Below, in pieces: positions 1 to 30,068 of a stretch of DNA of 30,068 nt; within the stretch, counting starts at the first letter, position 1; each line of letters opens with the position of its first letter. Made by a program: the position numbers and the translations under genes. Source of the stretch: a virus; IMG/VR virus record IMGVR_UViG_3300035670_000961, positions 1 through 30,068 of that record, one strand, 5' to 3'. The notes beneath the pieces are model-generated. The model saw nothing but the letters and a program-made list of their open reading frames with translations, did no database searches and was not told the DNA's origin.

Positions 1-8
1 AGCATAAT

Positions 9-128
9 ATGCCAATGGTAGACGGAAAGAAATTCCCATACACAGCAAAAGGTAAGAAGATGGCTAAGAAGGCAGCCGATAAAAAGAAGACAAAGAAAAT
101 GCCTATGAAGAAAAAGAGAACTATGTAG
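9..128 (+). CDS. Tiny lysine-rich phage protein (39 aa)
   Basis: ATG at 9 opens a 39-codon frame ending TAG at 126-128. The product starts MPMVDGKKFPYTAKGKKMAK and continues as a run of Lys with few acidic residues, so it is strongly basic. A TAA at 5-7, probably the end of the preceding gene, lies just upstream, and the next gene starts 2 nt after this one ends. That tight packing supports it being real. Similar short K-rich proteins are common near head-tail genes of aquatic phages, from memory. The role is unknown; nucleic-acid binding is a guess from charge alone. Confidence 0.6.
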   Translation: MPMVDGKKFPYTAKGKKMAKKAADKKKTKKMPMKKKRTM

Positions 129-130
129 TT

Positions 131-334
131 ATGGCTGAATCATTAAATAAGAAACGTTTACGGCTTGAAGCCGAGGCTTATGAAAAGCATCGTAAAGCGG
201 TTGTAAGAACTGCAGGTGAAGCAGCCCAAAAGGATTTCATAGGCTCTTTCTATGATGCTTTGAATGCAGGTGTTGATGCCAAAATGATGCTTGCAGAATC
301 TAAACGTGCTTTAAAGAAAGTTCGTAAGAAGTAA
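131..334 (+). CDS. Small charged hypothetical protein (67 aa)
   Basis: A 67-aa helical-looking protein, rich in Lys, Arg, Glu and Ala, with a basic C-terminus ending KKVRKK. It begins 2 nt after the preceding 39-aa gene and its TAA shares one base with the ATG of the next frame (TAATG at 332-336). I do not recognise the family. It belongs to a run of six small, mostly basic proteins at the 5' side of the adaptor gene, which suggests a virion-associated or DNA-contacting role, but that is inference from position. Confidence 0.65.
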   Translation: MAESLNKKRLRLEAEAYEKHRKAVVRTAGEAAQKDFIGSFYDALNAGVDAKMMLAESKRALKKVRKK

Positions 335-483
335 TGTCATCAGGACAATTGAAACCGCACCGCGGTTTTAACTCCGTGCAAATTAAAGACGGATACGTGG
401 TGCGGTTAAACAAGAATGGAACAGTAAGAGCAACACTAGGAAAGTATGGGGAATATGGCAAGCAAAGCAGACCCAAGGCTTAA
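334..483 (+). CDS. Very short hypothetical protein (49 aa)
   Basis: ATG at 334 overlaps the previous stop (TAATG) and the frame runs 49 codons to TAA at 481-483. The product begins MSSGQLKPHRGFNSVQIKDG and has an alternating hydrophobic pattern (YVVRLNKNGTVRATLG) typical of a small beta-sheet protein. Its last 38 nt overlap the next gene in another frame. Support comes from the start-stop coupling and from filling an otherwise empty 110-nt gap. No family recognised. Confidence 0.55.
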   Translation: MSSGQLKPHRGFNSVQIKDGYVVRLNKNGTVRATLGKYGEYGKQSRPKA

Positions 484-745
484 GAGAGCAGGCGTATCAG
501 GTTTCAACAAACCTAAGCGTACACCTAACCACCCAAAGAAGTCACACATTGTTGTGGCTAAAGAAGGCAGCCAAGTAAAGACTATTCGCTTTGGCGAACA
601 AGGTGCTAAGACTGCTGGCAAACCAAAGGCTGGAGAGACTGAAAGAATGAAGAAGAAGCGTGCATCATTTAAGGCACGCCACTCAAAGAACATTGCCAAA
701 GGAAAGATGTCTGCTGCTTACTGGGCAGATAAGGTAAAGTGGTGA
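446..745 (+). CDS. Conserved basic phage protein (99 aa), function unknown
   Basis: A 99-aa Lys/Arg-rich protein with the segments DPRLKRAGVSGFNKPKRTPN, KSHIVVAKEG and KMSAAYWADKVKW. I recognise this as a widely conserved small protein of phages from aquatic and other environments, always of unknown function. The conserved C-terminal SAAYWADKVKW suggests a defined fold rather than a disordered tail. It overlaps the preceding 49-aa frame by 38 nt and its TGA overlaps the GTG of the next gene (GTGA, 742-745). The neighbourhood of head-tail genes suggests a virion or packaging-associated role; the sequence itself does not show one. Confidence 0.8.
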   Translation: MGNMASKADPRLKRAGVSGFNKPKRTPNHPKKSHIVVAKEGSQVKTIRFGEQGAKTAGKPKAGETERMKKKRASFKARHSKNIAKGKMSAAYWADKVKW

Positions 746-924
746 AGAAGAAAACTAAATCTAAAGTCAATGAGGCTGGTAATTATACTAAGCCTGGTAT
801 GCGTAAAGCGTTATTTAATAAAATTAAGGCTGGCTCTAAAGGCGGTAAGCCTGGTCAATGGTCTGCCCGTAAAGCGCAGTTACTAGCAGTTCAATATAAG
901 AAGGCAGGCGGAGGCTACAAGTAA
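742..924 (+). CDS. Small basic conserved phage protein (60 aa)
   Basis: I place the start at the GTG at 742, which overlaps the preceding TGA as GTGA; another in-frame GTG lies at 739. The product is Lys-rich and Gly-rich and ends GKPGQWSARKAQLLAVQYKK followed by AGGGYK, a motif I recognise as recurring in small phage proteins near structural genes. Its stop shares one base with the next ATG (TAATG at 922-926). Function unknown. Sequence-specific features such as Cys or catalytic residues are absent, so a structural or nucleic-acid-contacting role is only a guess. Confidence 0.75.
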   Translation: MKKKTKSKVNEAGNYTKPGMRKALFNKIKAGSKGGKPGQWSARKAQLLAVQYKKAGGGYK

Positions 925-1160
925 TGGCATTGGCTAAATCTCAACAGTCTTTAAAGAAGTGGACTAAACAAAAGTGGAAAACTTCTGATGGTAAACCATC
1001 TAAGGGCAAGAAGAGATATTTGCCAGAGGCTGCTTGGGCTAACTTAACACCAGCCGAGAAGGTTGCAACTAATAGGGCTAAGGCAGCAGGTAATAAAAAA
1101 GGCAAGCAATTTGTTAGACAACCCAAGTCAATCGCAAAGAAAACGGCAAGGTATAGATAA
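924..1160 (+). CDS. DUF5872-like basic phage protein (78 aa)
   Basis: The 78-aa product carries SLKKWTKQKWKTSDGKPSKG, RYLPEAAWANL, then a Lys/Arg-rich C-terminus GKQFVRQPKSIAKKTARYR. This order matches, from memory, the small DUF5872 family found in phages and some eukaryotic viruses; the family has no assigned function. ATG at 924 overlaps the previous stop, and its own TAA shares a base with the next ATG (TAATG at 1158-1162). It is one of the cluster of basic mini-proteins preceding the adaptor. Confidence 0.8.
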   Translation: MALAKSQQSLKKWTKQKWKTSDGKPSKGKKRYLPEAAWANLTPAEKVATNRAKAAGNKKGKQFVRQPKSIAKKTARYR

Positions 1161-1435
1161 TGGCGACAGGCACAGCAGGTAGTTCATTTACAAGCGAACT
1201 AAATCGCTTAGCAAATAGTGGGACATATCCAGTATTGACTTCATACTTGGCTGCCACTGGTGCTGCCAACCAATATGCAGGGACAACAAATAAAGCGCTT
1301 ATTGGCGCATTGAATCTAGCAGCAGATGCTAATCGTCAGCCTAATGACTTTAAGGCTCTTGGCGGTATCTGCAATGAACTAGCAGGAACAACTAATCTTT
1401 CCCCTACTGATGCCTTAAGGAGCATAAATCTATGA
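1160..1435 (+). CDS. Hypothetical structural-region protein (91 aa)
   Basis: A 91-aa protein starting MATGTAGSSFTSELNRLANS, Ala/Asn/Gly-rich, nearly uncharged, and predicted by eye to be helical with small residues. Unlike its upstream neighbours it is not basic. It overlaps the next gene by an ATGA (1432-1435), implying translational coupling to the adaptor-like protein. The position between the basic mini-proteins and the adaptor suggests a minor virion component. Family not recognised with confidence. Confidence 0.75.
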   Translation: MATGTAGSSFTSELNRLANSGTYPVLTSYLAATGAANQYAGTTNKALIGALNLAADANRQPNDFKALGGICNELAGTTNLSPTDALRSINL

Positions 1436-2355
1436 CAGTTACTTTGGCGCAGATGATGGATGAAGTCCAAATTAATCTATCTGGCTATACCTTTCAGCAA
1501 GACAGAAGCACTTATCTAACCGCAGCAGTTACTACTTTAACTTCTCCCAGTTCATCACCTACGGTATTGAGCCTTGGCTCTACCACTGATTTTGGCAAAG
1601 GTGTTATTGAAATTGATGATGAACTGTTATGGATTGATAGCGTAGACCGTGTTGCTAACACTGCTACTGTTTCGCCTTACGGGCGTGGCTATCTTGGAAC
1701 TACTGCTGCTACTCACACTGTAGATACAAAGGTAACTGTTGCTCCTATCTTTCCTAGAGATAGTATTAAGAAGGCTATCAACGATACTATCAATGCAGTT
1801 GGGGCTAGTATCTATGCTACAAAGCAGACTACCTTTACATATAACGCAGCAATTACTACCTATGAATTTGAGAATCTAAATATAGAAAACATCTTATCTG
1901 TTTCTTGGCAGGATATTGGTCCTACTAAAGAATGGATTAGGGTTAAACGTTGGGATTTTGACCCGTTTGCAGATGTAACTACTTGGGGTAGTGGTAGCCA
2001 GACTATAACTATCGGTGATGTGATTATTGCTGGTAGAACTGTCAAGGTTATGTATGCAACACACCCTGCTACATTTACTGCAACTAATCAGGACTTTGCT
2101 ACACAGACAGGTTTATCTGAAACTGTTAAAGATGTAGTAATTCTTGGCGCAGCATACAGATTACTACAATATCTAGACCCAGCCCGTGCTGCTCAGTACA
2201 GCCCACAAGCAGATGAAATTGATGCGAAGCGCCCATTTGGTGCAAGCAATAATGCAGTGCGTCAGTTGTATGCTCTTTACACTCAAAGGCTTAATGAGGA
2301 AAGAACAAAGCAACAGACACAATATCCCCCACGAGTTCATTACAGCGCCCGATAG
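1432..2355 (+). CDS. Head-tail adaptor/connector-like protein (307 aa)
   Basis: The N-terminus (about 1-30) looks like the helical start of phage adaptors. Residues about 45-105 contain a beta-rich insertion (VIEIDDELLWIDSVDR, YGRGYLGTTAATH), a pattern seen in phage structural proteins that bear a small Ig/YDG-like module. The C-terminal half returns to a helical adaptor pattern (ETVKDVVILGAAYRLLQYLD). Adaptors join the portal ring to the tail after DNA packaging. Gene order (after capsid-side small genes, before tail fibres) agrees. It could alternatively be a tail-completion protein; adaptor is my best reading. Coupled to the upstream gene by ATGA. Confidence 0.65.
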   Translation: MTVTLAQMMDEVQINLSGYTFQQDRSTYLTAAVTTLTSPSSSPTVLSLGSTTDFGKGVIEIDDELLWIDSVDRVANTATVSPYGRGYLGTTAATHTVDTKVTVAPIFPRDSIKKAINDTINAVGASIYATKQTTFTYNAAITTYEFENLNIENILSVSWQDIGPTKEWIRVKRWDFDPFADVTTWGSGSQTITIGDVIIAGRTVKVMYATHPATFTATNQDFATQTGLSETVKDVVILGAAYRLLQYLDPARAAQYSPQADEIDAKRPFGASNNAVRQLYALYTQRLNEERTKQQTQYPPRVHYSAR

Positions 2356-2363
2356 GAACATAA

Positions 2364-4076
2364 ATGACAACACGCCAATACTCGTCCCGTAGCCAGCAGT
2401 CAACACTGACTAGCGCTATTACCGCAGGTGCTGCCACAATGACTGTGGTATCAGGCACTGCTCTGCTAGGTGGTGTTACTATTCCTTCAGGCAGAACCTA
2501 TACATTGGTTATAGATGTAGATACTGCTCTTGAAGAAATTGTAGATGCTACGGCGGTATCTACTAATACCTTTACAATAACCAGAGCCATTGATGGCTCA
2601 TCTGCACAGTCACACTCAGCAGGTGCAGTAGTAAGACATATGGCTATCGGTAGAGATTACCGCGATGCCAACCTACATACACAGGCTTCTGCTTCCTACA
2701 ATGATGGTAGCGGTAACGCTCAGTCTCTACACGGTATTGCATCTGGTGAAGGTGATGTAGTAGGAACTCTTAAGACACAGACTCTTACTAACAAGACTCT
2801 TACCAGCCCAACAATTTCTAACCCTACAATTACTGGAACATCTGGTGTTGAAACCAGCATAGTATTTGAAGGCTCTACGGCTGATGCCCACGAGACTACC
2901 CTGACTGTAGTTGACCCTACACAGGACAATACAATTACCCTACCTAATACCTCAGGTACGGTAGTTATTGCTGATGCTACTCAGACCCTGACCAATAAGA
3001 CTTTAACTAGCCCTACCATCTCTGGTAGCCCAGTCATTACTGGCCTATCTAGCGCAGGTATGGTTGCTTCCTCTGCTACCCCTAAAGATTATGTAGATGC
3101 CATCCTAGGCTCTGCTACGGCTGCAGCAACCTCAGCAGCCAGTGCTGCTACCAGTGCTGCTAGTGCTGCAACCAGTGCTACAAGTGCCTCTAATAGCGCC
3201 ACAGCCTCGGCAACGAGTGCCTCAGCAGCAGCCACAAGTGCAACCAGCGCTGCTACCTCAGCCACTTCTGCAGCCGCCTCTGCTACGGCAGCGGCTACTA
3301 GCGCTACTAGCGCAGCAGCAAGTGCAACGGCTGCCGCTACTTCTGCTACATCGGCAGAGACAAGTGCTACATCTGCTTCTAACTCAGCAACTGCATCGGC
3401 TACTTCGGCAAGTGCTGCTGCTACTTCGGCAACTTCGGCAGCAGCCTCAGCAACGGCTGCAGCAACTAGCGCATCATCTGCATCAGCATCTGCTACCGCA
3501 GCAGCCACATCAGCAACTTCTGCTGCTGCTAGTTATGACCAGTTTGATGATAGATATCTAGGTAGCAAGTCCTCTGACCCTACTTTAGACAATGATGGTG
3601 GAGCGCTGCTAACTGGTGCCTTGTATTACAATACAGTTATTTCTGCTATGAAAGTTTACTCAGGTAGCGCTTGGCAATTAGTAGCACCTGATACATCTAA
3701 CTTTATTGACAAGACAATCCTTACAGCCAAGGGTGCATTAATCTCTGCAAGCGGTGCATCTACTCCTTCAGTGCTGACAGTAGCCTCAACTAATGGTTAT
3801 GTTCTGGCAGTCAACTCAGCCACCACAACAGGGCTTGAGTGGGTAGTAAACGCAGCCGATGGTGTTCAGACTGTAACCTCTGGCAATACAACAAGAATTG
3901 TTGTTGGTGGCACTACCGCTGACCCAACAATAGATTTAGCGACAACTGCAGTAACTGCTGGGACGTACAGCCCAGCATCAATAACAGTTGACGCATACGG
4001 TAGACTTACTGCTGCATCAACAGCAGCAATAGATACAGAATCAGTTGAAATCAAAACCCTTATGGGTGTTCTCTAA
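2364..4076 (+). CDS. Tail fibre protein with Ala/Ser/Thr repeat shaft (570 aa)
   Basis: Residues 1-125 form a beta-rich N-terminal domain, probably the tail attachment part. Two copies of TLTNKTLTSPTIS follow (near 140 and 208), a repeat typical of phage tail fibres. Residues about 248-390 are an almost uninterrupted Ala/Ser/Thr repeat (SATSAAASATAAATSAT-like units), expected to make a long trimeric shaft. Then comes YDQFDDRYLGSKSSDPTLDN, a motif I know from many fibre proteins, and a C-terminal beta domain of about 150 residues, likely the receptor-facing or chaperone-like end. The start is ATG at 2364, 9 nt after the adaptor stop. Apparent long frames on the opposite strand across the repeat are low-complexity artefacts. 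Confidence 0.88.
   Translation: MTTRQYSSRSQQSTLTSAITAGAATMTVVSGTALLGGVTIPSGRTYTLVIDVDTALEEIVDATAVSTNTFTITRAIDGSSAQSHSAGAVVRHMAIGRDYRDANLHTQASASYNDGSGNAQSLHGIASGEGDVVGTLKTQTLTNKTLTSPTISNPTITGTSGVETSIVFEGSTADAHETTLTVVDPTQDNTITLPNTSGTVVIADATQTLTNKTLTSPTISGSPVITGLSSAGMVASSATPKDYVDAILGSATAAATSAASAATSAASAATSATSASNSATASATSASAAATSATSAATSATSAAASATAAATSATSAAASATAAATSATSAETSATSASNSATASATSASAAATSATSAAASATAAATSASSASASATAAATSATSAAASYDQFDDRYLGSKSSDPTLDNDGGALLTGALYYNTVISAMKVYSGSAWQLVAPDTSNFIDKTILTAKGALISASGASTPSVLTVASTNGYVLAVNSATTTGLEWVVNAADGVQTVTSGNTTRIVVGGTTADPTIDLATTAVTAGTYSPASITVDAYGRLTAASTAAIDTESVEIKTLMGVL
3108..3530 (+). repeat. Degenerate GCT/GCA-ACT-AGT codon repeat in the tail fibre gene
   Basis: About 420 nt of near-periodic Ala/Ser/Thr codons. 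Units such as AATSAT and AAASATAAATSAT recur many times at protein level while the DNA varies at synonymous sites. The DNA thus avoids perfect direct repeats while the protein keeps them, as expected for a selected coiled or trimeric shaft. Unit number may differ between relatives through recombination. Confidence 0.8.
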
Positions 4077-4093
4077 GAAAGGTACAGTAACTA

Positions 4094-4408
4094 ATGGCTG
4101 TAACATCAAAGACGCTGGCTAGAACGTCAGCAGCAACAACAAGCACAACTCTATACACCCAACCAGATACTACAACTACAACTGTCATTACCAATATGTT
4201 AGTGACTAATACAACAAGCAGCACTGCTAACTTTACATTAACCATTGCTGCAGTTACTGCTGCTTCATCAGTATCTGTTGCTGCTTTTGACACTACAGTA
4301 ATTGATATGAAGCAAGTTATTCCTCCTTCTGACCCTGTTACTACAATTGCTGGACTTGCATCCACTACTGGTGTAAACTTCCACATCTCAGGAGTGGAGA
4401 TTTCCTAG
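4094..4408 (+). CDS. Small tail-region hypothetical protein (104 aa)
   Basis: A 104-aa protein dominated by Thr, Val, Ala and Ser with regular beta-strand alternation (NMLVTNTTSSTANFTLTIAA) and a short C-terminal HISGVEIS. It resembles the small beta-sandwich proteins commonly encoded next to tail fibres. An AAGAAAGG stretch at about 4075-4082, 11 nt upstream of the ATG, can serve as ribosome binding site. The stop TAG at 4406-4408 overlaps the GTG of the next gene. Probably a tail accessory protein; no specific family recognised. Confidence 0.7.
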   Translation: MAVTSKTLARTSAATTSTTLYTQPDTTTTTVITNMLVTNTTSSTANFTLTIAAVTAASSVSVAAFDTTVIDMKQVIPPSDPVTTIAGLASTTGVNFHISGVEIS

Positions 4409-5013
4409 TGACACCTGTATATAAATTATCTGCCAGTAGTATAAAAGGCAGAACTAATTACGGGAGTATGCTGGCAGGTAATACTGCTTATGAACTACCT
4501 GGCGACTTTGAGTCTATTGCTACTGTAAGCGTTGGTGGCGGTGGTGCTGCTAGTTTTGATTTCACATCAATACCTGCTACTTACACTCATTTACAAATAA
4601 GAGGTATTGGCAGGTGTAATCAAGCAGGTTCAGGTGTTACTACTACTACATATAGATTTAATTCTGACACTGGTAGTAATTATGCGTATCACAATTTAAC
4701 TGGTAATGGCACGGCTGCATCTGCTGGCGCCTCAGCAACACAAACTAGCATCGTTCTTACAGATTTGCCACAGGCATCTGCAACTAGTGATGCATTTGGT
4801 GTTACAGTTATGGATATTTTAGATTATGCAAATACTAACAAATATAAAACAATAAGGGCTCTAAACGGAGCAGATTTGAATGGTTCAGGGCAAATAAATC
4901 TACATTCTGGCTTGTGGATGGACACATCTGCAATAACAAGTATTACTATAAACCCTTCTAGTAATGCCGTTCAATACACCAACTTTGCCCTCTACGGAAT
5001 ACGGAGCGCATAA
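4408..5013 (+). CDS. Tail protein, paralogue 1 of 3 (201 aa)
   Basis: The start is GTG at 4408, overlapping the previous TAG. Residues about 32-201 are homologous by eye to the two proteins at 5485 and 5994. Shared landmarks are ESIATVSVGGGGA, FTSIPATYTHLQIRG, FNSDTGSNY, ILDYANTNKYKT, GLWMDTSAITSI and a C-terminal ALYGIRSA. The first 31 residues are unique to this copy. The beta-rich pattern and position suggest a receptor-binding or tail-decorating domain. The stop TAA at 5011-5013 overlaps the ATG of an inserted HNH gene. Confidence 0.7.
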   Translation: MTPVYKLSASSIKGRTNYGSMLAGNTAYELPGDFESIATVSVGGGGAASFDFTSIPATYTHLQIRGIGRCNQAGSGVTTTTYRFNSDTGSNYAYHNLTGNGTAASAGASATQTSIVLTDLPQASATSDAFGVTVMDILDYANTNKYKTIRALNGADLNGSGQINLHSGLWMDTSAITSITINPSSNAVQYTNFALYGIRSA

Positions 5014-5483
5014 TGCCTATAACTCAGTTAGAAAGAATTATTAACCGTTTTGAGGCGCAAGATAATGGTTGCTGGCATCACCCATCTGTTCCAACTGCTA
5101 AAGGTTATGCACAAACAAAATACGGTTGGCCTAAATCACAATCAACATTGATTCATAGATTATCGTGGATGTATCACAAGGGAGATATTCCAGAAGGAAT
5201 GGTCATTGACCATCTATGTCACAACCCTGCTGAGTGTGAAGGTGGAAACAACTGCCCACATCGTCGCTGTGTAAATCCTGACCATTTGGCTTTAGTAACT
5301 GAAGCAGAGAACAACGCAAAGACTGTAAGAGTTTTGAAATATAGAAGTCATTGTTTGAAAGGACATCCATTGGAAAACAATGTAATTCAATTTGCAAGCA
5401 GGAAGGGTCAGTATTGTCTAACCTGCAAACGGGAGTCTGGAAAACTTAACGCCCGTAAGCGCCGAGCGAAAGTGATGGTGTGA
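5013..5483 (+). CDS. HNH homing endonuclease (156 aa)
   Basis: Residues about 60-95 contain the HNH signature: VIDHLCHNP, then CEGGNNCPHRRCVNPDHLAL, followed by VTEAENN, as in HNH_3-type homing endonucleases. A zinc knuckle follows (CLKGHPLENN, then YCLTC). The enzyme should nick or cut an allele lacking the insertion and so spread the gene. It separates two paralogous tail genes. Its first four codons (MPIT) are the same as those of the gene it precedes at 5485. Removing 5013-5484 would rejoin TAA with ATGCCTATTACC and restore the TAATG overlap used elsewhere in this operon, so it looks like a recent insertion. Confidence 0.88.
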   Translation: MPITQLERIINRFEAQDNGCWHHPSVPTAKGYAQTKYGWPKSQSTLIHRLSWMYHKGDIPEGMVIDHLCHNPAECEGGNNCPHRRCVNPDHLALVTEAENNAKTVRVLKYRSHCLKGHPLENNVIQFASRKGQYCLTCKRESGKLNARKRRAKVMV

Positions 5484-5484
5484 T

Positions 5485-5994
5485 ATGCCTATTACCTATG
5501 AGAGTATAGCAACGACAACGCTTGGAAGCGCTGCTGCTTCGCATACTTTTTCTTCAATCCCTGCTACTTATACAGATTTAGTGCTAGTAATAAATAACAT
5601 TTTTTCTACTACTTCATCACCATACATAGTATTGCAATTTAATTCTGATACCACGAGTAATTATAGTTCAACAATTCTAGAAGGTAGTGGCTCTGCTGCT
5701 AGTAGTAATAGGTGGACTTCTCAAACAGAAATGTATATGGGGTATAATGTGGCATCAGGTACTACTTCTATCGGTATGGCTTTGATAAATATATTTAATT
5801 ATGCCAATACAACTACTTTCAAAACTGTTTTAGCAAGAATCAACAACTTAAACAGTAGTTTTCCTGGAACTGGCGCAACTGTTGGTTTATGGAAAAAATC
5901 ACCTGAAGCAATAAACTCTGTTAAGGTTTTTCAAAATGCTGGAAACCTTCCAAGTGGCACAGTATTGACTCTTTACGGCGTAAAGGCGGCATAA
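5485..5994 (+). CDS. Tail protein, paralogue 2 of 3 (169 aa)
   Basis: This copy is nearly the bare shared domain: YESIATTTLGSAAASHTFSS, then SIPATYTDLVLVINN, FNSDTTSNY, IFNYANTTTFKT, VGLWKKSPEAINSV and LTLYGVKAA. It starts at ATG 5485, one base after the HNH stop. Its TAA overlaps the next ATG (TAATG, 5992-5996). The same beta-rich fold in three neighbours suggests duplicated receptor-binding or fibre-tip proteins. Which cell-surface structure it binds cannot be told from sequence. Confidence 0.7.
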   Translation: MPITYESIATTTLGSAAASHTFSSIPATYTDLVLVINNIFSTTSSPYIVLQFNSDTTSNYSSTILEGSGSAASSNRWTSQTEMYMGYNVASGTTSIGMALINIFNYANTTTFKTVLARINNLNSSFPGTGATVGLWKKSPEAINSVKVFQNAGNLPSGTVLTLYGVKAA

Positions 5995-6503
5995 TGGCTA
6001 ACACATATACGGCAATAGCCACAGTAACTGTGGGTAGTGGTGGGGCTGCAACTATTGATTTTACTTCTATTCCAGCAACCTTTACAGACTTAGTAGTAAA
6101 AGTTAGTGGGCGTAGTGATCGCGTTGATACAACAGATAATGTAATTATTAGTTTTAATGGACTTACAACAAACTTATCTTATAGATATGTTCAAGGTAGT
6201 GGAACAAGTGTTACTTCTAGTAGCGGTTCTACTGGATATGTAGGGACACAAGATGCCTCAACTGCAACTGCAAGCACATTTGGTAATGCTGAATACTATA
6301 TTGCTAATTATACTTCAAGCAATTACAAATCTGTTTCATCAGATGCAGTTGATGAAACAAATGCAACCGATGCGTATGCAACATTGACTGCTCAACTATG
6401 GTCTGCTGTAGCGGCAATTACTTCAATTAGTCTAAAGCCGCAGGTAGGCACTTTATTCGCTCAATACTCAACCGCCACCCTATACGGAATCAAGAAAAAC
6501 TAA
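5994..6503 (+). CDS. Tail protein, paralogue 3 of 3 (169 aa)
   Basis: Same length as paralogue 2. It shares TYTAIATVTVGSGGAATIDF, then FTSIPATFTDLVVKVSG, YIANYTSSNYKSV, AQLWSAVAAITSISL and TLYGIKKN. The middle is more diverged than the ends, as expected if the two ends form the scaffold and the middle carries variable loops. Coupled by TAATG to the upstream gene. Likely a tail-tip or decoration protein; function is inferred from context. Confidence 0.7.
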   Translation: MANTYTAIATVTVGSGGAATIDFTSIPATFTDLVVKVSGRSDRVDTTDNVIISFNGLTTNLSYRYVQGSGTSVTSSSGSTGYVGTQDASTATASTFGNAEYYIANYTSSNYKSVSSDAVDETNATDAYATLTAQLWSAVAAITSISLKPQVGTLFAQYSTATLYGIKKN

Positions 6504-6515
6504 GAAAGGTAAACA

Positions 6516-6737
6516 ATGCCAACCAAACTAATCGTAGACTGCTCAACAGGAGTAACTACCGAGGTAGAACTAACTGCCGAAGAAGTTGCTCAGCGCGAGG
6601 CAGATGCAGCAGCCTTTGCAGAAATCAAAGCAGCAGAGGAAGCAGCAGCACAGGCTAAGGCAGATGCTAAGGCATCAGCACAAGCCAAACTTGCAGCACT
6701 TGGTTTAACACCAGACGAAATCGCAGCACTTAACTAA
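6516..6737 (+). CDS. Small Ala/Glu-rich coiled protein of the tail region (73 aa)
   Basis: A 73-aa protein: a short beta hairpin (MPTKLIVDCSTGVTTEVELT) followed by one long Ala/Glu/Lys helix and an end LAALGLTPDEIAAL. This layout is common in small proteins encoded beside phage tail fibres. An AAGAAAGG stretch 7-14 nt upstream supports the start at 6516. The role could be in fibre assembly or as a minor tail part. No catalytic motif. Confidence 0.75.
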   Translation: MPTKLIVDCSTGVTTEVELTAEEVAQREADAAAFAEIKAAEEAAAQAKADAKASAQAKLAALGLTPDEIAALN

Positions 6738-6755
6738 GTAAGAAAGTAGGGGACA

Positions 6756-7490
6756 ATGATACAAAAGCAAGAGACAGTGGCTATCGGTTGGTGCGACAAT
6801 GGCACCACCGATGGCAAGTTTACCGAAGGATTAATGACAGCAGTAATTGCTGGTCCTAACAACGGTATGAAAATCAGTACCAGCATACGTGTGCAGGGTA
6901 ATCAGATAGGCAGACAACGCCAGATACTCTTTGATTACTGGGCAGATAAACTTAAGACAGACTGGATACTATGGGTAGATTCAGACATAGTTCTAACTCT
7001 TGAGGCTATGCAGAAACTCTGGCAGACAGCCGATAAGGTAAACCGTCCAGTAGTTAGCGGTGTTTACTTCATATCTAAGGAGAACGAGGGCAGTCTTATG
7101 CGCCCGTTCCCAGTTCTATTTGATGATGTAGATGAGTTTCAAGTTCGCTATCACCACCCATTACCAGAGAATCAGGTAATCAAGTGTGACTCAGCAGGCT
7201 TTGGATTTGTGCTTATGCACAAGTCTATAGTTCCTAAGATGAGGGCTGCCTATCCTGGTCAGTCTATGTTTATGGAACGCGGTGATGCTGATGACAGTAA
7301 GTTTATCGGCGAAGATATTATCTTCTTCCGCCGTATGAAGAAGGCTGGCATACCACTACACGCCCATACTGGAGCACTGGTAAAGCATATGAAACGCTTT
7401 AGCGTTGACTATGACTACTATGCATTGTATTGGGCTAATGAACATTTAAAGACAAAACTGAAGGAACAAGAGCAACAAGTTCAAGAGTAA
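6756..7490 (+). CDS. GT-A fold glycosyltransferase (244 aa)
   Basis: Residues 70-80 read WILWVDSDIVL, containing the D75-S76-D77 metal/nucleotide-sugar DxD motif of GT-A glycosyltransferases. Other fitting features are the N-terminal strand VAIGWCDNG, an acceptor-side segment CDSAGFGFVLMHKSI, and IGEDIIFFRRMKKAGIPL with the ED pair typical of the catalytic base region. It would transfer a sugar from an activated donor. Targets may be virion proteins, phage DNA or host surface glycans. Its place among tail genes makes virion glycosylation plausible, but this is inference. The C-terminal 20 residues are a charged helix. A GGGGA stretch precedes the ATG. Its 3' end overlaps the convergent endonuclease gene by 10 nt. 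Confidence 0.8.
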   Translation: MIQKQETVAIGWCDNGTTDGKFTEGLMTAVIAGPNNGMKISTSIRVQGNQIGRQRQILFDYWADKLKTDWILWVDSDIVLTLEAMQKLWQTADKVNRPVVSGVYFISKENEGSLMRPFPVLFDDVDEFQVRYHHPLPENQVIKCDSAGFGFVLMHKSIVPKMRAAYPGQSMFMERGDADDSKFIGEDIIFFRRMKKAGIPLHAHTGALVKHMKRFSVDYDYYALYWANEHLKTKLKEQEQQVQE

Positions 7491-7882
7491 TGTCTTAAGT
7501 AGTCAATGGCTGACTGGAGGTACTCAGGGTTATCCTTGAAGTACCCCAATCCAGCATTACATTGAATGCAAAGCAAGCCTCTTGGCTGTAGAGTTGTATG
7601 GTTATGGTCGCAAGACCAATCGGATAAGCCAGGTTTATCTGTTTTACAAATAGCACAACGATTGTCCTGTTGTTCTACTAGAAGATTATATCTTTCTATA
7701 TCCCATCCAGGATTTCTACGTTTGTTTTGAGCCCTAATAGTATCTTTATTATTTGCTCTATATTTTGTTTTATAAGTTCGCAAACATTCTTTACACCTAG
7801 ACTCTAAACCGCTCTTGCGGTTTTTTCTAGAATAAAAACTATCTTTTGTTTTAGTTTGTTTGCAACCAGCACAAGTTTTCAT
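7481..7882 (-). CDS. Endonuclease VII-like HNH nuclease, antisense insertion (133 aa)
   Basis: From ATG at 7882 the protein begins MKTCAGCKQTKTKDSFYSRK, with two zinc-binding Cys pairs (CAGC and CKEC). The C-terminal half has CAICKTDKPG, then WSCDHNHTT, GLLCIQCNAGLGYFKDNP, the zinc/HNH core of the recombination endonuclease VII family. Free-standing copies usually behave as mobile endonucleases. It is the only leftward gene within the rightward late module. Its last codons overlap the end of the glycosyltransferase gene, and its start lies 9 nt from the start of the next tail gene. A TTG six codons upstream is in frame, but the ATG fits better. Confidence 0.88.
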   Translation of the reverse strand: MKTCAGCKQTKTKDSFYSRKNRKSGLESRCKECLRTYKTKYRANNKDTIRAQNKRRNPGWDIERYNLLVEQQDNRCAICKTDKPGLSDWSCDHNHTTLQPRGLLCIQCNAGLGYFKDNPEYLQSAIDYLRHYS

Positions 7883-7891
7883 TATGGCATT

Positions 7892-10143
7892 ATGGCACAA
7901 GCATTAGGCTTTGTCAAAGATTATGGAGGTGCATCATCGCTGGGAGAGATATTACAGAAGGTCGCTCATCGAACGCGATTGCTGTTGATGTAGGTGTAGT
8001 TGCTACTGATTCTATCTGGCAGAACACCGACGTAGCCTATGATGTGGCTATTGGTGGTATGCCATTTGTGTATGCTATCAGCGATACTAATCCTTATATA
8101 CGTCAGACTGCTCCATATAGAAAAGAACAGTTTGATAATCAGACAGAACCAGGTGAGCAGTCGCTCACTGGTTGGTGGCTCCGTAGCCAGTCCTCTTTTC
8201 ACGAAGGGACTGGCATTACTTTTTATGACCCAGGACTTATTCCAGGGGAAGGTACATCTCGCTTTGCCGATAGCAAAGGTGTAGATGTATGGACAGAAGG
8301 ACAAGTAACTCTCCTTAACAATACTGCTAGCGCTCATTATATAACTGGTGTTGTCCGTGCTAATGGTAAGCCAAGTCAAATTGCTCGCAGCATTCAGTGG
8401 GCTGGTACTGATGGCATACTATTACTAGACGAATATGATGTTGATAAAATTGCAGCAGATGGAACTGACACCCATTTTATTGACTATGCTGCTGGCACAG
8501 ATAATCCAGTCCTTGCTATATGTGATGATGGTATTAATGCCTATTGGGTAACTGCAATCCTTGATGCAGGTGTAGACAAGACTGCTGTATACAAGAAGCC
8601 ATTAACTGGCGATGCTTCTACATCTAATACTTTGCTATTCAGTAGCAGTTCTATTGTTGCTAGTGAAGCAACTATGGAATATGTAAAAGACCGTATTGTT
8701 ATGGCGGTTAATAATAAGATTTTTGAATTTGCTACAAATGCATCTGCTCTACCTACTGCAGTCTATACCCATACCAGTACTAGCGTAGTATTTACTAGCG
8801 TAACTGCTTCTGGTACTGCCATATATGTATCTGCTTTTGAGGGCATCCAGTCATACATCTACAAGTTTACCTTGAGCACAAGCACTGGTTCTATGCCTTC
8901 ATTGACCAGTGCTATCACTGCTGCTCAGATGCCTACTGGCGAAAAGATATTTAAGATTGAATATTACTTAGGCTATATGTTAATCGGTACCAATAAGGGT
9001 ATCCGAGTAGCAACTGTAGATAACAATGGTTCTATTATCTATGGACCTTTGATGGTTGAGACTAGCCAGCCTGTATATGACTTTGCATTCCGCGATAGAT
9101 TTGTTTGGGCTACTACAGGAGTAGAAGGCGAAGGCGGAGTTGTCCGTATTGATTTAGGTAATGACTTGGGTGGCTTGCGCTTTGCTTATGCCAATGACTT
9201 ATGGCTAGACAATGGAGTCACTGGCTATGTCACAACCTCCTGCGCTTTTGCTGGAGAAACAGATAGACTCGTATTTGTCACTACTGCTGTTAATCGTGGC
9301 ACAATTACTAATAAAGAGTTAACCTCTAACGTAGCCACACTTACTACATCAGCAGCACACAACCTAGAAGTCAGCGATAGTATCTGGGTAGAAGGCGTAG
9401 ATGCTACATTCAATGGTCAATACACAGTTACTGCAGCAACAACTACAACATTTAGTTATACAAAGGCAGCCACAAACGTAGCCTCAACAGCAGTATCATC
9501 AGCCACAGCGCTAGTTAATGAGACTGGTACTATCAATATAGAATCATCTGGCGAGAAGATGCCTGATGGCTACATACAAACAGGCTTTATTAGATACAAC
9601 ACACTAGAGCCTAAGAACTTTAAGCGCCTACTAGGGCGCGGTGAGTTTACTTTTGGTTCTATGACCTTAAATACAGTCAGCGCAGACGGCACAGAGTTTG
9701 ACATAGTTAGTTATGACTCATCGGTTGACCCAGTAGAAGTAACTACTAGCCAGCCAGCAGGTGCTCAAGAATACATAGCCTATAAGTTTATTCTTACTAG
9801 AGATGGCACAGATAATACTAAGGGCCCTACCTTCAAGGGCTACCAGGCAAAGGCTACTATCGCTACACCTAGACAGCGAGTAATTAGATTTCCTGTTTTC
9901 TGTTATGACATAGAGACAGATAAATACAACGTAATGGTTGGCTATGAAGGTCGTGCTAATGACCGTATTGGACAACTAGAATCCATAGAAGAAAATGGCG
10001 ACGTTGTTACTTGGCAGGATTTACAGACTGGCGAGAACCGTCAGGTTGTAATAGAACAAATTACTTTCACTCGTATGACACCGCCTGACAGAGGCTTTTC
10101 TGGATACGGCGGTACATTAGACATATTGATAAGGACTGTGTAA
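7892..10143 (+). CDS. Large tail protein, apparently frameshifted near residue 16
   Basis: The main frame is open from before 8044 to TAA at 10141-10143 and encodes a large beta-rich protein. There are propeller-like repeats over roughly the first 400 residues (VDVWTEGQVTLLN, YIYKF, GYMLIGTNKG), then a small tail module (TLTTSAAHNLEVSDSIWVEG, FNGQYTVT), and a C-terminal beta domain. Protein-like sequence (AGRDITEGRSSNAIAVDV) continues in this frame upstream of 8044 back to about 7939. That frame has no start codon before the GTG at 8044. A good start, ATG 7892 (MAQALGFVKDYGGASS), lies in another frame and meets TAG at 7991. One missing base near 7939-7940 would join them. Likely a recent indel, sequencing error or recoding. 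If not recoded, translation could start at GTG 8044 (699 aa). Confidence 0.75.
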
Positions 10144-10346
10144 TGACACCTACTGAATGGGCTGGGCTAGCCGTAGCCATATTAACTTTAGTTGCTGGAT
10201 TTGCTGGCGCTGTGCGCTGGTTAGTTAAGCATTACCTATATGAACTACGCCCTAACGGGGGCTCTAGCCTTAAGGATAAAGTAGATTCATTAGAGCAGAA
10301 AGTAGAACTACTAACAGACTTAGTAAAGGAAGCGCTAAGACGATGA
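10143..10346 (+). CDS. Single-TM protein with C-terminal coiled coil, holin-like (67 aa)
   Basis: Residues about 5-30 (EWAGLAVAILTLVAGFAGAV) form one membrane span. They are followed by a short amphipathic stretch and a heptad-like helix SLKDKVDSLEQKVELLTDLV. This architecture is common in small membrane proteins of actinophage lysis cassettes. The gene sits two genes upstream of the endolysin and overlaps both neighbours (TAATG at the start, ATGA at the end). It may be a holin, an antiholin or a lysis-timing partner of the membrane protein at 10954. Confidence 0.65.
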   Translation: MTPTEWAGLAVAILTLVAGFAGAVRWLVKHYLYELRPNGGSSLKDKVDSLEQKVELLTDLVKEALRR

Positions 10347-10429
10347 GCATATATCAACCATATGAAAATCCATTAGAACCAATAGTACCTATCCTTCCTG
10401 ACTGGGAAGATGATGAAGAAGATATCTGA
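10343..10429 (+). CDS. Acidic micro-protein (28 aa) between lysis genes
   Basis: ATG at 10343 overlaps the preceding TGA (ATGA) and its own TGA shares a base with the endolysin ATG (TGATG at 10427-10431). The 28 residues begin MSIYQPYENPLEPIVPILPD and end in an acidic stretch. The double coupling suggests it is translated, perhaps mainly to carry ribosomes through to the endolysin start. No family known. Confidence 0.5.
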   Translation: MSIYQPYENPLEPIVPILPDWEDDEEDI

Positions 10430-10953
10430 TGAAACCTGTAGCCAAAGTAGCGTCACCTGCTGCTATTGCTGTGCTCCGTCAAGCGACAGCGTTGTTTCCG
10501 AAGCGCAAGAAACTATCAGACGGGTTGTTACCTTCGTTAGCGCATCAGAAAGCCAACCCGAATTCGGACCACAATACTGGGCTAGCAGTAGATTTAACCC
10601 ACGACCCTGAGAATGGTATTGATTGTGCTGTCATTTTTGAAAAACTTAAAGAAGATGAACGAGTGGATTACCTCATTTACAATAAAAAAATTTGGTCAAG
10701 AGCCAGACGAAAAGAAGGCAATAGGAAGTACAGTGGTAGTAATCCTCACACTAAGCATCTACATCTTTCTATTAATGCTACTCACCGTAGTGACACTAGC
10801 CCCTGGTTTTGGTGGCTGAATCAACCTAAAGTTATGAATCAGGTCAGGGCTAAATTACAGCCTAAACCTAAGAAAAAGGTAACTAGCAGTACCACAGTGG
10901 TACCAGTTTGTACCTGCTGTAAAGTTCATAACAAAAAACGAAAGGCAATCTAA
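10429..10953 (+). CDS. Endolysin, M15-type zinc peptidase (174 aa)
   Basis: The zinc-site signature of M15/VanY-like peptidoglycan peptidases is visible: SDHNTGLAVDLTHD (H48 and D55 as ligands) and NPHTKHLHLSI (H112 as third ligand), with a YLIYNKKIWS strand between. Such enzymes cut peptide cross-links or stem peptides in the host wall. The domain fills residues about 1-135. The remaining basic tail contains CTCC and could bind wall or metal. There is no signal peptide, so export would depend on the neighbouring holin-like proteins. This class is common as lysin in actinobacterial phages. Confidence 0.85.
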   Translation: MKPVAKVASPAAIAVLRQATALFPKRKKLSDGLLPSLAHQKANPNSDHNTGLAVDLTHDPENGIDCAVIFEKLKEDERVDYLIYNKKIWSRARRKEGNRKYSGSNPHTKHLHLSINATHRSDTSPWFWWLNQPKVMNQVRAKLQPKPKKKVTSSTTVVPVCTCCKVHNKKRKAI

Positions 10954-11139
10954 ATGGAAACATTAAAGCAAGTATCGCTGACTTGGTTCCGTGCCGCAGC
11001 AGCCGCTGCTATCGCACTCTACCTAGCAGGAGAGACTAACCTTAAAGTTCTAGGAACAGCAGCCCTTGCTGGCTTCCTTGGACCAGTATTGAAGTGGCTA
11101 GACTCATCTGCACCTGAGTTTGGCAGAGGCGCTGAGTAG
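10954..11139 (+). CDS. Holin-like membrane protein (61 aa)
   Basis: A 61-aa protein with hydrophobic segments at about 12-28 (WFRAAAAAAIALYLAG) and 33-47 (LGTAALAGFLGPVLKWL), and a polar tail EFGRGAE. This matches by eye the short holin-like proteins following lysins in many actinophages, where the pattern of Ala-rich helix, Gly, helix and KWLD is recurrent. It would form the membrane lesion that releases the endolysin. ATG at 10954 directly abuts the endolysin stop. It is the last gene before the convergent terminator. Confidence 0.75.
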   Translation: METLKQVSLTWFRAAAAAAIALYLAGETNLKVLGTAALAGFLGPVLKWLDSSAPEFGRGAE

Positions 11140-11173
11140 CCCTTTAAACGCCGTATAAGGCGATTACAGACAC

Positions 11174-11212
11174 AAATAGACCCCCTACCTTAGTTGGATA
11201 GGGGGTCTATTT
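11174..11212. terminator. Bidirectional hairpin terminator at the convergence of late and early units
   Basis: A perfect 14-bp stem pairs 11174-11187 with 11199-11212 around an 11-nt loop. The stem contains a CCCCC/GGGGG block and ends in AAAT/ATTT, giving a U-run (TTTT) on the + strand and an A/T-rich end on the - strand. It lies 35 nt after the last rightward gene and 22 nt before the end of the last leftward gene, so it can stop transcription from both sides. Confidence 0.92.
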
Positions 11213-11233
11213 TGCTTTCTATCTAGTCTTCCC

Positions 11234-11710
11234 CTAACTAGAGAGAAGTTCTACAGGGACTCGCCATCCTCCGATGGACTCATCCCTATATTCTGGAGTC
11301 ATATAGTCAGAGCCCTTGAACTGACCATATATCTCCACCTTTGAATAGTACTCTACATCTAACACTTTTGTGCCAAAGATAATTCTGTCCTTATCTTTCT
11401 CCCAGAAAGGTATGGCTGTCTGAGTCCTGACAGTTCTGACCTCAAAGTTTCCTACATCTGATATGTTCTTGCGCCGTTTGTGTAGGCTGTTTGGATACCA
11501 CGGCACAGACCAAGTTAGGTCATACTCTTTGGCTACCGCCCATTCAGATACATTCGCTCTGATGTTTGCATTTAGTTCTGGCTCTAATTTACCTAACCTT
11601 TTACCTTCTGCATAGTTAGGTTTATCTAGTGAGCCAAACTTAGTTAGCCAACGCTCTACTGCTAGTAGTGTGCAGACTCTGACTTCTTCCTGGCTGAGTT
11701 CTACTATCAT
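11234..11710 (-). CDS. Hypothetical protein, possible PD-(D/E)XK-like fold (158 aa)
   Basis: Last gene of the leftward unit. Residues about 50-105 read EWAVAKEYDLTW, then DVGNFEVRTVRT. An E-helix, a D, and an E-X-R strand are the spacing of a PD-(D/E)XK nuclease core, but R replaces the usual K, so catalysis is doubtful. The C-terminal half (VEIYGQFKGSDY) is beta-rich. ATG at 11710 overlaps the stop of the gene upstream (ATGA). I do not recognise the family firmly; the nuclease link is weak inference. Confidence 0.6.
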   Translation of the reverse strand: MIVELSQEEVRVCTLLAVERWLTKFGSLDKPNYAEGKRLGKLEPELNANIRANVSEWAVAKEYDLTWSVPWYPNSLHKRRKNISDVGNFEVRTVRTQTAIPFWEKDKDRIIFGTKVLDVEYYSKVEIYGQFKGSDYMTPEYRDESIGGWRVPVELLSS

Positions 11711-11892
11711 TCGTCATCCAGTTTAAACCCATAATGTTTTTTGAATAATCTATTGAACTCAATAGATATCCAAGCAGGACCTAAATCTAAATCAAATCCA
11801 TACCTAGTTATGGTGAACCCAAGTGCAAATCTAAATGAGTATCCCATATGTATAGAAGTATTCTTTGTTATATCCCGTCCGTAATATGGCAC
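11707..11892 (-). CDS. Small hypothetical protein (61 aa)
   Basis: I place the start at GTG 11892 because GGAGG lies 5 nt upstream; a longer frame would begin at 11952 but would overlap the zinc-ribbon gene and lacks a good site. The product contains SIHMGYSFRFALGFTITRYG and DLDLGPAWISIEFN, an aromatic beta-rich small protein typical of phage early regions. The stop overlaps the next start (ATGA at 11710-11707). Function unknown. Confidence 0.6.
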   Translation of the reverse strand: MPYYGRDITKNTSIHMGYSFRFALGFTITRYGFDLDLGPAWISIEFNRLFKKHYGFKLDDE

Positions 11893-11894
11893 TG

Positions 11895-12056
11895 TTATCC
11901 TCCTGTTACATAGAAGCCTGTGCCCTTGAAGTGCACTGGCGTTGATGTCCATAGTCTAATCATCATCTCTCCACAAAGATGACAGGCTGGGGGTATGTTG
12001 TCTGTTTGTTCTGTCAATGCACCGCAAGCCTTGCATTGAAAATCATAAAGTGGCAA
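11895..12056 (-). CDS. FmdB-type zinc ribbon protein (53 aa)
   Basis: A 53-codon frame from TTG at 12056 to TAA at 11895, with AGGAGAGGA about 8-16 nt upstream. It reads PLYDFQCKACG, then PPACHLCGEMMIRLW and a terminal VHFKGTGFYVTGG. The paired CxxC motifs and the KGTGFY end are the hallmark of FmdB-like regulatory zinc ribbons (usual form MPxYxYxCxxCG ... FKGxGFY). These small proteins are common in phages; the role is presumably protein or nucleic-acid binding. It overlaps the upstream gene by 14 nt. Confidence 0.72.
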   Translation of the reverse strand: MPLYDFQCKACGALTEQTDNIPPACHLCGEMMIRLWTSTPVHFKGTGFYVTGG

Positions 12057-12288
12057 TGCCGTAGTCCTCTCCTGATGGGGTGGGCAGAGTTACCATACTG
12101 CCACAACTAGCGCACTCCCCATCTGTAAAGTAGAACGCTAATTCTGAATCTACAAATCCGCCTAACATAATAAAGACGTCACATCCACAGGCACATACTT
12201 CTGTCGGCTCACCACGCAAGTCCATTGCCTTGCTGTAGTCTTTGATATGCAGTAGGTCTCTAATGTGTTTCGGTTGACTCATCTTCAT
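12043..12288 (-). CDS. Zinc-ribbon hypothetical protein (81 aa)
   Basis: Two Cys pairs, CACGCDVFIML and CASCGSMVTLP, flank a beta stretch VDSELAFYFTDGE, giving a rubredoxin-like or ribbon zinc site. The N-terminus (KHIRDLLHIKDY) is helical. I recognise the layout as frequent in actinophage early regions, without assigned function. The start lies inside the 3' end of the sigma-like gene; ATG at 12288 or 12282 are both possible. Coupled translation with that gene is likely. Confidence 0.7.
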   Translation of the reverse strand: MKMSQPKHIRDLLHIKDYSKAMDLRGEPTEVCACGCDVFIMLGGFVDSELAFYFTDGECASCGSMVTLPTPSGEDYGIATL

Positions 12289-12925
12289 CTTCTTCTACGA
12301 CTGGGCCATCTTCATCTGTATATGGACGCCAACCGCCTAGGTTTCTGATTAGTGAATTAACTGCACGCTGAACTTTCATCCGTGCACCATCTGGTGTTGT
12401 GTTTAAATCCTTGGCTATCAAAGCCCACTCGTTGTTCTCTGTGCTGAATCTAATCCTGAGTATGTTTTGTTTAGCCTCTGATAGTTTGTAGAAGGCTGAT
12501 GCTATATCTGAGCGGAGCACTAGCCAGTTGTTGCCGTCATTGCTTGGCTCTGTCTTATTGAACTTGAAGTTTAAATCTTTTATTTTGACTGGCATCTCAT
12601 ATGTTTCAGAGATAATGCTGGGCAGGAATGCTTCTATAACTGTAGCATCGTAGTAATACAGGTCTAATACTTCATAGCCAACTGTCTTTGCTTTTTCTTT
12701 CTCACAGTATTTCAGCGCTGCATTGCGTAGGGATTTGGCTATTAACTTATCTTTATCTTTTTGTTCTAAGGCAGACCATTCAGCATACTTACGGGGATGG
12801 GTCAGGAACCATAGCCACAGCATCTGCTGTATATCTAGGGCTTCTAGCATTGGATACCGTCTATGGTATTCCACTGCTAGTGACGCTACTAAAGCGTCAT
12901 ATTCCGCTATGTACTCCTGTGCCAT
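12260..12925 (-). CDS. Sigma-70-like/HTH transcription factor (221 aa)
   Basis: The C-terminal part, residues about 150-198, reads LSEAKQNILRIRFSTENNEW, then ALIAKDLNTTPDGARMKVQRAVNSL. This is the shape of sigma region 4 helix-turn-helix (recognition helix around TTPDGARMKVQRA). The N-terminal half is helical with LDIQQMLWLWFLTH, resembling region 2, but no clear -10 recognition residues are obvious. It may redirect host RNA polymerase to phage late promoters. The acidic tail EEDEDESTETH overlaps the next gene. GGAAGG precedes the ATG at 12925. Confidence 0.68.
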   Translation of the reverse strand: MAQEYIAEYDALVASLAVEYHRRYPMLEALDIQQMLWLWFLTHPRKYAEWSALEQKDKDKLIAKSLRNAALKYCEKEKAKTVGYEVLDLYYYDATVIEAFLPSIISETYEMPVKIKDLNFKFNKTEPSNDGNNWLVLRSDIASAFYKLSEAKQNILRIRFSTENNEWALIAKDLNTTPDGARMKVQRAVNSLIRNLGGWRPYTDEDGPVVEEDEDESTETH

Positions 12926-13208
12926 TCAAGCCTTCCCAATATCCTCTTTGCACCATTAGTCCTATTATTGCATAGTTTGCTAGGTCAAGCAGAGTATCTT
13001 CAATGGGTTCATAGTTCGGCGTGTTGCCTTTGTGGTTGTAGTGCAGGTTTTCTAGCCGTGTCATCTTGTCGTGCATCCTGACTATCAGCCCGTTCATTGC
13101 CCCGCCAGGAGCATTGGCTATGTTGTATGGGCCGTAGTCCTGATGCTTCCTAATCATTATGATTCTTAATTGACTTAGGATTTCTTCTAGATGTTCAGCG
13201 TCCTTCAT
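12897..13208 (-). CDS. DUF1599/MazG-like nucleotide-related protein (103 aa)
   Basis: Residues HQDYGPYNIANAPGG, then GLIVRMHDKMTRLENL and EPIEDTLLDLANYAIIGLMV form the all-helical pattern of DUF1599 (nucleotide modification associated domain), related to MazG-type pyrophosphohydrolases. The E/D residues in EDTLLDLANY fit the metal-binding helix. A role in nucleotide pool control is inferred. AAAGGAG lies 7 nt upstream of the ATG at 13208. It overlaps both neighbours slightly. Confidence 0.75.
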   Translation of the reverse strand: MKDAEHLEEILSQLRIIMIRKHQDYGPYNIANAPGGAMNGLIVRMHDKMTRLENLHYNHKGNTPNYEPIEDTLLDLANYAIIGLMVQRGYWEGLNGTGVHSGI

Positions 13209-13503
13209 CTAATACTCCTTTAATCTGGGAATCAAATTTAGCCATAGCCTCTGAAACTAGGACTTCTTCTACCATCATATCACCGTGTCCTTCTACAGCA
13301 CCGACTAGTAGGCTGCCAAGTAGGGTCAACATAGTATCGCCCTGCTCTATATCTTTTATGTATGCTTCTCTGATATCTCTTAAAGCGCTGAGTAAATCTA
13401 GACCTTTGCTTTCTGATACTGGTAGACCTACAATTCCTGGATTATTTTTTACATAGTTCCAAAAAGAATTATTATCTGGGTAATAGTTTCCTGATTCTTT
13501 CAT
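13195..13503 (-). CDS. Hypothetical helical protein (102 aa)
   Basis: A 102-aa acidic protein, mostly helical by pattern (GLDLLSALRDIREAYIKDIE, LLGSLLVGAVEGHGDMM). The N-terminus NYYPDNNSFWNYVKNNPG is polar. No motif recognised. ATG at 13503 lies within the end of the TOPRIM gene; GGAAGGAG is 14 nt upstream, rather far. It sits between primase and the DUF1599-like gene, so a replication or nucleotide link is possible but unsupported. Confidence 0.65.
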   Translation of the reverse strand: MKESGNYYPDNNSFWNYVKNNPGIVGLPVSESKGLDLLSALRDIREAYIKDIEQGDTMLTLLGSLLVGAVEGHGDMMVEEVLVSEAMAKFDSQIKGVLDEGR

Positions 13504-14101
13504 TTAACCAATCCGCTCCTTCCTGTAAGACGATGCTATTTACATCGTGCCCTTCGGGCATCTGAACAATATTTACATTGCCTAACTCTCGGCTAATCTT
13601 TTTGCCGAACTCTAGCCCTGGGCTATCGCCATCTGCCAACACAATAACTGTATCAAAGTCGTCAAGTATTTTTGTGTAGTAAGGCTTCCAATTGTTAGCA
13701 CCTGGAATACCGACTGCTGGGTGTCCTGTCTTTACTACTGTTGTAATACAGTCTATCTCACCTTCGGTAACACAGATGTAGCCATCTGCTGTTAGCACTG
13801 TCTGAGCATTGAACATAGTTGTCTTTGCCCCTGGCAGTCCTATGTACTTGGGGTCTTCCCCTCTGATACTGCGGAAGCGCAGGTCAACTACTCCTGTTGG
13901 AGTAATGTATGGAATTACTAACTTACCCTTGTAGCCTTCGTGTCCTGGAGATGGATTGTCCACCACTCCTAAATGAAACATCCTTGCTTCTTCTACCGAC
14001 AGTCCCCGAGTTGCCAGATAATCTGCTGCTTGATTTATGTGTTTGGCGTATTCTGTCGCTGCCTGTAGGAGAAATTGTCTCTGCGAATTTGACAGCCTCA
14101 C
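13472..14101 (-). CDS. DNA primase, TOPRIM/catalytic part (209 aa)
   Basis: Residues 109-115 (ICVTEGE) give the catalytic Glu of the TOPRIM domain, and IVLADGD (153-159) gives its DxD metal site; NNWKP and FGKKISREL fit DnaG-type primases. The N-terminal third (QAADYLATRGLSVEEARMFH) matches the region before TOPRIM in primase/helicase proteins. It would make RNA primers for leading or lagging strand start. It begins at GTG 14101 with GGAGGA 7 nt upstream, lying inside the zinc-finger gene in another frame. The primase is thus made as two proteins or was split by a frameshift that acquired a start. Confidence 0.85.
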   Translation of the reverse strand: MRLSNSQRQFLLQAATEYAKHINQAADYLATRGLSVEEARMFHLGVVDNPSPGHEGYKGKLVIPYITPTGVVDLRFRSIRGEDPKYIGLPGAKTTMFNAQTVLTADGYICVTEGEIDCITTVVKTGHPAVGIPGANNWKPYYTKILDDFDTVIVLADGDSPGLEFGKKISRELGNVNIVQMPEGHDVNSIVLQEGADWLNERIRKLLPR

Positions 14102-14315
14102 GATAATTTCCTCCTTCTCTGTGCATAATTAAGTCGTATACATCTCCACCAACGCCACATCCGTGGCATTTAAATCTGCCTTCATCAAAGTTAACACCAG
14201 CCGATGCGTGTTTATCTGGGTGGAATGGGCATTTTATTTTGCGCCAGCCGTGTCCCATTGCTGGCACGGCGGCGCCTACATACTCTAGGTATGCAGCAAT
14301 ACTATGTTTCTCCAT
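13923..14315 (-). CDS. DNA primase, CHC2 zinc-finger part (130 aa)
   Basis: Zinc ligands are C29, H32, C50 and C53 in KCPFHPDKHAS and RFKCHGCGVGGDVYDL, the CHC2 signature that lets DnaG-type primases recognise template DNA. The true domain seems to end near residue 82 (REAVKFAETISP). The remaining 48 residues (Ser/Arg-rich) overlap the TOPRIM gene in another frame and look less like an evolved fold. Length of the pair together (about 290 aa) matches single-chain phage primases. The order is CHC2 first, TOPRIM second, as in DnaG. Confidence 0.82.
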   Translation of the reverse strand: MEKHSIAAYLEYVGAAVPAMGHGWRKIKCPFHPDKHASAGVNFDEGRFKCHGCGVGGDVYDLIMHREGGNYREAVKFAETISPTGSDRIRQTHKSSSRLSGNSGTVGRRSKDVSFRSGGQSISRTRRLQG

Positions 14316-14661
14316 CTGTTTTCTTCAGCAGTTCTAGCCATACCTGTGCTGGCATACTGGCATACCACTCGCTGACATCTCCTTTGCCTTTACGTTTGTG
14401 TATTACTACACCTGTCCAAGCATTATCGTTTTTCATTTCTACTTCTAGTTCTGCTAGCCATCCTGCTAAGTCCATCTTAGCGTGGTTCTTTATCTCAATG
14501 GTTACACCTGGCACACCGCTTATATCGCCTTTGTCTAAGGTTGCTCCTGCGAGTCTGCGGTCTGCATATTTGTAGCCATTGGCTTTAAGCCAAGCAACTA
14601 CATCTCGTTCTGCTTGGCTACCTTTACGTTTAGATGCACTACTCAATTGCTGCCAATGCAA
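14302..14661 (-). CDS. Holliday-junction-resolvase-like PD-(D/E)XK nuclease (about 119 aa)
   Basis: The motifs are KGSQAERDVVAWLKANGY (E in the first helix), LDKGDISGVPG (catalytic D), and VTIEIKNHAKMDL (E-x-K strand). This is the order of archaeal-Hjc-like and related phage resolvases, and is typical of actinophage replication modules. It would cut branched DNA during recombination or before packaging. The frame opens with TTG at 14661; a second TTG at 14646 follows closely, so the exact start is uncertain. The 3' end overlaps the primase zinc-finger gene by 14 nt. Confidence 0.75.
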   Translation of the reverse strand: MHWQQLSSASKRKGSQAERDVVAWLKANGYKYADRRLAGATLDKGDISGVPGVTIEIKNHAKMDLAGWLAELEVEMKNDNAWTGVVIHKRKGKGDVSEWYASMPAQVWLELLKKTDGET

Positions 14662-14815
14662 TCTTAGTTACTTGTGCCTGAAGCGTATTGTAAAGAGTAT
14701 CGTTGTTATACAACTCATCAACTACTATGTTCCATTCACCATCTGTTAGTGCTCTACCTATTGATACTTCTACATCTTCTCTGCTGAATGAACAATCCCA
14801 TATTTTAGTTTCCAT
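14639..14815 (-). CDS. Small hypothetical protein (58 aa)
   Basis: I start it at ATG 14815 (METKIWDCSFSREDVEVSIG), which follows AGGAGAC by 6 nt; a longer frame upstream would lie wholly inside the helicase gene. LTDGEWNIVVDELYNNDTL suggests a small three-helix protein of a type often seen in phages. It overlaps the helicase end by 11 nt and the resolvase start by 23 nt, so all three are probably translated in series. Function unknown. Confidence 0.65.
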   Translation of the reverse strand: METKIWDCSFSREDVEVSIGRALTDGEWNIVVDELYNNDTLYNTLQAQVTKIALAAIE

Positions 14816-15623
14816 ACATTGTCTCCTGTGCATACTTAACTTGAACATCTTCTAGATACATACTGTCAGGGTTGAAGGCTAGGCTAACGTAGTTATTACC
14901 TGTCTGGTCTGCTCGCCCGTATCTGTTTTTGACTGGGGCTACGCAGAGATAGGTATCATCACCCTGTTTCATCTGACCGATAGTAAGAACCATTGCTGGT
15001 ATCTGATTGACCAACCCCTGTATTGCTGAGCGGGGCTGGCAGGGATAGCCATCAAAGCCTTCCTTGGTATGGTGCAGAACAAGCACGGCTGAGTTGGTAT
15101 CTCTTGCAAGATACTTTAACTCCTTCATTGCTGCACGCATACCTTGGAATTCTTCGTGTCCATCCATTGCAATATCCATTAGGTTATCTACAACTATAAG
15201 CGTAGGACTTCTACCCCAAACTGTTTCAAATGCACTGACCTCATCATCTAAATCTTTTAGAGTGGGTGTAGATTCAAAAGACCAGAACAAATGATTGTTA
15301 AGAGTAAGAACTTCTTCTGCTTGAATAGGCTCACGCTTGAGCATCTGCTCTGCTGCTATCTGTGTGATACGGCTGGACATTGCCAGTAATCGCATAGCCA
15401 TAGTGTGAGCATTAGTATCTGCGCTGAAGTAAAGCGTAGGAACTTTTGCTCTGGCTGCTATTGCCAGTGCGATAGATGATTTACCAGCACCAGGAGTGCC
15501 AGCAATCATTGTGATTTCTGCACGGCGCAGAATAATTCCTGCCCGTTCAAATGCCGCAAAGGCGGGCGGTAATGGTTCTCCGCCCACCTCTGCTTTGTTA
15601 ATGCTGCGCTTAAGTGTTCTCAT
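14805..15623 (-). CDS. DnaB-like/RecA-fold replicative helicase (272 aa)
   Basis: Walker A is GTPGAGKSS (42-50) and Walker B is LIVVDN (142-147). Residues VLVLHHTKEG (about 181-190) carry the HH pair of the DnaB/KaiC sensor region, and PVKNRYGR lies where the arginine-finger loop occurs. The protein is only the ATPase half; the N-terminal primase-interacting domain of cellular DnaB is missing, as in several phage helicases. It should unwind DNA ahead of the fork with the two primase proteins downstream. The start follows the preceding stop directly (TAAATG). Confidence 0.82.
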   Translation of the reverse strand: MRTLKRSINKAEVGGEPLPPAFAAFERAGIILRRAEITMIAGTPGAGKSSIALAIAARAKVPTLYFSADTNAHTMAMRLLAMSSRITQIAAEQMLKREPIQAEEVLTLNNHLFWSFESTPTLKDLDDEVSAFETVWGRSPTLIVVDNLMDIAMDGHEEFQGMRAAMKELKYLARDTNSAVLVLHHTKEGFDGYPCQPRSAIQGLVNQIPAMVLTIGQMKQGDDTYLCVAPVKNRYGRADQTGNNYVSLAFNPDSMYLEDVQVKYAQETMYGN

Positions 15624-16082
15624 TTACTTTACTTGTTCAGCAACAAATGTATTCCACTCTGGTGAACCAGCACGAACATACTGATTCTTGCACTTATCAA
15701 TTGCACCTTTTTGTGCTGGGCAGAAATAACCACGATATGTCTTGCCGTCTTTACCTGTCCCTTGGATGGCTGTCATCTTGCCGTGTGGACAATTACGTCC
15801 ACTAATTGATGGTGCTGCACCCCAACCACCATCGCTGGGTGTTGGGTTATCAATGATAGATGCGCCGAGAGTTGCTGCTACCTGTGCTGGTGCCATTGGC
15901 TGATACTGAACTGGCGCTACGCCTTTGGCTGCTGATTCAAGTTCTGATACTGCTGACTTGATTGCGTCTAGTGCTGATGCTACTAGTTGGTCTAGTTCAT
16001 CTCCGTGCTCTGCACGAACTGTAACTAGTGAACCTGCTGGTGTTTTTACTGTGATACTGATTGGTGCTTCAGTGCTAGCCAC
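15624..16082 (-). CDS. Zinc-binding replication-module protein (152 aa), function unknown
   Basis: The start is GTG 16082, which follows GAAGGAGA with a 5-nt gap and overlaps the exonuclease stop. The C-terminal 55 residues contain NCPHGKMTAIQG, then YRGYFCPAQKGAIDKCKNQY, giving Cys/His ligands for one zinc. The N-terminal half begins with a beta stretch (ITVKTPAGSLVTVRAEHGDE) and a helix, followed by a Pro/Ala-rich linker. I recall this layout from actinophage genomes without a known function. It lies between exonuclease and helicase, so ssDNA or fork binding is plausible. Confidence 0.7.
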   Translation of the reverse strand: MASTEAPISITVKTPAGSLVTVRAEHGDELDQLVASALDAIKSAVSELESAAKGVAPVQYQPMAPAQVAATLGASIIDNPTPSDGGWGAAPSISGRNCPHGKMTAIQGTGKDGKTYRGYFCPAQKGAIDKCKNQYVRAGSPEWNTFVAEQVK

Positions 16083-16857
16083 TGATATCTCCTTCTTCAA
16101 ATGGAGTAACGAGACCCTTTTTGTCTCGCCACTGTCTTACTTTCATTGCGAATTGTACTCCCTTCCAGCCCTCTTTAATGTCTATCCAAACTAATTTGCA
16201 TAGACCAGTTCCTGCTGGAAGATGGATGATAACTGCTTTCTCTTTATTGATATCACCCCAACTGCCACGGCGACCCGTAGCAACGTCATACGGGGAGCCG
16301 TTGGCGTAAATTGCTAACTGAATAGCAATGTTGTTTGGGTGGTCAATGCGACCAGTCTTTATATCTGCAATGAACTTCTCACCTTTATATTCAATTACTC
16401 TGTCGGGAGTACCAGCAATCTTGTACTTATCCAACACGCAGAACTGTTCTATAAAGAACTTCTTGAGATGTCCTGTTACTAATTCATAGGCGCGGATGTC
16501 CCCTGCCCACTCGTCTGGTATTGGTCCAGGTGACTGGCCCAAATCTAGTTTCTCTGCTATTGAATGTAGTGCTGTGCCGATACTGGCTGCACGGCTAGCG
16601 CCTGCTACTTCCATAGCATCTTCAATGTATTTGTTAATAGCCATCTTATCATCGCCTGCTGCGCTGATAGATAAAAGTAAATCATTACGAACTGTTAAAC
16701 CTATTGCAGCCATACGCATCTTCCAAGCGGTCAATGCTGATGGGTCATCTAAACTGTTAGCAATTGTTGTTGCTCTTGTATAAGCAACTGGTTTGCCTCC
16801 TGCTTTAGGAATTATTAACGGACGCCCATACCTGTCTCGTTCTACTTCTACTCGCAT
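16075..16857 (-). CDS. Cas4/RecB-like PD-(D/E)XK exonuclease (260 aa)
   Basis: The RecB-family motifs are in order: GTALHSIAE (H98), IAGTPDRVIE (D152), FIADIKTG (D165 and K167), and QLAIYANG (Q180, Y184). The four-Cys cluster of true Cas4 is not evident, so it is better described as a Cas4-like phage exonuclease. It may process ends for recombination-based replication. A hairpin with a U-run lies 26 nt upstream of its ATG, followed by TAAGGAGACAAGG, so expression may be attenuated or restarted here. The 3' end overlaps the next gene by 8 nt. Confidence 0.85.
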   Translation of the reverse strand: MRVEVERDRYGRPLIIPKAGGKPVAYTRATTIANSLDDPSALTAWKMRMAAIGLTVRNDLLLSISAAGDDKMAINKYIEDAMEVAGASRAASIGTALHSIAEKLDLGQSPGPIPDEWAGDIRAYELVTGHLKKFFIEQFCVLDKYKIAGTPDRVIEYKGEKFIADIKTGRIDHPNNIAIQLAIYANGSPYDVATGRRGSWGDINKEKAVIIHLPAGTGLCKLVWIDIKEGWKGVQFAMKVRQWRDKKGLVTPFEEGDISG

Positions 16858-16883
16858 AAATCTTTCCTTGTCTCCTTATAAAA

Positions 16884-16927
16884 GAGACGGGCTGGAAAAG
16901 GAGACTAATCAAACTCCAGCCCATCTC
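16884..16927 (-). terminator. Hairpin with U-run before the exonuclease gene
   Basis: In the leftward transcript GAGATGGGCTGGA (16927-16915) pairs with TCCAGCCCGTCTC (16896-16884), with one G-U wobble, and TTTTATAAGGAGAC follows. The U-run after the stem fits an intrinsic terminator or attenuator, and the adjacent AAGGAGA is a ribosome binding site. Upstream genes may therefore be expressed more strongly than the replication genes. Confidence 0.65.
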
Positions 16928-16942
16928 AGTAGGCAGATAGTA

Positions 16943-17122
16943 TCAGATGACGGAAGGGGGTTCCTCTGAACTATCTGAGTTGGCGTGGCATTGACAAGCA
17001 CATAGTCTCCTGAGTGCGTGGATACCGATGACCGCGGTACCTTTGCATTCATCGTGCTTGCCTACCAGACACTTACCTGTTGGTTGTGCTTCATTATAGG
17101 TATGCCCAGATATCTTGGGCAT
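16943..17122 (-). CDS. Cysteine-rich micro-protein (59 aa)
   Basis: ATG at 17122 to TGA at 16943. The protein begins MPKISGHTYNEAQPTGKCLV and has Cys at 18, 26, 41, 43 and 45 (GKHDECKG and CACQCHA) plus several His, suggesting a small metal-binding domain. The gap to the upstream gene is 4 nt and no other frame covers the stretch. The tail SDSSEEPPSVI is acidic. I cannot name the family. It fills what would otherwise be an empty 270-nt interval. Confidence 0.6.
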   Translation of the reverse strand: MPKISGHTYNEAQPTGKCLVGKHDECKGTAVIGIHALRRLCACQCHANSDSSEEPPSVI

Positions 17123-17126
17123 TTAG

Positions 17127-17567
17127 TTACTGCTGTTCTGTATCTGAAATGTCAACTGTCCAGTCATCTAAGTCGGCATCGCCGCTTACATCAACAGACA
17201 ATTCATTCATTACATAATCACTTGCTTCATCATCATTAGATGCAGGGATGTTGGTTACTGTAAAGTTAATAGTTCCAGTAACTGTCCATAGTTTCTTTAG
17301 TTCCTCAGCCCCAATATTTCTGAGTAGTTCATTGACATCATCTATCTCACACTCTATTGCTGTATCTGTATCAGGGTCAAAGCGAGAATTAAAGAACTCA
17401 AAGACGTGTTCTCTTGCTGTTATTAGTTTGCCGTAGTGTCTGGTTGACCTATCTGACCAGTCACTTAATGATACACGTAGTTCATCACGCTCAGAGATGG
17501 CTGCGATAGCCATCTCTTCGGTGAACTTAACTGTGTTTCCGTCTTTATCTGTATAGATAATTTCCAC
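17127..17567 (-). CDS. Acidic hypothetical protein (146 aa)
   Basis: Start is GTG 17567, with AAGGAG 7 nt upstream. The N-terminus EIIYTDKDGNTVKFTEEMAI is a beta hairpin plus helix. The middle is helical (ELRVSLSDWSDRSTRHYGKL). The C-terminal third is very acidic with a beta stretch WTVTGTINFTVTNIP. Such acidic phage proteins can be DNA mimics, but nothing specific shows this here. It lies 10 nt after the DUF932 gene, in the same transcription unit. Confidence 0.68.
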   Translation of the reverse strand: MEIIYTDKDGNTVKFTEEMAIAAISERDELRVSLSDWSDRSTRHYGKLITAREHVFEFFNSRFDPDTDTAIECEIDDVNELLRNIGAEELKKLWTVTGTINFTVTNIPASNDDEASDYVMNELSVDVSGDADLDDWTVDISDTEQQ

Positions 17568-17577
17568 TGTAGTCTCC

Positions 17578-18582
17578 TTATGCTAGTGCTAGTTCTTGTG
17601 CTCTTATCTTTAGGCTATCACTGCCACCTGACATTGTTCTAACGCCTAGTGACCTTGACTTACCTGGTTTGCCGTGGTCGGCATACTCAACAACTGCTTG
17701 CCATAGACCGAAGGCAGTCTCTCGGATGTTCTCCTGAGTAGGACTGTTCTCGTATATGTCTAGGCTTCTGGCTCTGTGGTTGAGGGCATTGGTGCGTTGC
17801 ACTTTCTCACCTGCAGATAGCAGTGCAATAGGTGCATCTTCTATCTTACTTGGCAATGGAAATACTTTCTTGAAGTAATCCACTGCATACTGGCGGGTAA
17901 CCTGACGCTCAAGCATTGCTTCTGACATAACTGTGTAGTCATCAATAGTTGTGTAAGCAATATCAAGAATGCCACGCACATCATTAACATCTAACTTAGA
18001 GTTAGTTGTATGACGCAGCATATAGGTATGCTTCTTATCGGTAGCCCGATAGATTTTGTTAATCTGATTGTGGCAGAATAACCGTTCAATGATAGGGCGG
18101 ATAAGAACTGAACCGCTACCATCGTGAGTAGTCTTGGCTAATAGGAATGCTGCGTGTGGGTCGCCTTTGATTTCCATTTCAATAGGCAACTGCATAAGCA
18201 TCCATACTTTTGCGCCTGCTGCATACTCACCTGCTGCTGCATATCGTGCATCTCCTGAATCAATCAGGGTATCTAGCACTGAGAATACTTCAGCATTTTG
18301 TAGCGGTTTGTATTTGTTGCCGACAATACCTAGTGGGATTACCTCACCTGTTGGTGTTGTCTTAACAACTGCTTGTTTATTATTAACTGGAATATGAACT
18401 GGCTGTTCTTGTCCAGGAACTTGATAGACAGTTGTTACGGGATGCAGCGATACTGACCAGTCAAGTCCTGCTTGTCTGGCTACATCGCTGGCTGATGTGG
18501 CTGTTACTGCCACACCAGATTTAGTCCAGGCTGATTCATTTCTTACTGATATTTGTGGTCTGTTGATTACCTCTGTGGTCAT
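17578..18582 (-). CDS. DUF932 / TIGR03299-like phage-plasmid protein (334 aa)
   Basis: I choose ATG 18582 (MTTEVINRPQISV), which follows AGAAGGAA and forms an ATGA overlap with the upstream stop; a longer frame from 18618 lacks these. Landmarks are VVKTTPTGEVIPLGIVGNKY, KPLQNAEVFSVLD, VWMLMQLP, then HDGSGSVLIRPIIERLFCHN and LRHTTNSKLDVND, the order of the DUF932 family found in phages and plasmids. Its function is not established; it is often near replication genes. Length is normal for the family. Confidence 0.85.
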   Translation of the reverse strand: MTTEVINRPQISVRNESAWTKSGVAVTATSASDVARQAGLDWSVSLHPVTTVYQVPGQEQPVHIPVNNKQAVVKTTPTGEVIPLGIVGNKYKPLQNAEVFSVLDTLIDSGDARYAAAGEYAAGAKVWMLMQLPIEMEIKGDPHAAFLLAKTTHDGSGSVLIRPIIERLFCHNQINKIYRATDKKHTYMLRHTTNSKLDVNDVRGILDIAYTTIDDYTVMSEAMLERQVTRQYAVDYFKKVFPLPSKIEDAPIALLSAGEKVQRTNALNHRARSLDIYENSPTQENIRETAFGLWQAVVEYADHGKPGKSRSLGVRTMSGGSDSLKIRAQELALA

Positions 18583-18788
18583 ACAGATTCCTTCTCTGCT
18601 ATTCTGAGTAGTGCCCAAGTATTTCCTTCATTAGCATCTCCTAGCATTCCTGCTACCAAAGATGTTGCTGCTTCTGTGAAGAACTCTTGACGCTCTTGCT
18701 CTGACATTGATTTAATTATTTCAACTTGAGGTAAGTTTGCATTGTCATTGATTACTGTTTCTAGTTCTACTATATGCTTGATTATCAC
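18579..18788 (-). CDS. Small hypothetical protein (69 aa)
   Basis: A 69-aa helical acidic protein (IIKHIVELETVINDNANLPQ, SEQERQEFFTEAATSLVAGM). AAAGGAGA lies about 15 nt upstream of the first start codon, 18788, and a GTG or later ATG might also be used. The stop overlaps the DUF932 start as ATGA, so the two are likely made together. No family recognised. Confidence 0.65.
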   Translation of the reverse strand: MIIKHIVELETVINDNANLPQVEIIKSMSEQERQEFFTEAATSLVAGMLGDANEGNTWALLRIAEKESV

Positions 18789-18800
18789 TTGCTGTCTCCT

Positions 18801-19226
18801 TTATAGGTACTGACTTATGGATGCATAAGTCGCTGTGTTTACAGTTTCATCTTCGCACATACGAAGAAGTCTTATTGCGCTTTCTATTTCTTCTTTCTGT
18901 GATTCATACTGCCACTCTGCCATCTGTCCTTTACCCTCAAACTTAGGTTCTTCAGGTAATGTAAGGCTGTTAGCAGGTAGATTAAAGTCTACGCTGATAG
19001 TGCCATTGAATCTAGTGGATATATTGCAGTAGTCTGCTTTATTAATTAAAGGCAAAGTAAGTTTAAGAACTTTCTTATGCCAGTCTGACTTTTGTTTTTC
19101 ATAGTCAGCATCTAGTTTCTTTCCTATTTCATAATCTGTTTCTAGTTTATTAAGACTCTTTTCAAGAGCCTCAATTACTTTTAGTCTAGGAACATTTACT
19201 TTTATTCCTTTACCTTGTCTTGCCAT
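18801..19226 (-). CDS. Hypothetical protein with N-terminal coiled coil (141 aa)
   Basis: Residues about 15-55 form a charged helix (VIEALEKSLNKLETDYEIGK), followed by a beta stretch CNISTRFNGTISVDFNL and a second helix ending MCEDETVNTATYASISQYL. AAAGGAGACAGTA precedes the ATG at 19226, matching the consensus site used by many leftward genes. It has no recognisable catalytic motif. Possibly a DNA- or protein-binding early protein; the family is unknown to me. Confidence 0.68.
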   Translation of the reverse strand: MARQGKGIKVNVPRLKVIEALEKSLNKLETDYEIGKKLDADYEKQKSDWHKKVLKLTLPLINKADYCNISTRFNGTISVDFNLPANSLTLPEEPKFEGKGQMAEWQYESQKEEIESAIRLLRMCEDETVNTATYASISQYL

Positions 19227-19241
19227 TACTGTCTCCTTTGT

Positions 19242-19679
19242 CTAGTACCAGCCGTGTTTGCGCCAATGCGCCCACGCTACTGATGGTTTGCCGTACCGAT
19301 GTTCAATGTACGACAGCCCCCGTGCAATTTGTTCGGGGGCTGGCGTATCGGGTTTCATCTTTAATAACTGCGGTATCCCATACGCTGTTGACTTAGGGTT
19401 ATCTGCTGTGTGGTCCCACGCAGATTCTTTACCCCATAGTTTGGCTAACGCACGGAATTCTGATTTGGTATCCCATTGCTCATACTGTGCTGACATCAAC
19501 GCTTTCGCATAGTATTTGCTCAAGGACTTCGTCCATCTGATTTCTTTCTGCACATTCTTGGGCGACTCGTTGTTGTCTATCAACTCGTCTACTTCCTGCA
19601 TTGCTTGTGACTGACTGGGAAATAGAGCGTATGACATTGTCAATGCCCAACTGAATAGCCCTGCTAATTTGCGCTTCAT
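19242..19679 (-). CDS. Secreted transglycosylase-like protein (145 aa)
   Basis: The N-terminus MKRKLAGLFSWALTMSYALF plus PSQSQAM looks like a signal peptide with a cleavage site near residue 26. The domain LAKLWGKESAWDHTADNPKS (Glu85 as candidate catalytic acid), AYGIPQLL, ARGLSYIEHRYGKPSVAWAH and final KHGWY match the SLT/Rpf-like lysozyme fold seen in actinophages. It would cut the glycan backbone of peptidoglycan. Its location among early genes, far from the lysis cassette, is unusual. The gene starts inside another frame (19480-19767) with GGAG 6 nt before its ATG. Confidence 0.78.
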   Translation of the reverse strand: MKRKLAGLFSWALTMSYALFPSQSQAMQEVDELIDNNESPKNVQKEIRWTKSLSKYYAKALMSAQYEQWDTKSEFRALAKLWGKESAWDHTADNPKSTAYGIPQLLKMKPDTPAPEQIARGLSYIEHRYGKPSVAWAHWRKHGWY

Positions 19680-19767
19680 CTACTACTCCATCTGTATATG
19701 CAATAGCCAATGCCAATGAGGTATAGCCAGGTGACTGCTGTTGATATGTGCGGAAAGATAACTTCAT
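19480..19767 (-). CDS. Overlapping small protein (95 aa) in another frame
   Basis: ATG at 19767 overlaps the upstream TGA (ATGA) and the frame runs 95 codons. The first 30 residues (MKLSFRTYQQQSPGYTSLAL) occupy otherwise non-coding DNA, which argues for a real start. The remaining two thirds overlap the signal-peptide end of the transglycosylase gene and read RRVDRQQRVAQECAERNQMD, a plausible charged helix. The pair therefore looks like a nested overlap of about 200 nt. It could also be translated only as a coupling device. Family unknown. Confidence 0.5.
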   Translation of the reverse strand: MKLSFRTYQQQSPGYTSLALAIAYTDGVVDEAQISRAIQLGIDNVIRSISQSVTSNAGSRRVDRQQRVAQECAERNQMDEVLEQILCESVDVSTV

Positions 19768-19946
19768 TCACGGACCAACTCTCTTTCATCTACCATTAAC
19801 ATTACTTTTCTTTTTACTGGAACATTTCTGTTAATTAAATATGCTTCGTATAGTTCTCTGAATTCTTCTCTATACTTATGAGCAAGAAATTGTTTAGCAT
19901 ACTGAGCAGCCTCAGAGCGTAGTCTTGCTACAGATTTAACAGTCAT
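19764..19946 (-). CDS. Small basic helical protein (60 aa)
   Basis: A 60-aa protein, ARLRSEAAQYAKQFLAHKYR then EEFRELYEAYLINRNVPVKR, ending in MVDERELVRE. It is one or two charged helices, of a type common in actinophage early regions. ATG at 19946 lies 1 nt after the upstream stop (TAATATG). Its stop overlaps the start of the next frame. Function unknown; nucleic-acid contact is a guess. Confidence 0.65.
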   Translation of the reverse strand: MTVKSVARLRSEAAQYAKQFLAHKYREEFRELYEAYLINRNVPVKRKVMLMVDERELVRE

Positions 19947-19947
19947 A

Positions 19948-20115
19948 TTACTTACTCCATATCTGGTTGCCGACTTTGTCCCACGCTTCTAATGATACTG
20001 GTGCCTCTGCTATTAGGTCTTCAACTGTTTCGTTTATCTTGTTGACCTCTACAATCAGAGTGTCTAGCCACTTGGCTATCTCTCCTAGGTTTTTTAGATA
20101 GTCCTCATCACGCAT
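19948..20115 (-). CDS. Small acidic helical protein (55 aa)
   Basis: ATG at 20115 to TAA at 19948, 55 codons, beginning MRDEDYLKNLGEIAKWLDTL and ending AWDKVGNQIWSK. The heptad-like pattern (IAKWLDTLIVEVNKINETVE) suggests a coiled coil. It overlaps the upstream zinc-ribbon gene by 8 nt and ends 1 nt before the next start. It fills a gap of about 160 nt without any other candidate. No family recognised. Confidence 0.65.
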   Translation of the reverse strand: MRDEDYLKNLGEIAKWLDTLIVEVNKINETVEDLIAEAPVSLEAWDKVGNQIWSK

Positions 20116-20290
20116 TCTCTATCTCCGTATCTACTCTTAACTTATCTAGTTCTTCAAGGCTTACGCCTGCTGTGTGCCCCATATAACTACTAGCGCACGG
20201 GTAACAGAAGTTCCTGTTAGATACATACTCATAGTTGGGCACCCATATAGCGGCGCCACACTTAAAACATTCTGCTTCTAGGTTAGTCAT
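20108..20290 (-). CDS. Zinc-ribbon protein (60 aa)
   Basis: AECFKCGAAIWVPNYEY and NRNFCYPCASSYMG give a CxxC...CxxC zinc ribbon of about 25 residues. A helical tail GVSLEELDKLRVDTEIENA follows. ATG at 20290 overlaps the upstream gene by 8 nt, so translation is probably coupled. It is one of several tiny zinc-binding proteins in this unit; targets are unknown. Confidence 0.7.
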   Translation of the reverse strand: MTNLEAECFKCGAAIWVPNYEYVSNRNFCYPCASSYMGHTAGVSLEELDKLRVDTEIENA

Positions 20291-20504
20291 TGATAGTCTC
20301 CTCTAGTTCTTGTCCGAACATTTTTTGCCAGCATTCAGGATGTGTGCCACTAATTATTTGTTCACGTAATGGAATAGACATAGTCTTAAAACTATCTCCT
20401 ATATAATTGCCACGTAAATAGTGTAGCAACTCTTTTTCATCTACCATAATACTGCCTGTCTTGTTGCAGTATGCACATCTTTTGGTCATATACATTGTCA
20501 TCAT
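20283..20504 (-). CDS. Zinc-binding hypothetical protein (73 aa)
   Basis: It starts at ATG 20504 after AAAGGAGACTAAT. RCAYCNKTGSIMVDEKEL and GTHPECWQKMFG supply Cys/His ligands for a single zinc site separated by about 35 residues of helix (LLHYLRGNYIGDSFKTMSIP). I recall similar CxYCxKTGS proteins in phages as hypotheticals. A 13-bp hairpin lies just upstream of its ribosome binding site (20523-20558). Confidence 0.65.
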   Translation of the reverse strand: MMTMYMTKRCAYCNKTGSIMVDEKELLHYLRGNYIGDSFKTMSIPLREQIISGTHPECWQKMFGQELEETIND

Positions 20505-20522
20505 ATTAGTCTCCTTTATTAG

Positions 20523-20558
20523 AGGCAGGGCTGGTGCAGGTAGGAACCAGCCCTGCCT
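20523..20558 (-). promoter_or_regulatory. Intercistronic hairpin directly before a ribosome binding site
   Basis: AGGCAGGGCTGGT (20523-20535) pairs perfectly with ACCAGCCCTGCCT (20546-20558) around a 10-nt loop. In the leftward RNA it begins 7 nt after the stop of the OB-like gene and is followed at once by CTAATAAAGGAGAC, the site of the next gene. There is no U-run, so a terminator is unlikely. RNA stabilisation, processing or translational control fits better. Confidence 0.7.
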
Positions 20559-20565
20559 ACAGTTA

Positions 20566-20874
20566 TTAACTTACAGACGCTACTTCAATCTGTGTGTATG
20601 GAGCACGGCGCTCAGCATTATCAATGCCAGGACGGCGGTCAAAGCGTGTCACTAACTTACCAGTTAGATTAACAACTTCTGAAACTCCATCGTTCCAAGT
20701 AAGGTTCCCAAGAATTAACTTGGCTTGGTCATTTGTAAATACCAATGGCATTGTGAATGTACACTTACCATCAGCATCTCGTTGTGTTAAATTGGCAGTG
20801 ATAACCTTGTAGTTACCAGCACCACGCTCCTGAACATTCTTAATATATCCAGTTGCTTCTATTTTGTTATTCAT
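20566..20874 (-). CDS. OB-fold-like, possible ssDNA-binding protein (102 aa)
   Basis: I start it at ATG 20874 (MNNKIEATGYIKNVQERGAG), preceded by AAAGGAGAC; an upstream ATG at 20970 would run through a hairpin. The pattern of five beta strands (IEATGYIKNV, YKVITANLTQ, FTMPLVFTN, VVNLTGKLVTRFD, YTQIEVASVS) with a helix in the middle is that of an OB fold. Phage ssDNA-binding proteins often have this size. The identification is structural guesswork, without a signature motif. It sits among replication-linked genes. Confidence 0.6.
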   Translation of the reverse strand: MNNKIEATGYIKNVQERGAGNYKVITANLTQRDADGKCTFTMPLVFTNDQAKLILGNLTWNDGVSEVVNLTGKLVTRFDRRPGIDNAERRAPYTQIEVASVS

Positions 20875-20900
20875 TTTAGTCTCCTTTATATTGTTTATTG

Positions 20901-20937
20901 AGCGGTGGCCCGCCTCGCTTGTCGGGCGGGCACCGCT
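20901..20937. promoter_or_regulatory. GC-rich hairpin between two early genes
   Basis: AGCGGTG plus CCCGCC (20901-20914, one bulged G) pairs with GGCGGG plus CACCGCT (20925-20937). On the + strand it is followed by TTTTT, like a terminator against antisense transcription. In the leftward RNA it is followed by CAATAAACAATATAAAGGAGAC, the ribosome binding site of the OB-like gene. It follows the same layout as the hairpins at 20523 and 21804. Confidence 0.68.
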
Positions 20938-20951
20938 TTTTAACCATCTCT

Positions 20952-21386
20952 TTATAAACATTCTTGGCAACCCGTTTTCTTGAGTCGCACAAGATTACAA
21001 CTCGGACACACCATCTCATAGAAATGAATGACCGAACGCTGTTCATCTTCATCTAGGTCAAAGATATGCTTGCCTAGAAAGTAAGTACTTGGACATCTAT
21101 CTGCCAAGTTGTAGGTAGCAGGAGCAAACTCATCTCTTATCCTGCCATCACTCTGACGGGTATGGCTACCTACCCATTCAGTTGCAGAAGGTGGTGTTGT
21201 TAGGTCAGTAATAACATCACCTTCAGATAGACGCTCATCAGCCCTGTGATTCCAGGCTAACTCATCTACTCTAGCCTCATCGGACTCGTCACAAACTCTG
21301 CACTGAACATCATAATCTGCGATAGTCATACAGTCATAACATTCATTTGTAACAGAGATACCATTAGATATTTCTATTGTTTGCAT
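20952..21386 (-). CDS. Cysteine-rich hypothetical protein (144 aa)
   Basis: Cys pairs occur at both ends: NECYDCMTIADYDVQCRVCD near the N-terminus, and MVCPSCNLVRLKKTGCQECL at the C-terminus. They could make one or two zinc sites. The middle is acidic and has the segment RDEFAPATYNLADRCPSTYF. AGGGAGGAAATAAA precedes the ATG at 21386, which overlaps the NADAR gene's end. It is the third gene in the DUF4326-NADAR series, so a shared role is possible. Family not recognised. Confidence 0.65.
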   Translation of the reverse strand: MQTIEISNGISVTNECYDCMTIADYDVQCRVCDESDEARVDELAWNHRADERLSEGDVITDLTTPPSATEWVGSHTRQSDGRIRDEFAPATYNLADRCPSTYFLGKHIFDLDEDEQRSVIHFYEMVCPSCNLVRLKKTGCQECL

Positions 21387-21790
21387 TTTATTTCCTCCCT
21401 TATTTGCATTAGCATTTTACCTAACTTGTTCTCTCCAATACCAGTCCTTATATCTACTCCCCAATATCTATCGCCCCAAGTATTACCTTCCACTAACTCT
21501 TCATCACCAGTATCCAATAACATCTTTTGCATACTAGGATAAACATAAAACTTTACTCCAAGTTCGTTGAACATAACATCCTCTTTACATTCTGACCAGT
21601 CATCACGCATTAGTATTTTCTTACCTCTTGCTCTTGCTTCATAGCCATCAACAGCATCTACTACATACTGATAATCTTCAGCACTAGTAGATTTAGCCGC
21701 TTGAAAATAATGCTCTACCGATTTTCCAATAGCACTATGAGGATACATATTACTTAGGAATGAATACTTTCCAGTAAAACTATTAATCAT
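21374..21790 (-). CDS. NADAR (YbiA-like/DUF1768) domain protein (138 aa)
   Basis: ATG 21790 is chosen because AAAGGAG lies 7 nt upstream. NADAR landmarks are present in order: YSFLSNMYPHSAIG, VEHYFQAAKS, ARARGKKILMRDDWSECKED, LVEGNTWGDRYWGV, and GENKLGKMLMQIREEI. Members act on N-glycosidic bonds in NAD/ADP-ribose-type or riboflavin-pathway compounds, and some remove ADP-ribose from guanine in DNA, countering DarT-type toxins. A phage copy could protect phage DNA or alter NAD signals during defence. That role is inference. It overlaps the DUF4326 gene by 8 nt. Confidence 0.87.
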   Translation of the reverse strand: MINSFTGKYSFLSNMYPHSAIGKSVEHYFQAAKSTSAEDYQYVVDAVDGYEARARGKKILMRDDWSECKEDVMFNELGVKFYVYPSMQKMLLDTGDEELVEGNTWGDRYWGVDIRTGIGENKLGKMLMQIREEIKCKQ

Positions 21791-22103
21791 TTTCATCTCC
21801 TTTATTGAACTGCCCTGGCGCCCCGTCGCAGGGCAGTTCAATTTTTAGGTCTCTTATTAACTCTATAATCACATCTCCGTGGCAGGGCAATGGAGAACAG
21901 TGACACACTAAATTTTTACCAACCAAAGGCACTAACCAATTACGTTCTTTAACTAATCTTTGAGCAGCATATAATCTAAACTTCTGAATAACTTCTGCTC
22001 TTGTTCCATCATATCCAATCCTAAACGGATTACCCCATTGGCTACCTCTACCAACATAGGTACACCCTTTAGGTTCACTACCTCTTTTATATACTCTCAT
22101 CAT
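21783..22103 (-). CDS. DUF4326 domain protein (106 aa)
   Basis: The family pattern is clear: CTYVGRGSQWGNPFRIGYDG, TRAEVIQKFRLYAAQRL, and GKNLVCHCSPLPCHGDVIIE. The conserved Cys/His cluster CHC-P-CHGD suggests metal or nucleotide binding. DUF4326 is of unknown function but is frequent in phages. Start is ATG 22103 after AAGGAGACT. The last codons (IELPCDGAPGQFN) encode a perfect 14-bp hairpin lying next to the ribosome binding site of the NADAR gene. Confidence 0.85.
   Translation of the reverse strand: MMRVYKRGSEPKGCTYVGRGSQWGNPFRIGYDGTRAEVIQKFRLYAAQRLVKERNWLVPLVGKNLVCHCSPLPCHGDVIIELIRDLKIELPCDGAPGQFNKGDEND
21804..21842 (-). promoter_or_regulatory. Perfect 14-bp hairpin encoded within the DUF4326 3' end
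   Basis: ATTGAACTGCCCTG (21804-21817) and CAGGGCAGTTCAAT (21829-21842) pair without mismatch, loop of 11 nt. In leftward RNA it lies in the last 17 codons of DUF4326 and is followed directly by AAAGGAGATG, the site of the NADAR gene. Ribosomes finishing DUF4326 must melt it, which would suit coupled or buffered translation of NADAR. Confidence 0.75.
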
Positions 22104-22110
22104 AGTCTCC

Positions 22111-22290
22111 TTATTTATACATCATTTCATAATCTCTGCCACATACACAACACATATCTTCCCAACTATCATTGTGCCATATATGTTCTTTCCCTAAATC
22201 TTCACAATCAATACCTACATTCTTTACATCTATATCTACCTTACAATTACAACATAATCTAGCACCAATAATAAACCAATTTTCAAACAT
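22111..22290 (-). CDS. Zinc-ribbon micro-protein (59 aa)
   Basis: ATG at 22290 follows AAAGGAGATAGATA; the frame ends TAA at 22111. It reads MFENWFIIGARLCCNCKVDI and later DSWEDMCCVCGRDYEMMYK. CxxC pairs at 14-17ish and 47-50 and intervening acidic residues suggest a zinc ribbon. Its stop overlaps the ribosome binding site of the DUF4326 gene. It is distinctly AT-rich compared with the hairpin region on its upstream side. Function unknown. Confidence 0.66.
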   Translation of the reverse strand: MFENWFIIGARLCCNCKVDIDVKNVGIDCEDLGKEHIWHNDSWEDMCCVCGRDYEMMYK

Positions 22291-22306
22291 TATCTATCTC
22301 CTTTAT

Positions 22307-22537
22307 TTATATACACTCTCCATTTGAGAGCGCTTTCCTCTCACCACAGGCTGGCAAGGCAGTCAAGTGCGAGCCTACTTCTGCTATCAGAAGCGACCAC
22401 TTGACGGCCTGTCTGCCAGGCTGTGGTATTTTTGAGCGCTCGTTTACAATGACAGTTGGACTCGTGTAACGCCCAAGAACTGTCAAAGAATCAATGACCA
22501 CTCTGGTCACAGATACGATATCTTTTAACTTAGCCAT
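22307..22537 (-). CDS. Doubtful 76-aa frame within a highly structured region
   Basis: The frame starts MAKLKDIVSVTRVVIDSLTV and ends KALSNGECI. It is open for 76 codons and could be a small protein, but no ribosome binding site precedes the ATG at 22537. About half of its length is occupied by one nested hairpin (22328-22441), with further short stems GACCA/TGGTC and GACAGTT/AACTGTC. The DNA may therefore be a structured RNA or regulatory element in which the open frame is incidental. I report it with low confidence. Confidence 0.35.
   Translation of the reverse strand: MAKLKDIVSVTRVVIDSLTVLGRYTSPTVIVNERSKIPQPGRQAVKWSLLIAEVGSHLTALPACGERKALSNGECI
22328..22441. promoter_or_regulatory. 114-nt nested hairpin
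   Basis: Five stems stack in order: GAGCGCT/AGCGCTC (22328-22334 with 22435-22441), ACCACAG/CTGTGGT (22343-22349 with 22421-22427), CTGGC/GCCAG, AGGC/GCCT, GTCAAGTG/CACTTGAC (22362-22369 with 22398-22405), and an inner CTTCTG/CAGAAG with a CTAT loop. The structure can form on either strand as RNA or as a DNA cruciform. It lies upstream of the zinc-ribbon/DUF4326/NADAR genes and may be their leader. Confidence 0.7.
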
Positions 22538-22580
22538 CTGACAGCGCTGACTATGTATTAGCGCTCAGGGCTATCTGCAC

Positions 22581-22679
22581 ATTGGCTATTGGCTAGTCCG
22601 TGTTGCCTCCGTGGTTGTCGGAGCAGACCTGCTTGCAGACGCTGCTCAAATAGTTGGAGCACGGACAGCCATAGCCAAT
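22581..22679. promoter_or_regulatory. 99-nt bulged hairpin
   Basis: ATTGGCTAT pairs with ATAGCCAAT (22581-22589 with 22671-22679), GGCT with AGCC, and GTCCGTG with CACGGAC (22596-22602 with 22660-22666). Inside, CTCC/GGAG and GAGCAG/CTGCTC form further stems. It lies between the terminator at 22710 and the next leftward frame, with no gene of its own. Candidate leader, ncRNA or part of an origin. Confidence 0.65.
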
Positions 22680-22709
22680 ATCTCAGCCACTAGTGCGGAG
22701 ATAATAAAA

Positions 22710-22735
22710 AAGGGCTGGCAAAAACACCAGCCCTT
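22710..22735 (-). terminator. Intrinsic terminator of the 22742-23068 gene
   Basis: In leftward RNA AAGGGCTGG pairs with CCAGCCCTT (22735-22727 with 22718-22710), followed by a run of T (TTTTTTATTATC). It begins 6 nt after the stop of the OB-like gene. Transcription of genes further left must therefore restart, probably within 22.5-22.7 kb, or read through. Confidence 0.88.
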
Positions 22736-22741
22736 CTTTAT

Positions 22742-23068
22742 CTAGTTTACAGACTCAACCATAAAACTAGTCGTCCAGCCCTTATCAGTTTTGCTGGTGC
22801 GAAACCAGCCAGAAACATTAGCACGAGGGCGTTGCTCTGTAGTTTCTGGTGTCTCGCCACCGACAAGTTCAATTGAGTGCTCCTGCTGCTCCAAAGAGCG
22901 GAGGTGTCCAACTGCTGCTGTGAAGCATAGAAATGGGAGGGAAGCCTGAAACTTGCCCTCATCATTTCTGAGAATGATTACGCCCTTTGCGTAATCCTTG
23001 CCTGTCTTGGCGGTCTTGATTTCAAGACCAGCAAGTTCGGCTGACGAAAATGATACTTCGTGTTTCAT
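22742..23068 (-). CDS. Small OB-like/ssDNA-binding-like protein (108 aa)
   Basis: The protein begins MKHEVSFSSAELAGLEIKTA and has KDYAKGVIILRNDEGKFQAS, LPFLCFTAAV, a variable acidic loop, then RANVSGWFRTSKTDKGWTTS and FMVESVN. The alternating strands and the GWF-x5-K-GW pattern suggest an OB-type beta barrel, perhaps a ssDNA-binding protein; no signature proves it. AGGTAG precedes the ATG. It is the first leftward gene after the switch region and is followed by a strong terminator, so it is probably transcribed alone and early. Its DNA contains several perfect stems and is mirrored by a non-coding copy at 23182-23560. Confidence 0.72.
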   Translation of the reverse strand: MKHEVSFSSAELAGLEIKTAKTGKDYAKGVIILRNDEGKFQASLPFLCFTAAVGHLRSLEQQEHSIELVGGETPETTEQRPRANVSGWFRTSKTDKGWTTSFMVESVN

Positions 23069-23074
23069 TTTCTA

Positions 23075-23175
23075 CCTGCTTTCTGCCACACACGGTCGGA
23101 GTGGCTGAAGCCGCCCAAAGCACGCCGCAGGTGTGCTAGGCTTCAAAGCCACGGAGCCGTGTGACAGAGAGCAGG
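23075..23175. promoter_or_regulatory. Palindromic centre between the two arms
   Basis: CCTGCTTTCTGCCACACACGG (23075-23095) faces CCGTGTGACAGAGAGCAGG (23157-23175); GTGGCT and GAAGCC (23101-23112) face GGCTTC and AGCCAC (23139-23152); AGCAC/GTGCT (23119-23123 with 23133-23137) forms the tip. The leader of the leftward gene is thus repeated as a leader-like sequence on the + strand. I see no convincing -35/-10 pair here, though divergent promoters would be expected. Confidence 0.72.
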
Positions 23176-23181
23176 TGCTCT

Positions 23182-23560
23182 AGAAAATGAAACCGAAGTG
23201 CTCCATCATTTTCGGCCCGAACGCGGCTGGTCGCCGAAATCAGGCTTGACCGCCTAGACGGGCAGTCTCAGGATTTCGCAAAGACGCGAAATCAGGCGAC
23301 AGAAATGCTGAGGTTAGAGCAAGTTTCACCCTCACAGGGCTATGCTCACAGCGCTCCAGCAGTTTGACTCCTACGCTGGAGCAGCGCACTCAAGCAGAAC
23401 TTGAGTGGCGAGCACCGCTCCAGAAACTCAGGGCAACTCTGCCCTGTGCGTTTCTGGCAGGTGAGCCAGCATAACTGTAGGGCGCAGATGGCTAGTGGTT
23501 GAGGCTGGAACAGATAATCAGGAGGGCAGTTTTAGCCAGCCTGCCAGATTATCGGAGCAG
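23182..23560 (+). pseudogene. Non-coding inverted copy of the 22742-23068 gene
   Basis: The + strand copy keeps the gene's order from its leader and start (AGAAAATGAAAC) to its terminator-like end (GCCAGCC, ATTATC). Small indels break the frame: ATG at 23187 reads only 20 codons to TGA. The copy is more GC-rich and contains perfect stems: GATTTCGC/GCGAAATC (23272-23293), GCTCCAGC/GCTGGAGC (23353-23382), CACTCAAG/CTTGAGTG (23387-23407), CCAGAAAC/GTTTCTGG (23420-23457) enclosing CAGGGCA/TGCCCTG. It is either a decayed gene copy or a structured RNA/DNA element derived from it. Confidence 0.72.
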
Positions 23561-23640
23561 CCTAGCCAGCGCACCAGATAGGTCAGCCAGATAGATAGCC
23601 CTGACAGCGCTATCCAGACAGCACTGTCCACGCTATCAGC

Positions 23641-23675
23641 AAACAGGATGGGGTCTAGATGACCCCAGACTGTTT
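23641..23675. promoter_or_regulatory. Hairpin closing the structured region
   Basis: AAACAG/CTGTTT (23641-23646 with 23670-23675) encloses GGGGTC/GACCCC (23650-23655 with 23661-23666). The T-run after the stem is short, so terminator activity is uncertain. It marks the right edge of the GC-rich segment; AT-rich DNA follows. Confidence 0.6.
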
Positions 23676-23744
23676 AATACTGGCTGAGAGTTATATAGTA
23701 CACACCGATAAAGATTTTTCCGTACAGAGCCTATGCCCCTGTTC

Positions 23745-23764
23745 TGTCCTATTTTGTCCTATTT
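23745..23764 (+). repeat. Tandem 10-bp direct repeat TGTCCTATTT
   Basis: Two exact, adjacent copies of TGTCCTATTT lie at 23745-23754 and 23755-23764, one helical turn apart. This spacing suits binding of a dimeric regulator or initiator on one DNA face. The second copy overlaps a candidate -35 box of a rightward promoter. Confidence 0.65.
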
Positions 23765-23783
23765 AGACTGTTATCTGTATAAC
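23754..23783 (+). promoter_or_regulatory. Candidate promoter for the terminase-side late genes
   Basis: TTGTCC (23754-23759) and TATAAC (23778-23783) resemble sigma-70 boxes with an 18-nt spacer, 160 nt before the terminase start. The overlap with the tandem repeat would let a repressor or activator act here. This is pattern matching only. Confidence 0.4.
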
Positions 23784-23836
23784 ACTTTTGTTATAAACCG
23801 TTCGGAATGGCTGTTTGAACGGATTAATAGATAGTA

Positions 23837-23881
23837 GGGACTATTTATAGTCCCGTGCAGTAGCAAGCCTTTAGGGCTTGC
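23837..23881 (+). promoter_or_regulatory. Two short perfect hairpins in the terminase leader
   Basis: GGGACTA/TAGTCCC (23837-23843 with 23848-23854) and GCAAGCC/GGCTTGC (23863-23869 with 23875-23881) lie back to back, followed by 65 nt to the likely terminase start. A further CCGTTC/GAACGG stem lies just upstream. They could stabilise the late mRNA or regulate read-through. The rest of 23676-23946 holds no gene that I can see. Confidence 0.55.
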
Positions 23882-23946
23882 GTTACAGACTGTATCTCTA
23901 TTTGTATCTGACAGGCTGTATAGACTATTGCAGATGGGACAATACT

Positions 23947-25830
23947 GTGACTTTTCAGAAAGGTAATAACCCTAGGACAAAGGCTATGGCTGAAGCCAAG
24001 GCCAAAGTCTTGGCCCTGGTATCTGAGGGTATGCCAGTGCAGAGGGCTATGGAACAGTTGGGCAAAAAGCCAGACACTGTCCGTATTTGGATTTCCAGGG
24101 ATAAACAGTTTGCCCAGGATTTGGCTGACGCCAAAGAAAGCGCTAAAGAGAACTCCCTAAAAGCGCTAGGGGTAGCCCGTGAGGATGTATCATTCCCACA
24201 GTTCTCTGAGATGTTTCTGGACCAGAGGGTTTTCCCTCACCATCAGGACTGGATTGACCTACTAGAGGGTAAAGACCCTAGTTGGCTCCACCCTAATATG
24301 ATTTACGAGCCTGGCGATAAACACCGCCTCCTTGTAAACGTGCCGCCTGAGCACGCTAAGTCCACCGTGATTACGGTGAATTACTCTACCTACCGCATCG
24401 CGCTAAATCCCAATGTTAGAATCATCGTAGTTTCTAAGACGTTAGTCAAAGCACGGGAATTCGTGTACGCAATAAAGCAAAGGTTAAGCCACCCGCGCTG
24501 GTTGAAGTTGCAAACAACTTTTGGACCAGAAGGGGGATGGAAAGAAGACTCTGATACCTGGCGTGTTGATACCGTCTATCTGGGTAACGATGCTCGTGAT
24601 TCATCTGAAAAAGACCCGACTATCCAGGCACTCGGTATGGGGGGTCAAATCTATGGTGCCCGTGCTGACTTGATTATTCTTGATGACTGTATAACCACAG
24701 CCAATGCTCACGAACACGAGAAGCAGATTAACTGGCTACAGAAAGAAGTTATTACTCGTTTGGGTAAGAACGGCAAGTTGCTGGTAGTAGGAACCCGAAT
24801 TGCGCCGAATGACTTTTATAAAGAACTCCGTGACCCGAAGCATTGGTCAAGCGGCAAAAGCCCATTTACGTATATGGGTATGCCTGCTGTTCTACAGTAT
24901 GCTGATAAGCCGAAAGACTGGACTACGCTCTGGCCTAAATCGGATGTTGCCTGGGATGGCGATGCGGACACCCCAGATGAGGAGGGACTATATCCTAAGT
25001 GGGATGGTCCGACCCTTGCACGGCGCAGAGGCGAAGTTACTCCGTCTACGTGGGCTCTTGTATATCAGCAAGAAGATGTAACTGAAGATTCTATATTTCC
25101 ACCTGAATTGGTTCAGGGTTCTTTAAATGGAATGCGTAAGCGAGGTCCGCTAAGACCTGGCGCTGCAGGACACCCTGCTCAAGTTGAAGGTTACACAGTA
25201 ATTGGGTTTGACCCTGCTATGGCAGGGCACGCTGCTTTTGTGGCTATGACTTATAACAGAATGGACGGAAAGATTTATGTGTTGGACTGCCTAAATATGG
25301 CAGAGCCCAACCCACAAAAGATTAGGCAAGCAATTGAAGAGTTTGTTCAGAAGTATAAACCGCAGGAACTCCGCGTTGAAATCAACGCCCATCAAAAAGC
25401 CTACGCCCTTGACTCAGACTTACAACAATGGCTGGCATCTTATGGTGTTCGCCTCAATGCTCACTTCACTGGAAAAAACAAATGGGACACAAACTTTGGT
25501 GTCGCATCTATGTCCACACTTTTCGGAACGACAAGCAATGGCAAGCATCAAAAGAACAACACCATTGAACTCCCTAGCACTGAAGGTTCTGAAGGACTTA
25601 AGGCTTTAACACAACAGTTAATTACTTGGAAGCCTGAGACTAGAGGTAAGACTGACTGCGTGATGGCGCTGTGGTTTGGCGTTATTAGATGCCGTGAGTT
25701 TATGCAACAGAATTCTGTGGTGCAAAGGTATGCCCATAATCGTTGGGCTACAAGAGCGCAAGCACAGAAACGCTACAGCGTTAATCTAGATGAGATGGTT
25801 GCCGAACAATGGCAACAAACATACGGATAG
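23947..25830 (+). CDS. terL: Terminase large subunit with N-terminal HTH (627 aa)
   Basis: I place the start at GTG 23947 (GGGA 10 nt upstream); the frame extends back to TTG 23878, but those codons fall in the leader and look unlike protein. Residues about 15-65 form a helix-turn-helix (EGMPVQRAMEQLGKKPDTVR), usually found in small terminase subunits. The ATPase has VPPEHAKST as its Walker-A-like loop and LIILDD as Walker B. The nuclease domain has GFDPAMAGHAAF, the acidic EINAHQ strand and KTDCVMALW with a conserved Asp. It cuts and pumps genome DNA into the prohead through the portal encoded next. Confidence 0.92.
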   Translation: MTFQKGNNPRTKAMAEAKAKVLALVSEGMPVQRAMEQLGKKPDTVRIWISRDKQFAQDLADAKESAKENSLKALGVAREDVSFPQFSEMFLDQRVFPHHQDWIDLLEGKDPSWLHPNMIYEPGDKHRLLVNVPPEHAKSTVITVNYSTYRIALNPNVRIIVVSKTLVKAREFVYAIKQRLSHPRWLKLQTTFGPEGGWKEDSDTWRVDTVYLGNDARDSSEKDPTIQALGMGGQIYGARADLIILDDCITTANAHEHEKQINWLQKEVITRLGKNGKLLVVGTRIAPNDFYKELRDPKHWSSGKSPFTYMGMPAVLQYADKPKDWTTLWPKSDVAWDGDADTPDEEGLYPKWDGPTLARRRGEVTPSTWALVYQQEDVTEDSIFPPELVQGSLNGMRKRGPLRPGAAGHPAQVEGYTVIGFDPAMAGHAAFVAMTYNRMDGKIYVLDCLNMAEPNPQKIRQAIEEFVQKYKPQELRVEINAHQKAYALDSDLQQWLASYGVRLNAHFTGKNKWDTNFGVASMSTLFGTTSNGKHQKNNTIELPSTEGSEGLKALTQQLITWKPETRGKTDCVMALWFGVIRCREFMQQNSVVQRYAHNRWATRAQAQKRYSVNLDEMVAEQWQQTYG

Positions 25831-25837
25831 GAAATAG

Positions 25838-27571
25838 ATGTTATCAATAGAACAAATCTCAGCCCGTGTTGAGAACTTACGTCAACGTGCTGCAGAGCGC
25901 GATTCGCGCCAACAAGATGTTCTTGCTGTCCGTAAGGGACAGATTGCAACTGTATATCCAGATTTTTTTCCTGAAGGTGTAGATGCAAATGTCGTTGCAA
26001 ATTTTATTGATATTGTTGCGAGAGACCTTTCCGAGGTTATGGCGCCATTACCGTCAGTTAACTGTTCGGCGGCGAATCAGGCTAATGACCGCGCTCGTAA
26101 GTTTGCTGACACCCGCACTCGTATTGCTACTAATTATTTTGCTCACTCGGACTTACAAGTCCAAATGTATACAGGAGCCGATGTATACATAACATTTGGT
26201 TTCGTTCCTTTCATAATTGAATTGGACGAAGAAGCAGGGCTGCCGCGTATCCGTATAGAAAACCCAGTGGGCGCTTACCCAGAGTTTGACCGCTATGGAC
26301 GCTGCATTGCCTTTGCAAAGCGTTACTATATGCCTGTTGGAGAAGTTGCTTCACAGTTCCCTGAGTACGCAAATATCTTACTTGGCAAAGAAATGTACAA
26401 GTCTGATATGACAGCACAGATTGAAATTGTTCGCTATTACGATAGCGAGCAGTCTGTGTTATATGTTCCTGAGCGCAATAACCTATTGCTATCTCACGCC
26501 AAGAACCCTATTGGCAAGATGATGGTTGTTGTTGCTAAGAGACCATCTATTGATGATGAGATGCGTGGTCAGTTTGATGACGTGCTCGGTATTCAGTTGC
26601 TTCGCAACAGGTTCGCATTACTTGCGATGGAAGCAGCGGAGAAGTCCGTGCAAGCACCAATTGTTCTACCTTCGGATGTCAATGAACTTGAAATGGGTGG
26701 CGATGCTGTTATCCGCACCGCTAACCCTGCTGGTGTTCGCCGTGTTGATTTAAATATTCCACCTGGAGCATTTACTGAACAGGCTTTACTACAGCAAGAA
26801 CTAAGAACGGGAACACGTTATCCAGAGGGACGTACTGGAAACATTGATGCCAGCATCATCACGGGACAAGGTGTGCAGGCACTTATGGGAGGCTTTGACA
26901 CACAGGTCAAGTCTGCTCAGGCTATTTTTGCTTCAGCGCTACGCGATGTTATTTCCGTATGCTTTGAAGTTGATGAAAGATTTTTTGATTATGAAAAGAC
27001 TATCCGTGGTGTAGATGCTGGTAGCCCATACCAGATTACCTACAAGCCTAGTAAGGATATTAAGAAAGACTACTCAGCCGATGTCCGTTATGGAATGTTG
27101 GCAGGTCTTAACCCAGCACAGGGTCTTATCTTTATGTTGCAAGCATTAGGTGGCGGTTTGATTTCAACAGACCTTGCTATGCGTGAATTACCATTTGGTA
27201 TTAACGTAACTCAAGAGCAAGAAAAAATTGAAATTGAAAATATGCGTAAGTCGTTAGTTCAATCTCTGCAAGCCTATACCCAAGCCATCCCACAGATGGC
27301 TATCCAAGGCGCAGACCCATCAATGGTAATTAAAAAAATTGCTGATGTTATTAAATCACGCCAGAAAGGCGTAGCAATTGAAGACGCTGTTGAAGAAGTC
27401 TTCGCTCCAGAATTACCTCCTGCTGGTGCCCCTCAGGTTGAGCAAACGTCCCCTGCTCCCGCTGCGCCAGTAGGAGGCGCTCCTGCTGCACCATCACTAC
27501 AAACTTTGTTATCTAGTTTAACGGCAGGTGGACAGGCAAGCGCTAGCGCAAGAACTGCTATACGGAGGTAA
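25838..27571 (+). CDS. Portal protein (577 aa)
   Basis: The protein follows the terminase by 7 nt. It has an N-terminal helical region, then DVYITFGFVPFIIELDEEAG and IRIENPVGAYPEFDRYGRCI, a wing-like beta portion typical of portals. PIGKMMVVVAKRP, then a long helix with FDDVLGIQLLRNRFALLAME, fit the stem/wing helices. The Pro/Ala-rich C-terminus (after residue about 525) is probably flexible. Portals form a dodecameric ring at one capsid vertex through which DNA enters and leaves. The size and position next to terL make the call firm although no short signature motif exists. Confidence 0.85.
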   Translation: MLSIEQISARVENLRQRAAERDSRQQDVLAVRKGQIATVYPDFFPEGVDANVVANFIDIVARDLSEVMAPLPSVNCSAANQANDRARKFADTRTRIATNYFAHSDLQVQMYTGADVYITFGFVPFIIELDEEAGLPRIRIENPVGAYPEFDRYGRCIAFAKRYYMPVGEVASQFPEYANILLGKEMYKSDMTAQIEIVRYYDSEQSVLYVPERNNLLLSHAKNPIGKMMVVVAKRPSIDDEMRGQFDDVLGIQLLRNRFALLAMEAAEKSVQAPIVLPSDVNELEMGGDAVIRTANPAGVRRVDLNIPPGAFTEQALLQQELRTGTRYPEGRTGNIDASIITGQGVQALMGGFDTQVKSAQAIFASALRDVISVCFEVDERFFDYEKTIRGVDAGSPYQITYKPSKDIKKDYSADVRYGMLAGLNPAQGLIFMLQALGGGLISTDLAMRELPFGINVTQEQEKIEIENMRKSLVQSLQAYTQAIPQMAIQGADPSMVIKKIADVIKSRQKGVAIEDAVEEVFAPELPPAGAPQVEQTSPAPAAPVGGAPAAPSLQTLLSSLTAGGQASASARTAIRR

Positions 27572-27573
27572 CT

Positions 27574-27825
27574 ATGGCACCGCGGAAAAAGAAACCACAG
27601 CGCACACGTAAACCGCGTACTGTAGCAAATGAAGAATATACAGAGTTAGAAATGTATTGCATCTGGCTTAATGAATACTATAAGTCTTTACTTAAAGCAG
27701 GATTTAGCAGCGAGTTAGCATTAAGTTTTGTAATGGAAAAATCTTCTTACCCAAGTTGGGTAGCGTATAAAGCGCCTAGCGAAGAAGAATTAAAAAAATA
27801 TCTAGATGAAGAGGACGAAGACTAG
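27574..27825 (+). CDS. Hypothetical head-module protein (83 aa)
   Basis: Basic N-terminus (MAPRKKKPQRTRKPR), a middle helix LEMYCIWLNEYYKSLLKAGF, and an acidic C-terminus. GGAGG at the end of the portal gene lies 7 nt before the ATG. The opposite charge at each end is reminiscent of small head-assembly or scaffold-linked proteins, but there is no family evidence. Its stop overlaps the GTG of the next gene. Confidence 0.72.
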   Translation: MAPRKKKPQRTRKPRTVANEEYTELEMYCIWLNEYYKSLLKAGFSSELALSFVMEKSSYPSWVAYKAPSEEELKKYLDEEDED

Positions 27826-28214
27826 TGGCAATTAGAGAAGAAGTTTCTGGCATTGGGTCTATGTCTAAGCGAACAGATTTAAATGTTTCTAAGCAACCTG
27901 CTAGATATATTTCTGGTATGCCGTATGGACAAGGTCAGGCTACCTATGAGCAGCAAACTGCTGCTCCTATGGCAGTTAACCCATTAGCAGAGGTAGCATC
28001 TGAAGTAACACCTATTACTGCTGCAACCCAAAGAGCAGATGAACCTGTTACTGCTGGTATTGATATGGGTGCAGGTCCTGGTTCTGAAGTATTACCTCCT
28101 ATGCCTATGAAGCCAACTGTTTCTTTAGTAGATACATTTAAACAACTTTCTAGTTTTGACCCTAGTGGAGATGCTGAGTTAATTTACAGACGTCTTGTTG
28201 ACGAAGGATACTAA
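27825..28214 (+). CDS. Hypothetical head-module protein (129 aa)
   Basis: The start is GTG 27825, overlapping the previous TAG. The protein is Pro/Ala/Thr/Met-rich and probably disordered over most of its length (GMPYGQGQATYEQQTAAPMA), with a short helix at the end (SGDAELIYRRLVDEGY). It could be a scaffold-like or linker protein between portal and capsid genes. No homologous family recognised. TAA overlaps the next ATG (TAATG). Confidence 0.7.
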   Translation: MAIREEVSGIGSMSKRTDLNVSKQPARYISGMPYGQGQATYEQQTAAPMAVNPLAEVASEVTPITAATQRADEPVTAGIDMGAGPGSEVLPPMPMKPTVSLVDTFKQLSSFDPSGDAELIYRRLVDEGY

Positions 28215-30068
28215 TGGCTTACAAAGTAAACTTTTCAGTTGCTGAAGTAAGTCCAAATGTTTTTGCTGCTGCTGAGCAGGCTAATCTAAACAGCACTCAA
28301 ATAACACAATTAGACCAGTTTGCTCGTACTGTAAAATTAAATAAAACTCTTTTGAGAAAACCTTTAGAGATTGCTCGGCAAGACTTTAACAAATTAGATA
28401 ATCAAGTTAAAGAAATGTTAGAGTTTTTATATCCAGATGCTGACTACGCAAAAGAAGACCCTAATGTTACTGACAGAGTATTAGGTTTTGGTAAAGGTGC
28501 TTTAAAATTTGCTGCTACTCCATTAACTTCTTTTTTTAAAGCCGCTGGCGCTTATGGCAGAACAATTAATCTTCCTTACCTTGTTGGTCGTCAAGTTGCC
28601 CAAGGAGAAAATTTATTTAGCACTAACGTTCTTACAGATGCTTGGGATGGACGAAAAGTTTTTGATGAAGGCGCTTTAGACCAGGCTGTAAAAGATTTTG
28701 GCAAAGAAGATGTTGATGTCGCTAAAGGTCTTCTTATGGGTATGAAGCCTGGAGAAATTGTAGAAAGCCAAGGTCAATTAACTGAAAAATTTTTAGATTC
28801 TTTTTCTAGAGCGTTTAATGATGATGCGTCATTTAAACAAGTATTAGATGCTGTTAAGTATGCACAGGTTTCACCTGGGCGTGATATAGCACGCATTATG
28901 AATAAACCAAGCAAAAAAACCCCTGACTATATAAGCAGTCAAACTAAAGATGTATCAGGGTTTATAGATTTTATGTATCAAATTGTTATTGACCCTTTGA
29001 CTTATTTAACTTTCGGTATGGGCAAGATAGCACCATTTTTAGCCAGCAAAGGTTGGGCTGATATAAACATTGGTGACAGGTTAGCAAAAAATATTAAAGC
29101 AGAGGGTGGTCTTGGTGTTCAAAAAACTTTTGCTCAGTCACCATTATTACGTCAGCATTGGGATGAAGAAATAGGTCCTAGAATTAAAGAATTGTCCTTG
29201 GCTAAAGGAACAGAAGAAAAGTCTAAAATAATTCGTGGAATATACCAAGACTTTCCTGGTCACGCTAATATGAAGTGGATTAAACTTTTAGAAAGAAATG
29301 AAGTTTTTGATAGCAACTCAGCAGTAAATTATTTTGCACGAGATGTAGATGCTACTTTTAATTTAATTGCTGGCAGAGTAGACGGAGTTCAATACTTTAG
29401 GACTGGTGTAGTTACTGCCAGAAATCAAAGAAAATTAGATTTTGGATTAGGTCGCTATATAGATTCTCAATTAAATCCAGCAATTCCTATACTTGAAATT
29501 AAGAAAAAAGGTCAGAATGTATGGGACATATTAACAAAATATGGCGATGAAACAGGAAACTTTGTAAGTCCTCAAGTTGCTGAAATACAAAAGTTTAGCG
29601 AAGGTTTATCTAGAAAAGAAAAACTTGGAAGACTTTTTAAGAAAAACCCTATGGGTCGTTCTATTAAAATTGGCGATGATGCAGTAGATACTGCTGACAA
29701 TTTTAGAGACACAGCACTACAAGTATTGCCAAGAGACCTTGCTGATTTTTTAACAGTTAAATTTGTTAACGCTGATGCTGCTGACCAAGTCCAAGTATTA
29801 CGTAGCCTTTACTATGCAATTATGCAAAAGTATGGCGTTGATGGTCACGCCAGAGGCAAAGAAATTATTGAGAAAGAACTACAATCTCATTTTGGTTCTG
29901 CAAAAGGAACTGGTGTTGTAGAAGATATTAAAGTTCCATTGCACTTAAAAAATGTAGTTGGAGGCACAGGGCTTAAAGTATTGCCAGAAGGTATTTTTTA
30001 TGAGTCATCTGGTGTTATTCACCCATTCCAAGAGGCTAATGCAATTGGAAGTCTTGACTATATGTTGC
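28214..30068 (+). CDS. Large virion-associated protein, cut by the window edge (618+ codons)
   Basis: ATG at 28214 opens a frame without stop to the end of the window. The N-terminal 120 residues are helical (LDQFARTVKLNKTLLRKPLE). A hydrophobic, possibly membrane-seeking segment occurs near GFGKGALKFAATPLTSFFKA and again near FIDFMYQIVIDPLTYLTFGM. The remainder is mixed helix. Large proteins after the portal in phages are often internal or ejected virion proteins or minor head proteins, and the hydrophobic stretches would suit a protein that enters the host membrane with the DNA. That is inference; the full length is unknown. Partial at the 3' end. Confidence 0.7.
   Translation, partial: MAYKVNFSVAEVSPNVFAAAEQANLNSTQITQLDQFARTVKLNKTLLRKPLEIARQDFNKLDNQVKEMLEFLYPDADYAKEDPNVTDRVLGFGKGALKFAATPLTSFFKAAGAYGRTINLPYLVGRQVAQGENLFSTNVLTDAWDGRKVFDEGALDQAVKDFGKEDVDVAKGLLMGMKPGEIVESQGQLTEKFLDSFSRAFNDDASFKQVLDAVKYAQVSPGRDIARIMNKPSKKTPDYISSQTKDVSGFIDFMYQIVIDPLTYLTFGMGKIAPFLASKGWADINIGDRLAKNIKAEGGLGVQKTFAQSPLLRQHWDEEIGPRIKELSLAKGTEEKSKIIRGIYQDFPGHANMKWIKLLERNEVFDSNSAVNYFARDVDATFNLIAGRVDGVQYFRTGVVTARNQRKLDFGLGRYIDSQLNPAIPILEIKKKGQNVWDILTKYGDETGNFVSPQVAEIQKFSEGLSRKEKLGRLFKKNPMGRSIKIGDDAVDTADNFRDTALQVLPRDLADFLTVKFVNADAADQVQVLRSLYYAIMQKYGVDGHARGKEIIEKELQSHFGSAKGTGVVEDIKVPLHLKNVVGGTGLKVLPEGIFYESSGVIHPFQEANAIGSLDYML

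Follow-up and report, generated by a model that had tools for sequence, protein, structure and literature searches.

A bulged one-kilobase phage hairpin with a predicted SSB-like gene as one arm: compensatory selection strongly supported, an antisense role possible

Why does a phage carry a gene and a non-coding, mirrored copy of that gene head to head, in a layout that can fold from a single strand into a hairpin of ~1 kb? The question is raised by a virus record of 30,068 bases (IMG/VR IMGVR_UViG_3300035670_000961), called the window below. Bacteria and phages are expected to cleave or eliminate long duplexes of nearly complementary sequence, yet here one is conserved across distinct lineages. 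The locus lies where gene directions part: to its left, genes that include an exonuclease and a DnaB-like helicase point leftward, and to its right, the terminase large subunit gene, the portal gene and further genes point rightward. A sequence-only reading of the window had placed the quasi-palindrome at 22559-23611, which proved essentially right, with weak pairing extending from ~22541 to ~23628. The features discussed below are as follows.

22318-22442, plus strand: second, smaller conserved hairpin (co-varying outer stem, 12 two-sided changed pairs, 9 sequences)
22541-23112, plus strand: left arm of the giant hairpin, with its core at 22713-23112 and weaker pairing outside it (arm alignment, relatives, co-variation)
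22578-22684, plus strand: third, imperfect hairpin of ~100 bases in the left outer arm, tip CTG-CTTG-CAG (comparison with close relatives)
22704-22741, either strand, 3' of g108: terminator-like hairpin with T-runs on both strands (plus-strand match from a scan, minus-strand T-run read from the sequence)
22742-23068, minus strand, inside the left arm: g108, a 108-aa gene for a predicted OB-fold, SSB-like protein (intact ORF, AlphaFold2, Foldseek, VIA)
23113-23138, plus strand: apex, closing to C23126-GCA-G23130 (in relatives C(GAA)G, G(CUUG)C or G(CCUG)C)
23139-23628, plus strand: right arm, a non-coding, mirrored and bulged copy of g108, core 23139-23541, weaker out to 23628 (alignment, relatives, co-variation)
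23651-23829, plus strand: terminase leader, conserved in phages with and without the hairpin; right neighbour, outside the module
23878-25830, plus strand: terminase large subunit gene (phrog_38, E 1.8e-67), the fixed neighbour

The hairpin, its gene and its conservation

The two arms match far beyond chance, as the description of a mirrored gene had implied. Local alignment of the reverse complement of the left arm with the right arm gave a score of 205, compared to a mean of 21 (sd 2.2, maximum 30) in 200 dinucleotide shuffles. The cores pair 22713-23112 with 23139-23541, and the 26-nt spacer between them forms a stem with a 3-nt loop that closes the apex. The arms are ~70% alike; the remaining ~30% includes indels. 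Two further details of the sequence-only reading held up: the g108 reading frame is intact in one arm, and the other arm contains frame-breaking indels and no open g108-like frame. Closer inspection revealed that these indels are mostly regular, one-sided bulges of 4 to 6 nt at conserved positions, not random decay. Read on the plus strand, the left arm is the exact antisense of g108. The giant hairpin occurs once in its record.

The product of g108 is predicted to be an OB-fold protein resembling bacterial SSBs. An AlphaFold2 model built from ten relatives (pLDDT 85.4) has the strand-strand-strand-helix-strand-strand topology of an OB fold. Its best Foldseek matches are bacterial SSBs (E 7.2e-5), and VIA superposed it on a bacterial SSB with a Z of 10.7 over 90 residues (rmsd 2.1), PriB tying with SSB within 1 Z unit. 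The alignment of 10 relatives has 31 invariant columns. At the sequence level, none of 10 members matched a Pfam family (the SSB family model included) even with E values up to 1 allowed, PHROG gave no match for the protein of the window, and a PDB sequence search returned nothing significant. The acidic C-terminal tip typical of SSBs is absent from the window's protein, which ends in ...SFMVESVN; one clade has a longer, more acidic tail ending in EPAEDSSL.

Relatives were collected in two ways, via g108 and via the neighbouring terminase gene, the latter serving as the anchor for finding phages that lack the g108 module. The same layout, which the sequence-only reading had proposed to look for in related phage contigs, was found in many of them. 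The mirrored arm is present in every g108-containing contig with enough flank, down to ~55-60% protein identity. In the most diverged one (L123, g108 at 610-912, 50% identity) it is only partial, with pairing in some stretches; this locus is possibly a recombinant between lineages or a decaying copy. None of the terminase relatives without g108 has a giant inverted repeat. The hairpin is present if and only if g108 is present, barring two loci (L010/L104) of one contig whose end, ~65 bases beyond the start of g108, falls in the apex of the hairpin. Since contigs break there, the element is probably under-counted in public data. The mirror tracks g108 at a fixed site, and therefore, the module can be regarded as an accessory unit of gene plus mirror. 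All known cases come from IMG/VR contigs; a search of 50,697 annotated phage records turned up no similar DNA or protein, and the genome_contigs collection contained no relative. Among catalogued terminases, the closest (43-62% identity) are those of Streptomyces phages and of a Caudovirales genome that carries no annotation. This kinship makes an actinobacterial host likely, and the host group is probably the freshwater actinobacteria.

Co-variation between the arms gives strong support to the view that the hairpin is kept by compensatory selection on both of them. In a codon alignment of 16 lineages, with seven non-overlapping lineage pairs used for independent counts, 301 differences in the coding arm fell at sites that are paired in the two genomes compared, and 232 of them (77%) were compensated to a Watson-Crick pair in both; such percentages are somewhat inflated, as arm alignments favor matches, with the identical blocks of 6 to 14 bases leaving little room for it. 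When the non-coding arm was taken from the other lineage as a control, only 24 of 602 matched. All lineage pairs together gave 6417 of 7701 compensated differences, these pairs not being independent of each other. An example is lineage L031, in which g108 starts with GTG instead of ATG; its non-coding arm, where nothing starts, has the same change. Near-identical genomes, by contrast, mostly show a change in one arm without its counterpart in the other. Together with the compensation between lineages, this pattern points toward slow compensatory selection and not gene conversion. The earlier argument that persistence suggests a function thus gains weight, and the copy is no relic: most coding-arm changes are answered in the opposite arm, across distinct lineages.

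What is conserved is not a perfect duplex. The longest perfect helix is 10 to 14 bp in every one of the 16 lineages, whereas random placement of the same number of interruptions gives a mean longest run of 19 to 24 bp (p < 0.005 in 15 of 16 lineages, the exception being L113 with p 0.11). Besides indels of 1 to 2 nt, bulge sizes peak at 4 to 6 nt and drop sharply at 7. Hence the comparisons strongly support a pairing that is cut by 4- to 6-nt bulges such that no helix exceeds about one turn. In one clade of eight lineages (L043, L022, L062, L105, L109, L111, L114 and L120), the bulges lie mainly in the coding arm, about every 8 to 10 bp as opposed to roughly every 20 bp in the other clade; in the window and L012 clades they lie mainly in the non-coding arm. 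Regular spacing was significant (p < 0.01) in 10 of 16 lineages. Bulges occupy alignment columns 63, 108, 201, 284 and 312 in all or nearly all of the eight lineages and recur at columns 17, 55, 73 and 115 in the window clade. Their composition is mildly pyrimidine-rich (53-61%, compared to 46-50% in paired bases), and GCT and CTC are frequent within them. Being mild, this skew makes the bulges weak evidence for SSB binding, and the idea of a single protein-binding motif in the bulges was weakened likewise. Together, the helix ceiling and the uniform bulge size read like a rule that lets a long duplex of RNA persist inside bacteria, and it is now testable which reader (RNase III, dsRNA-sensing defence or ribosomes) sets the limit.

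The folded strand and its possible action on g108

Which strand folds can be read from the mismatches between the arms. In 12 lineages, mismatches that give G.U on the plus strand outnumber those that give G.U on the minus strand (A.C on the plus strand) by 114 to 37 (binomial p 1e-10, with sites taken as independent); the bias is strong in most lineages and nil in the window clade (7:7). Furthermore, in all but one of the 16 lineages the plus strand has the better minimum free energy, its lead reaching 75 kcal/mol, and its apex is capped in most lineages by G(CUUG)C, C(GCA)G, C(GAA)G or G(CCUG)C, loops of known stable types whose minus-strand versions are not known for special stability. Taken together, wobble asymmetry, folding energy and apical loops indicate that the folded strand is the plus strand, antisense to g108. 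A DNA cruciform involves both strands and predicts symmetric wobble; the bidirectional origin that the sequence-only reading had considered is therefore not supported. Divergent promoter control lacks support too: the apex folds into a closed stem capped by 3 nt, nothing AT-rich and promoter-like was apparent in the 26-nt spacer, and a promoter consensus scan gave no match there. The third suggestion, an RNA derived from the gene, fits best with the plus-strand wobble, the plus-strand fold and the co-variation. The wobble bias marks a folded plus strand and does not distinguish RNA from single-stranded DNA; all in all, a hairpin formed by the plus strand is strongly supported, and its form is probably RNA, with single-stranded DNA as the alternative. 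The consensus scan, which covered one promoter type, revealed no convincing plus-strand promoter left of the hairpin and one weak match inside the right arm (23161-23188). Folding of either arm alone gave strong local structure on both strands (13 lineages in one comparison), and therefore, arm-local hairpins may matter as well. The right-arm counterpart of the terminator-like hairpin at 22704-22741 has no T-run.

Whereas the structure and the selection on it have good support, what we say of the function is an educated guess. That the plus-strand structure acts on g108 at all seems to us a little short of an even bet. The reading we prefer, with a probability of roughly 0.35, is a self-masked antisense RNA switch that controls the SSB-like g108. 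According to this model, a rightward RNA would be an antisense regulator of g108, and the right arm would mask its antisense arm through a deliberately imperfect duplex. The bulges would shield the long duplex from the host RNase III and other dsRNA readers and, at the same time, could serve as entry points at which the g108 mRNA or a helix-destabilizing g108 protein opens the hairpin. The freed antisense arm would then form a perfect and much more stable duplex with the g108 mRNA, and the gene would be turned off. If it is the g108 protein that opens the hairpin, negative feedback would result: much SSB unmasks the RNA that stops SSB synthesis. Consistent with this, the calculated heteroduplex of the left arm and the g108 mRNA has −780 to −846 kcal/mol, compared to −348 to −467 kcal/mol for left and right arm, an advantage that any perfect complement would have and that serves as a consistency check only. 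If the model is right, the coding arm would have to satisfy two codes together, that of the amino acids and that of base pairing, and, with the protein as the opener, a feedback loop would be built from one gene and its mirror. A point against the antisense switch is that an ordinary antisense RNA needs no full-length masking arm.

The main rival, which we consider unlikely but ahead of all others, is a scaffold, sponge or decoy: the plus-strand hairpin RNA would act as itself, its bulges offering repeated binding sites to the g108 protein or to a different one, or it would titrate a host defence that reads dsRNA. In this view, g108 would be linked to the hairpin as its partner protein. The strict linkage, the regular bulges at conserved positions, their GCT and CTC triplets and the strict helix ceiling are all in line with such a role; there is also a precedent, a structured phage RNA from the terminase region that is sensed by a CBASS cyclase (PMC10686824). 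However, the bulge sequences are not one motif, the bulged side switches between clades, and a scaffold or decoy leaves unexplained why one arm is the g108 gene itself.

Next comes a single-stranded DNA structure, an improbable solution in our view, in which the plus strand folds during replication or recombination and serves as a priming or origin site beside the SSB-like gene. C(GNA)G tips are very stable DNA mini-hairpins, and G.T wobble is tolerated in DNA as well. In addition to the SSB-like neighbor, the proximity of a genome end would fit: in related Streptomyces phages, the terminase gene lies ~700 bases from the genome end, which may be nearby here. Nevertheless, related phages that lack g108 have the terminase leader as well and do without the structure, so that it is no general origin or packaging site, and the length of 1 kb and the coding arm are unlike known single-stranded DNA origins.

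Still less probable is a self-repressing mRNA, that is, a g108 transcript that is read leftward from beyond the right arm and whose leader, the mirror arm, hides the start codon. The apex offers no obvious room for a promoter, the start codon of g108 in the window sits within a perfect 13-bp block, and a TATATA-like stretch was read from the sequence to the right, on the minus strand (~23691-23698). But the wobble bias favors the opposite strand, the minus-strand fold is the weaker one in 15 of 16 lineages, and the apical loops lose their stable form on the minus strand.

Very unlikely is an inverted duplication that decays neutrally or whose arms are kept alike by gene conversion or template switching. 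The right arm is clearly derived from the gene, but neutral decay predicts no co-variation, which conflicts with the 77% of compensated differences, and gene conversion predicts simultaneous two-sided changes and erased bulges, whereas changes in close pairs are mostly one-sided and the 4- to 6-nt bulges persist. An assembly fold-back or chimera is scarcely credible: the contig that stops at the apex (L010/L104) indicates that the hairpin does disturb assembly, but the same junction and layout recur in many independently assembled, diverged contigs from different metagenomes, and a fold-back would give identical arms.

Likeness to known systems

The sequence-only reading knew of no named system that fits, and indeed the element belongs to no Rfam family: nothing in the window or in eight relatives exceeded the gathering threshold of Rfam 15, and at E up to 1 there were two sub-threshold matches, in the terminator region only. 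Likewise, the open-licence literature yielded no described phage RNA of a comparable kind. The locus represents a real, conserved and apparently undescribed kind of element. That it stands for an undescribed class of viral RNA, a ~1-kb hairpin with a coding gene as one arm that acts as an antisense switch opened by the gene's own SSB-like product, is a slightly more tentative proposal than the switch itself. ROOL, GOLLD and OLE are large ornate RNAs, some of them carried by phages; they are multi-branched rather than one giant hairpin and have no protein gene in an arm. A foldback transposon or MITE was also considered and rejected, since copies at several genomic places were not found; each locus has a single giant hairpin, and its site does not vary.

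CopA of plasmid R1 is an antisense RNA of under 100 nt that regulates a replication gene through its leader. According to the titles of two 1995 papers, cited in two later articles, its bulged-out nucleotides are needed for rapid target binding and protect it from RNase III (PMC4485353, PMC4878617), and in these terms, CopA and the hairpin are alike as cis-encoded antisense sequences with a bulged stem. Both features are found here: complementarity on the opposite strand of the same locus, given by the left arm, and a stem with conserved bulges. Unlike CopA, the antisense sequence here covers a protein gene from end to end and comes with a full-length masking arm of its own. A second likeness is to plant MIRNA genes and long hairpin RNAs, which arise by inverted duplication of their target (PMC3237417). 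There, too, an inverted gene copy gives rise to a hairpin with an arm antisense to the parent gene; in our case, the parent gene itself is one arm, and the helices are kept too short for dicing. We know of no Dicer or Argonaute in such, likely actinobacterial, hosts. Whether bacterial viruses use gene-derived hairpin RNAs as plants and flies do can now be tested.

Gene 32 of T4, a phage SSB, represses its own mRNA (PMC535899); here, too, a phage SSB is controlled in its synthesis at the RNA level, and the control region contains a structured element. The T4 element is a pseudoknot of ~28 nt plus an unstructured operator, with no 1-kb hairpin or antisense, and g108 did not belong to the gp32 family by any test made. 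The two precedents, CopA bulges and T4 SSB, would come together in a helix-destabilizing protein that unwinds an antisense RNA directed at its own mRNA. The cabRNA of staphylococcal phages, ~400 nt long, derives from the sense strand within terminase genes (PMC10686824). It resembles the presumed hairpin RNA in its structured, partly double-stranded nature and in its place in or beside the terminase genes of a phage, and this precedent shows that structured RNA beside phage terminase genes can matter to host defence. However, the hairpin lies upstream of terL, not in it, and cabRNA has no mirrored gene and no reported compensatory evolution.

Neighboring elements

A packaging or cos site was dropped as a main line, since terminase relatives without g108 keep the leader and have no giant inverted repeat. 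At the right edge of the locus, a hairpin at 23643-23673 (AAACAG...GGGGTC...GACCCC...CTGTTT), flanked by a TTATATAGTAC stretch, is conserved in the sampled g108-containing phages; it sits within the leader common to phages without g108 and is possibly a leftward early promoter with a 5' stem-loop, or a terminator.

On the left, the hairpin at 22318-22442 has the core AGTCAAGTGCGAG ... GCGACCACTTGACGG, overlaps the 3' half of a 76-aa minus-strand ORF and probably belongs to the same structured region as the giant hairpin; in the L043/L105/L114 clade, its site holds a plain hairpin, GCACTGCCCTG...CAGGGCAGTGC. L034/L027 lack the hairpin at 22578-22684, and L031 and L047 have it with another branching pattern but invariably the same tip, which suggests a fast-changing or mobile hairpin. 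A conserved GGACTCGT motif left of the giant hairpin is not enriched in the window.

Farther left (20566-21386) lie two minus-strand genes, of 134 and 144 aa and unassigned to a family, whose good conservation is confined to g108-containing phages; phages without g108 have versions that are ~30% identical or none that was detected. Since these two genes track g108, the accessory unit may exceed g108 alone. Finally, a segment of the tail-fibre gene (3001-3500) has a GC content of 56%, compared to ~42% around it.
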